A stretch of DNA of 64,000 nt, from positions 2,585,501 to 2,649,500 of the forward strand of contig NZ_JADALJ010000001.1 of assembly GCF_014876185.1 (NCBI RefSeq). Direction: 5' to 3'. Positions 1-64,000 of the stretch are shown here, in pieces. The DNA comes from Rufibacter sp. LB8 (GTDB taxonomy: Bacteria; Bacteroidota; Bacteroidia; Cytophagales; Hymenobacteraceae). The notes under the pieces were generated by a model, which saw only the letters and a program-made list of their open reading frames with translations, had not been told where the DNA came from and searched no databases. Position numbers and translations under genes: made by a program. Position 1 is the first letter of the stretch; every line of letters starts with the position of its first letter.

Positions 1-1209
1 GACCAGATGAAAGAGTTAAACGACAGGACGGTTCACGGCTGGCTTAACCACCTATGGAGCTATTCAACTTACATGTCAGTAGATGGAAGGAATGGCAAGG
101 AATCTATAAAGAAGGTAACTATTGATAAGAACAAACTTTTCGTTCTTATTGAGAACGATGCATTCGCTCCCATTTACGACCCTATAGACGAGTACTTCCA
201 AAAAGTCGAACCTCTGGCAGAGGGCATAACTGAGACAAAAGAGATAGACAAGTTCATCCGCTGCTTCACCTGCGACAACGCCCCAGACGTAGTGGAAAAG
301 TATTTTAAGTATTGGCTCGAAGGGGTTTTCATTAACTACTACTCAGATACTAAGGTACGTGAAGGAATTTTGATACTTCAATCAGCACAGGGAGTTGGTA
401 AGACAACCGCCATAGAGCAATACTTGTTGAATCCGTTTAGAAGCTACGTTGTGAAAAGCTTTGACTGGAACACGTCAAACAAAGATGAGATGATAAAGCT
501 GGCCACGTCCTTAATCATCTTCGATGATGAACTATCTGCCACCAGAAAATCAGAAGTCAATGAATTAAAGAAGATAACCAATCTTAAGCATATCAACAAT
601 ATTAGACCAGCTTACGGACGCACATCAGAAAACTATATCAGAAAGGCTTCGTTTATCGGAGCCACCAATAACATGAATATCGTCAACGATGAATCTGGGT
701 CAAGAAGGTTTTTGATATTAGGAGTTACGGGTATCGACTTGGAAGCCATTAAGGAAATCAACTATGACCTTTTATGGAGCGAGGCATACAATTACTTCCA
801 CAGACAGGGCAACACAGTATATGTTGATTTCGATACCATCAACGAAAACAACCAGAATTTCAGGTATGTTACTGCTGACGAAGAGTATTTGCAGCGCCAC
901 TTTGATTTCACCAAGCCTGGAAATGTATATATGAGTACCACAATGGTATTAGATTACTTAAAGGAAAGGGAGCCTAACCTTCATACAAATGTTGGTACGT
1001 TAGGAAAAGCATTAACTGCTTTGGGTGCGATTATTAAAAGTGACCGCTATCATGGCCCAAAATCACCACCAACAAAGCGTTATCACCTTCACAAAAAAGA
1101 AGACAGTGATTTATTCATGCAACCATTGGGGGTAATCTTGCGAGAAAGCAATGAAGAAGAGCTTAGTGTAGAAGATATGTTTTTCGGCAGAAAAGATGCC
1201 ACAGCTTAA
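1..1209 (+). CDS. VapE-family P-loop ATPase of an integrated element, 5' end outside window
   Basis: The reading frame is open to the window edge; the first ATG is at 7 but the protein probably starts upstream. Counted from that ATG, a Walker A motif GVGKTT lies at residues 129-134, a Walker B-like IIFDDE around 171-176, then RPAYGR, a sensor-like FIGATNN and SGSRRF. This order is that of the virulence-associated E (VapE) domain, a helicase-like ATPase that usually follows a primase domain in phages, satellites and mobilisable islands. The primase half would lie outside the window. The gene is AT-rich compared with the chromosome to the right, and it converges on the next gene across a bidirectional terminator. 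A role in replication of the element is inferred from the family. Confidence 0.8.
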   Translation, partial: DQMKELNDRTVHGWLNHLWSYSTYMSVDGRNGKESIKKVTIDKNKLFVLIENDAFAPIYDPIDEYFQKVEPLAEGITETKEIDKFIRCFTCDNAPDVVEKYFKYWLEGVFINYYSDTKVREGILILQSAQGVGKTTAIEQYLLNPFRSYVVKSFDWNTSNKDEMIKLATSLIIFDDELSATRKSEVNELKKITNLKHINNIRPAYGRTSENYIRKASFIGATNNMNIVNDESGSRRFLILGVTGIDLEAIKEINYDLLWSEAYNYFHRQGNTVYVDFDTINENNQNFRYVTADEEYLQRHFDFTKPGNVYMSTTMVLDYLKEREPNLHTNVGTLGKALTALGAIIKSDRYHGPKSPPTKRYHLHKKEDSDLFMQPLGVILRESNEEELSVEDMFFGRKDATA

Positions 1210-1269
1210 AACTAAATCATTATTTGGCATATAATAAGGGAATCATCTGTTCAATGATTTATTGTTGCC

Positions 1270-1308
1270 ACACAAAAAGGGCTGGTGTATGACCAGCCCT
1301 TTTTGTGT
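1270..1308. terminator. Bidirectional terminator between convergent genes
   Basis: A 17-bp perfect inverted repeat with arm ACACAAAAAGGGCTGGT and a 5-nt loop. It has T-runs on both strands and lies between the convergent VapE and 308-aa genes. Confidence 0.85.
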
Positions 1309-1349
1309 TTATGGATACCCTACTCCATTAATAATGGAAAAGGATGTAA

Positions 1350-2276
1350 CTAAACAGTCTTTTGCTCTGCTCTTTTGTATATCTGGGCATAATCCCCAAC
1401 ATTAACGTGCAGAAATGATAAATGCTTCGGAAAATTTGTGTCGTCTCGTTCCAGGTATTGAATCAAAGAGTTGTAGGAATGCCTTAACCATGGCGCAATG
1501 GCTATTCTCTCTATCCTGTTATTGTTACAGAATTGGATAATCTGCTCTATACTTAAATCTTTAACGTAGTGAACATTAGGCATGACAGCTTTCATATTAT
1601 TGAATTCGCCAGGGCTGGTGCGGACGAATAATGCTTCATGGTCTGTGGCACTGAATATGTTGCGTCTTTGGACAGTGACTGTCCTATTGCCCAATTTGAA
1701 GTTAACTGGCGTACCCTCCTTCTTGGTTATCTTCCATACACAAAATTCCTTTCCGTACTTATACAGGTCTGAAAAAATGGTCGGGTCTATGTAACCTTCG
1801 TCTGTTTTTCCTAAAAGAACTGCATCCTGCGGGAGATTGAAATACTTCTTGAATTTACGCTTTCCATGCTCGTCAGGGCAGTTTAAGAAAAAAAACGAAT
1901 CATCCATGATGGTTTTTAGCAAGGAGAATGACCAGTTCGCCATAGGCTGGTAGTCCGCTCCACCTTCATTTACGCCTGGGTTAATCAAAACCCCGTACGT
2001 AAACCTAATATTACACTCATGAAGCAGGGCTACAGCCTCTATGAGCGTCATACCTAACTTAAGTATGTTCTTCTCAGTAGAGAATCTGGTTTTTAAGGCT
2101 TTATCAACTAATACTATGTTGTCCAGGTCACTCAATTCTGTATAACGCTCACGAATTTTCGTACCCGAGCAAAAATAGATTAAGTTCTTTTTATCCTGAC
2201 CAACTAACCTTTTCAATAATAGAGTCTTTAATTCATCTTTTTCAGTTTTAGTTAATCGTCCAGAATTTCTGCGCAT
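1350..2276 (-). CDS. Hypothetical protein of the integrated element (308 aa)
   Basis: I do not recognise the family. The protein is soluble, with no signal peptide or membrane segment. It begins with a basic stretch (MRRNSGRLTKTEKDE), then a hydrophobic strand followed by GTKIRERY and a second strand IVLVDKAL; this could be a Rossmann-like alpha/beta core, but that is speculation. It has many aromatic and Asn residues and is AT-rich like its neighbours. It lies alone between the VapE gene and the integrase, where satellite and island elements often carry cargo genes. No function is assigned. Confidence 0.65.
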   Translation of the reverse strand: MRRNSGRLTKTEKDELKTLLLKRLVGQDKKNLIYFCSGTKIRERYTELSDLDNIVLVDKALKTRFSTEKNILKLGMTLIEAVALLHECNIRFTYGVLINPGVNEGGADYQPMANWSFSLLKTIMDDSFFFLNCPDEHGKRKFKKYFNLPQDAVLLGKTDEGYIDPTIFSDLYKYGKEFCVWKITKKEGTPVNFKLGNRTVTVQRRNIFSATDHEALFVRTSPGEFNNMKAVMPNVHYVKDLSIEQIIQFCNNNRIERIAIAPWLRHSYNSLIQYLERDDTNFPKHLSFLHVNVGDYAQIYKRAEQKTV

Positions 2277-2808
2277 AAAGGATGGGTTTAGTTAAAGATT
2301 TAGCAACTTACAAAAGTCACTTTTCTATTATAAATTTACGAATTTTCTATAAATATTCCAAATATTAATTCGTGTAATTTATCCCTAATATCATCCAAGT
2401 ATCATATACCTATATCCTTTAACTAAAATAAATTATTAAAGGATATAGGTTCAATTACTAATAAAATCAAGCATGAGCCTCCCTTCTGCAACCATTGCTG
2501 TATGCAGTTAGGTAAAGACATGAGTAGGAATTATTCTTAATGGCCTGAATGCCGATAGAAGACCAACTTTTTCTTTAGGTTACTGGACAATTAAATCACT
2601 GTTGAAGTAGTAGAAATACTTCCATAAAAGTATTTTGGAATTAAAGAGCATTGGAATTGCCTAAGATAGACGCTCGGGTATTCACTATAATTATGAGTAA
2701 AGGTGACGGCCCAGGGTATTGAAGTATCTTATAGTTATAACAAAATATCAAGCCACCATGGCTTACCACCAGAATAAATGATTTGCGAAGTGTATTTGAT
2801 TAATGAAA
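2277..2808. other. 532-bp gene-free AT-rich gap of the element
   Basis: No credible ORF. The only clear structure is the inverted repeat at 2408-2450. Such gaps in elements can hold an origin, a transfer site or recombination directionality sites, but nothing here proves one. Confidence 0.5.
2408..2450. repeat. 15-bp perfect inverted repeat
   Basis: Left arm ACCTATATCCTTTAA (2408-2422), a 13-nt spacer, and right arm TTAAAGGATATAGGT (2436-2450). There is no T-run after either arm, so it is not a standard terminator. It lies in the gap between the 308-aa gene and the integrase. Confidence 0.75.
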
Positions 2809-4311
2809 TCAACCTTCAACTACAGACTCTATTTGTTCAAAAACCTCCAAATAGGATTTCTTCACAGAAAATATTTCAGCCATCTCTTTGTTAATTTTTG
2901 ATGTATTATTTTCTTTCAATCCCGATAGATATTTTTCAGTAACCTGCAATCCACCTATGTGACCTAAGGATTTACCAATGTCATATACATCCACTCCATT
3001 CATAAGCATCAAGCTTGCGTATGAATGCCGACTAAGATGCGATTTCAATGTAATTTTCAACCCTGCCTTCTTTTGAAGCAACTTCAGATGCCTATCATAA
3101 ACTATTGACTTATTCTTCATCTTCTTGTATTGTGCTTCTGTAACTTTAGAAAAGTCATTATTTTTAATATTCCTGAAATCTACATCTCGCAAAAAGTCAA
3201 AAATAAATATTTCACCATTCTTTGGCAGAATTGAAAACTGCATGATTTGCTCCTTATAGTTCTCAAATAAATGATTTTGAACACTCTCTACTTCTTTAGC
3301 GAAATCAAGTGAAATCGTCTCATTAACTATGGAATCATAACCACCTTTGACACCTCTACTATTTAACACATCTATTTTATAATTATTTAGTCTCTCTAAT
3401 TCTTTTTCAATAACTTTTATAGTTCGCAGAGACTTAATACTTATCCTTTCAGCAAGTTTTTTAAATTCACAAATTAAAATATTCCATACAATATCATTTA
3501 TATAAACACTCATGAAAGTGCCTGTCTTAAACATTTTATATTCAATGTGATTACCCTTTACCATATTCCAGCGAAGCAACTGCAAGTCAGAAACCCGCAT
3601 GCCCTGCAAGAATAGTTGTGCAAAAAATTTATTTCTGGTATCCCATGTTTGCTCTCCCTTAAGAAGATAAAGTTTAAATATCTTAGAGATTTCATCTTCA
3701 CCCAATGCTACCTTGTTTACTTTGGTATTTTTAAATTCAAAGGAAGTAAACGGGTGACGGAGGTAATCATAGAAGTTTTCACCAATCGCTTTGTCAAGCA
3801 CTTGCCTTGTCAATTTCAGGTAATGATTAGCTGAATTGGTTGACATTTTTAACAAGAAGAATCTATTAAGGTCATAAATGTATTTAGTATCCATATCACT
3901 AAATAAAATATTCACCTGTTTCCTATCCTTAATAAAGGCTTTTAACTTGTTTAAAACAGTTTGATACTTAATGCGGCTTCCATGATTGATTACTCTTGGC
4001 AAATACTCATTTTCGAAATATGACAAGAATGACTCCTTACTTTTAAGAGTTGCCTTAAAACCTTCCTTGTCTGATAGGTTCTCAAAATCTTTAATCCGTG
4101 CGGTTACTTCCTTATTTATTTCTACGTAATCAACCGCATCGGTTTTTCTGACTGTACCAGACTTCTTATTCCACAGCTTAACAGGCAATTTGATTCTCAG
4201 TGAGCAATAAGTAGACTTTGTCTTCACTGTTTTTCTAATAGCGATTGTACCAACGCTATCCGTAGAATATTTTACCCGAAGCACTGCCTTGTAAGAAGTA
4301 GCCATAATCAT
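2809..4311 (-). CDS. Tyrosine site-specific integrase
   Basis: A 500-aa tyrosine recombinase. The N-terminal part resembles the arm-binding and SAM-like domains of Bacteroidota integrases (beta-rich start, then a helical core-binding region around residues 100-200). The catalytic set is visible: Arg in GMRVSDLQLLRW, the His/Arg pair in HLSRHSYASL, LGH, and the nucleophile Tyr in TEKYLSG. The gene starts 150 bp from an intact tRNA-Arg and reads away from it, as expected for an integrase next to its attachment site. A start four codons downstream is also possible (M1 and M3 are both Met). The catalytic site looks complete, so the enzyme may be active. Confidence 0.9.
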   Translation of the reverse strand: MIMATSYKAVLRVKYSTDSVGTIAIRKTVKTKSTYCSLRIKLPVKLWNKKSGTVRKTDAVDYVEINKEVTARIKDFENLSDKEGFKATLKSKESFLSYFENEYLPRVINHGSRIKYQTVLNKLKAFIKDRKQVNILFSDMDTKYIYDLNRFFLLKMSTNSANHYLKLTRQVLDKAIGENFYDYLRHPFTSFEFKNTKVNKVALGEDEISKIFKLYLLKGEQTWDTRNKFFAQLFLQGMRVSDLQLLRWNMVKGNHIEYKMFKTGTFMSVYINDIVWNILICEFKKLAERISIKSLRTIKVIEKELERLNNYKIDVLNSRGVKGGYDSIVNETISLDFAKEVESVQNHLFENYKEQIMQFSILPKNGEIFIFDFLRDVDFRNIKNNDFSKVTEAQYKKMKNKSIVYDRHLKLLQKKAGLKITLKSHLSRHSYASLMLMNGVDVYDIGKSLGHIGGLQVTEKYLSGLKENNTSKINKEMAEIFSVKKSYLEVFEQIESVVEG

Positions 4312-4460
4312 TACCTTTACACTGATGATGATGTAAGTTAGTCAGGAAACAGTGACATTTGTATCTGGTGTAAAATAAAGTGTAAAATATTTTTCACATT
4401 TTAAAGCAAACATAGCAACATCAATATTACATAAAAACCTGATTACCAATCATTTAACAA

Positions 4461-4535
4461 GGCCCCGTAGTTCAACGGATAGAATAGACGTTTCCTAAAC
4501 GTTAGATTCAGGTTCGATTCCTGACGGGGCCACCA
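4461..4535 (+). tRNA. tRNA-Arg (anticodon CCT)
   Basis: Complete cloverleaf. The acceptor stem GGCCCCG pairs with CGGGGCC (4525-4531). The D arm is GTTC/GAAT, the anticodon stem GACGT/ACGTT with loop TTCCTAA (anticodon CCT), and the T arm TCAGG/CCTGA with loop TTCGATT. The discriminator A at 4532 is followed by an encoded CCA. It is the likely integration target of the element on its left. Confidence 0.95.
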
Positions 4536-5014
4536 ATTCACCCAAAACCCAGCACTCCATTTCTTTTATTATTGCCGGTTGCTACACAAAAGCAGCGTTC
4601 CTTTCCTTTGTGTTCCTCAGGTAAATTTCTCTTTTATTTCCCATCATTTACTTCTTCCAGCTCACATTTGCCAGCGCACCCCAAAATACACCATTAAATT
4701 GCATAAGCTTTTAAGGTGCCAACCTAAGTTTAGCCGATGGAAAATCAGCAACATTAGGCACTTATAACGCTGGCCAAACGCTGGCAAACGGGCAGGATTT
4801 GCCTTGTTTTCAGATAAAATAAAAGGCATAAATAGGGTTATTTACCAGGGGTTTTCAGCAGGCGCACTTAAAATTTAATTCCAGGAAAAGCCAAAGATTC
4901 AACGCCAGTAATTTTATATTGCTGCCTCTCTAGCCCTGCTGCGTAAACAGAAGTAGCGGCCAGGCATTGGCCTCTCAGGAAATCCTGAAACGAAGCAAAC
5001 CAAGACTTACACCT
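4536..5014. other. 479-bp intergenic region right of tRNA-Arg
   Basis: No convincing gene, repeat or terminator. Short open frames here lack family features and are read as chance. It marks the change from the AT-rich element to the GC-richer chromosome. Confidence 0.5.
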
Positions 5015-5467
5015 ATGAAAGCATCCGTTTTTTCGCTTTGCACGCTCTTTTTTCTGGTCCTTTTTGTGGGCTGCAAAGATGAGGAAGAACCAGACCCCGG
5101 CTTTAACCTTCTGGCGGTGGATGCACTCATGCGGGGAACCTGGACCTATTATGAAAAAACCGAAGACGGTACCCGCAGCGGCCGAGACCATGAAGCCACC
5201 TTTTCTCACAACGGGGAGTGGACCATTAACGGCACTTCTTTGCACCGTACTGGAGAACTGTGGGAAGGCGCCGACACCTCTACCAAGCTGTATGACTTAG
5301 CCAAACAGGAAGGCTTTATTATAATCAAGATCATTGGCGAACTGCCGTTTAAAATTGTGGCCATTGATGCCAAAAACATGATTTGGGAAAGAACAGAAAG
5401 GGCGTATGAAGGCTCTGTGGACCTGGGCTCGTTTCAGGTGGTGCGGTATAAATTCAAAAAGGAGTAG
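5015..5467 (+). CDS. Lipocalin-like lipoprotein (150 aa)
   Basis: A signal peptide starting MKASVFSLCTLFFLVLFVGC ends in a lipobox Cys, so the protein is probably an outer-membrane or periplasmic lipoprotein. The mature part has short beta strands and a motif GTWTYYEK...ATFSHNGEWTI, which resembles the lipocalin-like/DUF5004-type small lipoproteins common in Bacteroidota. An ATG 48 nt upstream in frame would place 16 polar residues before the signal peptide, so the internal ATG at 5015 is preferred. Ligand and role are unknown. Confidence 0.75.
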   Translation: MKASVFSLCTLFFLVLFVGCKDEEEPDPGFNLLAVDALMRGTWTYYEKTEDGTRSGRDHEATFSHNGEWTINGTSLHRTGELWEGADTSTKLYDLAKQEGFIIIKIIGELPFKIVAIDAKNMIWERTERAYEGSVDLGSFQVVRYKFKKE

Positions 5468-5671
5468 CCAGGCCATTCGTTAAGATTCCCCTGGAGACTT
5501 ATGTGGAGTGAGAAGATTCTTAGCCAGAGCTGTAGACGTGCACTTCCATTTGGCAAGCAGCTATACTCAAACAGATATTTTCTTTGCCCATATTCCTGCC
5601 ATACGCGGCGCCAGCGCCAGCTCCACTACTTTTACATCTTTGGCAGCCCCTTTTAGGAAACGGCAAAAAAA

Positions 5672-5702
5672 AAGGCAAAACCTTTTAGAAAGGTTTTGCC
5701 TT
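5672..5702 (-). terminator. Rho-independent terminator of the T9SS-CTD gene
   Basis: A 13-bp stem (AAGGCAAAACCTT and its complement) with a 5-nt loop. On the minus strand it is followed by nine T (5665-5673), directly after the stop of the gene at 5725. Confidence 0.85.
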
Positions 5703-5724
5703 AGCATATATAGCAAGCTTCCAG

Positions 5725-6075
5725 CTAACGAATGATCACTTTCCGGACTTCACTGTAAGTTGGTGTTTCCAGTTTTACGTAATACAAACCTTTCGCCAGT
5801 TTGTTTAGGTCTAAGGTTTTTACGTAGCGTTGGTTAGGGTCTTGGAGCACCTCGCGGTACACAATGTTGCCAATCACGTTCATGATCCGGAGGTCGGCCT
5901 TTTTGCCGTCAAAGCCTTCCAGGGAAATGGTTATGATGCCGCTGGAGGGGTTGGGGAACACAGAAATGGCTTGCTCTTCTGCCTTGGGTTCAGCGGGAAG
6001 TCCCTGGGACTTGACCTGCGCCGAAAGCGTGGTAGTGGCAAGACAAACAAACAGTAAGAGTATAAGGTGTTTCAT
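5725..6075 (-). CDS. Small secreted protein made almost only of a T9SS C-terminal sorting domain
   Basis: A 116-aa protein. A signal peptide (residues 1-19, ending LSAQ) and about 17 linker residues are followed by a typical type A sorting domain: ISVFPNPSSGIITIS, LRIMNVIGNIVYRE, LDLNKLAKGLYYVKLET, and the final Lys/Arg-Val-Ile motif KVIIR. In known T9SS substrates this domain directs outer-membrane export and is cleaved from a larger cargo. Here there is almost no cargo. It has its own terminator and reads as a complete gene, not a fragment. Confidence 0.85.
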   Translation of the reverse strand: MKHLILLLFVCLATTTLSAQVKSQGLPAEPKAEEQAISVFPNPSSGIITISLEGFDGKKADLRIMNVIGNIVYREVLQDPNQRYVKTLDLNKLAKGLYYVKLETPTYSEVRKVIIR

Positions 6076-6251
6076 GGACGTTAAGGTTAAGGTAAATGGT
6101 TAAGCATCAGCCCGTCTAGATATAGGTAGGGTCTTATATAAGCTGTAACGCGTTCTAATTAAAAGTAGTTTTGTATTTTTCCAGCAAAACCACTTTATTA
6201 TACCCATTAAGGCTAAATTATTTTGTGTTTAAGACATAATTACCACGCACA

Positions 6252-7370
6252 ATGCCGCAAATCGATGTACTGATTATAGGAGGTGGCCTGGCGGGCTTAG
6301 TAAGTGCGTTGCAATTATCACGCCAAGGTGTAGCGGTCACGCTGGTAGAAAAGAAACGCTATCCGTTCCACAAGGTCTGCGGCGAATACATCTCCAATGA
6401 AGTGCTGCCCTATCTGTCACAGCTTGGCGTAAACGCAGAATCCTTGCAGCCCGCGCGCCTCACGCACTTTTTGCTTACCTCGCCGGCCGGCCGGTCTTTG
6501 CAGACGCGGTTGGATCTGGGTGGTTTTGGTGTAAGCCGCTATACGCTGGATTTTCACTTATATGAATTGGCCAAAGCGCGCGGTGTGCAGTTTCTGCAAG
6601 AAGTAAGCGTAACAGACACGCAGTTCCACCAAAGCCATTTTACAGTGACACTTTCCACGGGGCAGCAAATCCAGAGCCGGGTGGTGCTGGGCGCGTACGG
6701 CAAGCGAAGCACCCTGGACCGCAAATTCAAACGGCAATTCTTTGAGCAGCGCTCACCGTACCTGGCCGTGAAATACCATTTGCACACGCACATGCCCAGG
6801 CACATCATTGGGCTGCATAATTTCAAAGACGGCTATGCGGGCATCTCGGCTATTGAAGAAGAAAAGTATTGCTTCTGTTACCTCACCACCCGGCAAAACC
6901 TGAAGACCTACGGCACCATTCCAGAACTGGAGAGACAGGTAGTGCACAAAAACCCAGCCCTGCGTGCCATTTTAGAGAACAGCCAATCTTTGTACGCCCA
7001 GCCCGAGGTGATCAATGAAATTTCTTTCGCGCCCAAGGCCTGCGTGGAAGACCACGTGCTCATGGTAGGCGATGCGGCCGGGCTCATTACGCCGCTCTGC
7101 GGCAACGGCATGGCCATGGCCATTCATGGGGCTAAGTTGGCCTGTGACCAGGTGCAGCTTTTTTTGAACGGCCAACAGACCCGCCAGCAGATGGAAACCA
7201 ATTTCGCGCAGCGGTGGCAACAACAGTTTGGGGCCAGGCTGCGTACCGGCAGATGGGTACAGAAATTGTTTGGGCACCCACTTTTGTCTGAGGCGGCGGT
7301 GGCCGGGCTGCGGCAGGCCCCGTTCATCACCAAGGCCATCATGAAACACACGCACGGCCAACCTTTCTAA
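6252..7370 (+). CDS. FAD-dependent oxidoreductase of the polyketide operon
   Basis: A 372-aa flavoprotein of the geranylgeranyl-reductase/halogenase-like group. The N-terminal dinucleotide-binding site VLIIGGGLAGLVSALQLS is at residues 5-22, followed by the acidic VEKK and the family motif PFHKVCGEYIS (about 38-48). The second FAD motif, VLMVGDAAGLITPLCGNGM, lies around 275-293. There is no signal peptide. It is followed after 95 bp by a type III polyketide synthase and then a methyltransferase, so it probably hydroxylates or oxidises the polyketide product. The trio resembles the srsA-srsB-srsC logic of Streptomyces griseus phenolic lipids (PKS, methyltransferase, flavin hydroxylase). That functional match is an inference. 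Confidence 0.85.
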   Translation: MPQIDVLIIGGGLAGLVSALQLSRQGVAVTLVEKKRYPFHKVCGEYISNEVLPYLSQLGVNAESLQPARLTHFLLTSPAGRSLQTRLDLGGFGVSRYTLDFHLYELAKARGVQFLQEVSVTDTQFHQSHFTVTLSTGQQIQSRVVLGAYGKRSTLDRKFKRQFFEQRSPYLAVKYHLHTHMPRHIIGLHNFKDGYAGISAIEEEKYCFCYLTTRQNLKTYGTIPELERQVVHKNPALRAILENSQSLYAQPEVINEISFAPKACVEDHVLMVGDAAGLITPLCGNGMAMAIHGAKLACDQVQLFLNGQQTRQQMETNFAQRWQQQFGARLRTGRWVQKLFGHPLLSEAAVAGLRQAPFITKAIMKHTHGQPF

Positions 7371-7465
7371 AAAAAGCCATGCCCGGGTCCGGTCAACACC
7401 AGTAACGCACAAAACAAATCAACCGGCCTAAAACATGTTGCCGTTCTTTTGCTTATACTTAAATT

Positions 7466-8578
7466 ATGAAGAGTTACCTCTGCGCCCTCGGCACGGCTAA
7501 TCCACCGCATGTTTTTCCGCAGCAGCAGATTGCTGATTTCATGGCGCAGGCCCTTGAGTTAGAGGAACCAGAAACCAGAAAACTGAAAGCCCTGTACCGG
7601 GCCTCAGGCATTGACCAGCGGCACAGCGTGCTGCCCGACTACGGCCGGCAGAACAGTGACTTTTCCTTCTTCCCCAACACGCCGGGGCTGGAGCCTTTTC
7701 CTACGGTGGGCGCGCGCATGCAAACCTTTCAGGCAGAGGCCTTGCCTTTGTCAGTGGCTGCGGTGCAAGACTGCTTCGCTCAAATTCCCGATTTCAATCC
7801 CAACCATATCACGCATTTGATCACGGTCAGCTGCACGGGCATGTACGCGCCGGGCCTGGACATTGAACTGGTACAGGAATTGGGCCTTTCGCCGCAGGTG
7901 GAGCGCACGTGCGTGTATTTCATGGGCTGTTACGCGGCCTTCAACGCCTTAAAACTAGCCGACACCATTTGCCGGGCCAACGCCCAGGCGTGCGTGTTGG
8001 TGGTCTGCACCGAACTCTGCACCCTGCATTTCCAGAAGAAAACCGAATCTGACCATCTGGTTTCCAATGCCCTCTTCGCCGATGGTGCCGCCGCCGTGTT
8101 GGTCAGCCCAAAACCGCTCTCTGAGGTTTCATTGCAGCTGGAAGGATTTCATTGTGATTTGGCGCCCGCCGGTCAGCGCGAGATGGCCTGGTCTATCCAT
8201 GATTTCGGGTTTGAGATGACTTTGTCCAGCTATGTGCCGGCTTTGATCAAACAGGGCATTGGGCAATTGACGGCCGCGCTGCTGAAGAAACTGGAATTGC
8301 AGTTAGACGAAGTGCACCTGTTCGCCATTCACCCGGGTGGCAAGCGTATTCTGGAAGTGATTGAACAGGCGCTGGGGCTGCAGAAAGAAGACAACCGGTA
8401 TGCCTATGACGTGCTGCGACGGTTCGGGAACATGTCATCGGCCACGGTGTTGTTTGTGCTCCGCGAACTCTGGCGAGACCTGCAGCCGCACCAGCACGGG
8501 CAGCGTGTGCTCAGCTTCGCGTTTGGGCCGGGGCTCACGTTAGAATCCATGCTCTTGCGCGTGCACTATGCTGAATGA
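7466..8578 (+). CDS. Type III polyketide synthase (chalcone/stilbene synthase fold)
   Basis: A 370-aa ketosynthase-like enzyme. The type III catalytic triad is present: Cys155 in FMGCYAAFNA, His289 in AIHPGG and Asn322 in RFGNMSSAT. The C-terminal GPG loop (FAFGPGLTLE) is also kept. These enzymes extend an acyl-CoA starter with malonyl-CoA without an ACP and cyclise it to a resorcinol, pyrone or similar ring. The last 11 bases overlap the methyltransferase start, so translation is probably coupled. Bacterial relatives make alkylresorcinols or alkylpyrones for membranes or quinone-like products; the exact product cannot be read from sequence. Confidence 0.93.
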   Translation: MKSYLCALGTANPPHVFPQQQIADFMAQALELEEPETRKLKALYRASGIDQRHSVLPDYGRQNSDFSFFPNTPGLEPFPTVGARMQTFQAEALPLSVAAVQDCFAQIPDFNPNHITHLITVSCTGMYAPGLDIELVQELGLSPQVERTCVYFMGCYAAFNALKLADTICRANAQACVLVVCTELCTLHFQKKTESDHLVSNALFADGAAAVLVSPKPLSEVSLQLEGFHCDLAPAGQREMAWSIHDFGFEMTLSSYVPALIKQGIGQLTAALLKKLELQLDEVHLFAIHPGGKRILEVIEQALGLQKEDNRYAYDVLRRFGNMSSATVLFVLRELWRDLQPHQHGQRVLSFAFGPGLTLESMLLRVHYAE

Positions 8579-9275
8579 ACGGTCCACGGAACTGGAGTTG
8601 ATGGATGATCTCACGCTCACCGGCGAGGCCCTGCGCCAGAACCTGCGCGAACTGGAATTCATCAATCAGTACCTAGGTGGCCATGACGTGGTGCGCAACG
8701 GGCTGGACAAGATTTATAAAAAAGCGTTTTCGGGCTCTAAACCTGAAACGGCGCTCAAAATAGCCGATCTGGGCAGCGGTGGCGGCGACACCCTGCGCAT
8801 GGTAGCCCAATGGGCGCGCCGCCGAAACATTCCCGTGCAACTGGTGGGCTATGACGCCAACGCGTTCATGGTGGAGTATGGCACCCGGCACAGCCAGCAC
8901 TTTCCGGAGATTTCCTTTCGGCAAGCCGATGTTTATTCTGCGGCATTTGCACAGGAGGAATTTGACATTGTGATCTGCAGTTTGTTTCTGCACCATTTTC
9001 CAGACCAGGCTTTGGTCACGCTTTTCAACCAACTGCACCGCCAAGCTACCACCGCCGTGTTGGTGAATGACCTTCACCGGCACCCGCTGGCTTATTATTC
9101 CATCAAAGCGCTTACCGCCGTCTTCTCCAAGTCTCATCTGGTGAAGCATGATGCTCCGCTCTCGGTGAAAAGGGCGTTTGTGCGGCAAGACTGGCGAAAC
9201 CTGCTAACCAGCGCGGGCGTGGCCACGTATACCCTGCAGTGGCGCTGGGCATTCCGGTGGCAACTTATCTTCTGA
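8568..9275 (+). CDS. Class I SAM-dependent methyltransferase of the polyketide operon
   Basis: A 235-aa protein with the SAM-binding motif I IADLGSGGGD at residues 65-74, an acidic VGYDANAFMVEYG (motif II region) and EFDIVICSLFLHHF (motif IV/V). It overlaps the end of the type III PKS gene by 11 bases and ends with no obvious terminator. Relatives are annotated as UbiE-like or phenol O-methyltransferases. The likely task is O- or C-methylation of the polyketide ring. In the srs pathway the methyltransferase is of a different fold, so only the step, not the family, is shared. Confidence 0.88.
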   Translation: MLNERSTELELMDDLTLTGEALRQNLRELEFINQYLGGHDVVRNGLDKIYKKAFSGSKPETALKIADLGSGGGDTLRMVAQWARRRNIPVQLVGYDANAFMVEYGTRHSQHFPEISFRQADVYSAAFAQEEFDIVICSLFLHHFPDQALVTLFNQLHRQATTAVLVNDLHRHPLAYYSIKALTAVFSKSHLVKHDAPLSVKRAFVRQDWRNLLTSAGVATYTLQWRWAFRWQLIF

Positions 9276-9437
9276 AAAGTGGCCAGGCCGTACCAGAGTT
9301 TCCAGAATTTTTAGCTACCTTAAACTACCCGTATGGTTCGCCTGGCCGGGCCACAGCTCCTTGGTTTTCTTCAACTTCAATTGTTAAAAGAAATTCAACG
9401 GGCACTGCGCGACTATTTTTCACCAACCCCCTATTCC

Positions 9438-9656
9438 ATGGGCCGAAGTTCCAGTAAATCATCTCTCCAGTTCTGGCTCCTGTTGGCAGCCTCCGTTGTC
9501 TTGTCTGCCATGGTCATCAGCCTGTTCCTGAAGGTGGTGAAAGTCATGATTTACCTCTTGCTGGTCCTGGTGCTGGTGCCCATCATTTACCTGGCCCTCA
9601 AAAAAGCCGTGGCCACGTTCAGAAACCCCAACACCAAACTCAAAACCCGGGATTAA
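9438..9656 (+). CDS. Small two-helix membrane protein (72 aa)
   Basis: Starting at MGRSSSKSS, the protein has two hydrophobic stretches (FWLLLAASVVLSAMVISLFL and MIYLLLVLVLVPIIYLALKK) and a basic tail. The frame is open to an earlier ATG at 9333, which would add 35 residues of ordinary composition; the start is therefore uncertain. It follows the methyltransferase on the same strand by about 160 bp. No family is recognised. Confidence 0.5.
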   Translation: MGRSSSKSSLQFWLLLAASVVLSAMVISLFLKVVKVMIYLLLVLVLVPIIYLALKKAVATFRNPNTKLKTRD

Positions 9657-9698
9657 TTATTGATGGCTGGCAGTCAGTACTCCACCGGAAAAACTTTG

Positions 9699-9739
9699 TC
9701 CGTTTTTGGCTCCGTTTCCATAAATGAGGCCCAAAACAG
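9699..9739. repeat. Family A palindrome, degenerate copy
   Basis: Left half CCGTTTTTGGCTCCGTTT pairs imperfectly with AAATGAGGCCCAAAACAG. The two halves belong to different arm types of the family. Confidence 0.6.
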
Positions 9740-9860
9740 CATTCAGCCGAACAACTTTGACTGACGCACGCAGGCCCGTGTTGGTGTTATCACGAACACG
9801 TTGAAAGCTGCCCTTGATTAGTGTTGCAAACTTTTTGTAGTAGCTACCATTTAAAATCTA

Positions 9861-9906
9861 TTCCCGTTTTTGGCTCCGTTTCTGAAAATGAGCCCGAAAA
9901 AAGAAA
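9861..9906. repeat. Family A palindrome
   Basis: Left arm CCCGTTTTTGGCTCCGTTT, loop CTGA, right arm AAATGAGCCCGAAAA. It lies just after the stop of the deacetylase-family gene. Confidence 0.75.
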
Positions 9907-9915
9907 CCGCCCGCT

Positions 9916-10818
9916 TTAAAAGAAGATATGCTGTGCCAGCCGAAAGGTGTTGGCGTGCGCCTCTACAATGTCTTTGATCTGCAGGGAGTAGCCGCCGCCC
10001 ATCACGCATACCACGGGTACACCGTTTTGGTGGCAGCTTTCCAGCACCAGGCGGTCGCGGTCTTTGCAGCCGGCGTGGGTCAGGCCCAGCTTTCCCAGTT
10101 TGTCGGTGGCCAGTACGTCTACGCCGCTCTGGAAAAACACAAAATCGGGTTCCAGTTCTTGCATGAGTTTGGGCAGGTGCTGGCCCAGCAGATTCAGGTA
10201 ACCGGCATCGTCAATACCATCGGGCAAGGGCACGTCCAGGTCAGACGTTTCTTTGTGTAGTGGGTAGTTGTTGCCGCCGTGCATGCTGAAGGTGAACACG
10301 CGCGACTCATGGGCAAAAATCTGCGCCGTACCGTTGCCTTGGTGCACGTCTAAATCCACCACCAATATTTTGTTCACCAGCTTTTCATCCAGTAAATGCT
10401 GCGCGCCCAGGGCAATATCATTGAGCAGGCAGAATCCTTCGCCGCGGTTGGTGAAGGCGTGGTGCGTGCCGCCGGCAATGTTCATGGCCACCCCGTGTTC
10501 CAAGGCAAAAACCGCTGCCTGCACCGTACCGCCCATAATCAGGACTTCGCGGTCCACTAATTCAGCAGACAGCGGGAAGCCCGTTTTCCTGATCTCTGAC
10601 GGCGTGAGTTCCAGCGCACGCAGCCGTTGCCAATAGTCTGGGGCATGTACGCGCATGATCTGCTCTGGCGTGAGCGGCGTGGGCCGGAAGAAATTCTCTT
10701 GCGTGACGGTGCCTTCATACAGCAGCTGCTCGGGCAACAGTTCATACTTGAGCATGGGAAAGCGGTGCCCCGGCGGCAGGGAGTGGGCATATTCTGGGGA
10801 CCAGGCAATTTTCAGCAT
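9916..10818 (-). CDS. Histone deacetylase family (AcuC-like) metal hydrolase
   Basis: A 300-aa protein with the deacetylase signature: paired active-site His in GGTHHAFTNRGEGFCLLND, the zinc-binding DLDVHQGNGT with its Asp and His, the second metal Asp in FQSGVDVLATDKLG, and GGGYS near the end. The usual length of bacterial members is 300-380 aa. The start at 10818 is preferred to one 12 codons upstream. A full promoter (TTG at 10852-10854, 20 nt, TACTTTTG at 10831-10824) ends 5 bp before this ATG, so the upstream ATG would not be transcribed. The substrate may be acetyl-lysine, a polyamine or another N-acyl compound. Confidence 0.9.
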   Translation of the reverse strand: MLKIAWSPEYAHSLPPGHRFPMLKYELLPEQLLYEGTVTQENFFRPTPLTPEQIMRVHAPDYWQRLRALELTPSEIRKTGFPLSAELVDREVLIMGGTVQAAVFALEHGVAMNIAGGTHHAFTNRGEGFCLLNDIALGAQHLLDEKLVNKILVVDLDVHQGNGTAQIFAHESRVFTFSMHGGNNYPLHKETSDLDVPLPDGIDDAGYLNLLGQHLPKLMQELEPDFVFFQSGVDVLATDKLGKLGLTHAGCKDRDRLVLESCHQNGVPVVCVMGGGYSLQIKDIVEAHANTFRLAQHIFF

Positions 10819-10823
10819 ACACG

Positions 10824-10854
10824 CAAAAGTAGAAAGGGCGTCTGGTCTAGGCAA
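10824..10854 (-). promoter_or_regulatory. Promoter of the deacetylase-family gene, probably giving a leaderless mRNA
   Basis: On the minus strand: TTG, 20 nt, TACTTTTG. The box ends 5 bp before the ATG, so transcription should begin at or very near the start codon. Confidence 0.7.
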
Positions 10855-10985
10855 CTTGGGTGCAGGCGCTGCCTTTAGAGGGCCGCATTCTCAGAATTGC
10901 AACATTCTAAGGCCAGGCAAGTATATAGGACCAATGATTCTTTAACCGGAAACTACGCTGTTTGATTACTTAATTTCTACCTGCT

Positions 10986-11630
10986 ATGAAAAAACTTACT
11001 ATCCTCTTAATATGCCTATTGGGTTTTGGCGCAGCCCAGGCCCAGGAACGGGTCTTGAACCGCGGCATCATCAACCACCGCGACGGCGACGGCGTGGTAG
11101 CCCCCACCCGGGCCAATAACGGTTTTGGGGTGAAGGGCGGCCTTTTGTACACCAGCCTGCGCGGCGACGGCTCTGACCAGATTGCGGGCCTCAAAAGCGC
11201 CAGCAACTGGCACGCCGGTTTCTACGCCCAGTTTAGCCTTAACAATGTGTTCTCCATTCAGCCGGAGGCGCTCTACTCCCGCCGCGAGGTGAAGTCAGAC
11301 AACGGGGGCCTGCAGATGGATTACATTGATATTCCGGTGCTGGCCGTGTTCAATTTCACCGAGAACGTGAGCCTGCACGCGGGCCCGCAGGTGGGCGTGA
11401 TGATGACCCTTAGACAAGACGGAAAAGAACTGGACAAGGAAGGCTACAACACTTTTGACTATGGCGTCGCAGCCGGCCTAGAAGCCAGGTTGAGCATTTT
11501 CAGGTTAGGCGGCCGGTACTACATGAGCCTGGCTGATATTGGCGACGGCAGTACCCAAAACCTTTCCAGTGCGGCCTTCAATGACATAAAAGCCGGTAAT
11601 TTCCAAGTGTATATAGGCATTGGCTTCTGA
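10986..11630 (+). CDS. PorT-like outer-membrane beta-barrel protein
   Basis: A 214-aa protein with a signal peptide (MKKLTILLICLLGFGAAQAQ) and alternating hydrophobic strands: FGVKGGLLYTSL, WHAGFYAQFSL, FSIQPEALYSRREV, YIDIPVLAVFNF, VSLHAGPQVGVMM. It ends in Phe (YIGIGF), the usual signal for barrel insertion. This is the outer-membrane beta-barrel (PF13568, PorT) pattern. It is monocistronic, with a terminator at 11656. No ligand or channel role can be assigned. Confidence 0.88.
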   Translation: MKKLTILLICLLGFGAAQAQERVLNRGIINHRDGDGVVAPTRANNGFGVKGGLLYTSLRGDGSDQIAGLKSASNWHAGFYAQFSLNNVFSIQPEALYSRREVKSDNGGLQMDYIDIPVLAVFNFTENVSLHAGPQVGVMMTLRQDGKELDKEGYNTFDYGVAAGLEARLSIFRLGGRYYMSLADIGDGSTQNLSSAAFNDIKAGNFQVYIGIGF

Positions 11631-11655
11631 CAGATCCATCAGAAAGGTTTACATG

Positions 11656-11686
11656 AAAAGGTGCTCTGGCTAAGGGCACCTTTTTT
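11656..11686 (+). terminator. Terminator after the beta-barrel gene
   Basis: Stem AAAAGGTGC with GCACCTTTT, followed by six T, 25 bp after the stop. Confidence 0.8.
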
Positions 11687-11706
11687 GTTGGGCCAACGCC
11701 AACGTG

Positions 11707-11756
11707 TTTTTCTGTTTTGGGGCTCATTTCTGGAAATGAGCCCCAAAACAGAAAAA
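11707..11756. repeat. Family A palindrome, long perfect copy
   Basis: 23-bp perfect arms running from TTTTTCTGTTTT to GGGGCTCATTT and back, with loop CTGG. The outer pair is CTG/CAG instead of CCG/CGG, a compensating change. Confidence 0.9.
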
Positions 11757-11768
11757 CCTTTCATAACA

Positions 11769-11803
11769 AAAAAGCCAGCGCCTTGTACCAGCGCTGGCTT
11801 TTT
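11769..11803. terminator. Bidirectional terminator
   Basis: 13-bp perfect stem AAAAAGCCAGCGC with a 9-nt loop and T-runs on both strands. It serves the PfpI gene on the minus strand. Confidence 0.85.
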
Positions 11804-11825
11804 AGATGGCTAACCGTTCAGAATT

Positions 11826-12383
11826 TTAAGACCGGTCATGTTTGCCTTCGGCGAATTCCTCTATCATTTTCTTGTTGAACGCCGGAATGTCCTCTGGTTT
11901 GCGGCTGGTGACCAGGCCTTGGTCAGTGACTACTTCTTGATCTACCCAGCTGGCGCCGGCATTGGTGAGGTCGGTTTTGAGCGAGGGCCAGCTGGTGACT
12001 TTGCGGCCTTTTACGGCACCGGCTTCAATCAAAGTCCAGGGGCCGTGGCAAATGGCGGCAATGGGCTTTCCAGATTCTGAGAAGGCCCGCACAAAGGCCA
12101 CCGCCTGCTCATTGGCGCGCAGGTAGTCTGGGTTCATCACGCCGCCGGGTAACAGCAGTCCGTCAAAGTCCTGGGCGCTGGCATTTTTCAAGGCTTGGTC
12201 CACGGTGAATTCTTGGCCCCAGTCGGTGCTGTCCCATGCTTTCACTTTATCCGCTTGCGGCGAAATCAATACGGTTTGGGCGCCGGCATCGTGCAGGGCT
12301 TGGCGCGGTTTCTCCAGTTCTACCTGCTCAAAGCCTTTTTCTACCAATATGGCTATCTTCTTTCCTTCCAATTTCTTCGTCAT
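11826..12383 (-). CDS. PfpI/DJ-1 family protein (type 1 glutamine amidotransferase-like)
   Basis: A 185-aa cytoplasmic protein spanning the single DJ-1/PfpI domain. The nucleophile-elbow Cys is in IAAICHGPWTLIEAG, with GLLLPGGVMNPDYLR and EKGFEQVELEKP upstream. Relatives such as YhbO are reported as stress proteins with protease, chaperone or deglycase activity. The gene ends at a strong bidirectional terminator and diverges from the thioredoxin gene pair. Confidence 0.88.
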   Translation of the reverse strand: MTKKLEGKKIAILVEKGFEQVELEKPRQALHDAGAQTVLISPQADKVKAWDSTDWGQEFTVDQALKNASAQDFDGLLLPGGVMNPDYLRANEQAVAFVRAFSESGKPIAAICHGPWTLIEAGAVKGRKVTSWPSLKTDLTNAGASWVDQEVVTDQGLVTSRKPEDIPAFNKKMIEEFAEGKHDRS

Positions 12384-12457
12384 GGTTTAATTTTTTTAGG
12401 TATTGTGAATCTCTTGGAATTATGTACTTTAGTAGGAGAAGAAACGTTACCAGAAAT

Positions 12458-12988
12458 ATGCAAAGCCAACGTTCTCCACTAGTTAAATACAAGTTTTTTT
12501 TCCTGATGGCCCTGCTCCTGCTGGGCTTGGGCTCTGGTGCTTGGGCGCAAACCAAAAAAGTGCAGGCCGTGAAACTCCCCGCGCTGCAACGCTACCTCTC
12601 CTCTACCAGTGACACCACCTATATCATTAATTTCTGGGCCACCTGGTGCAAGCCCTGCATAGAGGAACTGCCCGCCTTTGAGGCGCTGCAGCAGCAGAAT
12701 GCCGGCAAACCCGTGCAGGTGGTGCTGGTGAGCCTTGATTTTGTGAAGGACTTAGACAAGAAAGTAATTCCGTTTGTAAACCGGCATAAGCTCAAGAGCA
12801 CCGTTTTCCTGTTGGACGAGCCTGACCAGAACGCCTGGATTGAGAAAATTGAACCTAGCTGGAGCGGCGCCATTCCGGCCACGCTTTTTGTAAACAATGC
12901 CCGCAAACAGCGGTTCTTCACAGAGAAACCCCTGACCCTGGAACAGTTACAAACCTATTTAACCTCCAAATTCCCCCTTAACCCTTAA
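12458..12988 (+). CDS. TlpA-like periplasmic thioredoxin-fold protein
   Basis: A 176-aa protein starting MQSQRSPLVKYK, with a membrane-spanning signal (FFFLMALLLLGLGSGAWAQ) and a thioredoxin domain with the redox motif WATWCKPC. The cis-Pro region is IPATLFV. The frame is open for 74 codons upstream across the divergent PfpI gene, but those residues are not credible protein. Another in-frame ATG lies at 12422. It is 4 bp from the next gene and forms an operon with it. Probably an extracytoplasmic thiol-disulfide reductase. Confidence 0.88.
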   Translation: MQSQRSPLVKYKFFFLMALLLLGLGSGAWAQTKKVQAVKLPALQRYLSSTSDTTYIINFWATWCKPCIEELPAFEALQQQNAGKPVQVVLVSLDFVKDLDKKVIPFVNRHKLKSTVFLLDEPDQNAWIEKIEPSWSGAIPATLFVNNARKQRFFTEKPLTLEQLQTYLTSKFPLNP

Positions 12989-12992
12989 GAGT

Positions 12993-13616
12993 ATGAAAAA
13001 AAATTACGCTTTCTTGTTCATCCTGGGCGTGTTCACGCTCCTGTCTTCGGCGTTTGTAGCCAATGAGGCCGGCTACCAGGTAGGTGACACCGCCGCTGAT
13101 TTCAAACTCAAAAACATCAATGGCCAGCAGATGAGCCTGCGCGACTTCAAAGACGCCAAAGGCTACATTGTCACGTTCACCTGCAACACCTGCCCCTACG
13201 CCAAACTGTACGAAGACCGCCTGATTCAGCTGCACCAGAAATACGCGTCCAAAGGCTATCCGGTGGTGGCCATCAACCCCAATGATGTGACCATTTCGCC
13301 AGGCGATTCTTTTGAAGAGATGCAGAAACGCGCCAAGCAGAAGAAATTCCCCTTTGCCTATTTGTATGACGAAAGCCAGGAAGTGGCCAAACGCTTCGGG
13401 GCGACACGCACGCCGCACATCTACATTCTCACCCGCACCGGCAATGACCTCAAAGTGACCTACATTGGCGCCATTGATGACAACTCCGGCGACCCCGCCA
13501 AAGTAGAGAAACGTTACACCGAGGCCGCCCTGGACAACCTGCTGTCTGGCAAGCCCGTGCAACAAGCCACCACCAAAGCCATTGGCTGCACCATTAAATG
13601 GCGCGGAAACAGCTAA
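12993..13616 (+). CDS. Thioredoxin-family protein, AhpC/TSA-like, exported
   Basis: A 207-aa protein with a signal peptide (FLFILGVFTLLSSAFVANE) and a peroxiredoxin-like thioredoxin fold: VGDTAADFKLKNINGQ, VTFTCNTCPYAK with a CxxC pair, and RTPHIYIL with the cis-Pro. A third Cys (AIGCTIKW) is near the C-terminus. The CNTCPYA motif is typical of the redoxin family annotated in many Bacteroidota next to TlpA proteins. It is 4 bp downstream of the TlpA-like gene and probably translationally coupled. Confidence 0.87.
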   Translation: MKKNYAFLFILGVFTLLSSAFVANEAGYQVGDTAADFKLKNINGQQMSLRDFKDAKGYIVTFTCNTCPYAKLYEDRLIQLHQKYASKGYPVVAINPNDVTISPGDSFEEMQKRAKQKKFPFAYLYDESQEVAKRFGATRTPHIYILTRTGNDLKVTYIGAIDDNSGDPAKVEKRYTEAALDNLLSGKPVQQATTKAIGCTIKWRGNS

Positions 13617-13638
13617 GAAGTTAGTAGTATTCTAAAAG

Positions 13639-13688
13639 AAAATCCGTTTTGGGGCTCATTTCTGAAAATGAGCCCCAAAACGGATTTT
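13639..13688. repeat. Family A palindrome with flanking T-run
   Basis: Arms AAAATCCGTTTTGG + GGCTCATTT, 23 bp, with loop CTGA. A T6 run follows on the plus strand, so this copy could also end the thioredoxin operon. Confidence 0.9.
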
Positions 13689-13710
13689 TTAGTAAAAGCA
13701 TTTCTGATTT

Positions 13711-13866
13711 GTACGGACAGGGCTTGACCTGTCTTAGGCCGTGGCTAACGCTTTCACTTTGCGTGAAGCAAGAAAAGGGCAAAACACAATCAGCCAATCA
13801 TAGGCTTTTTGACTTGTAGCTACTTTGCTGCTCAGGCAAGCGTTCAGGACAGGTCAAGCCCTGTAC
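13711..13866. repeat. Family D: paired 17-bp inverted repeats, MITE-like
   Basis: ACAGGGCTTGACCTGTC (13717-13733) is repeated in inverse at 13848-13864, 115 bp apart, each flanked outside by GTAC. Related single palindromes occur at 36079 and 36189. The right copy runs into the end of the neighbouring gene. Confidence 0.8.
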
Positions 13867-14218
13867 GTATATAATCTTGAATGCCAATTTCTTTCTGTTG
13901 TTGCGCCAGAAAAGACTCTTTGGTACCTGCCAGCCGGGCTTCTACCTCAAACTTGTTGTTGTAATAGCCTACCTTCAGAGACTCCACGGCATACAGCCAA
14001 AGAAATTTAAGGTAGCCATGTTCCTCAAACTGACGCACATGGCAGAGTTCATGGGCCACCCAGGGCGTATTTTTAAGGAACATTTCTTTGGAAACTCCGC
14101 TGAGGTGTATACTTTTGCCCAGCACCATGGCCACGTTGCTGCTCTTGAGCACCCAGCGGGCAATGCGCGCGAAGGGGGACCGCTCCACTATTTTTATATT
14201 TTTTTCCGCTAGGTTCAT
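13844..14218 (-). CDS. Small HELCH-motif zinc protein (DUF4157-like)
   Basis: A 124-aa protein with a zinc-peptidase-like motif PWVAHELCHVRQFEEHG, two hydrophobic stretches (WVLKSSNVAMVLGKSIHLSG and LKFLWLYAVE), and FEVEARLAG with a possible third ligand Glu. It resembles short Bacteroidota proteins assigned to DUF4157. The start at MNLAEKN is preferred; the frame opens 11 codons earlier. The last residues (IRTGLDLS) and the stop are encoded by the family D repeat, so the native C-terminus may have been replaced. Protease activity is not established. Confidence 0.75.
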   Translation of the reverse strand: MNLAEKNIKIVERSPFARIARWVLKSSNVAMVLGKSIHLSGVSKEMFLKNTPWVAHELCHVRQFEEHGYLKFLWLYAVESLKVGYYNNKFEVEARLAGTKESFLAQQQKEIGIQDYIRTGLDLS

Positions 14219-14327
14219 TGCCTTTCCTTTGGCCTTTTTATACGGCGGCACAGCCTCTCAGGCTGCTTTATTCTCTTCCTCTCCTCTTTCTTTTCTCTCG
14301 CCTGAACTAAAATCGGCTTTATACGAG

Positions 14328-14359
14328 TTTGGTTTTTAAAGGTTTCAGAATTATCTTTG
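14328..14359 (+). promoter_or_regulatory. Promoter upstream of the NlpC/P60 gene
   Basis: TTTG (14328-14331), 20 nt, TATCTTTG (14352-14359): an exact match to the Bacteroidota consensus. It predicts a leader of about 140 nt. Confidence 0.7.
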
Positions 14360-14504
14360 AAATAAGGAAAAAATATTCACGCCGAATATTGATCCGGTAA
14401 AAGGTCTTTTTCTTGTGTTTTCGGCTCTCAGGAGCCTGACTTTGAAAAAGCCGCGGGTAGCGCTGCCGCAGCCAGAACTGCCCTATGTTTCACCATAATT
14501 ACCC

Positions 14505-15149
14505 ATGATGAAAAGTTACATTTTGTCTGCATTGGCCCTTGGGTCAGTTTTATTGTCTTTTTTCTATGACGCACCGGCCGCGCCGGCACCCCTTGAAGCC
14601 AGCAACCTCAGCACCGAGGAAATGATCCAGGAATGGGCCATGGAGCACAACGGCATCAACTTCTCCAGCAACGGCACTGCCACAGAAGCCGTCGTGACCA
14701 AAGAGAAATCCCTCACCTACAAAGATTCCCTTTTCTATAATTACTACTCCCAGTCCATGGGCCTCAAGTTTGAATACAATGAGGACAAAGAACTGCTGGA
14801 GACCGTGGCCAACTGGATTGGCACCCCGTACCGCTCCGGCGGAAGCTCCCAAAAAGGCACAGACTGTTCTGGTTTTGTGAGCCGCGTGTACCAGCAAGTG
14901 TACGGCATCAAGCTCACCCACAGTTCCCGCTCCATGTTCCATCAGGTAGACCGTGTGGCTAAAAAAGAGATGGAGACCGGTGATCTAGTGTTCTTCAGAC
15001 GTGGCCCGGGCCAGCCTATCTTTCATGTGGGCATTTACCTTAAAGACGGCAAGTTCATCCATTCTGCGTCTAACGGGGGCGTGATGATCAACTCCCTGTA
15101 TTCGGCATACTACAAAAAGAATTTCTACGCGGCCGGCCGCGTGATCTAA
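14505..15149 (+). CDS. NlpC/P60 cell-wall endopeptidase (C40)
   Basis: A 214-aa exported protein with a signal segment (YILSALALGSVLLSFFYDAPA) and a C-terminal NlpC/P60 domain from about residue 100. It has the catalytic Cys in GTDCSGFVSRVYQ, the His in IFHVGIYL and a polar third residue in KFIHSASNGGV. It probably cuts peptide stems of peptidoglycan. The N-terminal 75 residues between signal and domain are polar and unassigned. A second ATG follows directly after the first. A strong terminator follows at 15172. Confidence 0.9.
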   Translation: MMKSYILSALALGSVLLSFFYDAPAAPAPLEASNLSTEEMIQEWAMEHNGINFSSNGTATEAVVTKEKSLTYKDSLFYNYYSQSMGLKFEYNEDKELLETVANWIGTPYRSGGSSQKGTDCSGFVSRVYQQVYGIKLTHSSRSMFHQVDRVAKKEMETGDLVFFRRGPGQPIFHVGIYLKDGKFIHSASNGGVMINSLYSAYYKKNFYAAGRVI

Positions 15150-15171
15150 GCCCAGCTTAACCCCATTACAG

Positions 15172-15205
15172 ACAGCCTGTTCTCTTCCAGAACAGGCTGT
15201 TTTGC
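15172..15205 (+). terminator. Terminator after the NlpC/P60 gene
   Basis: Stem ACAGCCTGTTCT with AGAACAGGCTGT, a short loop, then TTTT. Confidence 0.85.
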
Positions 15206-15213
15206 GTTTGGCG

Positions 15214-15261
15214 GTTTCCGTTTTGGGCTTCGTTTTCAGAAATGAGCCCAAAAACGGAAAC
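15214..15261. repeat. Family A palindrome
   Basis: Arms GTTTCCGTTTTGGGC... and ...GCCCAAAAACGGAAAC with the loop in the opposite orientation (TTTTCAGAAA). Confidence 0.85.
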
Positions 15262-15478
15262 TGCGTGCCAACCGGCATCAACCAATTCCTGATTTATAAG
15301 TATAACCCGTAACAGTTGGCCGTGCCTCAAAACCAGTTTGTTTTAACTGCCGGCCTGCGGTCACTCCCTGTTTTTTTGTTACTTCGCGGCACTGGTTTTC
15401 TGGCAAACTGCCGAAACCAGAAACATCAACCTGCGCGGGGCGGCCAGTCAACGTGAACTTCTTATATCTAACTATACT

Positions 15479-16378
15479 ATGGAAAACCAACAAGATAAAA
15501 CCAACAATGTGCATGAGTCGTCGTTTTTCAAGCGGTTTCTAGGCAAAGCCGAGGAATACGTGAAGCAGCCGCTGCGCGTGAAGGAGCTCCTCAATGACGC
15601 CTACCAGAAAGCCAGCGAGAAAAAAGACTTCGGGACCATTGCCGGCGAGGTGATGGAGAGCCTGAGCACGCTGTCACGCATGATCAAGGCGGCCGTCTCT
15701 AAAGAGTACCATGGCATTCCTACCAGCACCGTGGTCATGGGCGTGGCCGTGGTCATCTACTTTCTGTCGCCTATTGACCTGATCCCAGACTGGATTCCGG
15801 TGATTGGTTTGCTGGACGATGTAAGCCTTCTGGCCTGGTTCATGACCAGCATTAAAACCGAGATGGACAAGTTCCATGCCTGGGAAGCCAGCAAACCCGC
15901 TTCTACGTCTACTGAGGTAGCCTCCATGACTGCCACGTCTGGTGATCCGGTACGCAATGAGATGACCGTTGACACCTCGGCGCATACTACCAAGTATGAC
16001 AATGAAGAAGCAGGCCAGTACGGTTCCAGACAGATGTCGGCGCCGTCTAGCAGCGGGTTGGGCGCCTCTGGGCAGCAGAATTATACGTCTCCGGAGTCTG
16101 GCAACATGCAGGTGGGCAACAGCTCATCTGGGTCGCAGGGCTCTACGGGTGGCATTATTCCAGACCAGCACCATGACATTCCGGTGACCAGCTACACCAC
16201 CGTAGAAGGCACGCCCGTGCACGAACTTGACCCCACCGCCACGCCAGACGCCCGCCCCACTGACAAAGGCGTGCCCACCGGCTACGGCGAACCCAACGTG
16301 CGTGCCTCCACCACAGACAGCACCCGCGTGCCCAGCAGCAACAGCTATGACACAGACCACGGCGGCAACATCAGGTAA
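15479..16378 (+). CDS. YkvA-family (DUF1232) membrane protein with long disordered tail
   Basis: A 299-aa protein. The N-terminal 70 residues are charged and helical. The DUF1232 core is at about 80-120: VAVVIYFLSPIDLIPDWIPVIGLLDDVSLLAWF. From about residue 140 to the end the sequence is low-complexity, rich in Ser, Thr, Gly, Pro and Asp, and probably disordered. Family members usually are 100-150 aa, so the tail of about 160 residues is an extension. Function of the family is unknown. It ends at a terminator hairpin at 16397. Confidence 0.85.
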   Translation: MENQQDKTNNVHESSFFKRFLGKAEEYVKQPLRVKELLNDAYQKASEKKDFGTIAGEVMESLSTLSRMIKAAVSKEYHGIPTSTVVMGVAVVIYFLSPIDLIPDWIPVIGLLDDVSLLAWFMTSIKTEMDKFHAWEASKPASTSTEVASMTATSGDPVRNEMTVDTSAHTTKYDNEEAGQYGSRQMSAPSSSGLGASGQQNYTSPESGNMQVGNSSSGSQGSTGGIIPDQHHDIPVTSYTTVEGTPVHELDPTATPDARPTDKGVPTGYGEPNVRASTTDSTRVPSSNSYDTDHGGNIR

Positions 16379-16396
16379 CTGAATTTTTACATATTT

Positions 16397-16435
16397 AAAC
16401 GGCGGCTCCTGCACCACGGGGATCGCCGTTTTTTT
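16397..16435 (+). terminator. Terminator after the YkvA-like gene
   Basis: Stem AAACGGCG with CGCCGTTT, a 19-nt loop, then a T-run. Confidence 0.7.
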
Positions 16436-16480
16436 ATGCGGCAGCGGCAAGGCCACCTCAGCGAAACGGGCATAATGTGG

Positions 16481-16488
16481 TATCTTTG
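16481..16488 (+). promoter_or_regulatory. Promoter -7 box 6 bp before the YgjP-like start
   Basis: TATCTTTG fits TAnnTTTG. The ATG follows after 6 nt, so the mRNA may be leaderless. No clear -33 element is seen. Confidence 0.5.
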
Positions 16489-16494
16489 CAGTGT

Positions 16495-17241
16495 ATGACG
16501 GAGCGGAAGAAAGGTGCGAACGCCGGAGTGGTGACCAAGGAAATGCCGGGGATTGGCTTGGTGTATTTTGTGCCCAGCGGCACAGCTAAGTACGTGCGCA
16601 TCAGCCTGAAACCAGGCCAGGGCATACGCGTGACTTTGCCCAAAAGAGCCACCCTGGCCCAGGCCGAGGCCTTTGTGCAGGAGAAATCTGCCTGGATCAA
16701 AAAGCACCTGGCTACCCAACAGCAGGAGCAGCAGAAAAAAACGGTCTTCACGCCAGACGCGCCCTACCACACCAGGTTTCACCAAATTCATCTGCAGGCC
16801 CACGCGCCCTTGCAACTCAAAAGCCGGTTGCGTGGCCAGGAGGTACACATTTTCTACCCAGAGCAGACCGGCTGGGAACACCCCGAAGTACAGGAATACT
16901 TCAAAACCACTGTGGAGAAAGTGTACCGTTTGGAGGCACGCCAGTATTTGCCCGGCCGCGTGGCGTATTGGGCAGAGCAGTTCGGGTTTAGTTACCAGCA
17001 GGTGACCATCAAGAATGCCAAGACGCGCTGGGGAAGCTGTTCGCACACCAACAACATTAACCTGAACCTGCACCTCATGCGTCTCCCCGCCCACCTCTGC
17101 GACTACGTGATTCTGCATGAGCTGGCCCACACCGTGGAGAAAAACCACGGCCCGCGCTTCTGGGCGCTGCTGGACAAAATCAGCGGCAACGCCCGTGGTC
17201 TGGACAAAGAACTGAAAGCCTTCAGGTTGCAGGTTTATTAG
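16495..17241 (+). CDS. YgjP-like M48-type metallopeptidase (DUF45)
   Basis: A 248-aa protein starting MTERKKG. The zinc motif is complete: RWGSCSHTNNINLNLHLMRLP, then VILHELAHTVEKNHGPRFWALLD, with HELAH and the third His in NHGPRFW. The length matches the family (230-250 aa). It has no signal peptide and so acts in the cytoplasm. Six codons further upstream are open, but the TAnnTTTG box at 16481 overlaps them. Substrates of YgjP-like proteins are not well defined. Confidence 0.88.
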   Translation: MTERKKGANAGVVTKEMPGIGLVYFVPSGTAKYVRISLKPGQGIRVTLPKRATLAQAEAFVQEKSAWIKKHLATQQQEQQKKTVFTPDAPYHTRFHQIHLQAHAPLQLKSRLRGQEVHIFYPEQTGWEHPEVQEYFKTTVEKVYRLEARQYLPGRVAYWAEQFGFSYQQVTIKNAKTRWGSCSHTNNINLNLHLMRLPAHLCDYVILHELAHTVEKNHGPRFWALLDKISGNARGLDKELKAFRLQVY

Positions 17242-17246
17242 CAAGC

Positions 17247-17294
17247 ACTCCCGTTTTGGGGCTCATTTCTAGAAATGAGCCCCAAAACGGGAGT
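17247..17294. repeat. Family A palindrome, perfect 48-bp copy
   Basis: An uninterrupted palindrome centred on TTTCTAGAAA with arms ACTCCCGTTTTGG + GGCTCATTT. It lies 5 bp after the YgjP-like gene. Confidence 0.92.
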
Positions 17295-17476
17295 GTAATT
17301 CGCTAATAATTGATTAAGAGCATGTTTAAATTTGTCTTTTGCGCTGCAAAATGATATCAAAAGAACCTGACTTCACCATTTCTTCTCACCATAGCGCTGC
17401 TATGCTACTCAAAAATGGCTTCGCCAGAACCTTTCGCTACCATCTTTCGCCTGCAAAATCAAAATTTAACCAAGCT

Positions 17477-17827
17477 CTAAGCGGCCAGTTTGCCTTCCAG
17501 GGAGGTCAATAAGCTCAGGAATTTCTCTGACAGGGCTTCAATGATGGAAAGGCCGGCGTGTGCTTCTTCTATCTTGCCGCGGTTGTATAAGGCAAAGAGA
17601 CTCTCTGCCGCAGTGCTCAACTGTTGCTGCACCTGGCGCAACTCCAGCATGTTGGGCTCAGAACGGTATTTGGATAGGCCCACGGCGTTGAACCAAGCGT
17701 TGATGGGACCTTGGCTGGAGAAAAAATCAGCATCATACGTACCACCGTACAGCACAGAGCGCACCTTAGACTTAAACAGAATATGTTTAATCCGTAACTG
17801 CTGAAAATCTACTTGTGCTTGGTTCAT
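17477..17827 (-). CDS. CZB-like small protein with degenerate zinc ligands
   Basis: A 116-aa helical protein that fits the outline of the chemoreceptor zinc-binding (CZB) domain: RIKHILFKSKVRSVLYGG (first ligand His kept), a GPINAWFN segment where the domain normally has Cys-x-x-x-x-Trp, and a C-terminal helix rich in Leu/Ser. The Cys and the H-x-x-x-H pair expected in the middle are not seen (VQQQLSTAAES). It is 33 bp downstream of the PAS protein on the same strand. It may sense something other than zinc through the same fold. Family assignment is moderate. Confidence 0.55.
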   Translation of the reverse strand: MNQAQVDFQQLRIKHILFKSKVRSVLYGGTYDADFFSSQGPINAWFNAVGLSKYRSEPNMLELRQVQQQLSTAAESLFALYNRGKIEEAHAGLSIIEALSEKFLSLLTSLEGKLAA

Positions 17828-17860
17828 GGAAGCGAGACTTCTAGTAAGAAAGCCAATGGG

Positions 17861-19120
17861 TTACTTGGCACTTTGCAACTCCTCTAATTCTTTCCGCAAT
17901 TTTACCGTGTCTGAGACAATATACCCAAAGGTAATGATACCAGTCACTTTCTTATCTTCTACCAAAGGCAGATACGTGATGGTGAAGTAATGCTCCTGCA
18001 CGTTGCCGTCATCATACCAATCTGAGAAAAACGGAATCTCATAGGCAATGAACTGCTCTCCGGTGCTGTACACGTTGTCCAGAATCTGGATAAATCCTTG
18101 CTCCACCGCCTCTGGCAGCGCTTCAGCGGTGGTTTTGCCTACCAATTGCCGGTTAGGGAACAGGCGCTGGTACTGTGGGTTCACCAATTCAAACCGGTGT
18201 TCTGGGCCCTTGGTGATGTTGATGAGCGCCGGCACCTGCATGATCATCTGCTCCAGGGTCACGCGTCTGTCTTCGGCGCTCCGGAAGGCTTTCTGCACCT
18301 GGTCAGACAACGCTGACATCTGCTCATTGGATTCCAGCAGTTCCTGCACCATCTGCTTGGTGGCGTGTATGTCATTGGCGCTGCCCACCCGCATGATCAC
18401 GTTGCCCTGGTCATCACGCATGGGCATGCTGCGCATCAGGTGCCACCGGTAGTGGCCGTCTTTGGTTTTGATCCGCATTTCGGCCTGAAACTCAGTAGAT
18501 GCGTGAATGGCTTCTTTCTGGCGCTCCACCACTTTTCCCAGGTCTTCAGGGTGAATTACCTTGTGCCAGTTATCTCCCTGGAACTCTCCTGCAGAAAGTC
18601 CGGTGAAATCTAGCCAGCGCTGGTTCACGAAGGTGCAATGGCCGTTGGGCTCTGCGGTATGGATGAGCTGGGGCACGGTGTCTGTGAGGAACTTAAATTT
18701 CTCTTCGCTCTCCTTGCTTGCTTTTTTGGCCAGTTCCCGCTCAGTCACGTCTTTGGGGCTCTGGTAAAGGAATTTCACGTTGCCGGCCTGGTCCAGCACG
18801 GGGGTGTGGGCGGCTTCCCAATACCTTGTCTCAAACCCGCCACCCTCAGAGGCAGGCCTTTCTAAATCATACTTGAACACCTCTAGGTACACCACCTCTT
18901 TAGTGGCCTTGGCTTTCTCCACGCACTTGGCCACCGGATTGTCTTCAAACGCGACGGTTGGATCTACATACACCTCTTTGAGCCAATGCTTGCCCAGTAT
19001 TTCATCACGGTTGCGCATGGTGGTCTTGAGGTACATGTCTGTGGCGGCAAGTATCTCATAAGCAGGAGAGATTATGACAATGTTCTCAGGAACGTGATTA
19101 AAGTAGTCAAAAAAGTCCAT
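17861..19120 (-). CDS. PAS-domain protein with three PAS modules and no output domain
   Basis: A 419-aa cytoplasmic protein. PAS modules lie at about 8-130, 140-260 (FLTDTVPQLIHTAEPNGHCTFVNQRWLDFTGLS) and 290-410 (IMQVPALINITKGPEHRFELVN). The first two are followed by PAC-like stretches (FLYQSPKDVTERE; YRWHLMRSMPMRDDQGNV). A short coiled coil links them. No kinase, GGDEF or HTH follows, so the protein must pass its signal by contact, perhaps to the CZB-like protein or to a kinase elsewhere. It has a promoter at 19166-19195. Confidence 0.85.
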   Translation of the reverse strand: MDFFDYFNHVPENIVIISPAYEILAATDMYLKTTMRNRDEILGKHWLKEVYVDPTVAFEDNPVAKCVEKAKATKEVVYLEVFKYDLERPASEGGGFETRYWEAAHTPVLDQAGNVKFLYQSPKDVTERELAKKASKESEEKFKFLTDTVPQLIHTAEPNGHCTFVNQRWLDFTGLSAGEFQGDNWHKVIHPEDLGKVVERQKEAIHASTEFQAEMRIKTKDGHYRWHLMRSMPMRDDQGNVIMRVGSANDIHATKQMVQELLESNEQMSALSDQVQKAFRSAEDRRVTLEQMIMQVPALINITKGPEHRFELVNPQYQRLFPNRQLVGKTTAEALPEAVEQGFIQILDNVYSTGEQFIAYEIPFFSDWYDDGNVQEHYFTITYLPLVEDKKVTGIITFGYIVSDTVKLRKELEELQSAK

Positions 19121-19165
19121 AGGGGTCTGGTCTCTAACTGAAAGAAGTAACCGAACAGGTTGCTA

Positions 19166-19195
19166 CAAAGTTAGCACCATTTAGACTCAAAGCAA
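19166..19195 (-). promoter_or_regulatory. Promoter of the PAS/CZB-like operon
   Basis: On the minus strand: TTG (19195-19193), 19 nt, TAACTTTG (19173-19166). The predicted leader is about 40 nt. Confidence 0.65.
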
Positions 19196-19286
19196 CTTGT
19201 CTGCTTCTTGCGCGCACACTACGTCGCTTCTAAAAAACGAGCCACAGTGCCGCCTATACAATCATTGAAGCCCCAGCCATGGCATG

Positions 19287-19328
19287 CCCATTTTTGGGCT
19301 CATTTCTGGAAATGAGCCCCAAAACGGG
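19287..19328. repeat. Family A palindrome
   Basis: Arms CCCATTTTTGGGCTCATTT and AAATGAGCCCCAAAACGGG, loop CTGG, one or two mismatches. Confidence 0.88.
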
Positions 19329-19337
19329 AAAATAAAG

Positions 19338-19366
19338 AAAGGCAGCGGAAATATTCCGCTGCCTTT
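19338..19366. terminator. Bidirectional terminator after the efflux operon
   Basis: 13-bp perfect stem AAAGGCAGCGGAA with a 3-nt loop, flanked by A and T tracts. It lies 35 bp after the ACP-like gene. Confidence 0.8.
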
Positions 19367-19400
19367 CCAGGTCAAAATGAGTAATGTATAATAAAGGTGC

Positions 19401-19661
19401 TTAGCTCGCTTGGCGCAGCGTGGTCTGGGTAGACACATAGCTCACAAAATCACCCACCGTGTGGAGAGGCACCTCATCTGGAATCACAATCTTGAAACTC
19501 TTTTCCAGTTCCAGAATGATGTCCACCACGTCTACGGTGTCAAACCCAAACTCTTTGCTCAGGTTAGAAGTCACCCGCAGGCGCGACGGCTTGATCTCCT
19601 TGGTTTTGCTGATAATTTTCACCACCTCATGGGCAATGGAGGGTATTTGCGCAGTAATCAT
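19401..19661 (-). CDS. Acyl-carrier-protein-like protein with Thr in place of the phosphopantetheine Ser
   Basis: An 86-aa four-helix protein. GFDTVDVVDIILELEKSFKIVIPDE aligns with the ACP region GxDSLDxVELVxxLEExFxxxIPDE, and TVGDFVSYV matches the last helix. The attachment residue Ser of DSL is Thr here (DTV). Thr is not known as a normal acceptor of 4'-phosphopantetheine, so the protein may not be charged. The start at MITAQIPS is chosen because upstream residues overlap the RND gene. It begins 11 bp after the RND stop and is the last gene of the efflux operon. Confidence 0.8.
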   Translation of the reverse strand: MITAQIPSIAHEVVKIISKTKEIKPSRLRVTSNLSKEFGFDTVDVVDIILELEKSFKIVIPDEVPLHTVGDFVSYVSTQTTLRQAS

Positions 19662-19671
19662 ATGGGTAAGA

Positions 19672-22600
19672 CTAAAATTCCAATGTCCAGTTCTCTTTCT
19701 CCTCGTCATTCTCTTGCGTCTTCGGCTGGTTCTTCCGGTTCGGCAACACCCTGTCTTTGATTTTCTCATTGATCAGGTACATCATGGGTACTACCAACAA
19801 GGTCAGGAACGTGGCAAAGCTCAACCCGAAGATGATGGTCCAGGCCAAGGGGCCCCAGAACGTCACGTTTTCGCCGCCCAAGAAGAAGTGCGGGTCAAAC
19901 TCGGAGAAGAGCGTGAAGAAGTTGATGTTCAACCCAATGGCCAGCGGTATCAAGCCCAAGATAGCGGCGGTGGCCGTCAGGATCACGGGGTTCAGTCGGG
20001 TTTTGCCCGCCATCACAATCGCTTCCTTCAGTTCCAGGCCCTGGGCCCGCAGCACATCTGTGAATTCTACCAGCAAAATGCCGTTCTTCACCACAATTCC
20101 TGCCAGGGCAATGATCCCAATTCCGGTCATCACTACTGACATGTCCATATTAAAGACAGAGAACCCAAGCAATACCCCTATCACCGAGAAGATAATTTCT
20201 GATAAAATTATCAACGGCTTGGAAACCGAGTTGAACTGCGCCACTAAGATCAAGAAAATCAACCCGATAGCACCTAAACCGGCCATTGCTAAAAAGTCCA
20301 TGGTTTCCTGCTGATCTTCCTGCTCGCCGCCCATTCTGATCTCGTAACCCTCAGGCGCCTTGAACCTGGTGAGCGCAGTCTGGATGTTGGCCACCACTTC
20401 ATTGTTGTTATAGCCGCCCAGCACGTTAGAGGAAAGCGTGATTACCCGCTTCAGGTTTTTGCGCTTAATGCCGCCGTAGGTGGTGGAGTATTTCACGTTG
20501 GCTACCGCCGAAATGGGCACCTGCCGCACCGCGCCACTAGCGTCTCTGAAAGTGAGCACCATGTTCTGCAACTGGTCAATGTTCTTGCGGTACAGTTCGG
20601 CGTAGCGCACTTGTATGGGGTATTCTTCTTCGTCTTTCTTGAACTTGGAAGCCTCTGCCCCAAAAATGGCCGTCCTGATTTCCATGCCAATCTGGGCGGT
20701 GCTCAGGCCTTCGCGGTTGGCGCGCACGCGGTCAATTTCTATGGTGATCTCGGGGTTCTGGTCCTGCAAATCTGAGCGCAAGTCTTCAATACCGGCAATC
20801 TGGGCAGAGTCAATGTAGCGTTCCACTTGTTTGGAGAGTTGGATCAGGCCTTCAAAGTCTTCGCCGGCTACTTCCACCAGAATGGGCTTGCCCACCGGCG
20901 GACCGTTCTGCTCTTTCTCCACGGTGATCTCCGCGCCCGGAATTCCCTTCACCGCTTCGCGTATGTCATCTAAGTATGTCTGGGTCTTCAAGCCCGACTC
21001 GCGGTATTGGTATTCCACAAACGCCACCGTTACTTTGCCTTTGTTAGACTCGGCCTGTAAACTTGGCGCGGTGGGGTCACCGGCACCAATGGCCACGTTT
21101 GAAATCACAGACTCCACGTTGGGGTTGTTGGGACCGATTACTTTGTGCACGCGGCGCTCCACCAACTTAGTTACTGAATCTGTCACCGATTGGTCTGTAC
21201 CCACTGGCATGCTAATGTACGTGTACACAAAATTAGGATCGCCCTCAGGGAAGAACACCACTTTAGGCGACCGGATGGCCGTTACAATGAAGGACGCAAA
21301 CAAGAGCCCCACCACAAACAACACCACCCAGATAGGCCGCAAGCCCACCAACATCCAGCGCAGCAAACGTTCATACCGGTTCATGAAGGCCGGCAAAATG
21401 CTAGACTGGAATTTATTGATCCAGCCCGTGAACACGTATTTGTTCAGCGCCACGAAGATCATGATCACCACCACCAGATTGCCCAAGCCCATAGAGCCAG
21501 CAACATAAAATATCAAGGCCAGCGCACCCATAATACCCATGGCAAGCAAGAAGGTCTTCCGCTCTTTGCGGGGGTCTTTGGCCTCTCCGCGGTCCATGAA
21601 AGACACCGCAAACACCGGGTTCATGACAAACGCCACAATCAAAGACGCCATCAAGGTCAAGATCAAGGTGACGGGCAGATAGAACATGAATTCGCCTATA
21701 ATACCCGGCCAGAACAGCAGTGGCGTGAACGGCGCCACGGTGGTCAAGGTACCAGCCAATACTGGGATGAACACCTCACCGGCGGCAGCTTTCGCCGATT
21801 TAAAGATGTTCCAGTGCGTTTGGTGCAGAATGCGGTGCGTGTTCTCAATCACCACAATGGCATCATCTACCACAATACCCAGCGCCAGCAGGAATGCGAA
21901 CAGCACGATCATGTTCAAGGAAAAACTAAACCCGAACAAAGCGCCCAGCATAGGCATGAACAGGAACGCCAGGAACATGGAGATAGGCACACTTAAGCCC
22001 ACAAACAAGGCGTTGGTGGTACCCATGAAGAACATCAGAATCAAGGTCACTAATATGAAACCGATGATGATGGTGTTGATCAGGTCATTCAATGTGTGGC
22101 GAGTGGTAGTAGACTGGTCACCGGTCACCGTCACTTTCAGGTCGGTGGGCAACTGGGTGCCTTGCATTTCTTTGATGATGGCGTTGATCTTGTCCGAGGC
22201 CTCAATCAGGTTCTGGCCGCTACGTTTCACTACGTTAAGCGTGATCACGGGCTCATTGTCCAGGCGGGCGAAGCTTTCGCGTTCCTCAAACGTGTCTTTC
22301 ACCTCGGCAATGTCTCTGAGGTAGATGTTACCGCCGGTCAACGACTTGATCACAATATCGCCAATGGCGGTGGGGTCAGTGTACTGGCCCACCACGCGCA
22401 CGGCGCGTTTCATGTCGCCCACGGGCACGGTGCCACCGGAAAGGGTTAAGTTCTCTGAGCCAATGGCCCGCTGAATGTCTGAAAACGTGATTTTGGCGGC
22501 CTGCATCTTGTACATGTCCACGTTTACCTGCACTTCCTGCTCCAATGCGCCCACAATGTCCACGCGGCTAATCTCGGGCAAGCCTTCAAAGCGGTCCTGC

Positions 22601-23109
22601 AAATCTTCGGCAAACTTCTTCAAACGCTCAGCGCTGAAATTACCCGAAAGGTTCACGTACATGATGGGCATCTCAGAGAAGCTCACCTCCTGCACGTTGG
22701 GCGCCTGCGGAAGATCCGTTGGCAGGTCGGTTTTGGCTTTGTCCACGGCGTCTTTCACGCGCTGCTTGCCCACTTCCACGTCCACGTCGGTGTCAAACTC
22801 CACGTTGATCATGGCAAAGTCCTGCATGGAGGTAGAGGTCACTTTCTTGACTCCGCTCAATGACTTGATCTGCTTCTCAATGGGCCGCGTGACCAGGTTC
22901 TCCATGTCAGACGGAGACGTACCGGGGTACACCGTGGTCACAATCATGGTAGGGATCACAATGTCTGGGAAGTTCTCTTTCTGCAGCTTTAAGTAGGCCA
23001 TGATGCCCGCCAGCGCAATAATGAACGTGATTACGTAAATACTGGTGCGGTTGTCAATAGACCAACTGGTGGGCTTGAAATCCTTGATGTTATGTTCTGA
23101 TTGTTCCAT
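19672..23109 (-). CDS. RND efflux pump inner-membrane permease (AcrB-like)
   Basis: A 1145-aa protein, slightly longer than usual (about 1030-1050), the excess being a charged loop (MDRGEAKDPRKERKTF) with extra hydrophobic segments near the middle and a C-terminal tail. It has the typical layout: TM1, periplasmic loop, TM2-6, second half with TM7, loop, TM8-12. The proton-relay Asp pair is present in LGIVVDDAIVVIENTHR, pointing to a drug/lipid HAE-type pump and not a heavy-metal one. It works with the adaptor and TolC proteins encoded upstream. A family A repeat separates it from the adaptor gene. Confidence 0.92.
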   Translation of the reverse strand: MEQSEHNIKDFKPTSWSIDNRTSIYVITFIIALAGIMAYLKLQKENFPDIVIPTMIVTTVYPGTSPSDMENLVTRPIEKQIKSLSGVKKVTSTSMQDFAMINVEFDTDVDVEVGKQRVKDAVDKAKTDLPTDLPQAPNVQEVSFSEMPIMYVNLSGNFSAERLKKFAEDLQDRFEGLPEISRVDIVGALEQEVQVNVDMYKMQAAKITFSDIQRAIGSENLTLSGGTVPVGDMKRAVRVVGQYTDPTAIGDIVIKSLTGGNIYLRDIAEVKDTFEERESFARLDNEPVITLNVVKRSGQNLIEASDKINAIIKEMQGTQLPTDLKVTVTGDQSTTTRHTLNDLINTIIIGFILVTLILMFFMGTTNALFVGLSVPISMFLAFLFMPMLGALFGFSFSLNMIVLFAFLLALGIVVDDAIVVIENTHRILHQTHWNIFKSAKAAAGEVFIPVLAGTLTTVAPFTPLLFWPGIIGEFMFYLPVTLILTLMASLIVAFVMNPVFAVSFMDRGEAKDPRKERKTFLLAMGIMGALALIFYVAGSMGLGNLVVVIMIFVALNKYVFTGWINKFQSSILPAFMNRYERLLRWMLVGLRPIWVVLFVVGLLFASFIVTAIRSPKVVFFPEGDPNFVYTYISMPVGTDQSVTDSVTKLVERRVHKVIGPNNPNVESVISNVAIGAGDPTAPSLQAESNKGKVTVAFVEYQYRESGLKTQTYLDDIREAVKGIPGAEITVEKEQNGPPVGKPILVEVAGEDFEGLIQLSKQVERYIDSAQIAGIEDLRSDLQDQNPEITIEIDRVRANREGLSTAQIGMEIRTAIFGAEASKFKKDEEEYPIQVRYAELYRKNIDQLQNMVLTFRDASGAVRQVPISAVANVKYSTTYGGIKRKNLKRVITLSSNVLGGYNNNEVVANIQTALTRFKAPEGYEIRMGGEQEDQQETMDFLAMAGLGAIGLIFLILVAQFNSVSKPLIILSEIIFSVIGVLLGFSVFNMDMSVVMTGIGIIALAGIVVKNGILLVEFTDVLRAQGLELKEAIVMAGKTRLNPVILTATAAILGLIPLAIGLNINFFTLFSEFDPHFFLGGENVTFWGPLAWTIIFGLSFATFLTLLVVPMMYLINEKIKDRVLPNRKNQPKTQENDEEKENWTLEF

Positions 23110-23205
23110 TTTCTGGGATATTTTTAGACAGGCTGCCTTTAGATTTTTGTAAACCGATGCCAGATGCGCAGAACTCCTTTCGTTAGAAGTTGAGCAACGG
23201 TGGGT

Positions 23206-23251
23206 TTTCCGTTTTCGGGCTCATTTCTGGAAATGAGCCCGAAAACGGAAA
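23206..23251. repeat. Family A palindrome inside the efflux operon
   Basis: Perfect arms TTTCCGTTTTCGGGCTC + ATTT, loop CTGG, between the adaptor and permease genes. Confidence 0.92.
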
Positions 23252-23279
23252 TCAAAGGTTAGTCTGCCGCTTTCACTAT

Positions 23280-24413
23280 TTAGAAAGAAATGGGTTGGCC
23301 TTCATTGAGGTTCTGCACGCCCGCCGAGATAAGCACATCATTGGCGTTGAGGCCGGTCAGGATTTCCATTTTACCGTTGTAGGAGGAGCCCACCGTGATG
23401 TTGCGCTTGGCGGCCACTTTCTGGTTGCCCTTCTGTTCCACCACGTACACAAAATTGCCCTGCTCGTCTTTCTGCACCAGGTTCACCGGCAACACCAGCG
23501 CGTTTTCTTTGGCGTAATCCTGAATGCGCACCACCGCCACCATGTTAGGCCTTAGGTTCACTTTGCCTTTCTCAGAGTCTTTCACGTTCAGTTCCACGGT
23601 GAAGGCCCGCGTGCTGGGGTTGATGTTAGAACCTATCACGCGCACGGTGGTAGCAATCTCTTTGTTGATGTCCGGGAACAAGACCAGGGCTTCGTCTCCT
23701 TTGGAGATTTTGCTGGCGTAAGCCTCAGAAACTTCGGCCACAATCTTGCCGCTGCTGGCGTTTACAATCCTGATGATGCCCACGCCCGGGTTCACCGCCT
23801 CACCTGAGTTCGGAATCACTTCGTCCACTTCCCCAGAAATTGGGGCCGTGATGGAGTACTGGGCTCTGGTCTGGCGCATGGCGGCAATCTGGCGTTCCAG
23901 GCTTTCCACGTTGTTTTTGGCTTGCAGAAACTGGATTTCGGTGCCTATTTTCTGGTCCCAGAGGTTTTTCTGTTTCTGGTACACGGTGCGCGCCAAATCT
24001 AAGTTAGGCCGAAGGGCGGCAATCTGCTGATCCAGCACGCTGGCGTCTATGGTGGCCAATACCTGGCCTTTGCTCACGCGGGCGCCGCGGTCCACGCGCA
24101 CGCTGGTCAACACGCCCGGCACCTTGGCGCTCACCATCACGTTCTGGTCAAAGTCAACCTTGCCCTGCACCTCCAGGTAATGCCGAAAGGTTTCGGGTTG
24201 CACGGTGATGACAGACACCGGAACGGCCGCGGCTTGCTGCGTGGCTCCGCCTTTGCCTTCTTTTTTCAGATCACTCTCCAGGGTGGCAATCTGGGTGTTG
24301 AGTTCGGCCTGTTGCTTTTTGAGTTCGGCTAATTGGGTTTCTTTGTCTGCTGGTTGGCTGCACGCCGCTACCAGGGTCATGGCTATAAAAGAAGCGAGGA
24401 TGTGCTTTTTCAT
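23280..24413 (-). CDS. RND periplasmic adaptor lipoprotein
   Basis: A 377-aa membrane-fusion protein. The signal peptide ends in the lipobox VAACS. A coiled coil (ETQLAELKKQQAELNTQIATLESDL) precedes the lipoyl half GKVDFDQNVMVSAKVPGVLTSVRVDRGARVSKGQVLATID; a hairpin, the second half and beta-barrel follow (ITAPISGEVDEVIPNSGEAVNPG). The short coiled coil before the lipoyl domain is common in Bacteroidota adaptors. Encoded 36 bp after the TolC-like gene and 170 bp before the permease. Confidence 0.92.
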   Translation of the reverse strand: MKKHILASFIAMTLVAACSQPADKETQLAELKKQQAELNTQIATLESDLKKEGKGGATQQAAAVPVSVITVQPETFRHYLEVQGKVDFDQNVMVSAKVPGVLTSVRVDRGARVSKGQVLATIDASVLDQQIAALRPNLDLARTVYQKQKNLWDQKIGTEIQFLQAKNNVESLERQIAAMRQTRAQYSITAPISGEVDEVIPNSGEAVNPGVGIIRIVNASSGKIVAEVSEAYASKISKGDEALVLFPDINKEIATTVRVIGSNINPSTRAFTVELNVKDSEKGKVNLRPNMVAVVRIQDYAKENALVLPVNLVQKDEQGNFVYVVEQKGNQKVAAKRNITVGSSYNGKMEILTGLNANDVLISAGVQNLNEGQPISF

Positions 24414-24449
24414 GTAGGTTGGATATTATCTTTTTGAATCTGAAAGTAC

Positions 24450-25811
24450 TTATTGATTGAGCAGCGAACCGTTGGCCAGCCGCAGGTCTACCTGTGAGAT
24501 GATGAGGTCATACAAAGCGCTGAAATAGTTGGTCTCGGCTTCTTTCAGGGAGGTTTCGGCGTTCAGGACTTCAATGCTGGAACCCACGCCTTCGCGGTAT
24601 TTGATCTGAGCCACGCGCACTACCTCCTGGGCCAGGGCGCGGTTGCGTTCCTGGGCTTCAATCTGCACTTTGGCGTTGCGCAGGTTGGTGTTGGCCTGGG
24701 CCACTTGCAGGTCTATGGTGTTCTCCAGTTCTTTGGCGCCCACGTCAATTTTCTGCAGGGCTATTCTGCTTTGCTGAATCTGGTATTTCTTGGAGAAGCC
24801 GTCAAACACCGGCACCTGTATACCCAACCCCACCGTGGCAAACTGGAAGTAATTATCTGGGGTGAAGATGTCGCCCAGGTCATCACTGGCGGTGTTCACG
24901 CCGTAGCGCCCGGTCAGCACCAAGCGTGGCAAATACCCGGCGCGTTTGTTTTTGAGGTCCAGCGTGGCCAGTTGCTTGTTGACCTGCAGCAAGGAATACT
25001 CCACCCGGTTGCCGTAGTTGATCTGCTGGTTCTGCTCCTCTGCCATGACAATGGCCTCTTGTATGGTACCGGTGAGCGTGATGGCTTGCGCCTGCGGCAT
25101 GCCCATCTGGAACTTGAGCAGGTTGTAGCCCAACTCCTGCAGGTTCTTGAGTTTGGTGCGCTCGGTCTGCAGGTTGTTTCTAGTGACTTCCAGGCGGTCT
25201 ACGTCAATTTTCTCCACAAACCCGTTCTGGTTTAAAATGCGGGTTTCGCGGAGCATGGAATCTAACCGAACCAGGTTTTGGTACACCAGACCGGCGCGGG
25301 CGTCTGTGATGAGAATGGTGTAATAGGCACGCGTTACGGCATCTGCGGTTTGGATCTCCGTCTGCTGCAGGCTTTTCTCGCTCAGTTGCGTGTACACGCT
25401 GGCGGCTTTCAAACCCAGCAGGTAAGAACCGTCAAACAGCAACTGACTGCCGTTCAACGCTAGACTGTTAGAGTGACGTGTACCGAAGGGTGCAGCAATC
25501 ACGGCGCCCGGGGTAGGGTCACCCACGAAGGCCGCTGGTAAAAACACCCGCTGAATTGCTAGGTTGTTGCTATAATCCACGCCACCGGTTACTTGCGGCA
25601 AGCCAATGGCCCGCACTTCACCTACCCTGGCTTTGGCCGATTCTACATCTAGCTTGGCATTCTGCACGGCGGCTTTGTGGGCCAGCGCATATTGCACCGC
25701 CTGCTGCAACGTGAACGACTGCCCTTGCTGTGCCTGGGCGGGAGCCGATGCCAGGGTTAAAAACAGAAGCCAGACAACCCCAAGGCCGACCGCTTTATTC
25801 AACTTTTTCAT
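24450..25811 (-). CDS. TolC-family outer-membrane efflux protein
   Basis: A 453-aa protein with signal peptide (cleavage after SAPAQAQ) and two repeats of the OEP fold: FTLQQAVQYALAHKAAVQNAKLDVESAKARVGEVRA and the second half ending YREGVGSSIEVLNAETSLKEAETNYFSALYDLIISQVDLRLANG. These are the long alpha helices of TolC. It is the first structural gene of the TetR-led operon, 5 bp after the regulator. Confidence 0.92.
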   Translation of the reverse strand: MKKLNKAVGLGVVWLLFLTLASAPAQAQQGQSFTLQQAVQYALAHKAAVQNAKLDVESAKARVGEVRAIGLPQVTGGVDYSNNLAIQRVFLPAAFVGDPTPGAVIAAPFGTRHSNSLALNGSQLLFDGSYLLGLKAASVYTQLSEKSLQQTEIQTADAVTRAYYTILITDARAGLVYQNLVRLDSMLRETRILNQNGFVEKIDVDRLEVTRNNLQTERTKLKNLQELGYNLLKFQMGMPQAQAITLTGTIQEAIVMAEEQNQQINYGNRVEYSLLQVNKQLATLDLKNKRAGYLPRLVLTGRYGVNTASDDLGDIFTPDNYFQFATVGLGIQVPVFDGFSKKYQIQQSRIALQKIDVGAKELENTIDLQVAQANTNLRNAKVQIEAQERNRALAQEVVRVAQIKYREGVGSSIEVLNAETSLKEAETNYFSALYDLIISQVDLRLANGSLLNQ

Positions 25812-25816
25812 AGTAC

Positions 25817-26431
25817 TTATTCTTCTTCGGTGATCTGTTTGTAGGTATTTATCAATTTGTGCCCTTTCACGGTGGCAATGCCGTACATAAAATGCTCCAG
25901 CAGGCTGATCTGCACCTGCTGCAGGTCAAACTGCGTGGCGGGGTACACCTCTGAGTTGAAGGCCAGCTCTACCTCTGCCAGCCGTAGCCGGGCCATGATC
26001 TCCACGTCCACGTCTGGCCGGAACAGGCCTTCAGTTTTGCCCTTAATTATGTTCTCCTTCACCTGGGCCAGAAAGAACTTGTCTCGGTGCGCCACCCAGA
26101 GTTGCCAGGAACTGGGGTGGTATTTCTGCAGGTCAAAGAAAATGCTGGGGTGTACCTGCCGCATCAACTCCTTCACCATCTCCACCATCCTGAACAGGCC
26201 TTCCATGGCGTTCTCAGACTTTTCAATGGCCTGGCAGCAGCCCTCTTCCATGTTGCTGATGTAGGGTTTCATGGTCTCGTACACCAGTTCATCTTTGTTT
26301 ACAAACCACTTATAGATGGTTTTCTTAGACACTCCCAGGTGCGTGGCCACGTCATCCATAGACACCGCCTTCACTCCTTTCTGGAAAAACAGCCGCAAGG
26401 CTTCCTGCAAAATCCTATCTCGTATCTCCAT
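25817..26431 (-). CDS. TetR/AcrR-family repressor of the efflux operon
   Basis: A 204-aa protein with an N-terminal HTH (MDDVATHLGVSKKTIYKWFVNKDELVYETM, residues about 25-54) and a helical ligand domain. It is the first gene of an operon with TolC, adaptor, RND and the ACP-like gene. Its own promoter carries a 10-bp inverted repeat between the -33 and -7 elements (26459-26488), the standard place for a repressor site. It therefore probably represses itself and the whole operon until a pump substrate binds. Confidence 0.9.
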   Translation of the reverse strand: MEIRDRILQEALRLFFQKGVKAVSMDDVATHLGVSKKTIYKWFVNKDELVYETMKPYISNMEEGCCQAIEKSENAMEGLFRMVEMVKELMRQVHPSIFFDLQKYHPSSWQLWVAHRDKFFLAQVKENIIKGKTEGLFRPDVDVEIMARLRLAEVELAFNSEVYPATQFDLQQVQISLLEHFMYGIATVKGHKLINTYKQITEEE

Positions 26432-26450
26432 TGGCTTTTCTTATGCGGCG

Positions 26451-26488
26451 CAAACCTATGGAAACTTTTAATGTTCCCAAAGTTTCCA
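26451..26488 (-). promoter_or_regulatory. Promoter with overlapping TetR-type operator
   Basis: Minus strand: TTTG (26481-26478), 19 nt, TAGGTTTG (26458-26451). Between and across them lies a perfect inverted repeat TGGAAACTTT (26459-26468) / AAAGTTTCCA (26479-26488) with a 10-nt spacer. Confidence 0.75.
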
Positions 26489-26716
26489 TCAGAAAATAAT
26501 CCATGAGATTTTGGGAGAGTGTTTAGGGAGGCATGGGGGGAGCGTCTGCTTAAATTTTCACCGGAAAGCTAAGGACCAAAATGACCCACCTCTTGTTAAT
26601 TCTGACCAAACCGGAAAACCAATGACTGAAGGCTGCTTCTCTTGTGCTGAACTGTTTTGGCGGCGCAAGTTAAATGACGATTTTTTGGCGACCTGCATTT
26701 TCTGTTACTTTTTTTC

Positions 26717-26760
26717 TTCCGTTTTCGGCTTCGTTTTCAGAAATGAGCACCAAAACGGAA
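26717..26760. repeat. Family A palindrome
   Basis: TTCCGTTTTCGGCTTCGTTTTC pairs imperfectly with GAAATGAGCACC + AAAACGGAA; opposite loop orientation. Confidence 0.8.
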
Positions 26761-26777
26761 ATTCGTCTGCTAAATCT

Positions 26778-27521
26778 TTAAATCCCCAACACAGCTTTCA
26801 ACTTGGTGTACCCAGCTCTGCTCAACGGAATGCGCATCCCAGATTTAAGCAAGGCCACATGGCTGTCTTTCTCCAGCGGCTCAATGCGCGTGAGCTGCGG
26901 AAGCGCCAGCATGAAGGACCGGTGCACGCGCACAAACTGGTCAGCAGCCAACGTCTTTTCATAATAACCCATGGTCTTCTTCTTCAGGAAACAGCCGGAA
27001 CCAGTATGGATTTTCACATAGTCATCATAGGCTTCCAGGTACAGAATGTCTTGCACGGGAATGATTCTGATGTCATTGTTCACTTTGACCACTATGCGCA
27101 CCTGCTCCTCGGGTTGTTTGGCGGTCACTTCTTCCAGGGCTTTCACGGCGGTTACCGCCGAGGTCTGGGTTTGTTTTTGGGTCCATTTCTGCATGGCCGT
27201 GTCAAAGCGTTCCTGGGTAAAGGGCTTGAGCAGATAATCTACCGCGTTGGTCTCAAAGGCCTTGATGGCGTATTCATCAAAGGCGGTGGTAAAAATCACG
27301 CCCGGCACCTGCTCCACCAGTTCCAGCATCTCAAACCCGTTGATCTTAGGCATCTGTATATCCAGGAAAATCAGGTCGGGCTGGTGCTGCTGAATGGCTT
27401 TCACGCCCTCAAACCCGTTGGCGCACTCCTGCACCAGCTGCACGTGCTGGTAGGCTTGCAGGTACTCACAGACAATGCTGCGGGCCAAGGGTTCATCATC
27501 AATTACCAGACACTTGATCAT
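26778..27521 (-). CDS. LytTR-type response regulator
   Basis: A 247-aa protein. An N-terminal receiver domain has the phosphorylation Asp in DLIFLDIQMPKINGFEML and acidic residues in CLVIDDEP. A C-terminal LytTR DNA-binding domain follows from about residue 145 (DIRIIPVQDILYLEAYDDYVKIHTG ... FVRVHRSFMLALPQLTRI). Its start overlaps the kinase stop by 4 bp. It is the output of the neighbouring LytS-like kinase. Confidence 0.92.
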   Translation of the reverse strand: MIKCLVIDDEPLARSIVCEYLQAYQHVQLVQECANGFEGVKAIQQHQPDLIFLDIQMPKINGFEMLELVEQVPGVIFTTAFDEYAIKAFETNAVDYLLKPFTQERFDTAMQKWTQKQTQTSAVTAVKALEEVTAKQPEEQVRIVVKVNNDIRIIPVQDILYLEAYDDYVKIHTGSGCFLKKKTMGYYEKTLAADQFVRVHRSFMLALPQLTRIEPLEKDSHVALLKSGMRIPLSRAGYTKLKAVLGI

Positions 27522-28543
27522 AACAGCTGCGGAATTTTAACGGTGGTGATAAAGGTATTTTCTTCCTGACGGGTCATCAACAAATCATTCCTTCCATATA
27601 ATAAATACAGGCGGCGGCGCACAGAGTCCAGCCCGAAGCCGGTGCCCTGTTTGGGTTGCTGCACGGTGGCGTCAAACGGATTGCTGGCCGTGATCACCAG
27701 CATGGCGTCTTGCACGGTGGCGGTAATGGCGATCACAATGTCATCCAGGGTGTCATACAACCCGAATTTGATGGCGTTCTCCACCAGTGGTTGCAACAAG
27801 AGGTACGGCAAGGTGAGCGGCAGGCTTTCTGGCTGGGCATCTACCTGGGTCTGCAGCCGGTGCCCGAACCGCACTTTCTCAATCTCCAGGTAAATCTCCA
27901 GGTGCTGCAGTTCATCGGCGAGGGGCACAAAAGGCTGGCCTTCGCGCCGTAAGGTTCCCCGCAGGAAGTCTGACAGCTGCTGCACCATTCTCTTAGCCTG
28001 GTCTGGCTGGGTTTTCACCAACGCACTGATGGAGTTTAAACTATTGAACAAAAAATGTGGCTGCAGCTGCTGGCGCAAGTGGAAAAGTTCGGCTTCCTGG
28101 GCCAGTTTCTCAGTAGCGGCTTTGCGGTCTTCGGCTTCTTTCTTGTCACGGGTGTAGTACCAGAGCCAGTTCTGCATGGCCATGAACAGAATCATCAGCC
28201 ACGCGAAGGCCAGCCGCACGCCCATGGTCTTCTCAATGAACGCCGCATACGCTTCCGGCACCTCTATCACCTGCTCCAGGCCATGCGTGAACAACACCAG
28301 ACTCAACCCCGCCAAACCAACACCCCAGCCCAACAGATACACCACCTGCCTGAGCCCCGCATGGTAATAGCGCATGGCCAATGACATGGCGTAACCGCCG
28401 GCCACCACCAACAGGTTAGTCAGCACCGCATCTGGCACCGTGAGCGCGGGGCCAAAACCAGACTCAGACAGCACCACCGCCTGCACCGCCATCCACACGC
28501 CCGCCCAGGCCAGGTACAAAAAGATGATTTTAAGGGTTGACAT
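27518..28543 (-). CDS. LytS/YehU-type membrane histidine kinase
   Basis: A 341-aa protein with four N-terminal hydrophobic segments, a short coiled coil (KKEAEDRKAATEKLAQEAELFHLRQQ) and a His_kinase domain with phospho-acceptor His in LQPHFLFNSLNSISALV. The ATPase N-box LVENAIKFGL and G-box GTGFGLDSVRRRL follow. It overlaps the response regulator gene by 4 bp and lies 44 bp after the LiaF-like gene. The input signal is unknown. Confidence 0.92.
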   Translation of the reverse strand: MSTLKIIFLYLAWAGVWMAVQAVVLSESGFGPALTVPDAVLTNLLVVAGGYAMSLAMRYYHAGLRQVVYLLGWGVGLAGLSLVLFTHGLEQVIEVPEAYAAFIEKTMGVRLAFAWLMILFMAMQNWLWYYTRDKKEAEDRKAATEKLAQEAELFHLRQQLQPHFLFNSLNSISALVKTQPDQAKRMVQQLSDFLRGTLRREGQPFVPLADELQHLEIYLEIEKVRFGHRLQTQVDAQPESLPLTLPYLLLQPLVENAIKFGLYDTLDDIVIAITATVQDAMLVITASNPFDATVQQPKQGTGFGLDSVRRRLYLLYGRNDLLMTRQEENTFITTVKIPQLL

Positions 28544-28587
28544 GCGGCTGCAGGTTGGGTTTGGTAGGTGTGCGGGAACGGTTTCCT

Positions 28588-29361
28588 TTAATAGCTTTTG
28601 ATGTCTATGCCCCCGAACAGCAGCGTGCCTCTGAGCACCAGTATCTTTTCTGAAGTCATCATAGTCTGTCCTCCCCCGCGCTTTTCTTCAATACCTCCAA
28701 AGATGGGCGAAATCTCTGACCGCACACGCCAGTCGGATGGAATTTTCAAACTCACACCGCCGCAAACAATGGTTATGTCCAGCACTACTTCGCCCTGAAA
28801 ATCTGCGTGGGTGAGGTTGAATTCGGCCCCGCCGAAAATGGTGGAGATCTGGCCGCCCTTGAATTCTTTGGTGATAACGCTTTTCTTGATGCCGCCAAAC
28901 ACCGCCGACCCGTTGATGAAGTCTTCTTGGGAGAACTGAATGGAGCGCGGGTCTTGCGAGTTCTGTAGGTGGCGCTGCTTTTTGAAGTGGTTCTCACAGG
29001 TGCTCTTGGGCTTGAAAATAACCCATAACCCGAAGATAATCAGCAACGCGGGCAACAGATACGGCTTGAGAGTCAGACCCGGCAGCAGGTCTTCCAGCAG
29101 AAACACAATTCCAATCACCACCGGAAACAGCCAACCGAAGTCCCGGAAAGAGTTTTTGATGCCTGAGAACAAGCCTACCAGAATAAGGAACATTGGGAAA
29201 GAGAACACCCAAGACGGCAGGAACAGTATGTCAGATTTGTCTGCTATCCATACGGCGCCCACCGCCACTAATAAAAGACCGGCGCCTATGCGGCCACTGC
29301 GGGTCTTGGACCGGTTCCAGCGGTCCATTTTTTCTTCTGCTATTTTCTCTTGCTGTTCCAT
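28588..29361 (-). CDS. LiaF-like membrane protein (DUF5668 plus LiaF C-terminal beta domain)
   Basis: A 257-aa protein. Four hydrophobic segments lie at about 22-130 (RIGAGLLLVAVGAVWIAD; FPMFLILVGLFSGI; WLFPVVIGIVFLLEDL; LLPALLIIFGLWVIF). A C-terminal right-handed beta domain follows with repeats such as NGSAVFGGIKKSVI, GGQISTIFGGAEFNLT and GTLLFGGIDIKSY. It is the first gene of the operon with the kinase and regulator. In Firmicutes LiaF inhibits the LiaSR system; the same pairing here suggests a similar brake on this kinase. Confidence 0.88.
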   Translation of the reverse strand: MEQQEKIAEEKMDRWNRSKTRSGRIGAGLLLVAVGAVWIADKSDILFLPSWVFSFPMFLILVGLFSGIKNSFRDFGWLFPVVIGIVFLLEDLLPGLTLKPYLLPALLIIFGLWVIFKPKSTCENHFKKQRHLQNSQDPRSIQFSQEDFINGSAVFGGIKKSVITKEFKGGQISTIFGGAEFNLTHADFQGEVVLDITIVCGGVSLKIPSDWRVRSEISPIFGGIEEKRGGGQTMMTSEKILVLRGTLLFGGIDIKSY

Positions 29362-29380
29362 GATTTCTTGAAGTATGTTC

Positions 29381-29411
29381 CAAAGCTACCCTATTCAGTC
29401 TGGCAGCACAA
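29381..29411 (-). promoter_or_regulatory. Promoter of the LiaF-like/LytS/LytTR operon
   Basis: Minus strand: TTG (29411-29409), 20 nt, TAGCTTTG (29388-29381). Short predicted leader of about 13 nt. Confidence 0.7.
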
Positions 29412-29934
29412 CGGCTAATAGGCTAAGTGGCTTGAAAAGTAGGTGAGTGGTGGTTTTTGGGAGGTGAATGGTGGTGGGTTTCGGCTTCGCCGATGATTGG
29501 TCATCCTGAGCACCTGTTTCTCAGGCGGGAGGCAAAAACGTCATCCTGAGCATTCTTGAGGAGAGAGCCGAAAAGAGCGAGCGAAGCTACCGAAGGATCT
29601 AACGAAGACTCTTTCTTGGACTGTTCAAGCATTTCCCTTCGCCGTTGTTGGTGTTCATAGGGGCAAACAACCTATACTGCGGTTCATTCAGCTTTTGTGC
29701 ACGCCATTTGCCTTCCTTCCAAACTCCCGCTTGCTCCTGAGTTCTACAAGACGGCCCTTTCCATAGGCAACCTCCGAGCGCTCACGGCCGCGAGGCCCCG
29801 CCTTCCCCTCTCGCACTGCCCGTCTTGGCCATTGCTGATATTTGTTTCATCGCATCAGCCATACAAGGCCAACCCGCGAGGCGCTCGATGGAAAGGCTGG
29901 AAAAGGTGCGGGTTCAAGCGCAGTCTGCCAGGTA

Positions 29935-29967
29935 AGACCTCACCGGTTTCCAAAACCTGTGAGGTCT
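29935..29967. repeat. Family C palindrome
   Basis: AGACCTCACCGGTTT and AAAACCTGTGAGGTCT. A cleaner member lies at 35952. Confidence 0.75.
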
Positions 29968-29970
29968 AGT

Positions 29971-30006
29971 ACGTTTTCGGGCTCTGGATTGAAAATGGTG
30001 GCGAAA
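29971..30006. repeat. Family A remnant
   Basis: ACGTTTTCGGGCTC is followed by a decayed right arm (GAAAATGGTGGCGAAA). Confidence 0.4.
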
Positions 30007-30027
30007 CTAGCAATGCGTGTGCCGGTT

Positions 30028-30056
30028 GTAGAGACAAGGCACTGCCTTGTCTCTAC
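30028..30056. repeat. GTAGAGAC-type palindrome
   Basis: Left arm GTAGAGACAAGGCA and right arm TGCCTTGTCTCTAC around a single central base. A degraded copy follows at 30181-30210. Confidence 0.8.
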
Positions 30057-30128
30057 GGTCGAGGTCCCGACAAACGCTTGCTCAAAAGACCTCGTAGTGC
30101 GCGCAGCTCCTACGAGTGTCTACGCCAA

Positions 30129-30171
30129 TCCCGTTTTCAGGCTCTAGATTGTAAATAAAGCTGAAAACAGG
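30129..30171. repeat. Family A palindrome, degenerate
   Basis: Left arm CCCGTTTTCAGGCTC pairs with AGCTGAAAACAGG; the inner stem is decayed. Confidence 0.55.
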
Positions 30172-30180
30172 TTTGCAGGT

Positions 30181-30210
30181 GTAGAGACCATGCACCGCCT
30201 TGTCTCCCAC
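30181..30210. repeat. Degraded GTAGAGAC-type palindrome
   Basis: GTAGAGAC (30181-30188) and GTCTCCCAC (30202-30210) with several changes between them. Confidence 0.5.
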
Positions 30211-30247
30211 GCAAAACTCTCTTCTGCTCCCTACATTCCAGAAAACT

Positions 30248-30268
30248 CCCCTCCTGTTCTAGGAGGGG
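30248..30268. repeat. CCCCTCCT/AGGAGGGG stem-loop
   Basis: 8-bp perfect arms with a 5-nt loop. Similar pyrimidine-rich stems recur at 37893 and 37979. Confidence 0.6.
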
Positions 30269-30322
30269 CTGGGGGTGGTCTACCCGCCGTAAATTCCTGT
30301 ACCGCATTCCCCTTTACTTCTT

Positions 30323-30330
30323 TATCTTTG
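30323..30330 (+). promoter_or_regulatory. Promoter -7 box 4 bp before the pheS start
   Basis: TATCTTTG followed by CGAC and the ATG. If this box is used, the mRNA is leaderless. No clear -33 TTG is seen. Confidence 0.45.
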
Positions 30331-30334
30331 CGAC

Positions 30335-31360
30335 ATGCTAGCTGAGAACATCAAGAGGCTAACCCAAGCGGTAGAGGCCTACGCCATAGAGAACAAGGAA
30401 CACCTGGAGAACTTCCGGAATACGTTTGTGAGTCGTAAGGGCCAGATTGCCGCGCTGTTTGACGAAATGAAAACCGTGGTGCCCGAGCAGCGCAAGCAGG
30501 TGGGCCAGGAACTGAACCAACTCAAGCAGCTGGCGCAGCAGAAACTAGACGCCGCCCAGGAAGCCCTTAGCCAGAACGCCACGCCCAACGCCCTGGAAGG
30601 CCTTGATTTCACCCTGCCACCGGTGCCTAACACCTTGGGCACGCGCCACCCGCTGTCTAAAGTGCGCGAAGAAATCATCAGAATCTTTGAGCGCATTGGC
30701 TTTAACGTGTCTGAAGGCCCAGAGATGGAAGATGACTGGCACAATTTCTCGGCGCTGAATTTCCCAGAGAACCACCCCGCCCGCGACATGCAGGACACGT
30801 TCTTCCTGAGCAAAAACCCCGACATGCTCCTGCGCACGCACACCAGCTCTGTACAGGTGCGCGTGATGGAGCACCAGAAACCACCCATCCGCACCTTATC
30901 GCCAGGAAGAGTTTTCCGGAACGAAGCCATTTCGGCGCGCGCGCATTGCGTGTTCCATCAGGTGGAAGGGTTGTTTGTGGACCGCGGCGTGAGCTTCAAG
31001 GATTTAAAAGATACACTTTACTATTTTGTAAAGGAGCTGTTCGGGCCAGAGACGCAGATTAGGTTCCGGCCGTCGTTCTTCCCGTTCACAGAGCCTAGCG
31101 CCGAAATTGACATTACCTGCCACATCTGCAAAGGCACTGGTTGCAACATCTGTAAAGGCAGCGGCTGGGTAGAGATTGGCGGCAGCGGCATGGTAGACCC
31201 GCAAGTACTGGAAAACTGCGGCATTGACTCCAAAGAGTTCTCGGGCTTCGCGTTTGGCATGGGCATTGAGCGCATCACTATGCTGAAGTATCAGATCAAA
31301 GACTTGCGCTTGTTCACCGAGAATGACGCCCGTTTCCTTCGTCAGTTTGAGGCAGTGTAA
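30335..31360 (+). CDS. pheS: Phenylalanine--tRNA ligase alpha subunit
   Basis: A 341-aa protein of the usual length. The N-terminal coiled-coil tRNA-binding arm is at 1-85. The class II core follows: HPLSKVREEIIRIFERIGF, motif 2 LLRTHTSSVQVR and SPGRVFRNEAISARAHCVFHQVEG, and motif 3 SGFAFGMGIERITML. A Cys-rich insert CHICKGTGCNICKGSGW (about 260-277) is present, as in many Bacteroidota PheS. It is encoded alone; pheT is not in this window. Confidence 0.97.
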   Translation: MLAENIKRLTQAVEAYAIENKEHLENFRNTFVSRKGQIAALFDEMKTVVPEQRKQVGQELNQLKQLAQQKLDAAQEALSQNATPNALEGLDFTLPPVPNTLGTRHPLSKVREEIIRIFERIGFNVSEGPEMEDDWHNFSALNFPENHPARDMQDTFFLSKNPDMLLRTHTSSVQVRVMEHQKPPIRTLSPGRVFRNEAISARAHCVFHQVEGLFVDRGVSFKDLKDTLYYFVKELFGPETQIRFRPSFFPFTEPSAEIDITCHICKGTGCNICKGSGWVEIGGSGMVDPQVLENCGIDSKEFSGFAFGMGIERITMLKYQIKDLRLFTENDARFLRQFEAV

Positions 31361-31447
31361 ATTTTAATTTGAAGATTTGAAAATGCGGAGATTTGGAAAT
31401 GGCTGGTTTCCTCACTTTCGGATCAAACTAAACGCATGATAGAATTT

Positions 31448-31486
31448 CCGTTTTCGGCCTCATTTCTGGAAATGAGGCCGAAAACG
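31448..31486. repeat. Family A palindrome
   Basis: Perfect arms CCGTTTTCGGCCTCATTT... and matching ...GAGGCCGAAAACG, loop CTGG. Here GGGC/GCCC is replaced by GGCC/GGCC on both sides. Confidence 0.9.
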
Positions 31487-31544
31487 TTTTAAAGAAATCC
31501 ATTTCCACATCTTCACATTGCCTAATCTCCAAATCAAAGAAACC

Positions 31545-32411
31545 ATGACCTTACAAGACATACAGACCATTGCCGTGATTGGGGCGGGTACCATGGGCCA
31601 AGGCATTGCGCAGTTATGTGCGCAGTCGGGGTTTGCCACGTTGTTGTATGATATCAACGGCACGGTGCTGGAGAAAGCGCGCGTGGCCACGCAGCAGTCG
31701 TTAGCCAAGCTGGTGGAGAAAGGGAAAATGACCGCCGTGGAACAGGAAGCCGTTTTTTCCAGAATCACCTTCACGCAAGATGTGCTGCAACTGCGCGCCG
31801 AGGTGGTGATTGAAGCCGTGGTGGAACGCCTGGATGTGAAGCACAGCATCTTAAACGAAATAGCCGACCAGAACCCACCCACCACCATTTTGGCGTCTAA
31901 CACCTCGTCTTTGCCCATCACGCGCATTGCCGCCAAAGTGCAAGGGCCCGAACGCGTAGTAGGGCTGCACTTCTTCAACCCGGCCACCATCATGAAATTG
32001 GTGGAAGTGATTTCGGGCGCGGCTACCGCTCCTGAAGTAACGCAGTTGATGAAAGACCTGGCCATCAAACTGGGCAAAACACCCGTGATTGCCCAGGATG
32101 CGCCCGGTTTCATAGTGAACCGCGTGGCCCGCCATTTTTATGTAGAAAGCCTGAAACTGCTGGAAGAAGGTGTGGCCAGCCACGAGAGCATTGACCGATT
32201 GTTGCAGGCCAGCGGCTTTAAGATGGGACCGTTCCAGTTAATGGACCTGATTGGCGTGGATACCAACTATTCTGTGACCAGTGCCATGTTTGAAGCTTTC
32301 CACCAAGACCCCAAGTTTAGGCCCAGCCGTTGGCAGCAGCAGAAAGTAGATGCCGGGCACCATGGCCGCAAGACCGGCAAAGGTTTTTATGACTATCCAG
32401 AGGGGTCGTAA
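31545..32411 (+). CDS. 3-hydroxyacyl-CoA (3-hydroxybutyryl-CoA) dehydrogenase
   Basis: A 288-aa single-domain NAD(P)-dependent dehydrogenase. The Rossmann motif is IAVIGAGTMGQGIAQLCAQSG at the N-terminus; the catalytic His/Glu region is VVGLHFFNPATIMKLVEVI; PGFIVNRVARHFYVESLKLLEEG and MGPFQLMDLIGVD complete the C-terminal domain. The start MTLQDIQ is chosen over one 9 codons earlier because it directly precedes the Rossmann strand. It oxidises or reduces the 3-hydroxyacyl-CoA step of fatty-acid or PHB metabolism. Confidence 0.93.
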   Translation: MTLQDIQTIAVIGAGTMGQGIAQLCAQSGFATLLYDINGTVLEKARVATQQSLAKLVEKGKMTAVEQEAVFSRITFTQDVLQLRAEVVIEAVVERLDVKHSILNEIADQNPPTTILASNTSSLPITRIAAKVQGPERVVGLHFFNPATIMKLVEVISGAATAPEVTQLMKDLAIKLGKTPVIAQDAPGFIVNRVARHFYVESLKLLEEGVASHESIDRLLQASGFKMGPFQLMDLIGVDTNYSVTSAMFEAFHQDPKFRPSRWQQQKVDAGHHGRKTGKGFYDYPEGS

Positions 32412-32414
32412 GTC

Positions 32415-32458
32415 TCCTGTTTTCGGCCTCATTTCTAGAAACGGAGCCGAAAACAGGA
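32415..32458. repeat. Family A palindrome, mixed arms
   Basis: Left arm TCCTGTTTTCGGCCTCATTT, centre CTAG, right arm AAACGGAGCCGAAAACAGGA. The inner halves belong to different arm types. Confidence 0.88.
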
Positions 32459-32518
32459 AATTTCTCCTTTCATTTTCAGGAACTTACCCAGAAGCCCAAA
32501 ATTTTTCTTCGGCAACAC

Positions 32519-32549
32519 TTGCGAAATCTCCACGGGCACCTTACTTTTG
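32519..32549 (+). promoter_or_regulatory. Promoter of tRNA-Asn
   Basis: TTG (32519-32521), 20 nt, TACTTTTG (32542-32549), about 38 bp before the tRNA. Confidence 0.75.
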
Positions 32550-32587
32550 CATCACTAATTCAACGTCTAGGCGCTGAAACGGTAAAC

Positions 32588-32661
32588 TCCTCCTTAGCTC
32601 AGTCGGTTAGAGCACATGACTGTTAATCATGGGGTCCTTGGTTCGAGCCCAAGAGGGGGAG
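32588..32661 (+). tRNA. tRNA-Asn (anticodon GTT)
   Basis: Complete cloverleaf. Acceptor TCCTCCT pairs with AGGGGGA (one T-G pair), D arm GCTC/GAGC, anticodon stem CATGA/TCATG with loop CTGTTAA, T arm CTTGG/CCAAG with TTCGAGC, discriminator G at 32661. Confidence 0.96.
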
Positions 32662-32929
32662 CAACAGAAAGCCACTTGCAAGATAAAACTTGTAGGTGGC
32701 TTTTTTGCTTGCATACCTTTTGGCAGTTGGCTACCTTACCCAGGCAATTGGCAAAGGTCCCCCTCCTTTCTTCTGCAGCGCAGGTTGGCGCCTCAACTTA
32801 ATTGTAATCGCCTTCTTCAGAATACCAGCTGCTGCGCCATTGCCTTATGTAGTTGCCTTCTTCCCCCGGGCTATAATAAAAACCAGATGGTCAAGCCGTT
32901 GGCTTGCCGCTTTTAACCACCAGATTGCC

Positions 32930-34900
32930 ATGGCTTTTCTCCGTTTCTGCCGTTTTCTCCCGCTGCTGTTGGTTGCTTTGCCAACCATGGCCCAGAACCC
33001 CAAGATTGACAGTCTCCAGACTCTGGCAAACGCCCAGTCAAACGATTCGCTGAAGGCAGAGTTGTTGTGTGACATCAGTAAAATCTACATGAGCTCCGCG
33101 CCAGCAAAAGCCATAGAAGCGGGTCAGCAAGCCCTGGCAGTGGCCCGGCGCGGCAAAGTCAGCTATACAGAGGCGCGGGCGCTCCACCTGGTTTCCTACG
33201 GCAATTTTTTGTTGGGCAATTATCCTTTGGCCACCTCGCTCAACTACAAGGCCCTCAAAATACGGGAACGCATCAATGACTCCGTGGGCATTATTGACAG
33301 CTACAACAACGTGGGCAACATCAATGTGCTCCAGCAGAACTATCCCGCCGGCGCAGCTGCCTACCACAAGGGCTTGGCCATCGCGCTGCGGCTAGGCGAC
33401 AAAGTGCGCACCAGTCGGGTGTACAACAACCTGGGCAACATTGCAGAGCGCCTTCACCAGAACGACAAAGCCATTGGCTATTATGAAAAAGCCATGAAAA
33501 TAAAGGAGGACGCCGGTGACAAGATGGGCCTTACCGTGAGCCTGGGCAACCTGGCGCTGCTGTACTCCCGCAAAGCCAATTACCAGAAAGCCATTGCCTA
33601 TTACCGGCGCAGCCTGGCCATTACCGAGAAAACCGGCGACCTGCAGAACCAGATTCATGCGCTCAGCGGCCTTGGTGAAGTGTACGCCAAGATGGGCCGA
33701 AAACAGGACGCCGTGCAATACGGGGAGGCCGGCCTGGCCTTGGCGCACCAGTTCAACTCCAAAGTCACGCTGCTCAACGCCGTAGAAACACTCAACGAAA
33801 TTTACCTGGCCACCGCCGATTACAAAAAAGCGCACCAATATCTCAGCCTCACCAGACAATACGCAGACAGTATTTCAGCAGAAAACATGCAAACCCGCAT
33901 TGCCGAGGAACAGGTGAAATTTGAGACCGAGAAAAAAGAGAAGGAAAACATCAAGCTCCGGGCCGAACAGAAACTGAAAGCCGAACAACTGGAGCGTAAA
34001 AACCTGGTGCAAACCCTAATTCTGGCCTTGCTGGTGGCCGCTGCCTTGGCTATTTTCTTTTTCTACCGCAGCCGCGTGCGCCTGCAAGAGGCCTTGAAAC
34101 TCCTCTCTAAAACCAACCGTGAGGTAGAGCAGAACCGTGAAGACTTGAAAACGCAAGCCCATGTACTTACCCGGCAAAAAGAGGAACTGGAGAAACTTAA
34201 CCACCTCAAAGACAAACTGTTCTCCATCATCTCCCATGATTTGCGCGGGCCGGTGGGCTCCCTGCGGGCTTTTGTGCAATTGTTGGCCGAGCACAAATTG
34301 ACAGAACAGGAAACTCTAAAACTGTTGCCGCTCTTCGACTCTGAAATCAGCCACACCACCAACCTGCTGGACAATCTGCTGGCCTGGGCCAAAAGCCAGC
34401 TAGGAGGCTCCACCACCCAACCCGTGCCGGTGCGCCTCCAAGAGCTGGCCCACCGCAACCTGGAGCTGCTCCAACCCCTGGCTACCGTGAAAGGCATTAG
34501 TCTGTCACAGGAAATTTCACCTGACGTAGTGGCCTGGGCAGACCAGGAGATGGTTCATTTTGTGCTGCGCAACCTGGTGGCCAACGCCATTAAATTCTCC
34601 CATAGCAACGGCTCCGTCTTGGTCACTGGCCATGAAGAAGAAGGCCTTATCACCATGTCTGTGCAGGATTTCGGGAAGGGCATGAGCCCAGCAGACCAGG
34701 AAAAACTGTTCCAGGGCGCCCCCCTGAGCACCAGAGGCACCGCCAACGAGAAAGGCAGTGGCCTGGGCCTGCTTTTCTGCCGAGACTTTGTGCAGCTCAA
34801 CGGCGGCACCCTCACCCTGGAAAGTACCCTGGGTCAAGGCAGCACCTTTTCCTTCACGCTTCCGGCCTACCAAGAGGCGGCGGTGCCTGAGTTGGTGTAA
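32930..34900 (+). CDS. TPR-containing membrane histidine kinase
   Basis: A 656-aa protein. A signal peptide (FLPLLLVALPTMAQ) leads to a periplasmic array of about six TPR units (residues about 40-330, such as VYNNLGNIAERLHQNDKAIGYYEKAMKI). A coiled coil, one membrane segment (LVQTLILALLVAAALAIFFFYR) and a second coiled coil follow. HisKA has the acceptor His in ISHDLRGPVGSLRAFV; HATPase_c has NLVANAIKFSH, DFGKGM and GSGLGLLFCRDFV. The frame is open 78 codons upstream, but the signal peptide fixes the start at 32930. No response regulator is adjacent. Confidence 0.9.
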   Translation: MAFLRFCRFLPLLLVALPTMAQNPKIDSLQTLANAQSNDSLKAELLCDISKIYMSSAPAKAIEAGQQALAVARRGKVSYTEARALHLVSYGNFLLGNYPLATSLNYKALKIRERINDSVGIIDSYNNVGNINVLQQNYPAGAAAYHKGLAIALRLGDKVRTSRVYNNLGNIAERLHQNDKAIGYYEKAMKIKEDAGDKMGLTVSLGNLALLYSRKANYQKAIAYYRRSLAITEKTGDLQNQIHALSGLGEVYAKMGRKQDAVQYGEAGLALAHQFNSKVTLLNAVETLNEIYLATADYKKAHQYLSLTRQYADSISAENMQTRIAEEQVKFETEKKEKENIKLRAEQKLKAEQLERKNLVQTLILALLVAAALAIFFFYRSRVRLQEALKLLSKTNREVEQNREDLKTQAHVLTRQKEELEKLNHLKDKLFSIISHDLRGPVGSLRAFVQLLAEHKLTEQETLKLLPLFDSEISHTTNLLDNLLAWAKSQLGGSTTQPVPVRLQELAHRNLELLQPLATVKGISLSQEISPDVVAWADQEMVHFVLRNLVANAIKFSHSNGSVLVTGHEEEGLITMSVQDFGKGMSPADQEKLFQGAPLSTRGTANEKGSGLGLLFCRDFVQLNGGTLTLESTLGQGSTFSFTLPAYQEAAVPELV

Positions 34901-34952
34901 GTGTAGTAAGGCAAGGCGAAGAACTCAGAAGCTTTTTCAGAAGGCACCCATT

Positions 34953-34993
34953 GCGTTTTTAGCTTCATTTCTGAAAATGAAGCCGAAAACAGG
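34953..34993. repeat. Family A palindrome
   Basis: Arms GCGTTTTTAGCTTCATTT and AAATGAAGCCGAAAAC with loop CTGA. Both inner arms carry the TTC/GAA version. Confidence 0.8.
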
Positions 34994-35030
34994 CCCACTT
35001 ACAGGAAAAGAAATTTACAAGATTTTACGC

Positions 35031-35819
35031 TTACGTGTCTGGGTTGATTTCTGCTTTTCCTTCAAAGATCAGTTTCTTGCCCATGGCGCTGAGCGAGCTT
35101 TCTGTGCGCAGAAAGCAGGAAGAAAGTACTTTCAAATCATTGGTGTAAAAAAGCGCTTTGGCCAGAAACTCGGTTTCCTGGGCAGACCAGGGTTCATAGG
35201 CTCTGGGGTAGGACAAGCGGGCCGGCTGTTGGTTGTCGGGCAGCGTGGCGGTGGGTTTCTGAATGCCCAATGCCTCCAGTTTCTCTTTTAACTGACCCAA
35301 GGCTTTGACCGATAGCTTGCAGAATTTTGGCCCGGTGAAATAGGCTACAGAGTCCCAGGGTTTTTCCTGAGCGGGTGGCTTTTTACTAGCCGCAAACGTA
35401 TTCAGGTCTGGGTTGTCCTGGAGCGCCTGCAACACCAGGGGCTTCAGAGAATTGTACCTGAACTGGCCTTTGTAAACGCCGTACAGCGGGCTTCGTGTTA
35501 CCGCTGTTCCCTCAAAATGCCGACTTCCTAACAAGAATTTGGTAAGCCTGCCAAACGAGGTGCTAAAACCGTTTTCCTGCAGAACCCTAATGGCGTTGTC
35601 CAACTCTTCAATTGACAGGGCAGTAGGGAGGCTTTCCGTCTGGGAAGTGCTTTGCCTGGTGGTGCCGGGTTGCGCCGACAAAGACACCAAGGCTGTTTGC
35701 AAGGCTCTGATTACGCTGCGTTCCTGTAAGATGGGATGGCCTTCCAGCACTTCGCCGGTGAAGGGCGAGCAGCCGGCCGCCAGGGCATCAAGGATGGCAA
35801 TGGCTTCTTCTCTGTTCAT
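35031..35819 (-). CDS. Hypothetical protein (262 aa)
   Basis: A soluble protein without signal or membrane segments. The N-terminal NREEAIAILDALAAGCSPFTGEVL resembles a short motif seen at the start of various uncharacterised bacterial proteins. A second conserved-looking segment is WSAQETEFLAKALFYTNDLKVLSSCFLRTESSLSAMGKKL, which suggests a Myb/SANT-like helical domain near the C-terminus. I do not assign a function. The frame, length and intergenic flanks make it a real gene. Confidence 0.7.
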   Translation of the reverse strand: MNREEAIAILDALAAGCSPFTGEVLEGHPILQERSVIRALQTALVSLSAQPGTTRQSTSQTESLPTALSIEELDNAIRVLQENGFSTSFGRLTKFLLGSRHFEGTAVTRSPLYGVYKGQFRYNSLKPLVLQALQDNPDLNTFAASKKPPAQEKPWDSVAYFTGPKFCKLSVKALGQLKEKLEALGIQKPTATLPDNQQPARLSYPRAYEPWSAQETEFLAKALFYTNDLKVLSSCFLRTESSLSAMGKKLIFEGKAEINPDT

Positions 35820-35901
35820 ATAACGTTGGTCTGACTATACGCTTGGCTACCTCAATATAGGCATTCTACCCAAAAATGCTAGTCATGTACGCTAGGGGCA
35901 A

Positions 35902-35943
35902 ACCCGTTTTTGGCTTCATTTCTGGAAACGGAGCCGAAAACAG
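35902..35943. repeat. Family A palindrome, mixed arms
   Basis: Left arm ACCCGTTTTTGGCTTCATTT, loop CTGG, right arm AAACGGAGCCGAAAACAG. Confidence 0.8.
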
Positions 35944-35951
35944 CCACAGAA

Positions 35952-35988
35952 AGAGTCCTCACAGGTTTTGAAAACCTGTGAGGACTCT
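35952..35988. repeat. Family C palindrome, perfect
   Basis: 18-bp perfect arms AGAGTCCTCACAGGTTTT and complement around one central G. Confidence 0.92.
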
Positions 35989-36030
35989 GCGTTTTTAGCC
36001 TCGTTTCTGGAAATGAGCCCGAAAACAGGA
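35988..36030. repeat. Family A palindrome
   Basis: Left arm GCGTTTTTAGCCTCGTTT, loop CTGG, right arm AAATGAGCCCGAAAACAGG; touches the family C copy. Confidence 0.78.
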
Positions 36031-36078
36031 CTTGTCTAAATATCCTCGCACTGCTCCCTTCAAAACAGCAGATAAATG

Positions 36079-36101
36079 TACGGACAGGTCGGGACCTGTC
36101 C
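36079..36101. repeat. Family D palindrome
   Basis: GGACAGGTC and GACCTGTCC arms around GG, preceded by GTAC and followed by TGAACG, as in the copy at 13848. Confidence 0.8.
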
Positions 36102-36188
36102 TGAACGATAGCCATCTCAGCTGGTGCTCTATGCAGTAAACAGCCCCAGGAATGCGATTAAAAAGGAATGCGTAGTTATCAGGAATGC

Positions 36189-36216
36189 GTGCGGACAGGT
36201 CGAGTCCTGTCCCTAC
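36189..36216. repeat. Family D palindrome
   Basis: GCGGACAGGTC, GA, then TCCTGTCCCTAC. Confidence 0.75.
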
Positions 36217-36240
36217 ATAATCTGGTTGTTTTTCGTCGTT

Positions 36241-37572
36241 TTAAATCAACCCTCTTGACTTGAACTCCAGGTACTTGTTAATAGCGTTGACGGTGAGTTT
36301 GTCTGGGGGCGTTAAGATGGAATGGATGCCATGCAGGCTGAATTCCTTCACAATCTGCCGCTTTTCATAGGCGAACTTCTCCGCGATGGTTTTGAGGTAG
36401 ATTTCCTCCAGGTTGTCGGCGGGCTTGTCTAGCAGGTGCTTGGTTTCGGTGTTCTCAAAGAAAACCACCAGCAATAAGTGGTGTTTGGCGAGTTTGCGCA
36501 GGTAGGGCAGCTGGCGCTTGGCCCCGTTGAGGGTTTCAAAGTTGGTGAAGAGCAAGAGCAGGCTGCGTTGCTTGATTTTGGACCTAACCGTCACGTACAG
36601 CCGCTCGAAGTCAGATTCCTGGAACTTCGTTTTCTGGTTGTAGAGCAGTTCCAGAATCTTCTGCAGCTGCGTGGTTCTTCGCTCGGCGGGCAACATGGAC
36701 CCAATCTGGTTGGAGAAGGTGATGATGCCTGCTTTGTCGTCTTTGCGAAGGGCCACGTTTGACAGCACCAGCGCCGCATTGATGGCGTAGTCCAGCAAAC
36801 TCAGTTCGGCAAACGGCATTTCCATCACACGGCCTTTGTCAATCAAGCAAAAGACCTGTTGCGATTTTTCATCCTGGAAATGGTTGACCATGAGCTCAGA
36901 TCTTCGGGCGGTGGCTTTCCAGTTGATGCTGCGTTGGTCATCGCCGGCCACGTAAGGCCTGATCTGCTCAAACTCGGCGCTGTGGCCTACCTGCCGCACT
37001 TTCTTGATGCCCATGGCGCTCAGGTTCTGACTGGCCGCCAACAGCTCATACTGCCGCATCTGAATAAACGAGGGGTACACCGGCACTGTCTGCCCCTGCC
37101 TAAATTTATATCGCCGCCGCGCCAGTTTCAAAGGCCCGTTCACCAACACATTGATCGCACCGAAATGGTACACGCCGCGCTGCACCGGCCGGAGCATGTA
37201 TTCCACTACCTGCGTCTCGCCGAGCTTGGCCTGCACCTGAAACACCGCGTCGCGCTTCTGGAACTGGAACGGCAATTCTTCTATCACTTCCATGTCCAGG
37301 CCAAAGCTGTAGCGGTTCTCCACGTACAGAAACACTGGATTCTCGCTGCCGTTGGAAAGCTTTTCCTGCATGCTGCGGCTGGCGTGAATGCCTTGTTTGG
37401 TTTTGAACAGCACCAGCGCATCTACCACCGCGCACAGCACAAACACGCCAAACGCCACCTTCATTACCAACAGAATAGCCGGCAAAAAGAACGCCACCAC
37501 AAACAACGCCACCGCCGCGGCCAGGCCATAGTAAAACGTACGGGTGAAATATAGACTGCGGAAGATGTTCAC
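36241..37572 (-). CDS. DUF58 domain protein of the MoxR cluster
   Basis: A 443-aa protein with two N-terminal membrane segments (GLAAAVALFVVAFFLPAILLVMKVAFGVFVLCAVVDALVLF, split here by its composition) and the DUF58/vWA-like core: RPYVAGDDQRSINWKATARRSELMVNHFQDEKSQQVFCLIDKGRVM. The DKG motif is a degenerate MIDAS-like site. In Bacteroidota it normally follows moxR directly. Here a 492-bp repeat-filled gap separates it from MoxR. It may act with the MoxR ATPase in membrane or envelope assembly. Confidence 0.88.
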   Translation of the reverse strand: MNIFRSLYFTRTFYYGLAAAVALFVVAFFLPAILLVMKVAFGVFVLCAVVDALVLFKTKQGIHASRSMQEKLSNGSENPVFLYVENRYSFGLDMEVIEELPFQFQKRDAVFQVQAKLGETQVVEYMLRPVQRGVYHFGAINVLVNGPLKLARRRYKFRQGQTVPVYPSFIQMRQYELLAASQNLSAMGIKKVRQVGHSAEFEQIRPYVAGDDQRSINWKATARRSELMVNHFQDEKSQQVFCLIDKGRVMEMPFAELSLLDYAINAALVLSNVALRKDDKAGIITFSNQIGSMLPAERRTTQLQKILELLYNQKTKFQESDFERLYVTVRSKIKQRSLLLLFTNFETLNGAKRQLPYLRKLAKHHLLLVVFFENTETKHLLDKPADNLEEIYLKTIAEKFAYEKRQIVKEFSLHGIHSILTPPDKLTVNAINKYLEFKSRGLI

Positions 37573-37613
37573 GGATGAATGAGTTGTACTATTAATTAAT
37601 TATTCTTTTATGA

Positions 37614-37790
37614 CGCATTTCGTCCCCCTTTGAAGGCCCGGGATGATTTGCATACCTAGATTTTTCATTTAAAATACTTCTACCGCAAGTTTAGCGCTAG
37701 CGTAACTTGCGGCAGTGGGGTAGTTTCTGCTTTCGGTTCTTCAGCCGGCTTTGTCATCCCCCTACCCCCTTCAAAGGGGGACGAAATGCG
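37614..37790. repeat. 23-bp perfect inverted repeat, 131-bp spacer
   Basis: The left arm at 37614-37636 begins CGCATTTCGTCC and is exactly complementary to 37768-37790. The spacer carries CCCCCTACCCCC. It resembles a small non-autonomous transposable unit. Confidence 0.75.
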
Positions 37791-37820
37791 TACTTTTCAT
37801 TCAAGTTAAGTATTCCCAAA

Positions 37821-37868
37821 GTTTCTGTTTTGAGCTTCATTTCTGAAAATGAGCCTTAAAACAGAAAC
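37821..37868. repeat. Family A palindrome
   Basis: Arms GTTTCTGTTTTGAGC... and ...TTAAAACAGAAAC; outer pair CTG/CAG. Confidence 0.8.
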
Positions 37869-38011
37869 CATCCATCAACCAAAGGCCCAGTCCCTTCTCC
37901 CTCTGGGAGAAGGCTAGGATGAGGGAGAATTATCCATTGATCACTAATTCACGTGGCAATAAAATGATTAATCCCTAACCCTCTCCTAGAGGGAGGGTGG
38001 ACTTTTCATCT

Positions 38012-38057
38012 TTTCCGTTTTTGGCTTCATTTTCAGAAATGAGCCCGAAAACGTAAA
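38012..38057. repeat. Family A palindrome
   Basis: TTTCCGTTTTTGGC... and ...GCCCGAAAACG, opposite loop orientation. Confidence 0.75.
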
Positions 38058-38064
38058 CCAGACA

Positions 38065-39063
38065 CTACCTCGGCACTTCTACTTTCTGGATGATTTGTTT
38101 GATCACGTCATCTGGCGTGCCGCCTTCCATTTCGCGTTCTGGGGTGAGCAGCACGCGGTGGCGCAATACGGCGGGGGCCAGTTCCTGCACATCCTCGGGG
38201 GTCACAAAACCACGGTTTCTAATGGCGGCCAGGGCTTTGGCGCTGTTAAGCAAGGCCAAGGAGGCACGCGGCGAAGCACCCAAATACAGTGACTTATGCG
38301 AACGGGTCTGCACCACCACATTCGCGATGTAGGCCAGCACATTGTCATCAACATGAATGGCTTGCACTTGCTTGCGCAGACGGGCTACTTTTTCGGCAGA
38401 CAGCACGGGTTGAATGTCTTGTACGCCTTGCTGCAATGCAGGCCGCTGGTGGTGAACGCCCAGAATTGAAATCTCCTCTTCCAGAGTAGGGTACTGCACC
38501 AGAATCTTGAACATGAAACGGTCCAGCTGCGCCTCTGGCAGGCGGTAGGTTCCCTCCTGCTCAATGGGATTCTGCGTGGCCAGCACCACAAATGGGTCGG
38601 CCATGTCATACTGCACGCTGTCATGGGTGATGTGCTTTTCCTCCATCACCTCAAACAGAGAGGCCTGCGTTTTGGCGGGGGCGCGGTTGATCTCGTCAAT
38701 CAAGATGATGTTAGAGAAAATGGGGCCTTCCTTGAACTGGAACGTGGCGCTGCCCGGGTGGAACACGCTGGTTCCCAACACATCTGAAGGCATTAAGTCT
38801 GGCGTGAACTGAATGCGGTTGAAGCCCACATCAATCGTGCGCGCCAATAGTTTGGCGGTGAGTGTTTTGGCGATGCCTGGCACGCCTTCAATCAGCACGT
38901 GCCCATCGGCCAGAACGGCCACCAACAGCAAATCCACGAAGGCTTCCTGCCCAATGATTCTCTTGCGCAGCTGCTCTTTTATTTGCTGCACGGCGTCCTG
39001 CAGTTCAGAAAAGTCGGGTTGGGGTTCATGGGGCAGGGCGGTTTCTTCTATCTGATTTTCCAT
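38065..39063 (-). CDS. MoxR-family AAA ATPase
   Basis: A 332-aa ATPase with Walker A GVPGIAKTLTAK, Walker B ILIDEINRAPAKTQASLFEVMEE, sensor 1 FVVLATQNPIEQEGTYRLPEAQLDRF and the C-terminal lid (SPRASLALLNSAKALAAI, GFVTPEDVQELAPAVLRHR). MoxR proteins act as chaperones that remodel vWA-domain partners; the DUF58 protein encoded downstream is the likely partner. It lies 12 bp after the DUF4350 gene. Confidence 0.95.
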   Translation of the reverse strand: MENQIEETALPHEPQPDFSELQDAVQQIKEQLRKRIIGQEAFVDLLLVAVLADGHVLIEGVPGIAKTLTAKLLARTIDVGFNRIQFTPDLMPSDVLGTSVFHPGSATFQFKEGPIFSNIILIDEINRAPAKTQASLFEVMEEKHITHDSVQYDMADPFVVLATQNPIEQEGTYRLPEAQLDRFMFKILVQYPTLEEEISILGVHHQRPALQQGVQDIQPVLSAEKVARLRKQVQAIHVDDNVLAYIANVVVQTRSHKSLYLGASPRASLALLNSAKALAAIRNRGFVTPEDVQELAPAVLRHRVLLTPEREMEGGTPDDVIKQIIQKVEVPR

Positions 39064-39075
39064 ATAATTCTTGTC

Positions 39076-40266
39076 TTATCTACCGGCGTTGCGGTAGAAG
39101 TTTTCCAGTTTTTTGTTGAGGTTCCAGAGCGTGATTTCCTCCACGGTTTCATAGCGGCGCACGTCTTGGATGATGTTGAACAGCTTGGTGATTTCCTGGA
39201 GGTCTATGCCAGATTTCGCGGCCACGCGTTCCTGCAGTTCCTGGTCCAGGTCAGTGGTGTGTTCATGGAAATGCAGGCGCAGGTACTCCAGAAAGTAGTT
39301 CACCTTTTTCTCGGCAATGGCTTTGTGGTCGCGGTAGTTGTAATACAGATCACCTACCACCTGCACAAATTCCAGGGTGGTGTTGCGGGGTTTTTCTACC
39401 ACCGGAATGATGCGCTGCGTGCGCTTGCTCTGGAACAGCACAAAGAGAAAAAGTCCGCCCAAGGTGATGTAATATGCCCAGGTGAGCGCGTCATAACTCA
39501 GCAGCACCCTGAATTTAGACTCGTTTTCCTGCGAGCCCTGTTTCTGGTATTCGTCCCACCAAACGGGCTGTACCGGCAAATGCGACAGCGCGGCGGCGGC
39601 GTATTTGCTCTGCGGCGTTTTGATCACGTAATAGTTACTGAACGCAAACGGCACCGAACTCAAAAAGAAACTCCCCTTGCCAAACGGTACCTGCACAAAA
39701 TTCACGCCGCCCACCGTGTTCTTGCCCAGCACGGTGGCCTTGGCAGCCGCGTCTGGCACCAGCTCAACATTGCCCCGGGCCCAGGCATACCGCGCAGGCT
39801 TCAGGTTTTTCAATTGCGGGTGCGTGAACACCAGGCCAATAGAATCTTGTTCTATACTTGTAGTAGAGGCCACACTAAAATGCAGGGTATCGCGGAGGGC
39901 TTTCTCAAACACATAGGCACTAATGAACGCCTGGTTTCCTTGGGCCACAAAGTCCAGCAGCGCGTCTACGTCCAAGGAATCTGCAGCAAAAGAAGCGTTC
40001 ACGAACACATAGTTCACGGGTTGAGCCGCACTGTCTTCCAGCGAAGTCTCCACCTGGTTTAGGATAGGCTGCCGCACCGTAGAAACTGCTTCCCTCTTGA
40101 ATAGCTCTGGCAGCAGCTGGTAGAGCACATTGGTGCCGTACGGGATTTTGTCTTTGTTGATGAACGTGACGTTCCAGTCAATGGGCTTGGGCCGATAATA
40201 CTCCACCACTACCAACACCGTGAACAACAGACCCAGCACCAGCGCATACGTTTTATACTGTTTCAT
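39076..40266 (-). CDS. DUF4350 domain protein of the MoxR cluster
   Basis: A 396-aa protein. An N-terminal membrane segment (TYALVLGLLFTVLVVVEYY) is followed by the DUF4350 region (about residues 40-240), with IPYGTNVLYQLLPELF and YVFVNASFAADSLDVDALLDFVAQGNQAFISAYVF. A second membrane segment (ALTWAYYITLGGLFLFVLF) and a helical cytoplasmic tail follow. Its start overlaps the previous stop by 4 bp. Function is known only through its constant place in this cluster. Confidence 0.87.
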   Translation of the reverse strand: MKQYKTYALVLGLLFTVLVVVEYYRPKPIDWNVTFINKDKIPYGTNVLYQLLPELFKREAVSTVRQPILNQVETSLEDSAAQPVNYVFVNASFAADSLDVDALLDFVAQGNQAFISAYVFEKALRDTLHFSVASTTSIEQDSIGLVFTHPQLKNLKPARYAWARGNVELVPDAAAKATVLGKNTVGGVNFVQVPFGKGSFFLSSVPFAFSNYYVIKTPQSKYAAAALSHLPVQPVWWDEYQKQGSQENESKFRVLLSYDALTWAYYITLGGLFLFVLFQSKRTQRIIPVVEKPRNTTLEFVQVVGDLYYNYRDHKAIAEKKVNYFLEYLRLHFHEHTTDLDQELQERVAAKSGIDLQEITKLFNIIQDVRRYETVEEITLWNLNKKLENFYRNAGR

Positions 40267-41045
40267 GCACGCGCCAGTAAAGATTGATCAAAGGCCAGAA
40301 ACCGCTGCTTGGCGGCTTCAAACCGCTGGGCGTCTACCGCAGAACCGCCGTACCACGCCACCTCAAACAACCACGTTATCTGCTCAAAAGACCGGCGCAG
40401 GCCGTTTTCCTTGATTTCATAGACGTACATGCGGTTGGTTTTGCCGGGTTTCCAGTCTATGTGAGCCTGGTCTGTGAGTTGCTTGAGCGTTTTGAGGTAG
40501 TACAGCCTGATGGCCCTTCGGTAATCGCCCTGGGTTTCTGCTTCTGAGATCAGCGCAACAAAGTCAATTTCATGGATGTTCTCGCGGTAGGTTTCATAGT
40601 GCAGGGCCAGGCCAGAAGCCTTACGGCTGAACAAGCCCACAAAATCTACCTGCAGCAATTTTAGAATCACAAACAAAGTAGTACCCACCGCTACGGCGTA
40701 CATCAGAAACTTCCAGAAAGGCGAGGCGTTTTTGTTTCCCCACATTTCTGAGAAAAACTGGCCCACGCGTCGCCAGAAACGCTCCCACGCTGACATATCT
40801 GGGCGAACGTCCACTTCATATTGGAAGGCGCGGTCTTCCTGTAAAGATTGTAAAGTTTGGGGGTTGGGCTGGCGCAGTTCCAGTTTCTGCTGGGTCACCG
40901 GCACTGGGGAAGTCTGAATTTCGGGCGCAGCCCAGGCCAACCGGCACGTGCCTAACAACAGGAAAAGAAAGAGGAAAAGTGGTCTCAAAACGTTAAGCTT
41001 CCTCCTGTTCTGAAATGGTGGCCAGTGCGGGTTCTGGCTTGCCAA
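40263..41045 (-). CDS. DUF4129 domain protein of the MoxR cluster
   Basis: A 260-aa protein with a signal peptide (LRPLFLFLFLLLGTCRLAWAAPE), one central membrane segment (FWKFLMYAVAVGTTLFVILKLL) and the C-terminal DUF4129 region (AIRLYYLKTLKQLTDQAHIDWKPGKTNRMYVYEI ... FEVAWYGG). The ATG at 41045 would overlap the upstream gene by 53 bp and place 19 polar residues before the signal. An in-frame TTG at 40988, 5 bp after that gene's stop, would give a cleaner signal peptide. The start is therefore open. Confidence 0.85.
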   Translation of the reverse strand: MASQNPHWPPFQNRRKLNVLRPLFLFLFLLLGTCRLAWAAPEIQTSPVPVTQQKLELRQPNPQTLQSLQEDRAFQYEVDVRPDMSAWERFWRRVGQFFSEMWGNKNASPFWKFLMYAVAVGTTLFVILKLLQVDFVGLFSRKASGLALHYETYRENIHEIDFVALISEAETQGDYRRAIRLYYLKTLKQLTDQAHIDWKPGKTNRMYVYEIKENGLRRSFEQITWLFEVAWYGGSAVDAQRFEAAKQRFLAFDQSLLARA

Positions 41046-41889
41046 TGTTTTCTACCTGCTCCAGGAGCCCAATGCCGTCTTTGACTTCCACCAAATGGTA
41101 ATACTGGAACCCCAGGCCTGTCACCCAGATAATGTAGAGCAGCAGGTTCACAACGGTAGACACCGTGCCGGCCGCCACCAAAAGCAAATCATTTTCGCCG
41201 CCCGGCAGGTGCAGAATACGCAGGATGTAGGTGACAATGGCTGGCGCCGAGGCCACAAAACCGAACACACCCTGAATAATGATTAACACCAGAAAAAACC
41301 CAAACGAGGACCACCAATTGCCTTTCACCAGGTACAGGCAGCGCTCCATGGCCTCCACAAAACCCACGTCTTCGCGCAGCATGACCACGATAAAGATGGA
41401 AAACGCCACGTACAGGTATACCCCCGGCACCACCAGCAAAAGCGTGCCCAGCACACAGATAATGAAAACGCCAATGGTGGAGTACAACACTGGAATGATA
41501 TGGCCTTTGGCCAGCGCCCACACATCACGCACTTCAATGGGGCCGTCATAGTCCTGGTACAACACCATGAAGGAATACACCGTGAGGCTGAGCATGACAT
41601 AGGCCACTATGGTAAAGAAAATCTGCAGCCAGTAATGCACAGACAAGATGGAACTGGCGAAGGAATACGCGCCCATAGATTCATACTCCACTTCGCCGGC
41701 GGCCTGAGCCAGTTGCGTGCTTTGGTAAATGCCAGAAAAGATACCGGCCAGCAGCGCGAACGGCACTACCAGGTACAGCAAACTGGTGAGCAGCACTTTG
41801 TAATTCTGCTTGATAAACGCGAAGGTGACGTTCAGTTTCTGCCCCAGATCACGCTCTTCTCTAAATTCAATGGGTCTATGTGTCATCAT
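40993..41889 (-). CDS. Multi-pass membrane protein of the MoxR cluster
   Basis: A 298-aa protein with about six hydrophobic segments, including VLLTSLLYLVVPFALLAGIFSGI, FFTIVAYVMLSLTVYSFMVLY, GVFIICVLGTLLLVVPGVYLYVAFSIFIVVML, SSFGFFLVLIIIQGVFGFVA and VNLLLYIIWVTGLGFQYYHLVE. It resembles the glycerophosphodiesterase-type or YciC-like membrane domain. It overlaps the SpoIIM stop by 4 bp. Specific role unknown. Confidence 0.82.
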   Translation of the reverse strand: MMTHRPIEFREERDLGQKLNVTFAFIKQNYKVLLTSLLYLVVPFALLAGIFSGIYQSTQLAQAAGEVEYESMGAYSFASSILSVHYWLQIFFTIVAYVMLSLTVYSFMVLYQDYDGPIEVRDVWALAKGHIIPVLYSTIGVFIICVLGTLLLVVPGVYLYVAFSIFIVVMLREDVGFVEAMERCLYLVKGNWWSSFGFFLVLIIIQGVFGFVASAPAIVTYILRILHLPGGENDLLLVAAGTVSTVVNLLLYIIWVTGLGFQYYHLVEVKDGIGLLEQVENIGKPEPALATISEQEEA

Positions 41890-42836
41890 AGGGCACGGGC
41901 CTGGCGGTGCAGGTACATGGGGTAATAGATAAAGTAAAAGCCAATAAAGGCCGCCGATGTCAAAATAATACTCAGGCTGGCCGCCATAGGCATGGTGTTA
42001 TGCCGCGTCACAAAGCTCTCTAAGAAACCGGCGGTAATGAAAATAGGCACCAGGCCAATCACAATCTTAATGCCCTGCTTGGCGCCCCGCTTGAAAGACT
42101 CCATGCGGGAAAAGGTCTTCGGGAAGAGAATGCTGTTGCCCATCACAAAACCGGCGCAACCCGCAATCACAATGGCTGAGATTTCCAGCGTGCCATGGAT
42201 CCAGATAGTCAGCACCGAGGTCAGGAGCACGCCCTGTTTGTAGAAGAAATATTGGAACGCGCCCACCATAATGCCGTTCTGCAACAGGGCCGCAAATGTG
42301 CCCACACTCAGCAACACGCCCATGATAAAGGCTATGAACGACACCCGTATGTTATTGATGGTGATGTAGAAAAACATGGGGGCCTCGTCCATCTTTTTGT
42401 ACACGGCCATAGGGTCCCCGTTTCTGATGTTCTCCAGCGTTTGGTTCACGTAGTTGTCACCCAGAATCAGGCGCACAAACGAATCATCATACGCCGCCGA
42501 CAAGGCCCCAATGAAACAGGCTCCGGCGAAGACCAGAAACGCATAGAACAGCTGGCGGTGGTGCTGGTAGAACAGCAAAGGCAGCTCCTGCTTCCAGAAC
42601 AACACAAAACGGTTCTTCTTCTCTTTCTTGTTCTTGTAAATGGTCTGGTGAATCTTGCCCGTGAGGTTGTTGAGGTAGGCCGTGTTGTCTGAGTCTGGGT
42701 AGAAGGTGCGGGCGTAGGCCAGGTCATCAGTGAGTTCAATGAACTGATCTGCGAGCTGGTCTGGGTTACGCGTGGCCTGGGTGGCGTACTGCTTCCATTT
42801 AGCTGAATTCTGTTTGATAAAAGCGGCCTCGCGCAT
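41886..42836 (-). CDS. Stage II sporulation protein M (SpoIIM) family membrane protein
   Basis: A protein of 316 aa from MREAAFIKQN, or 330 aa from the ATG at 42878. The shorter form is preferred: family members begin at this motif, and a TATATTTG (-7 type) box on the minus strand at 42864-42857 lies inside the longer N-terminus. Several membrane segments follow (FYAFLVFAGACFIGALSAAY; NIRVSFIAFIMGVLLSVGTFAALLQNGIMVGAF; WIHGTLEISAIVIAGCAGFVMGNSIL). The HGTLEISAIVIAG motif is the SpoIIM signature. It starts the cluster and diverges from the RDD gene. Confidence 0.88.
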   Translation of the reverse strand: MREAAFIKQNSAKWKQYATQATRNPDQLADQFIELTDDLAYARTFYPDSDNTAYLNNLTGKIHQTIYKNKKEKKNRFVLFWKQELPLLFYQHHRQLFYAFLVFAGACFIGALSAAYDDSFVRLILGDNYVNQTLENIRNGDPMAVYKKMDEAPMFFYITINNIRVSFIAFIMGVLLSVGTFAALLQNGIMVGAFQYFFYKQGVLLTSVLTIWIHGTLEISAIVIAGCAGFVMGNSILFPKTFSRMESFKRGAKQGIKIVIGLVPIFITAGFLESFVTRHNTMPMAASLSIILTSAAFIGFYFIYYPMYLHRQARAL

Positions 42837-42856
42837 TCCCGTCTTTTTGTTTAACT

Positions 42857-42864
42857 CAAATATA
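42857..42864 (-). promoter_or_regulatory. Possible -7 box of the SpoIIM-MoxR operon
   Basis: TATATTTG on the minus strand, 20 bp before the preferred start at 42836. No good -33 element is seen. Confidence 0.4.
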
Positions 42865-42902
42865 TTTAACTTAGGCAAATATTAAAGCCTCTCTCTCAAT
42901 AA

Positions 42903-43628
42903 ATGAACACCATTAAGGTTAAAACCACCCAGAATGTAGAGGTGGAGTACGCCATCGCCAGCGTGGGCGACCGCATAATTGCCTATCTGATTGATTTGGC
43001 CATCTCTATAGGTTGGTTTTTTGTCTGCATGATCATCTTTGTGGGCGTGGCCGCGGCTAAACCCAGTGAAAACTCTTACATAGTACTGGTGGTGCTTTTT
43101 CTGCTGCCGTACTTCTTCTATGACCTGCTCTGTGAAGTGTTTTTAAACGGCCAAAGCCTGGGCAAAAGGGCCAAAGACCTCAAAGTGATCAAACTCAACG
43201 GCCAGTCCCCCAGCCTGGGCGACTACCTGTTGCGCTGGATGTTCCGGTTGCTTGACATCACCTTTTATGGCATTGTGGCCATTGTCACCATCTCCATCAA
43301 CGGCAAAGGCCAGCGCGTAGGCGATCTGGCCGCCGCCACCAGCGTGATCAAAACCCAGCCCCTCCGCCGCCAGGACCCGTTCAAGGTAAAGCACGAAGAC
43401 GAATACCAATTGGTTTACCCAGAGGTAGCCGCCCTCACTGACCGCGACATGGCCCTCATCAGAAAACTGTTGTTCAAAGCCGTCACCCACAAAAACGAAA
43501 CTTTGCTGACCCGCATCTCAGAACGCGTGCAGGAAGTCATGGGCGTCACTCCCACCACCACCCACCGTGATTTCCTGAAGACTGTTATCAAAGACTTCCA
43601 CCATTTGACCGCCGGCGTAGAGGCGTAA
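42903..43628 (+). CDS. RDD-family membrane protein
   Basis: A 241-aa protein with the RDD domain in the first 160 residues: ASVGDRIIAYLIDLAISIGWFFVCMIIF (containing the R-D pattern), IVLVVLFLLPYFFYDLLCEVFLNGQSLGKRAKDLKVIKLNG and LRWMFRLLDITFYGIVAIVTI. A soluble helical tail of about 80 residues follows. It diverges from SpoIIM and belongs to the MoxR neighbourhood in many Bacteroidota. The domain is linked to ion or solute transport, without detail. Confidence 0.88.
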   Translation: MNTIKVKTTQNVEVEYAIASVGDRIIAYLIDLAISIGWFFVCMIIFVGVAAAKPSENSYIVLVVLFLLPYFFYDLLCEVFLNGQSLGKRAKDLKVIKLNGQSPSLGDYLLRWMFRLLDITFYGIVAIVTISINGKGQRVGDLAAATSVIKTQPLRRQDPFKVKHEDEYQLVYPEVAALTDRDMALIRKLLFKAVTHKNETLLTRISERVQEVMGVTPTTTHRDFLKTVIKDFHHLTAGVEA

Positions 43629-43677
43629 ATTTCCGTTTTGGGGCTCATTTTGGGAAATGAGGGCAAAAACGGGAAAT
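43629..43677. repeat. Family A palindrome
   Basis: Arms ATTTCCGTTTTGGGGCTCATTT and AAATGAGGGCAAAAACGGGAAAT with a few mismatches, at the RDD stop. Confidence 0.82.
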
Positions 43678-43726
43678 AAGTTAAAAGAAAACCCAAAAAC
43701 GCTGGCCAAATAAATGATTCACCAAC

Positions 43727-44395
43727 ATGGGAAAGCTCTTCTATTTATTCCTTTTCTCCTCCTTCCTCGCTTTGCCAGCAATGGCACAGAAAAAATGGGA
43801 AAAGAAAGAAAAAGAAATCTCTGAACTTCATTATAAGTATCAGAAGATAACAGCAGAGGAAGCTTATGAGAAGAAGCGGAAAGAGGCAGGAAATTTAGGT
43901 GTTGACAGAGAGCTTTGGGTTGTAAGCCAAGATGCGATAGAATCAAGCCTACAGGATCAAAATAGTAACAAACCGAAGGAGTATGGCCTTGCTCTACATA
44001 TTCCAGATAATTGGCTTGTGGCCATGCCTAATGGAAACAGATTCACTAAAATAAAGCTGCTTAACCTCTCTGACAGTGTAGTTCAAATTCCTAGGGCTGA
44101 TGCTACAATCCGTGATTTTAAAGATTACCTGAAAATCAATGGCAAGTGGGTAGAGCTACAGAAAAAGCGCAACACGGGTGTTGAATGCGGCAATAGCCTT
44201 TTCAATTCAGCATTAAAGAATGGGCATTCTTATGAACTGCACGCTGACAGCCTCAATGAACCCAAGGGTACTGAAAAGATGCAATATAAAATGTCTATTA
44301 CCGTCAATGGCGAAGAGACAGAGTCCAATGAAATCACCATTAAGATGTTCAAAAATCAGGTGACCCGGCTTAAAGAGGAAAGTAGAAATAACTAA
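43727..44395 (+). CDS. Hypothetical exported protein (222 aa)
   Basis: Signal peptide LFYLFLFSSFLALPAMAQ, then a highly charged region (KKWEKKEKEISELHYKYQK) and a beta-rich domain (YGLALHIPDNWLVAMPNGNRFTKIKLLNLSDSVVQI ... GKWVELQKKRNTGVECGNSLFNSALKNGHSYELH). I do not recognise the family. Its A+T content is clearly higher than that of the genes on either side, which may mark recent acquisition. It has its own terminator. Confidence 0.7.
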   Translation: MGKLFYLFLFSSFLALPAMAQKKWEKKEKEISELHYKYQKITAEEAYEKKRKEAGNLGVDRELWVVSQDAIESSLQDQNSNKPKEYGLALHIPDNWLVAMPNGNRFTKIKLLNLSDSVVQIPRADATIRDFKDYLKINGKWVELQKKRNTGVECGNSLFNSALKNGHSYELHADSLNEPKGTEKMQYKMSITVNGEETESNEITIKMFKNQVTRLKEESRNN

Positions 44396-44426
44396 CTGCT
44401 CCTGAATCAGCAACCCTTACCAACCA

Positions 44427-44463
44427 GAAATCCCAGCCACAAACTGCTTGTGGCGGGGATTTC
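44427..44463 (+). terminator. Terminator after the 222-aa gene
   Basis: Stem GAAATCCCAGCCACAA with TTGTGGCGGGGATTTC (one bulge), then T-rich sequence. Confidence 0.7.
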
Positions 44464-44465
44464 TG

Positions 44466-44511
44466 TTTTCCGTTTTCGGGCTCATTTTCAGAAACGAGGC
44501 CGAAAACGGGA
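44466..44511. repeat. Family A palindrome
   Basis: TTTTCCGTTTTCGGGCTC... and ...GAGGCCGAAAACGGGA, opposite loop orientation. Confidence 0.85.
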
Positions 44512-44514
44512 TTA

Positions 44515-46122
44515 CTACTCTGGGCTGTTCACCAACTGGAAAGACTCAAAGCTGGCAGAACCAGTGGCCGGACCTTTCACCACCAAACCTACGCGCACGC
44601 CGCGGTCCCAGGGCGGCAAGAACGCGCCACTCACGGCTTGGCCGTTGTTGAGGGTTGTCCAAATTGAGCTATTGGCGCTGTAGGCAAATTGCAGTTGATC
44701 TCCTTTGGTGGTGGTCAGGCGCAGGTGCAGATTTTCCTGGCTGGGCAGGCTAGCGCGCGAAATAATCTCGGTTTTATTGTCTTTGGTGGACCACAGCACC
44801 ACTTCGCCGTTGAGCAGAGACACGCCTACCGCGTGGTTAGGATCACCTACCGCCGCCAATCCGGCTGATACGCCCGAAGGTACTTGGTTGGGCGACAACA
44901 CGGTGGTGGCCGTGTAGTTTCCGCCTACGGTACGGCGGGTTAAGGCGCTGCCAATGCCGGCGGGCGCCGCCTGCAACGTCAATTTTCCGCCCTGCACCTT
45001 GGTGAACGGCGGCTGCGTCACAAACCACTGCCAGTCCTGGTGCAAGGTGGTGCTGGTGAATTCGTCCTGTATATTCAAGCTCTCTGGCGCATTGGTTTTG
45101 TGCGGGGCAGTGGCGGTCAAGATGGGTGAGTTGGTTTTAAAGGTAGGCCAGCCATCGGTGCCCCACAAAATCTCGTCTAGCAAACCTTGGCGGCCGGGGT
45201 AAACGGTGATATTGGCGCTGTAGGCGTGGTACAGGAAATAATCTTGCCCAGCTTCTGTGGTCACCACCGTGCCGTGGCCGGGGCAAGTCCAGCTTTCGTT
45301 TTTCTTCATGATGGGGTTGCCGGCAAATTTCTCCCATGGCCCGCGCAGGTTTTTGGCGCGCGCCACGCCTACGCCGTAGGTACACTGGCGGCCGCAGCAG
45401 GCGTCACCTGCGTAGAACATATAGAAATAGCCATTGCGGTTCACCAGCGCCGAGCCTTCCACCAAGCCGCCTTCCCAGGTGCCTTTGTCGTTCCGGAACA
45501 ATTCAAATTTCTCACCGGTAAGGGCGGTGCGTTCCTCGTTCATGCGCTGGCCCCAGAGCGGGGTAGGCAAGCCTTTGCTGTTGCCGTCTTCCTTCCAGAT
45601 TAAGTACAAGTCGCCTTTTTCGTCTCTGATGGGGAAACCGTCAATAGAACCTACTTCCTGACAGACCAAGGGACCATGATCGGTGTACGGACCGGTTGCT
45701 TTAGAAGAACTGGCGACGCCCACGCACAGGTTTCCGCCTTTTTTCTTGGCGGTGTAATAGATGTAGTAGCGGCCTTTTTCATACGAGATTTCAGGCGCCC
45801 AGAAATGTGCCTCGGCCCAGGCCGGAGGCTCTTTCGGGAACACATGGCCCACCGTTTCCCAGTCCACCAGGTTTTTGGAATGCAGAATAGGGTACAGCGG
45901 CGCCCACTCAGAAGACGTGGCTGTGGCCCAGTAATCTGACCCTACGCGCACCACCGACGGGTCTGCGTAATCGCCGGGCAACACGGGGTTGGTATAGGTA
46001 ACCGTTAGGGTTGACGAAGTAGCACTAGTTTCTGTGTTAGTACCCGCCGGCTGCTTCACGCTGCAACCAGAAACCCACAGCCCCAACAGCGCCGCAGAAA
46101 TGGATAGGAACTTATTTTTCAT
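44515..46122 (-). CDS. GH43 lipoprotein with C-terminal beta-sandwich domain
   Basis: A 535-aa lipoprotein from MKNKFLSISAALLG (lipobox VSGCS). GH43 five-blade propeller residues are visible: base Asp in DYADPSVVRV, middle Asp in GSIDGFPI, and acid Glu in WEGGLVEGSALV. From about residue 350, a jelly-roll domain of the GH43 C-terminal type follows (LNIQDEFTSTTLHQDWQWFVTQPPF ... GVRVGLVVKGP). The enzyme should remove arabinofuranose, xylose or galactose residues at the cell surface. Two upstream in-frame ATGs are possible starts but lack signal character. Confidence 0.9.
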   Translation of the reverse strand: MKNKFLSISAALLGLWVSGCSVKQPAGTNTETSATSSTLTVTYTNPVLPGDYADPSVVRVGSDYWATATSSEWAPLYPILHSKNLVDWETVGHVFPKEPPAWAEAHFWAPEISYEKGRYYIYYTAKKKGGNLCVGVASSSKATGPYTDHGPLVCQEVGSIDGFPIRDEKGDLYLIWKEDGNSKGLPTPLWGQRMNEERTALTGEKFELFRNDKGTWEGGLVEGSALVNRNGYFYMFYAGDACCGRQCTYGVGVARAKNLRGPWEKFAGNPIMKKNESWTCPGHGTVVTTEAGQDYFLYHAYSANITVYPGRQGLLDEILWGTDGWPTFKTNSPILTATAPHKTNAPESLNIQDEFTSTTLHQDWQWFVTQPPFTKVQGGKLTLQAAPAGIGSALTRRTVGGNYTATTVLSPNQVPSGVSAGLAAVGDPNHAVGVSLLNGEVVLWSTKDNKTEIISRASLPSQENLHLRLTTTKGDQLQFAYSANSSIWTTLNNGQAVSGAFLPPWDRGVRVGLVVKGPATGSASFESFQLVNSPE

Positions 46123-46187
46123 AGAACGAATATTCATGTGTTGACAAGAAGATCTGAGTGTTAAAAAGCATAAAACACCATCCGTTT

Positions 46188-46278
46188 TTGTCATCCTGCA
46201 AGGATCTTGGTGGCAAACTGCAGCAGCGTTTTATACCTGCTTTTCTAGCTTGTCCACAAGGTCCTTTCAGGATGACAA
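46188..46278. repeat. TGTCATCCTG-type inverted repeat
   Basis: TTGTCATCCTG + CAAGGATCTTG (46188-46209) is nearly complementary to CAAGGTCCTTT + CAGGATGACAA (46257-46278), 19 of 22 positions. Related pieces are at 29501-29600. Confidence 0.7.
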
Positions 46279-46305
46279 AGTAGCGTAAAGAGAGAATTAT
46301 CTTGC

Positions 46306-47502
46306 TTACTTCTGCACAGAGAATTTGTAGCTGCTGCTGGTTTTGTAGGTTTCGCCGGGCTTCAGCACTGTGCTCGGGAAGTTGGGCTGGTTTGGTGAAT
46401 CTGGAAAATGCTGCGTCTCCAGGCAGAAGGCCGTTCTGTAATCATCTTTGCTGCCGCCTTTGAACGTGTTCTGGCTTTTCATGAAATTGCCGCTGTAAAA
46501 CTGCAGACCGGGCTCTTGCGTGAGCACTTCCAGCACAATTCCGCTTTTGTCACCAATGGCGGTGGCTGCTTTGAACAGGCCGGTATCAGTGCTTTGGTTC
46601 AACACGAAATTGTGGTCATAGCCCGCGCCATTCTTGAGCTGCTCGTTTTTGTCATTGATTCTGGCGCCAATAGCGGTGGGGTTCTTAAAGTCAAACGGCG
46701 TGCCAGCCACCGGCTCAATTTTCCCGGTCGGGATTAAGGTAGCATCAATGGGTGTGTAGGTATCAGCGTTTACTTGCAGGGTGTGGTTGAGAATGGTGCC
46801 GCTGCCCTCGCCGTTGAGGTTGAAGAACGCATGGTTTGTGAGGTTGACCACGGTGGTTTTGTCAGTGGTAGCCTCGTAGTCCATGGTTAGTTGGTTGTCA
46901 TCGGTGAGTGTATAGGTCACCTTGGCGGTCAGGTTACCAGGGAATCCTTCTTCCATGTCTTTGGACGTGTACGTGAGCACAATGGTGTTGGCGCTGGTCT
47001 GCTGGGCCTGCCACACTACATCCTGAAAGCCTTTTTTGCCGCCATGCAATGTGTTGGGTGCGTTATTGATGGGCAGCGTGTATTCTTTGCCTTCCAAGGT
47101 GAACTTGCCTTTAGCAATGCGGTTCCCGAAGCGGCCGATGGTAGCCCCGAAATACGGTTCTGAGGAACTCTCAAACGCGGTGGCGCTGGGCAAACCAACT
47201 ACTACATCAGTCATTTTGCCGTTTTTGTCTGGTACCCAGAGGCCTACCAAACGGCCGCCGTAATTGGTGAAGGTGGCTTTGGCATTGTTTTTATTGGTGA
47301 GGGTGTAAAGGCGCATCTCCTGGCCGTCTTTCAATTTCCCGAAGGGCTCGCCGTTCAAGTTTTCCATGTTTTTGGTTTCTGTGGTGGTGGCTGTTTCCGT
47401 TTCCTTGGTCTCCGTTTTGGTAGAGCAACCCACCAGGCCGGTCACGGTCATGCTGGCCAGGGAAAGGGACAGCAATGTCTGCTGTAAGGTTTTTTTGTTC
47501 AT
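46306..47502 (-). CDS. galM: Aldose 1-epimerase (galactose mutarotase), lipoprotein
   Basis: A 398-aa protein from MNKKTLQQTLL with a lipobox (VTGLVGCS), so it acts outside the cytoplasm. Epimerase motifs: ATFTNYGGRLVGLWVPDKNGK, YFGATIGRFGNRIAKGKF, NNAPNTLHGGKKGFQDVVW, LTNHAFFNLNGEGSG, and VLTQEPGLQFYSGNF with the catalytic Glu region later. It converts the beta anomer released by the surface glycosidases to the alpha form used by GalK. It lies 35 bp after a GH43 gene. Confidence 0.93.
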   Translation of the reverse strand: MNKKTLQQTLLSLSLASMTVTGLVGCSTKTETKETETATTTETKNMENLNGEPFGKLKDGQEMRLYTLTNKNNAKATFTNYGGRLVGLWVPDKNGKMTDVVVGLPSATAFESSSEPYFGATIGRFGNRIAKGKFTLEGKEYTLPINNAPNTLHGGKKGFQDVVWQAQQTSANTIVLTYTSKDMEEGFPGNLTAKVTYTLTDDNQLTMDYEATTDKTTVVNLTNHAFFNLNGEGSGTILNHTLQVNADTYTPIDATLIPTGKIEPVAGTPFDFKNPTAIGARINDKNEQLKNGAGYDHNFVLNQSTDTGLFKAATAIGDKSGIVLEVLTQEPGLQFYSGNFMKSQNTFKGGSKDDYRTAFCLETQHFPDSPNQPNFPSTVLKPGETYKTSSSYKFSVQK

Positions 47503-47536
47503 AGTTCTAGCGATGTATCTTATACGTAGGTTCTGA

Positions 47537-48634
47537 TTATTCCTGATTTTTTTGCCCCGACGGTACCGCCAATGGCACGCCCGCCGGCACCGGCTCGCCA
47601 AATACCGGCAAACCAGTGGCGCTCCAGGTGAATTTCTGCATTCTGATGTCGCGCTGCCAGCCGGGGTTCACGGTTTTCTTGGAATGGTAGAGAATCCAGT
47701 CTTCAGAACCGTCCGGTGACGTGGTGAAACTGCAATGCCCCGCCCCCAGCACCTGCGCCGTGCCCTGAAAAACCGGTCCGGCGCTTTTGGTCCAGTTCTG
47801 CGGTTGGGTGGGGTCTGCCAAGGTGTCTGTGAGCAATAAATAGCCCAGCCGGTATTCCTTCAGCCAAGACTCCCGCGTAGAATAAATAATGAAGGCTTTC
47901 TCTTTCTTTTTGAGCATCTCGGGGCCTTCCTGCAAATCCAGTTCCCCGCCCGTTTCCCAGTCCGCCACCGGCGACGATAGTTTCACGCGCGTAGAACTGA
48001 TGGTGTAAGGGTTTTGCATGCGGGCGATGTATAGATGTTGCTTGGTTTTGTCTGTGGCTGCGTTTTCTTCCCACCCGCTCCATACTGCATACAATTGTCC
48101 GTTCAAAGAAAACGGCGACAAGTCAATGGCCCATTTAATGCTAGCCGTGTCTTGCAGATGATCACCGGTATGCAGCATGCCTTTGTCTGCGTAAGGCCCA
48201 AAGGGGTCATCAGACACAGACTCCAACACGCCTGAGCGCTGGTACAGAAACGGCCCGCCTTCCTTTCTGCCCGCCGTGTAATAAATATACCATTTGCCTT
48301 GCAGAAAATGAATCTCCGGCGCCCAGAGATTGCTGGAGTTCCAACCCGTGGCCGGGGCCTTCCAGACGGGCACTCGTTCCCCAAACTTGGTCAGCACCGG
48401 TGATTTTGACACGTAGATACCGCCTTTGGTGACGCCGCAAGAATAGTACATACCGTCCTGCTTAATTACCCACGGGTCTGCGCCATCTGCAATGGGATTG
48501 GTGAAAAATTGCGTGGCCTGTGCCGTTGGTTTGGTGGTGGTCACGGTACCCGACGGTATAGTGCGTGGAGCACAACCAAACAGTACCGCCTGGCACAAAC
48601 CTAAAACCAACACCTTTAAGGCACTCTTTTTCAT
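47537..48634 (-). CDS. GH43 lipoprotein, paralogue of the 50407 enzyme
   Basis: A 365-aa lipoprotein (lipobox VLFGCAP). Catalytic residues fit GH43: Asp in GADPWVIKQDG, Asp in IKWAIDLSPF, and Glu in LQEGPEML. Segments are shared with the protein at 50407: WAPEIH, KWYIYYTAG, WSGWEENA, GAGHCSF, DWILYHSK, RMQKFTW, FGEPV. It is encoded 35 bp upstream of galM. Probable alpha-L-arabinofuranosidase or galactan-side exo-enzyme; substrate cannot be read from sequence. Confidence 0.9.
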   Translation of the reverse strand: MKKSALKVLVLGLCQAVLFGCAPRTIPSGTVTTTKPTAQATQFFTNPIADGADPWVIKQDGMYYSCGVTKGGIYVSKSPVLTKFGERVPVWKAPATGWNSSNLWAPEIHFLQGKWYIYYTAGRKEGGPFLYQRSGVLESVSDDPFGPYADKGMLHTGDHLQDTASIKWAIDLSPFSLNGQLYAVWSGWEENAATDKTKQHLYIARMQNPYTISSTRVKLSSPVADWETGGELDLQEGPEMLKKKEKAFIIYSTRESWLKEYRLGYLLLTDTLADPTQPQNWTKSAGPVFQGTAQVLGAGHCSFTTSPDGSEDWILYHSKKTVNPGWQRDIRMQKFTWSATGLPVFGEPVPAGVPLAVPSGQKNQE

Positions 48635-48830
48635 TTCAGTTATAAGATTTTTCTGACTGTATCGAATAAAATATTCACTCCCCGTTTCCTTGGTTTCTCC
48701 CCCGACAAATCAACGTGTACTTGTGGATCCAACCACATTTCTTCCGGCCTACCCGCTAATCCGGATTTCTCATTCCAGATTCTATCTGTCGGGGATTTAT
48801 CAATCACCATTTTTAAAAGCTTTTGTCATG

Positions 48831-48913
48831 GGGATTACAAATCCCTGACAGAGTGGTTCGGGATTGGTAAATCCCGAACAGCGTTTGGTTGGTAAATCCC
48901 AAACAGCGTTTGG
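48831..48913. repeat. GGGATT/AATCCC palindromes and a 25-bp tandem duplication
   Basis: GGGATTACAAATCCC (48831-48845) and CGGGATTGGTAAATCCCG (48859-48876) are palindromic. The 24-bp unit beginning TGGTAAATCCC at 48865 recurs at 48890 with one change, period 25 bp. Confidence 0.75.
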
Positions 48914-48937
48914 GAATTTTCTAGATAAAGGTCCAGC

Positions 48938-48981
48938 TTCCGTTTTCGGCTTCGTTTACAGAAATGGAGCCGAAAACGGAA
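48938..48981. repeat. Family A palindrome
   Basis: TTCCGTTTTCGGCTTCGTTT and AAATGGAGCCGAAAACGGAA, opposite loop orientation (ACAG). Confidence 0.85.
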
Positions 48982-49021
48982 ACCTAAACTCCTGTTTAGT
49001 TTGCTGAAACGGCGGCGGCTT

Positions 49022-50185
49022 TTATTCAATGACTATACCCGGATTATTTGAAGTTGCGTACACTTTAATCATGTCTACTTCCTCTTGGCTGTACGGCGTG
49101 CCGTCTTGCCGGAAGATGTCATGGAACCAGACCTCGGGCTCAGCGGTGTATTGCTTGTCCCAGCTGTCCCAGGGGTAAATGGTGTTGGTTTTCCCAGCCA
49201 CGAAGCCCCAGTTCATCATGCCCACATTGTGCTTCTGCGCAATAGGAAGCGAGCTCTGGAAGGTGCTGCCGTTGGGGCGGGCCATGTACTCAGTGCAGAG
49301 CATGGGGCGGCCGTAGCGCTTAAGCCAGTTAATGCGTTTTTCCAGTTCCTGCCCGTTGTCATAGTTGTGGAAAGAGATGATGTCAGACTCGTCTACCATT
49401 ACTTTCTGAATGGCGGTGAGCGAGTCATGGGATTCCCAGTTCCCCATCCAAATGGCGGAAGTCACGGGTTGCGACGGGTTCACGGCGCGCGCCCACACAA
49501 AGCTTTTCTTGAGCAGCGGCAGCACCAAATCTAATTTATTGGGCAGTTCCTGTTTGCCGTAGGCCGAGCCGTGGTTCTGGTTGTAGGGTTCGTTCCAAAT
49601 GTCCCAGGCCAGCACGCGGTCATCTTGCGCAAATTTCAGCATCACGCCTTTCACGTAGCGCTCCAGGCGCGGGTGCTGCGAAGAATCCTGCAACCCCGCT
49701 GAGCCGGGGCTCTGCACCCAGCCCGAGTTGTGCACGTGCGGTTTGGGATCACGTTGCTTGCCTATTTTTGGGTTCGGGTCCCAGACGGAGTCAAAGAACA
49801 CCAGCATGGGTTTGATGTTGTGCCGCTCGGCAATGCTCAGAAACGTGTCAATGCGCTGGAGGAAACCAGCGGAATCCTGCTGCCAGAGCAAATCATGCAG
49901 GTACACGCGAGCCGTATTCATGCCAATGGACTTCGCCCAGCCCAACTCCCGGGAGATGGTGGCGGTGTCAAAAGTTTCGGCTTGCCACATCTCCAGTTGG
50001 TTAATGGCAGTGCTGGGCGTAAAGTTGGGCCCGATGAGGAAGCCTTGTTTGTCATACCACGCGTGGGCTTGTTCCTTAGACCAGATGGCGCGGGGCTTCA
50101 CTGGTTTTTCCTGGGTGGTTTTGAAACAGCTTTGCGTGAGCAGGCCGCAGCACAGCGCCAGCAGGTAGAGTAGATTTTTTTTCAT
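49022..50185 (-). CDS. GH5-like (cellulase-family) secreted glycoside hydrolase
   Basis: A 387-aa lipoprotein from MKKNLLYLLALCC (lipobox LTQSC). A TIM-barrel clan A enzyme: the acid/base Glu is in LAWDIWNEPYNQN and the nucleophile Glu in RPMLCTEYMARPNG; WAKSIGMNTARVYLHD and DIISFHNYDNG are strand-end motifs. Relatives are often annotated cellulase or 1,4-beta-xylanase, but the subfamily sets the substrate and I cannot name it. An in-frame ATG 17 codons upstream lacks signal features. Confidence 0.82.
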   Translation of the reverse strand: MKKNLLYLLALCCGLLTQSCFKTTQEKPVKPRAIWSKEQAHAWYDKQGFLIGPNFTPSTAINQLEMWQAETFDTATISRELGWAKSIGMNTARVYLHDLLWQQDSAGFLQRIDTFLSIAERHNIKPMLVFFDSVWDPNPKIGKQRDPKPHVHNSGWVQSPGSAGLQDSSQHPRLERYVKGVMLKFAQDDRVLAWDIWNEPYNQNHGSAYGKQELPNKLDLVLPLLKKSFVWARAVNPSQPVTSAIWMGNWESHDSLTAIQKVMVDESDIISFHNYDNGQELEKRINWLKRYGRPMLCTEYMARPNGSTFQSSLPIAQKHNVGMMNWGFVAGKTNTIYPWDSWDKQYTAEPEVWFHDIFRQDGTPYSQEEVDMIKVYATSNNPGIVIE

Positions 50186-50213
50186 AGAAGAAGGTTGGTG
50201 TACTGTTTTTTTT

Positions 50214-50267
50214 AAGGTTTCTGTTTTCGAGCTCATTTCTAAAAATGAGCCCGAAAACAGAAACCTT
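50214..50267. repeat. Family A palindrome, longest copy
   Basis: 54 bp: left arm AAGGTTTCTGTTTTCG + AGCTCATTT, right arm ending AAAACAGAAACCTT; outer pair CTG/CAG, one inner mismatch. Confidence 0.9.
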
Positions 50268-50351
50268 CTTTTAGAAAGCTGTTAGGCCAACCACTAACCT
50301 CCTCCACCTAGCTGAGGCAATTTGTAGTCAGTTCTTTATAGCTTCACCCTT

Positions 50352-50397
50352 TTCCCGTTTTTGGCTTCGTTTCTGGAAATGAGGCCAAAAACGGGAA
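50352..50397. repeat. Family A palindrome
   Basis: TTCCCGTTTTTGGCTTCGTTT, loop CTGG, AAATGAGGCCAAAAACGGGAA; second copy in the same gap. Confidence 0.85.
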
Positions 50398-50406
50398 GAG
50401 AAGTTG

Positions 50407-51492
50407 TTATTGCACTTCGCCGGAAGGACGGGTAATTCTGGTGTTGGTTTTCACGGGTTCCCCGAAGTTGGGCGTGCCGTCTGTGTTCCAGGTGAATTTC
50501 TGCATGCGGGGGCTTCTGGCCGCGCCACAGCCTTCGCCGCTGAACGAGTTGGCGTGGTAGATAATCCAGTCCTCAGTGCCGTCCGGTGATTTGAAGAACC
50601 CGTTGTGCCCCGGCCCGAAGGCGTTGTTGTTGGCATTGGTCTTGAGCACGGGCGTGGGCGCTTTAATCCAGTCGTCGGGGTTCATGGGGTTGCCGTTGTC
50701 ACGCAGGGTCAGGCGGCCAAGGGCGTAATCATCGGTCCAGCAACCGCTGGCGGAATAAATCAAAAAGACTTTGCCGGCGGCGTTTTTGAGCACTTCCGGG
50801 CCTTCATTCACCAGACCGTTCATCTCCCAGTTCTGCGTAGGTCTGGAAATCATGACGCGGTCTCCCTCCAGGGTCCAGGGGTTGGTCATCTTGGCGATGT
50901 AGATTTGCTGCACGCCCGGGTTGTTGGTGCCTTCCCAGCCAGACCACACAAAATACATTTGCCCGCCGTGCTCCAGAATGGTGCCGTCAATGGCCCAACG
51001 GTCTGTGGTAGGCGCAATTTTGCCTTTGAACGTCCAGGAACCCGCGGTTGGGTCTGGTGATGCATTCTCAATTACGTACATGCGGTGGTTGGCGTCATTC
51101 CCGTCATCGGCGGCGAAGTACACATACCATTTCCCGTTGATCTGGTGCAGCTCAGGTGCCCAGATGTTCTTGGAGTATGCCCCGGAGGTCGGGGGCAGCC
51201 AGGCGGTGGTGAGTGGCGCCTTGGACAGCTGGCTCATGTGCTGCGTTTTGTAAATGCCCACCCGGTTGCCCAGCGTGTGCGTGTAATAATAGAAATTGCC
51301 GCTTTTTACCACCCACGGGTCAGCGCCGCTGGTCATGAGCGGGTTAGAAAACGTGGTCTCTGCGGGGACAGGCGGCGGAGGCGGCGGCGTGGAAATGGTG
51401 TGGTCGTCCTCGTCTGAAGACGAACAGCCCACCGTAAACAACACCCCCACCAAGAGGCTGTATAAAAACTTTTTTTGCATCATCTTCATCAT
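50407..51492 (-). CDS. GH43 lipoprotein (arabinanase/arabinofuranosidase-like)
   Basis: A 361-aa lipoprotein (lipobox FTVGCSSS) with a Pro-rich linker (STPPPPPPVP). GH43 catalytic residues: Asp in SGADPWVVKSG, Asp in DRWAIDGTILEH, Glu in LVNEGPEVL. Also IWAPELHQINGKWYVYFAADDG. It has several close Met starts (MMKMMQKK). It is a diverged paralogue of the enzyme at 47537. Follows the FG-GAP gene after a 586-bp gap. Confidence 0.9.
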   Translation of the reverse strand: MMKMMQKKFLYSLLVGVLFTVGCSSSDEDDHTISTPPPPPPVPAETTFSNPLMTSGADPWVVKSGNFYYYTHTLGNRVGIYKTQHMSQLSKAPLTTAWLPPTSGAYSKNIWAPELHQINGKWYVYFAADDGNDANHRMYVIENASPDPTAGSWTFKGKIAPTTDRWAIDGTILEHGGQMYFVWSGWEGTNNPGVQQIYIAKMTNPWTLEGDRVMISRPTQNWEMNGLVNEGPEVLKNAAGKVFLIYSASGCWTDDYALGRLTLRDNGNPMNPDDWIKAPTPVLKTNANNNAFGPGHNGFFKSPDGTEDWIIYHANSFSGEGCGAARSPRMQKFTWNTDGTPNFGEPVKTNTRITRPSGEVQ

Positions 51493-51856
51493 AAACTTCT
51501 AAGCCGATTTTCTTATTTCCTTCCCAACACCGCGTTCGCCCGAAAGGTGCTACCGCTGTATTCTTCCTTCTTTAACAAACACTTCACTGTGCCCGTCACT
51601 AAAATTCCTGGTGGTGACCAAGGCCACCGTGTGGGCATCTTTTACAAACAAGCTGCTGTAATATGCGCCTTCATGGGTGGGCACATTGGGCAAGGGGTAA
51701 CTGGTGTTGTAACAGTTTGTAGCGGTTCATCAAGGTCATGGCCTGCGCAGGTGGCCTCCGCCTGGCAATGTTTCTGTATTCGTATAAGACACTGAAGGTA
51801 TATCAGACTAAAAATTGAGGTTTTACTCAGGGCCATGCCGGGCTCAGAAGCAACTG

Positions 51857-51898
51857 GTTCTGTTTTCGGCCTCGTTTTCCCAAATAAGGCTGAAACTG
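51857..51898. repeat. Family A remnant
   Basis: CTGTTTTCGGCCTCG is followed by a decayed right arm AATAAGGCTGAAAC. Confidence 0.45.
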
Positions 51899-51973
51899 AG
51901 AAGGGTGCTTCTGGTGGACAATTGCTGATTTTTATTCCCTCGTGATTTTTGTCTGAGTTTGCGTTGGTGTGAG

Positions 51974-52016
51974 TTTCCGTTTTCGGCCTCATTTTCAGAA
52001 ATGAGCCTGAAAACGG
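51974..52016. repeat. Family A palindrome
   Basis: TTTCCGTTTTCGGCCTC... and ...GAGCCTGAAAACGG; last copy in the window. Confidence 0.85.
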
Positions 52017-52035
52017 CCTTGTCTATTTTAAAAAG

Positions 52036-52072
52036 AAAGGGAGGCTGCCCCCAAGTGGCGCAGCCTCCCTTT
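52036..52072 (-). terminator. Terminator after the FG-GAP gene
   Basis: 13-bp perfect stem AAAGGGAGGCTGC, 11-nt loop, T-rich on the minus side; 6 bp after the stop. Confidence 0.8.
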
Positions 52073-52078
52073 TATAAG

Positions 52079-53896
52079 TTATTGCACAATCAGGCGCTGT
52101 GTCTCCACGGCTCCGTTGGTATCACGAATCTGCAGCATGTACATACCTGGGGTTAAGTTCAGGTTGGCTTCACCGTCAACGGCTACGGTCTTTAACAGAC
52201 GGCCGTCTAGGGCGCTCACGTTTACCTGGTATTTCTTGCCATTGGTAAATTTGATGGCCACTCTGCCCGTTGAAGGGTTAGGGTACACTGCCATTTGCTT
52301 AGGCGCTCTCTCATCTCTCACGCTGGTGATAACGCCGTTGGTGATGGTGAGGCTTTTCATCATGAAAGGAGAACCGGCAAAGCTGTTATCCACGGCCTGT
52401 ACGCCTACGCGGTATCTGCCGTTAGGCAAGCCATTAATGGTCCAGCTCTTGTTCATTTGCACGTTGCCCATGCGCTGCAGCATCAATTTGCCAGAGGTGG
52501 TGTCTGCCATGGCATAAGAAAACGTTCTGCCGGTGGTCAGGTTCATCAAAAACAAGTTATAGGTCAAGCCTGCCTGTGGCGTGGTGGCGTCTACCGCGGC
52601 ATCCCAGCTAAAAGTCATGGCCCCACCGGTGCCGGCGGTCACGCGCAGGTTAGCAGGCGCAGCAGGGGCAGCGTTTACTGTGGTGGCAGGGTTTACCACA
52701 ATCATGGAAATCTGGCTGTTGAACGCGGTACCGGCCCCTTCAAAGTTGTTTCCGGAGAAACCGGTCAGCAACAAGTCAAGGTCAGAGTCGCCGTCAATAT
52801 CTGCCACTTCAATGGAGCTCTCAGAAACGCCCGGGAGTTTGTCATTGTTGGTCATGGGTGCAAACGTGCCGTTGGTATTCAGGAAAATAGCGGTGGCTTG
52901 TCTGTTTAGGTCACCGGCCCAACCGGTCACTATAATATCCAGGTCGCCGTCATTGTCCCAGTCAGCAAATTTGCCGCCGTCCCCTACGCTGATTTGTCTG
53001 AACCTTGTGAACGTAGTGGCTTCTGCGAATACGCCGTTGGTGTTTTTGTACAGGCGGTACACGTCATCACTGTCTTCACCGGTGCCTTGGTAACCGTCTC
53101 CGTTCAGTAACATATCCAGGTCACCGTCTCCGTCATAGTCACCCCAGGTGGCAGAGCCGAAACCTTTTTGCTTCAGGCCCAAGTCACGCACGGCAAAGGT
53201 GCCGTTGGTGTTCACAAACATTTTGGAGAAGCGCGTGCGGTTGTTCTCATCATACGCGTTCACAAACAGGTCCAGGTCACCGTCATTGTCAAAATCCACC
53301 ACAGAAACCTGCGGGTCAATAAACGCGAAGTTGTCAAACTGCTCAGACACGGTAAAACCGCCCTGTTTGTCATTCATGTACAGCACGCTTCGGCCAATGT
53401 TGGCGTTGGAGAACGAGTAAATGTCTTGGTAGCCGTCATTGTTCAAATCTGCGAAGCCTACGTTTGGCGCGCTGGCGGCAAAATCTGGGTCAACGGTCAT
53501 GGGCGTGAACGTGCCGGTACCATTGGAGGTGTACAGTGCAGAATAACCGTTGGCCGCAAAACCTGCCTGCACCATGTCCAGTTTTCCATCACCGTTGATG
53601 TCACCCCAATCTATAGTAGCCATACCGCCACCCATAAAGGGAGATTCTACGGCCGTAAACACCCCAGAGCCGTTATTAAGGTACAACTGCTTGATGCGGG
53701 TCCAGACACCGTCCACCTGAGGGCCATCGCCGCTCAGGAAAATATCCAGGTCGCCATCACTGTCCACATCCACCACAGAGATGTCAGCGTGCTGCACCCC
53801 ACCGGAGTTGAGGTTTCTAAGGGTGAATGACTGGGCCGAGGCACTGGTGTACCCCAGAAGACCCAGACACAAAAGAAATGGTAATTTTTTTTTCAT
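52079..53896 (-). CDS. T9SS-exported FG-GAP/VCBS seven-repeat protein, putative surface glycan-binding protein
   Basis: A 605-aa protein with signal peptide (LPFLLCLGLLGYTSASAQ). Seven Ca-binding-like repeats (DVDSDGDLD, DINGDGKLD, DLNNDGYQD, DFDNDGDLD, DYDGDGDLD, DWDNDGDLD, DIDGDSDLD) predict a seven-blade propeller. An Fn3-like domain (APAAPANLRVTAGTGGAMTFSWD) and a T9SS type A sorting domain (MAVYPNPSTGRVAIKFT ... GMYMLQIRD ... QRLIVQ) follow. It is encoded directly after SusD, where SusE/F-type binding lipoproteins usually lie. Role as a glycan binder is inferred from position. Confidence 0.85.
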   Translation of the reverse strand: MKKKLPFLLCLGLLGYTSASAQSFTLRNLNSGGVQHADISVVDVDSDGDLDIFLSGDGPQVDGVWTRIKQLYLNNGSGVFTAVESPFMGGGMATIDWGDINGDGKLDMVQAGFAANGYSALYTSNGTGTFTPMTVDPDFAASAPNVGFADLNNDGYQDIYSFSNANIGRSVLYMNDKQGGFTVSEQFDNFAFIDPQVSVVDFDNDGDLDLFVNAYDENNRTRFSKMFVNTNGTFAVRDLGLKQKGFGSATWGDYDGDGDLDMLLNGDGYQGTGEDSDDVYRLYKNTNGVFAEATTFTRFRQISVGDGGKFADWDNDGDLDIIVTGWAGDLNRQATAIFLNTNGTFAPMTNNDKLPGVSESSIEVADIDGDSDLDLLLTGFSGNNFEGAGTAFNSQISMIVVNPATTVNAAPAAPANLRVTAGTGGAMTFSWDAAVDATTPQAGLTYNLFLMNLTTGRTFSYAMADTTSGKLMLQRMGNVQMNKSWTINGLPNGRYRVGVQAVDNSFAGSPFMMKSLTITNGVITSVRDERAPKQMAVYPNPSTGRVAIKFTNGKKYQVNVSALDGRLLKTVAVDGEANLNLTPGMYMLQIRDTNGAVETQRLIVQ

Positions 53897-53983
53897 AAAG
53901 CTGATTTTAGGTGTGGGAATGAATTAAACGTATAAAATGGGTGAACCTTAGAGCGTTTGAGCGCCCCAAGGTTCACCGGTAAA

Positions 53984-55525
53984 TTACCAGTTTGGATTTT
54001 GATCCAGGTTTTGGTTGATGTCCAAGTCCAGTTGTGGAATAGGCAGAAACTCGTGCTTGCCTACCTGAAAATTGGCGAAGCCCGGATCACGCGGCGCCAA
54101 TAACGGCCCCAGGTCGCCCCAACGGGCCAGGTCATTCCAGCGGTGGCCTTCCCCAGACAGTTCCGTGATGCGCTCATGCTTGAGTTGGTTAAGGAACCGG
54201 AGCTGGTCTAGTCCTGGCATGGCCGTGGAGAGCGGCTGTAGCTTGGCTCTTTGGCGCACACGGTCCACATACTGGTAGGCGGTAGCCGGGCCGCTGGTAG
54301 CATTGATGGCTTCTGCGTACATCAACAGCACGTCTGAGTACCTGATGAAGCGCCAGTTGTTAGGCGAACGGTAGCCCTCTACGTCTTTCCAGTGGTCGTT
54401 CTGGAACTTTCTGAACCATACCCGTTTGTTGTTGGAGCCAAATCTGCTTCTGAACGTTCTGCCATATACCATTGAAAAAGACGGCCCTCTCGCATCTGTG
54501 GAATCATAGATAAACGAAGCCTCCAGGCGCGGGTCACGGGTATCCATGGTGGTGCGCTCTTGCAGGAACTCACGGGTTACCCAGCGGTGCGCCTCCCCAT
54601 CTGACCAACCAATGCCCGACGGCGCCCAGAACTGTGCAATGGAGGTACCATAGTTCAGTTGGTCTGTTCTAGGGTCTGTGTCATCATCATGGTTCTCCGT
54701 GGGGTTTTCAGCGAACTGAATCTCAAACACTGACTCTTTGTTGTTCTCGCGGTTAATCAAGAAGTTATCTCGATAGTCCTCCATCAAGCCATAGATGTTG
54801 CGGCCGTCTTCTTCTACCAGCCATTTCAAGGGCGGCAAGGCCTGGGCATATTTCTTTTGCTGCATGTAAGTTTTGGCCAGCAAGGCGTACGCGGCTCCTT
54901 TGGTGGCGCGGCCAAGATCTGCATCATTGGGATACACGGCAGGCAGCGCGGCGGCGGCCTCAGACAAGTCTTTTTCTACCTGCGCCCATACTACCGCCTG
55001 CGGCGACGTGGGAGGCATATCTGTGGGTTTAGGCGTTGACAGCATCAAGGGCACGTTGCCCCAAAGACTGGCCAGGTGGTAGTAATAGAAGGCGCGCATA
55101 AACTTGGCTTCGCCCAGCAAACGCTGCTTCAATGGCTCATTCATGGCAATGGCCGGTACGTTGTCCAGCACCTGGTTAGCGCGGTTTATGCCAACGTACA
55201 TGTCATACCACACCGCCACCACATCACCAAAATTGTAGTCTGGTTGAATGAACTTGTCCATGGCGTTGGCCAAAGCCCCACCGGCACCCGGGCTGTTGCT
55301 CAACCCCTCATCTGACCTGATCACGGTCAAAAATGGTAACCACCGTGAGGGCCCACCCCGGTGCAAGGTGCTGTAAATGGCATTCACGCCCAGCTCTGCA
55401 TCGGCGCTGGTTTTCCAGAAAGACTCAATGGTGGCCGAGTTGGGGTTCTCTATATCCAGGTCATTCTCACAGCCTGAGAAAACAAGCGTGGCTGCGGCAA
55501 ATGTGTATAGGAAGACTCTTTTCAT
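53984..55525 (-). CDS. SusD/RagB-family outer-membrane glycan-binding lipoprotein
   Basis: A 513-aa lipoprotein from MKRVFLYTFAAATL (lipobox VFSGCEN). SusD signatures: DLDIENPNSATIESFWKTSADAELGVNAIYS, an N-terminal TPR-like core (RLLGEAKFMRAFYYYHLASLWGNVPL; KGAAYALLAKTYMQQKKYAQAL), and a C-terminal RFIRYSDVLLMYAEAIN with the final FLPIPQLDLDINQNLDQNPNW. It forms the lid of the SusC importer encoded 26 bp upstream. Substrate specificity is not readable. Confidence 0.95.
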   Translation of the reverse strand: MKRVFLYTFAAATLVFSGCENDLDIENPNSATIESFWKTSADAELGVNAIYSTLHRGGPSRWLPFLTVIRSDEGLSNSPGAGGALANAMDKFIQPDYNFGDVVAVWYDMYVGINRANQVLDNVPAIAMNEPLKQRLLGEAKFMRAFYYYHLASLWGNVPLMLSTPKPTDMPPTSPQAVVWAQVEKDLSEAAAALPAVYPNDADLGRATKGAAYALLAKTYMQQKKYAQALPPLKWLVEEDGRNIYGLMEDYRDNFLINRENNKESVFEIQFAENPTENHDDDTDPRTDQLNYGTSIAQFWAPSGIGWSDGEAHRWVTREFLQERTTMDTRDPRLEASFIYDSTDARGPSFSMVYGRTFRSRFGSNNKRVWFRKFQNDHWKDVEGYRSPNNWRFIRYSDVLLMYAEAINATSGPATAYQYVDRVRQRAKLQPLSTAMPGLDQLRFLNQLKHERITELSGEGHRWNDLARWGDLGPLLAPRDPGFANFQVGKHEFLPIPQLDLDINQNLDQNPNW

Positions 55526-55551
55526 ATTCTTAATTTCTAAATAAGAATTCA

Positions 55552-58500
55552 TTAAAATTCTAATTGCATGCCAAACGAGAAGATGCGGTTAGACGGCCAG
55601 TTACCGGCGTCAAAGCCTCTTTCCTGTATGCCGTTGCCCACTACGTCTGGGTCTAAACCATCATAGTCTGTGATGGTCAACAAATTCTGCCCGCTCACAA
55701 ACAATCTGGCCGTCTGCACCCCTACCCGGTTGGTGAGCGCGGTAGGAATAGCATACCCCAACTCAATGTTCCGGAGGCGTACATAAGACCCGCTTGACAA
55801 CCATCTGTCACTGCCAAAAACGGCGTTCTGGGTAAGCCCGGGGTCTCCTTCATTAATCCCAATTCTTGGGTCAGTGGTGTTAGTGTTGTCTGGCCGCCAC
55901 GGGTTCACGTCTCTCCGGAAGTTGGTGTTCTGGTAGCTGTCCAGCACTTGGCGCACCCCGTTGAACACCTGGTTCCCAAACACCCCAATTAGCTGCACAT
56001 TCACAGTAAATCCTTTGTAGGCGGCGTTGAACTGGGCACCGGTCTGCAAGGTGGGCCAAGGAGAACCCACAAAGGCACGGTCATCGTCGGTGATTTGACC
56101 ATCTCCGTTCACGTCAATAAATCTAATATCACCGGGTTTGGCGTTTGGCTGGATAATAGTGCCGGCGGCGTTTTTGTAAGTGTCAACCTCTGCCTGGCTT
56201 TGGAACAGACCATCGGTCTTCAGCAAGAACCATTCGCCCAGGGAGCGTCCCACTTGCGTACGCGTGATGCCCGTCTGGATGTAGTTTCTTCCTTCGCCTT
56301 GGTTGCCCACGCTTTCCACTTTGTTCTTGATGGTAGTGGCATTGGCCGAGATATCCCATTTCAACGCGTTCTTGTTGTTGCGGTAGGTCACGCCAATCTC
56401 AAAACCGGTGTTTCTGATTGAGCCGGCGTTCACGGGCGGGTTACCATTCAAGTTGCCCAAATACCCTGGCAAGGGCAGGTTGGTCAGCAGGGCATCTTTG
56501 GAAAGGGAATTGTAGGCACTGAATTCAATGGAAATTTGGTTGTTGAGCAAGCTGGCGTCAAACCCTATGTTTTTGACAATCCGGTTTTCCCAGCGCAAAT
56601 CTGGGTTCACCAGTCGGGCTTGGTAACCGCCCACAAACGGGGTTTGGCTGGATCCAAAAATAGCTCTGGGCGCTAAGTTCAGGAACCCGATATAATCCCA
56701 GGAGCCCAATGGCACAATGCCCAACTCACCGTAAGAGGCGTTTATCTTCAGGTCAGACACCCAGTCATTGGCAAAGAAACTTTCCTCGCTCACGCGCCAT
56801 GCCGCCGAATAAGATGGGAAGAAACCGGTTCTGTACGACCGCCCAAACCTGGAATCCTGGTCTACTCTACCCGTGAAGGTGAACAGGTATTTATCTTTGT
56901 ACACATAGTTCAACCGGCCCAAATAGCCAATATTGCGGTAGTTGGCCGGAATGCCGCCGCCCGTACTGGACGTACCTATAGCAGACCCAATGGTAGTAAA
57001 ATACTGCCCGTTGTAGATGGAAAGCGTGTCACGGCCGGCAATGGTTTCTTCTCTTATAATAGACTGTTGCGTGTAGCCCACTACCCCATCAATGTGGTGT
57101 CCACCAAAGTCTTTGTTGAAATTGAGCGTATGGTCAAATTTGGTATTCAGGAACCGGGAGCGGTTCTCCCGCACGCTGCTGGGCACATCTGGTCTCTGGT
57201 ACTGGAACCGTCCTACTTCTGTGATGGTGTTCACGTAGTCAAAGCTCACCTCTAAACCGGCGTCAAACTTATAACTCAACCACTCGGTCAGTTTCACATC
57301 TACAAAGCCGTTGCCCACCAGCTTGGCGAAATTACTGCTCCGGCGCCACAGGTCATTAATGGCTAAGGAGTTCCAGGCAAAAGACCGGGCGTTGTCTGTA
57401 CCGTAAGACCAACCTTCTGGGTTGTAGACAGGATCTACGAACTCAATGCCCTTGATAGGTTGAACAGGTAACAGTTGCGGCAGATCATAGAAAGGGTTGC
57501 CCTCAGCCGGGTTCTTGGTATTGGTGTTGGTAAGCAAAAGGTTCTCGCCAAAGCTCACGCGGCCTCTCTTGCCGCGGGTGTTCACCCTAAAGCTCCCGCG
57601 GTCAAACGAGTGCCCTTTTAAAACGCCTTGGTTGGAGAAATAACTTCCAGACAAAAGGTAGGTACCGTTTTCACTTCCTCCAGACAAAGTCACGTTGTAG
57701 TCTTGGGTGTTGCCTACTCTGATCATTTCGTCTTGCCAGTCTGTGTTCACCGTAGCGTTGAACGGCTCGGAAATACTGACAGGGATTGGCCTCCCTGAAT
57801 TTTGGTATTGCTGGCGTTGCAGGGCTGCAAATTCTGTACTGTTCATCATGTCCCAGCGCTTAGGAATCTCCTGCATGCCGTATTTGGCGGAGAGACTCAC
57901 TTTAGCTGGACCGTTTTTGCCTTGCTTGGTGGTGATGATGATAACGCCATTGGCCGCGCGCGAACCGTAAATAGCCGCCGCTGAGGCATCTTTCAGGACC
58001 TGCATGGTCTCAATGTCATTTGTATTAATGGTGGAGTTGGCATCTGACAACATACCGTCAATGACATACAATGGGTTGGTGTCTGTAAAACTGGCTGCTC
58101 CGCGTATCTCAACTACCGCTCCCTGACCCGGGGCGCCACCGTTCCGCACGGTTACGCCTGGCGTCAAGCCTTGAATAGACTCAGCTACTGAATTAGCGGT
58201 TATCCTGTTAGCTTCAGCGGGATTAATCACTGAAACCGCGCCCGTTAAATCTTTCTTTCTGACGGTCTGGTACCCAATCACCACTACTTCATTCAAGGTC
58301 TGGTCATCTGTGGCCAAGGTCACGTTGATGGTGGACCGTGCACCAATGGGCACTTCCTGTGACACGTACCCAACATAAGAGAAGACCAGCGTACCGGTTT
58401 CCTGGGCTGGAGTGAGGGCAAGGGAATAGGCGCCGTTCACATCTGTAGAAGAGCCGTTGCTGGTGCCTTTCACCATGACCGTCACGCCGGGCAATGCCTC

Positions 58501-58677
58501 ACCTTGCGCACCTACCACGGTGCCGGTCACAGTCCTGGTTTGCGCCCATGCAGGTTGCGCCACTGCCCCAAACAGCAAAAAGGCGACTAGCAGAAACAGC
58601 CACTTTTTATGCTCCGCCATCTGCAAAGAGGCGGCCTGAGGCTGGTGCATAGGGAGTGTAAGTAGATTTCCTTTCAT
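55552..58677 (-). CDS. SusC/RagA-family TonB-dependent glycan importer
   Basis: A 1041-aa protein from MKGNLLTLPMHQ; 62 more codons are open upstream but cross the operator and are not credible. Signal peptide (WLFLLVAFLLFGAVAQPAWAQ), carboxypeptidase-D-like domain (VTGTVVGAQGEALPGVTVMVKGTSNGSSTDVNGAYSL), TonB-box region (LNEVVVIGYQTVRKKDLTGAVS), plug (GLTPGVTVRNGGAPGQGAVVEIRG) and a 22-strand barrel ending SFGMQLEF. It is the first gene of the leftward operon and lies under a LacI-type operator at 58789. Confidence 0.95.
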   Translation of the reverse strand: MKGNLLTLPMHQPQAASLQMAEHKKWLFLLVAFLLFGAVAQPAWAQTRTVTGTVVGAQGEALPGVTVMVKGTSNGSSTDVNGAYSLALTPAQETGTLVFSYVGYVSQEVPIGARSTINVTLATDDQTLNEVVVIGYQTVRKKDLTGAVSVINPAEANRITANSVAESIQGLTPGVTVRNGGAPGQGAVVEIRGAASFTDTNPLYVIDGMLSDANSTINTNDIETMQVLKDASAAAIYGSRAANGVIIITTKQGKNGPAKVSLSAKYGMQEIPKRWDMMNSTEFAALQRQQYQNSGRPIPVSISEPFNATVNTDWQDEMIRVGNTQDYNVTLSGGSENGTYLLSGSYFSNQGVLKGHSFDRGSFRVNTRGKRGRVSFGENLLLTNTNTKNPAEGNPFYDLPQLLPVQPIKGIEFVDPVYNPEGWSYGTDNARSFAWNSLAINDLWRRSSNFAKLVGNGFVDVKLTEWLSYKFDAGLEVSFDYVNTITEVGRFQYQRPDVPSSVRENRSRFLNTKFDHTLNFNKDFGGHHIDGVVGYTQQSIIREETIAGRDTLSIYNGQYFTTIGSAIGTSSTGGGIPANYRNIGYLGRLNYVYKDKYLFTFTGRVDQDSRFGRSYRTGFFPSYSAAWRVSEESFFANDWVSDLKINASYGELGIVPLGSWDYIGFLNLAPRAIFGSSQTPFVGGYQARLVNPDLRWENRIVKNIGFDASLLNNQISIEFSAYNSLSKDALLTNLPLPGYLGNLNGNPPVNAGSIRNTGFEIGVTYRNNKNALKWDISANATTIKNKVESVGNQGEGRNYIQTGITRTQVGRSLGEWFLLKTDGLFQSQAEVDTYKNAAGTIIQPNAKPGDIRFIDVNGDGQITDDDRAFVGSPWPTLQTGAQFNAAYKGFTVNVQLIGVFGNQVFNGVRQVLDSYQNTNFRRDVNPWRPDNTNTTDPRIGINEGDPGLTQNAVFGSDRWLSSGSYVRLRNIELGYAIPTALTNRVGVQTARLFVSGQNLLTITDYDGLDPDVVGNGIQERGFDAGNWPSNRIFSFGMQLEF

Positions 58678-58788
58678 AGAATAGTGTTTGATAGAATGCG
58701 TGCCACCACCGATTAACCTGTAACTAGCAGGTGAAGGATTTGCTAAAAACGACCTAACCGAATGCCAAATCGTCAATTCACCCCAGTT

Positions 58789-58804
58789 ACGTAATCGATT
58801 ACGT
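58789..58804. promoter_or_regulatory. LacI-type operator upstream of susC
   Basis: Perfect 16-bp palindrome ACGTAATCGATTACGT, 112 bp from the SusC start. Central CG pair as in LacI/GalR operators. Confidence 0.75.
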
Positions 58805-58974
58805 TGCATATTTAGTAATACAGATAGGCATTTCCTAATAACTAGTAAGATTTTTAATGCCATATTTTTAAACCTTGTTAATTATTTACCTTGTAAAAGG
58901 CCTATTTGGAAAGCAAAATGCGTTTTATGGTATTTTTATTGAAAAATATTCAATTGATATATTCAACAAGCAGC

Positions 58975-59006
58975 TTGGATACGATTAAAAATAAACTATA
59001 TATTTA
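58975..59006 (+). promoter_or_regulatory. Promoter of the LacI-family gene
   Basis: TTG (58975-58977), 21 nt, TATATTTA (58999-59006), one base from the consensus. The operator follows at once, so a bound repressor would block it. Confidence 0.55.
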
Positions 59007-59007
59007 C

Positions 59008-59019
59008 GTAATCGATTAC
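59008..59019. promoter_or_regulatory. LacI-type operator at the regulator's own start
   Basis: Palindrome GTAATCGATTAC, 5 bp before the ATG; same core as the site at 58789. Suggests autoregulation. Confidence 0.75.
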
Positions 59020-59024
59020 ATCTT

Positions 59025-60056
59025 ATGCCGAGAACCACTATCCATGATATAGCCAAAGAGCTGAACACCACCGCGGCTACGGTGTCCCGTGCCTTGAATG
59101 ACCACCCCTCTATCAGTGCGGCTACCAAGGAGAACATCAGGAACGTGGCTAAAAAGTTGAACTACCAACAGAACCGCACAGCTTCTTCCCTTAGATTGGG
59201 TAAGACCTTTGTTATAGGTGTGATGATCCCCAGCGCTGAAATCAGCTTTTTTGGCTCTGTGATTCATGGTATTGAGCGCATTGCCAAGGCAAATGGCTAC
59301 AGTGTGCTGCTTTTTCAGTCCAATGAATCCTATGAAGACGAAGTACAGGGAATTCAAACCTTGTTGCAGTCTAACGTGGACGGCATCATTGCTTCCATTG
59401 CCAAGGAAACCACCCGCTATGATCACTTTTTGGAAGTGAAGCGCCGCCGGGTGCCATTAGTGTTGTTTGACCGGGCCATTGACGAGTTGGGTGTCTCTAC
59501 CGTTGTGATTGATGACCATAAAGGTGCTTTTATGGCCACTGAACACCTTATCACGCAGGGCTACACCCGTATTGCCCATATTGCCGGTCCTTCGCACATT
59601 AAAATTTTCCATGAACGCCTGCGCGGCTATGTAGATGCCTTGGCCGCCCACGGCATGAAAGTAGAGGAAGACCTGATTACCTATGGCAAGGTCTCCATTG
59701 ACTCAGGGCGCGCGTGCGCAGATCAGCTGCTACAACTCAGCAAAAAGCCAGACGCCATTTTTGCGGTGGAAGACTTTACTGCTTTGGGCGCGCTGCAGGC
59801 CATTAAAGAAAGTAAGTGGTCTAGACCGGGCCAGATTGGCTTGGTGGGTTTCGCCAATGAGGCTTTCAGTGCCTACATTACGCCCAGCCTTACCACCATT
59901 GACCAGCAGACAGCGCTTATGGGCCAGGAGGCGGCCAAGTTATTCATGGAACACCGCCCGGGCGAAGACCTCAACGAAAAGCCTTCGCAAAAAATAGTAC
60001 TGGAACCATTGCTCATTCAGCGGCAGTCTTCCCAGATGAAAAAACCTAAGAAATAA
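59025..60056 (+). CDS. LacI/GalR-family transcription regulator
   Basis: A 343-aa protein. The N-terminal HTH is TIHDIAKELNTTAATVSRALNDHPSISAATKENI with hinge KKLNYQQNRTASSLR. The periplasmic-binding-like effector domain follows (TFVIGVMIPSAEISFFGSVIHGIERIAKANGY; VPLVLFDRAIDELGVSTVVIDD; AIFAVEDFTALGALQAIKE). The start is fixed by the standard N-terminus. It diverges from susC and precedes the symporter and galK, so it probably senses galactose or a glycan-derived sugar and controls both arms. Confidence 0.93.
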   Translation: MPRTTIHDIAKELNTTAATVSRALNDHPSISAATKENIRNVAKKLNYQQNRTASSLRLGKTFVIGVMIPSAEISFFGSVIHGIERIAKANGYSVLLFQSNESYEDEVQGIQTLLQSNVDGIIASIAKETTRYDHFLEVKRRRVPLVLFDRAIDELGVSTVVIDDHKGAFMATEHLITQGYTRIAHIAGPSHIKIFHERLRGYVDALAAHGMKVEEDLITYGKVSIDSGRACADQLLQLSKKPDAIFAVEDFTALGALQAIKESKWSRPGQIGLVGFANEAFSAYITPSLTTIDQQTALMGQEAAKLFMEHRPGEDLNEKPSQKIVLEPLLIQRQSSQMKKPKK

Positions 60057-60146
60057 ACAAAATCTCCATATTCTCACCTTAGTTCCCGCTTCCCTTTCCT
60101 CTTACACTACAAACAAACTTATTCATCTGAAACACTTCTAACTACC

Positions 60147-61784
60147 ATGGGACTACACACCATTGACTACTGTATTTTCCTGCTGTACTTCTTTATAGTC
60201 TCTGGGTACGGGTACTGGATCTACCGGCGCAAAAAAACTAAGCAGGCTGACTCCAAAGATTTCTTCCTAGCAGAAGGCTCTCTGACCTGGTGGGCCATTG
60301 GTGCGTCATTGATTGCCTCCAACATCTCCGCCGAGCAGTTTATCGGCATGTCGGGGTCTGGGTTTGCCATGGGCTTGGCCATTTCTACCTATGAATGGAT
60401 GGCGGCAGCTACCCTTATTGTGGTGGCGGTGTTCTTTATTCCCATTTACCTCAAGAACAAGATTTACACCATGCCGCAGTTCCTGTCGCAGCGGTATAAC
60501 AACAGCGTGAGTACCATAATGGCCGTTTTCTGGCTGCTGGTGTACGTGTTTGTGAACTTGTCTTCTATCCTATACCTGGGCGCGCTGGCTATTCAGACCA
60601 TTTCGGGCATTGACTTCTATTATTGCATGTACGGCTGCGCCATCTTCGCTATTTTCATCACGCTGGGCGGCATGAAAGTGATTGGCTACACAGACGTTAT
60701 TCAAGTGTTTGTGTTGGTGCTGGGCGGTCTGGCCACTACGTATCTTGCCTTGGACTTAGTGTCTGACCAATTGGGTGGCACGGGCATTGGCGATGGCTTG
60801 TCTTACTTATACTCTGAGGCTACGGACCATTTCAGCATGGTGCTGTCTGAAGGCGAAATCATGATCCCCAACGGCGAAGGCGGCACCCGTGATGCCTACA
60901 TGGACTTGCCCGGCCTGTCGGTTTTGATTGGCGGTATGTGGATTATCAACTTGAATTACTGGGGCTGTAACCAATACATCACGCAACGCGCCCTAGGGGC
61001 AGATTTGAAGACGGCCCGCAGCGGTTTGTTATTTGCCGCATTCCTGAAACTCTTGATGCCCGTGATTGTGGTATTGCCTGGTATTGCTGCGTACGTACTT
61101 CATAAGAATGGGATGTTCCAGGCCGAAATGGCGAACGAACTGGGACACATCAAGCCAGACCATGCCTACCCGGTGTTGCTCAACCTGCTGCCCATTGGCT
61201 TGAAAGGTCTTTCGTTTGCCGCCTTGACAGCGGCCATTGTGGCGTCATTGGCGGGCAAAGCCAACAGTATCTCTACCATCTTCACCCTAGATATTTACAA
61301 CAAATTTTTCAACAAGAATGCCACTGAAAGTCGTCTGGTAGGCGTAGGAAAGCTGGTAGTGGTGGCCTCGTTCGTCATTGCAGTATTGGTAGCTCCTGCG
61401 CTGCGAAATCTGGACCAGGCGTTCCAGTACATTCAGGAATACACGGGCTTTATCTCGCCGGGCGTGTTTGCCATTTTTGCGCTGGGCTTCTTCTGGAAAC
61501 GCACTACCTCTGCCGCCGCCTTAACCGCCGCTATCCTGACTATTCCGTTGTCTACGTTCCTTAAGTTTCAGTTCCCGGAGATTCCGTTCATTGACCGCAT
61601 GGGCATTGTGTTTGTGATGCTGGCCGTATTGATGGTCATCATCACGCTGCTGGATCCCAAAAGTAAGCACAACCCCAAAGGCCTGGAGATTGACGCCAGC
61701 ATGTTCAAACCTTCCACTTCGTTTACGGTGGGCGCCATCTTAATTTGCGGAATCTTGGTAGGCTTATACACCATCTTCTGGTAA
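60147..61784 (+). CDS. Sodium/sugar symporter (SSS family, SGLT-like)
   Basis: A 545-aa protein with about 14 membrane segments. SSS features: YWIYRRKKTKQADSKDFFLAEGSLTWWAIGASLIASNISAEQFIGMSGSGFAMG in the first 70 residues (the SNISAEQFIG motif is typical of galactose/glucose symporters such as vSGLT), YWGCNQYITQRALGA and SLAGKANSISTIFTLDIY. It should import the monosaccharide released in the periplasm. It lies between the regulator and galK, which points to galactose as substrate. Confidence 0.92.
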   Translation: MGLHTIDYCIFLLYFFIVSGYGYWIYRRKKTKQADSKDFFLAEGSLTWWAIGASLIASNISAEQFIGMSGSGFAMGLAISTYEWMAAATLIVVAVFFIPIYLKNKIYTMPQFLSQRYNNSVSTIMAVFWLLVYVFVNLSSILYLGALAIQTISGIDFYYCMYGCAIFAIFITLGGMKVIGYTDVIQVFVLVLGGLATTYLALDLVSDQLGGTGIGDGLSYLYSEATDHFSMVLSEGEIMIPNGEGGTRDAYMDLPGLSVLIGGMWIINLNYWGCNQYITQRALGADLKTARSGLLFAAFLKLLMPVIVVLPGIAAYVLHKNGMFQAEMANELGHIKPDHAYPVLLNLLPIGLKGLSFAALTAAIVASLAGKANSISTIFTLDIYNKFFNKNATESRLVGVGKLVVVASFVIAVLVAPALRNLDQAFQYIQEYTGFISPGVFAIFALGFFWKRTTSAAALTAAILTIPLSTFLKFQFPEIPFIDRMGIVFVMLAVLMVIITLLDPKSKHNPKGLEIDASMFKPSTSFTVGAILICGILVGLYTIFW

Positions 61785-61803
61785 ATGATTATCTAATTCA
61801 AGA

Positions 61804-61838
61804 CAAATGCGTTAAGAAAAACTGGCGCATTTGCATTT
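61804..61838 (+). terminator. Possible terminator between symporter and galK
   Basis: CAAATGCG (61804-61811) pairs with CGCATTTG (61825-61832), followed by CATTTTT. Confidence 0.55.
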
Positions 61839-61857
61839 TTAAAGCGTATTAGAAATT

Positions 61858-63024
61858 ATGGTGCAGGACATAGTAGACAAATTCAAGCAATTCTACCGGC
61901 AGGAGCCAATAGTGGTACGGTCGCCGGGCCGCGTGAATCTTATTGGCGAACACACAGATTACAATGAAGGCTTTGTGCTACCGGCAGCGGTGAACAAAGA
62001 AATCTACTTCGCCATTGCGCCCAACGGCACCAACACCATGCGGGCGCACGCCTTTGACCTGGAAGAAACCGCCGAGTTTGATTTGAACAATGTGCAGCGC
62101 TCAGAGATTGGCTGGGCCAATTACCTATTGGGCGTGGTGGCGCAGCTGCAGAAAGCCAACTATGACGTGAAAGGCTTTGACGTGGTCTTTGGCGGAAATG
62201 TGCCCATTGGCGCTGGCATGTCGTCCTCGGCGGCGGTGGAGTGCGGGCTGGCGTATGGCTTGAATTACCTTTTCGCGTTTAATATTGAGAAGTTCACGCT
62301 GGTGAAAATGGCGCAGAAAGCCGAGCACGAATACGCGCTGGTGATGTGTGGCATCATGGACCAGTTTGCCAGCATGTTCGGGAAGCACAACCACGTGGTC
62401 AAGCTGGACTGCCGTTCGCTGGAATACGAATACTTCCCGTTTGATTTGGCTGACTACCGCATTGTGCTCTGTGACACGCAGGTGAAACATTCCCTGGCTT
62501 CCTCGGCGTACAACACGCGCCGCCAAGAATGTGAAACCGGCGTGGCGCTCCTGCAAAAGCATTACCCAGAAGTCCACAGCCTGCGCGATGCCACGCTGGA
62601 AATGCTCCAAGCGCACCAAGCCGAATTTGACCCCGTGGTGTACAACCGCTGCACCTACGTAGTGGAAGAGAACCTGCGCGTGGAACAGGCCTGCCAAGAT
62701 TTAGCCAACGGCGACATGGTAGCCTTCGGGCAGAAGATGTACGCCTCGCACCACGGCCTGCAGCATCAATATGAAGTCAGTTGCAAAGAGTTGGATTTTC
62801 TGGTGGACGAAGCCAAGAAATCGCAAGAGGTGCTGGGCGGACGCATGATGGGCGGCGGCTTTGGCGGCTGTACCATCAACCTGGTGAAACTGGCCGGTAT
62901 TGGCACCTTCACCGCCCAGATGACCGAGGCTTATAAAGCCCAGTTTAACATTGACCTCAAAACCTACGTGGCCCAGATAGAAAACGGGACCAGCCTGGTT
63001 CCTATTGACTTCTCAAAGAAATAA
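61858..63024 (+). CDS. galK: Galactokinase
   Basis: A 388-aa GHMP kinase. The galactokinase signature is GRVNLIGEHTDYNEGFVLPAAV (residues about 22-43), the ATP loop is VPIGAGMSSSAAVECGLAYGLNY, the catalytic-Asp region VMCGIMDQFASMFGK, and the C-terminal motif GGRMMGGGFGGCTINLV. It phosphorylates alpha-D-galactose, the first Leloir step. It is followed by galT after 94 bp. Confidence 0.96.
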   Translation: MVQDIVDKFKQFYRQEPIVVRSPGRVNLIGEHTDYNEGFVLPAAVNKEIYFAIAPNGTNTMRAHAFDLEETAEFDLNNVQRSEIGWANYLLGVVAQLQKANYDVKGFDVVFGGNVPIGAGMSSSAAVECGLAYGLNYLFAFNIEKFTLVKMAQKAEHEYALVMCGIMDQFASMFGKHNHVVKLDCRSLEYEYFPFDLADYRIVLCDTQVKHSLASSAYNTRRQECETGVALLQKHYPEVHSLRDATLEMLQAHQAEFDPVVYNRCTYVVEENLRVEQACQDLANGDMVAFGQKMYASHHGLQHQYEVSCKELDFLVDEAKKSQEVLGGRMMGGGFGGCTINLVKLAGIGTFTAQMTEAYKAQFNIDLKTYVAQIENGTSLVPIDFSKK

Positions 63025-63118
63025 CCCTTGACTCACTACCTCCAAGTCATTTCGCATGACTTCGGGGTAGCTTTAGTTATTTCTTACCATTCACATCTTC
63101 ATTTCTTCACGCATCGCC

Positions 63119-64000
63119 ATGGAAGCCTTTGATATAAACGACCATTCTCACCGAAGATACAATGCCCTCACCGGCGACTGGGTGCTGGTCTCGCCGCACC
63201 GGTCCAAAAGGCCGTGGCAGGGCCAGCAGGAAGAAACCACCAAAGAGCAACGGCCGCAATATGACCCAAACTGTTACCTCTGCCCGGGCAATCTGCGCGC
63301 CAACGGCGAAACCAACCCAGAGTATCCGTCCACGTTTGTGTTCACAAATGACTTCGCGGCGCTGCAGGAACAAACTCCGGCCGGTGGCTTAAGCAAAGGC
63401 GGTTTAATTAAAGCCGAGAGCGAGCGCGGGCTGTGCAAGGTCATCTGTTTCTCGCCGAGGCATGATTTAACCTTGTCTGACATGGCCGTGCCGGAAATAC
63501 GCAAAGTGGTGGACCTCTGGCAACAGCAATATCTGGAACTGGGCGCGCTGGACTACATTAATTACGTGCAGATTTTTGAGAACAAAGGCGCGGTCATGGG
63601 CAGCAGCAACCCGCACCCGCACGGCCAGATCTGGGCCCAGAGCTCGGTGCCCGTGGAACCCGCCAAAGAAACCATGCAGCAGACGCAGTATTTCCATGAA
63701 AACAAAAGAAGTCTGTTAGCCGATTATCTGGCCCTGGAACTGGAGGAGAAAACCCGAATTGTTTTGGAGAACGAACACTTTGCCGCGCTGGTGCCGTTCT
63801 GGGCCGTATGGCCGTTTGAGACCATGCTCATCCCCAAACGCCACTTCGCCCATTTAGGCCAGATTTCAGATGAAGAAAAAGACGCTTTTGCGGCCATGAT
63901 AAAAGACTTGTCGGCTATTTATGACAAACTCTTCCAGACGTCTTTCCCCTACTCCGCTGGTCTGCACCAAAGCCCCACCGACGCACAGGAACACCCCGAA
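63119..64000 (+). CDS. galT: UDP-glucose--hexose-1-phosphate uridylyltransferase, 3' end outside window
   Basis: The frame from ATG 63119 is open to the window edge (294 codons). The protein begins [20 protein letters not shown]. Zinc ligands are suggested by CYLCPG near residue 52. The active site is [15 protein letters not shown], with the nucleophilic His of [22 protein letters not shown] follows as in known GalT. It exchanges UMP between UDP-glucose and galactose-1-phosphate, the second Leloir step. Family length is about 345 aa, so roughly 50 residues are missing. Confidence 0.94.

Follow-up and report, generated by a model that had tools for sequence, protein, structure and literature searches.

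Type III polyketide synthases (PKSs) of planctomycetes produce long-chain alkylresorcinols, according to the excerpts of two reports (PMC10896814, PMC8086630). In the same excerpts, hierridin B is an alkylresorcinol formed by a type III PKS, and its ring is hydroxylated and methylated by an oxidoreductase and a methyltransferase. For the planctomycete operon, these excerpts leave the role of the oxidoreductase unresolved and describe the addition of one methyl group, probably C-linked, by the methyltransferase (PMC10896814, PMC8086630). One hierridin-like cluster with a prenyltransferase, in Raphidiopsis mediterranea, was termed unique (excerpt of PMC8086630). In Micromonospora endolithica, the losA fragment contains genes for a UbiA family prenyltransferase, a methyltransferase, an acyl-CoA dehydrogenase and a type III PKS in a row, and losA alone was activated, the products being unprenylated alkylresorcinols (excerpt of PMC7587189). 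In actinobacterial (mycobacterial and Streptomyces) operons, a PKS, a methyltransferase and a hydroxylase or oxidoreductase convert an alkylresorcinol to a quinone electron carrier (excerpt of PMC9927152).

In this study, we analysed a window of 64,000 nucleotides from Rufibacter sp. LB8. Three of the genes below (flavoprotein, PKS and methyltransferase) are referred to as the trio.

5725..6075, - strand: divergent neighbour, encoding a secreted protein of 116 aa, nearly all of it a T9SS sorting tail (Por_Secre_tail, 56.9 bits)
6252..7370, + strand: FAD-dependent oxidoreductase (flavoprotein) of the flavin-monooxygenase/halogenase/geranylgeranyl-reductase superfamily, proposed ring hydroxylase; 372 aa, Pfam FAD_binding_3
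7466..8578, + strand: type III PKS with Cys155-His289-Asn322; 370 aa, Pfam Chal_sti_synt N and C
8568..9275, + strand: class I SAM methyltransferase; 235 aa, Pfam Methyltransf_25

An ORF check of the window found all three trio genes at these coordinates on the + strand. The flavoprotein stop lies 95 bp before the PKS start, and the last 11 bp of the PKS gene are shared with the methyltransferase gene. The Pfam scores were 72.8 bits for FAD_binding_3 (cut-off 22), 114.7 and 84 bits for Chal_sti_synt_N and Chal_sti_synt_C (cut-off 27 each), which indicates the chalcone/stilbene-synthase fold, and 53.9 bits for Methyltransf_25 (cut-off 27). The gene identities are thereby established, in agreement with the preliminary description, which had placed a flavin oxidoreductase, a type III PKS and a class I methyltransferase on one strand with the last two overlapping. 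An NCBIfam scan of the three trio proteins gave 0 models above their own cut-off; for the methyltransferase, PRK06202 reached 141 bits against a cut-off of 243. The T9SS-tail gene adjoins the flavoprotein gene in 11 of the 11 Hymenobacteraceae loci holding the latter, and its protein is probably outside the pathway.

Since the three gene types adjoin on one strand, the arrangement is hidABC-like. The make-up of the trio is already known in kind from hidABC in cyanobacteria, the planctomycete alkylresorcinol operon and the actinobacterial polyketide-quinone operons. Like the trio, hidABC of picocyanobacteria and the planctomycete operon are compact and contain a type III PKS, one methyltransferase and one oxidoreductase. 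However, the order of the trio is flavoprotein-PKS-methyltransferase and a UbiA partner is added to it; the likeness described here is one of gene content. The trio had been said to follow the logic of the srs pathway with another methyltransferase family. SrsB is an isoprenylcysteine-methyltransferase (ICMT)-like membrane protein, whereas Pfam gave only class I methyltransferase families, and no SrsB-type ICMT family, for the window methyltransferase. The srsABC and polyketide-quinone operons do share with the trio a PKS, a methyltransferase and a hydroxylase or oxidoreductase, and a tailored PKS, likely in one pathway, is retained from that comparison; hidABC and the planctomycete operon are closer in gene content, so srs is not the only model. 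Polyketide-quinone operons differ from the system here in that UbiA is mentioned 0 times in PMC9927152. The losA locus also holds UbiA, methyltransferase and type III PKS genes together; unlike the lipid proposed below, its reported products were unprenylated, with losA alone switched on. In plant cannabinoid biosynthesis, a type III PKS forms a ring that is then modified by a UbiA-type aromatic prenyltransferase. This resembles our proposal of a polyketide ring followed by UbiA prenylation, in unrelated organisms and at the superfamily level. In the open-licence PMC literature, to which the search was confined (subscription papers lay outside its scope), no report of a PKS-UbiA pairing in Bacteroidota or across the phylum was recognisable.

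The catalytic residues Cys155, His289 and Asn322 of the PKS were the same in all 18 sequences of the alignment, including that of the window, and the triad previously described as intact is so. The nearest solved relative was PKS18 (1ted; E 3e-49). The residue three positions before the catalytic His was Phe, Tyr or Trp in all 18 sequences, and this position may be the equivalent of Trp281 of ArsB. The PKS of the window looks active, as judged from its sequence. A PKS18-like Cys185 was also invariant (18/18); it is common among bacterial type III PKSs and was therefore dropped as a diagnostic mark.

A scan of genome contigs for relatives yielded 65 loci. All three genes were found in the order of the window in 11 Hymenobacteraceae loci (L003-L009, L011-L013 and L056), which indicates that their juxtaposition is not due to chance. 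In L056, the PKS frame was broken into two ORFs. L010, which starts 624 bp upstream of the PKS, had no methyltransferase adjoining it. The gap between flavoprotein and PKS varied from 12 to 2405 bp across the 11 loci, and an alpha/beta-hydrolase gene lay in it in L004 and L011 (Pfam was run for L004 only). Because of this variable gap and the inserted gene, the compact operon proposed earlier is well supported only for the PKS and methyltransferase with their 11 bp overlap. Outside Hymenobacteraceae, the order was UbiA-PKS-methyltransferase-flavoprotein in L055 and L057-L060; in L020 it was flavoprotein-UbiA-PKS-methyltransferase, with UbiA divergent. Many Spirosomataceae and Flectobacillaceae loci contained the PKS alone or PKS and UbiA within the stretch fetched. 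UbiA and PKS were head to head in Cytophagales and overlapping or co-directional in Chitinophagaceae-like loci.

When the neighbouring genes were clustered, one family, UbiA-type membrane prenyltransferases of about 300 aa, was found next to the PKS in 27 of these 65 loci. Pfam UbiA was above the cut-off in all four proteins tested, three from relatives and one from the window's own genome (PF01040, 88.2 bits, cut-off 34.2). That genome contains four UbiA-family genes, one of which is an ortholog of the PKS-linked family (46% identity, E 1.5e-70) and lies at G000:C1:4507777-4508637, 1.9 Mb from the trio. We rejected the identification of the partner as MenA, haem O synthase or the genome's third UbiA-like gene, which are separate loci (L069-L071, named by reading ORFs). 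The NCBIfam MenA model reached at most 36.5 of 277 bits in four relatives of the partner. The structure model of the L020 UbiA protein (pLDDT 94) matched archaeal UbiA homologs and digeranylgeranylglyceryl-phosphate (DGGGP) synthase (E 3e-5, TM about 0.6), and this predicted fold places the partner in the superfamily without naming its substrate. UbiA prenyltransferases have two Asp-rich motifs, and they prenylate aromatic rings that often bear a carboxylate. In a 15-row alignment, N58, D62 and D64 of the first motif were invariant; the second was partly kept, with D189 retained and the following Asp194 replaced in 5 of the 15 rows. The own-genome UbiA gene is preceded in tandem, with a 4-bp overlap, by a 268-aa ORF that had no Pfam match and that we read as a putative class I methyltransferase from a glycine-rich motif. 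In 6 of 6 Hymenobacteraceae genomes, UbiA has this second methyltransferase-like gene as its neighbour; in the order set described below, the gene was present in 14 of 60 genomes with PKS and UbiA and in 0 of 18 others (p 0.03). By eye, the genes around scattered copies of UbiA and the flavoprotein showed no other shared partner.

We then compared gene presence in a phylum set of 118 Bacteroidota genomes and an order set of 78 genomes, called Cytophagales from named relatives and lineage labels of the PKS tree; five were common, giving 191 distinct genomes. The PKS was scored as present at >=270 bits and UbiA at >=200 bits; in the order set, the flavoprotein was scored at E <=1e-50 and the methyltransferase at E <=1e-40. 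Partial hits were counted as present (UbiA of G170, flavoprotein of G135), and one genome, G190, was 7% contaminated. UbiA was found in 66 of the 191 genomes, 65 of which also had the PKS. In the order set, the PKS was present in 60 genomes, UbiA in 61, both in 60 and neither in 17. The two agreed in 77 of 78; the sole mismatch, G183, had UbiA without PKS, flavoprotein or methyltransferase. The association gave a Fisher p of 2.9e-16, uncorrected for kinship among genomes that are not independent. Five families were of mixed state, and within them PKS and UbiA were missing from exactly the same genomes (1.3e-4 by within-family shuffling, 24 genomes). In the phylum set, UbiA (>=294 bits) occurred in 10 of 118 genomes, exactly those with a PKS of >=450 bits, and all 10 also held the flavoprotein and methyltransferase. 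Of the 35 phylum-set genomes whose PKS reached 270 bits, 25 had no UbiA partner; the PKSs of these 25 scored 316-431 bits, and eight of them had a remote UbiA (116-152 bits). As bit scores overlap, with order-set PKSs accompanied by UbiA down to 272 and UbiA-less phylum-set PKSs up to 431, the score alone was abandoned and a tree was used to separate the PKS clades. In this tree of 95 rows (midpoint root, several long branches, PKSs of <331 residues excluded), a UbiA-associated clade of 85 rows was obtained at 99/93, which also takes in L047, L053 and others whose UbiA status is not established. The two UbiA-less phylum-set PKSs in the tree, L090 and L092, fell outside it.

Linkage was looser than presence. 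PKS and UbiA lay <=5 kb apart in 29 of 65 genomes and were not linked in the other 36, so linkage alone does not explain their co-occurrence. Both co-occurrence and frequent linkage of the pair are thus established. Among the 65 genomes with both genes, 60 had the flavoprotein and 56 the methyltransferase (order set: 55 and 51 of 60, hence missing from 5 and 9). Both were <=5 kb from the PKS in 23 of the 65, with UbiA there in 18 and elsewhere in 5. The preliminary description had named a trio not kept together in relatives as a refuting result; this result is obtained for linkage, which is seen only in this minority, but mostly not for joint presence. All four genes were present in 54 genomes, forming one cluster in 18 and having no two members linked in 14. 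The layout of the window, with the trio together and UbiA away, was found in five genomes, all of the window's family. These results demonstrate that the four genes co-occur more than they remain clustered.

The flavoprotein and methyltransferase are also common to PKS operons without UbiA. In nine of the 118 phylum-set genomes, none of them with UbiA, another PKS (206-214 bits) accompanies the flavoprotein (440-474 bits) and the methyltransferase (234-257 bits). This PKS type was also found in order-set G143 and G168, without the usual PKS and without UbiA. In L074-L078, the order was flavoprotein-methyltransferase-PKS, followed in all five by dehydratase-, ketosynthase-, ACP- and phosphopantetheinyl-transferase-like genes (Pfam names for L075 only) and in two of the five by a short-chain dehydrogenase gene, so that this PKS is accompanied by what looks like a small fatty-acid-synthase set. 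The flavoprotein orthologs of the UbiA-less operons had 41-47% identity. As orthologs of both tailoring enzymes serve UbiA-less PKS operons, the ring is their probable substrate. The shared tailoring enzymes are thus compatible with two settings, a PKS partnered by a prenyltransferase and a PKS that has its own source of acyl chains, and these may be two ways of giving one ring type its lipid tail.

We consider it reasonably likely that Bacteroidota have a pathway to an aromatic polyketide lipid with a prenyl chain and that the trio is its clustered portion. In this pathway, the PKS would join malonyl-CoA to a starter, likely a fatty acyl group, and cyclise the chain to a resorcinol- or resorcylic-type ring. 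The dedicated, distant UbiA would add an isoprenoid chain to the ring, the flavoprotein would hydroxylate it, and methylation by the methyltransferase would give a hydroquinone- or quinone-like membrane lipid. By combining the reported hid/planctomycete and actinobacterial chemistry with the known activity of UbiA enzymes, we infer the substrates, the order of the steps, the type of ring and the product, together with its redox state, its place in the membrane and its role in the cell. Points that weigh against this reading are the 25 phylum-set genomes that have a PKS but not this UbiA, the UbiA of G183 without the other genes, the order-set genomes short of the flavoprotein or the methyltransferase, and the partly kept second motif of UbiA. 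A methylated, hydroxylated alkylresorcinol or quinone of the envelope had been suggested earlier; UbiA is the most constant partner of the PKS, and the product is therefore probably prenylated, which that suggestion did not include.

The trio may instead produce a plain phenolic lipid of the hid/srs/pkq type, a methylated, hydroxylated alkylresorcinol or alkylquinone, with UbiA serving another pathway. Its gene content is that of hidABC and of the planctomycete operon, and pentadecyl- and heptadecylresorcinols are the products of the PKSs of these systems in the excerpts cited above; Bacteroidota do hold trios without UbiA, and in the window's genome UbiA is 1.9 Mb away. Against this, 77 of 78 Cytophagales genomes either have both PKS and UbiA or lack both, a closer match than that among the trio members themselves, and the two genes lie within 5 kb in 29 of 65 genomes, which makes a plain phenolic lipid a serious yet somewhat unlikely product. 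Co-occurrence might also reflect shared ancestry alone, with four genes old in Cytophagales and lost at random. All four are indeed in most sampled Cytophagales genomes, and related genomes are not independent. However, absences coincide in the five mixed-state families, just one genome in 78 is discordant, and the PKS-UbiA pair is clustered in differing orientations, so we regard mere ancestry as very improbable.

A different role is conceivable for the flavoprotein, as a geranylgeranyl-reductase-like enzyme reducing double bonds of the prenyl chain, or as a ring halogenase. Its best NCBIfam scores were 114 of 240 bits for QhpG and 113.5 of 158.8 bits for GG-red-SF, so the reductase model comes close to the best score while all are under their curated cut-offs. 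The nearest solved folds to its structure model (pLDDT 88.5) were phenol/pyrrole halogenases, 3-hydroxybenzoate 6-hydroxylase, PqsL and UbiI/UbiH, at 16-20% identity, with halogenases at the top and a geranylgeranyl-reductase-like fold at rank 23. The model is about equally close to halogenases and hydroxylases and less close to the geranylgeranyl-reductase-like protein. No prenyl chain is expected in the UbiA-less PKS operons that carry a flavoprotein ortholog, which argues for the ring, and against the chain, as its target. We consider reductase or halogenase activity to be quite unlikely and prefer a putative ring hydroxylase.

For the prenylated lipid that we favour, a further possibility, put forward tentatively and with doubt, is that most Cytophagales make another redox-active lipid of the membrane in addition to menaquinone. 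This lipid would be a (hydro)quinone of polyketide origin, methylated and prenylated, in which a type III PKS supplies the ring in place of chorismate and a dedicated UbiA attaches the tail. The route to such a lipid would parallel the assembly of ubiquinone in polyketide form, with a ring, UbiA, a hydroxylase and a methyltransferase, and its genes would often be scattered. If the proposal is true, this scattering makes the pathway hard to detect by cluster-based genome mining; it is recoverable from co-occurrence where gene-cluster mining would find a lone PKS. A whole order of common bacteria would then have a so far undescribed class of polyketide lipid with a prenyl chain, which may be a second quinone.

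The type III PKS gene and its flavoprotein and methyltransferase partners adjoin an integrated element, seen at window positions 7-4535, that ends at a tRNA gene:

7-1209, forward strand, VapE-like primase gene
2809-4311, reverse strand, tyrosine integrase gene
4461-4535, tRNA-Arg(CCT)

Neighbour comparison showed that sister Rufibacter loci have different genes at this site.

Small ORFs were also found on both sides of the trio. The gene at 5725-6075 encodes a secreted protein of 116 aa with hardly any cargo: it comprises a signal peptide, recognized by eye, plus a T9SS sorting tail. In all 11 Hymenobacteraceae loci that have this gene, it adjoins the flavoprotein gene. The ORF 3' of the trio (9333-9656) is small and of membrane type; it gave no match in a Pfam scan, and of the 10 loci from Rufibacter and Sabulibacter (L003-L012), 9 have a homolog.

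The UbiA locus of the window's own genome (L073) has a further gene:

L073:7147-7953, methyltransferase-like gene adjoining UbiA

Its protein had no match in Pfam. The family lies next to UbiA in six of six Hymenobacteraceae genomes, and it was found unlinked in eight more genomes of the order, all of which have both PKS and UbiA.

Several oddities were observed among the relatives. One genome (G072) has a second flavoprotein copy away from the PKS (C23:509286-510413). PKS relatives at two loci, L067 and L047, are on MAG contigs labelled Elusimicrobia and Gammaproteobacteria, which may reflect transfer or mis-binning; L067 also has a methyltransferase-like stretch. In Hymenobacter coccineus (L056:5983-7199), the PKS is split into two overlapping ORFs, reflecting either a frame break or a sequencing error, whereas the flavoprotein and methyltransferase genes are intact.

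The UbiA-less operons (L074-L078) have the order flavoprotein-methyltransferase-PKS, and after these come genes for a dehydratase, a ketosynthase, an ACP and a phosphopantetheinyl transferase. The PKS of these operons may come with a small fatty-acid synthase of its own.
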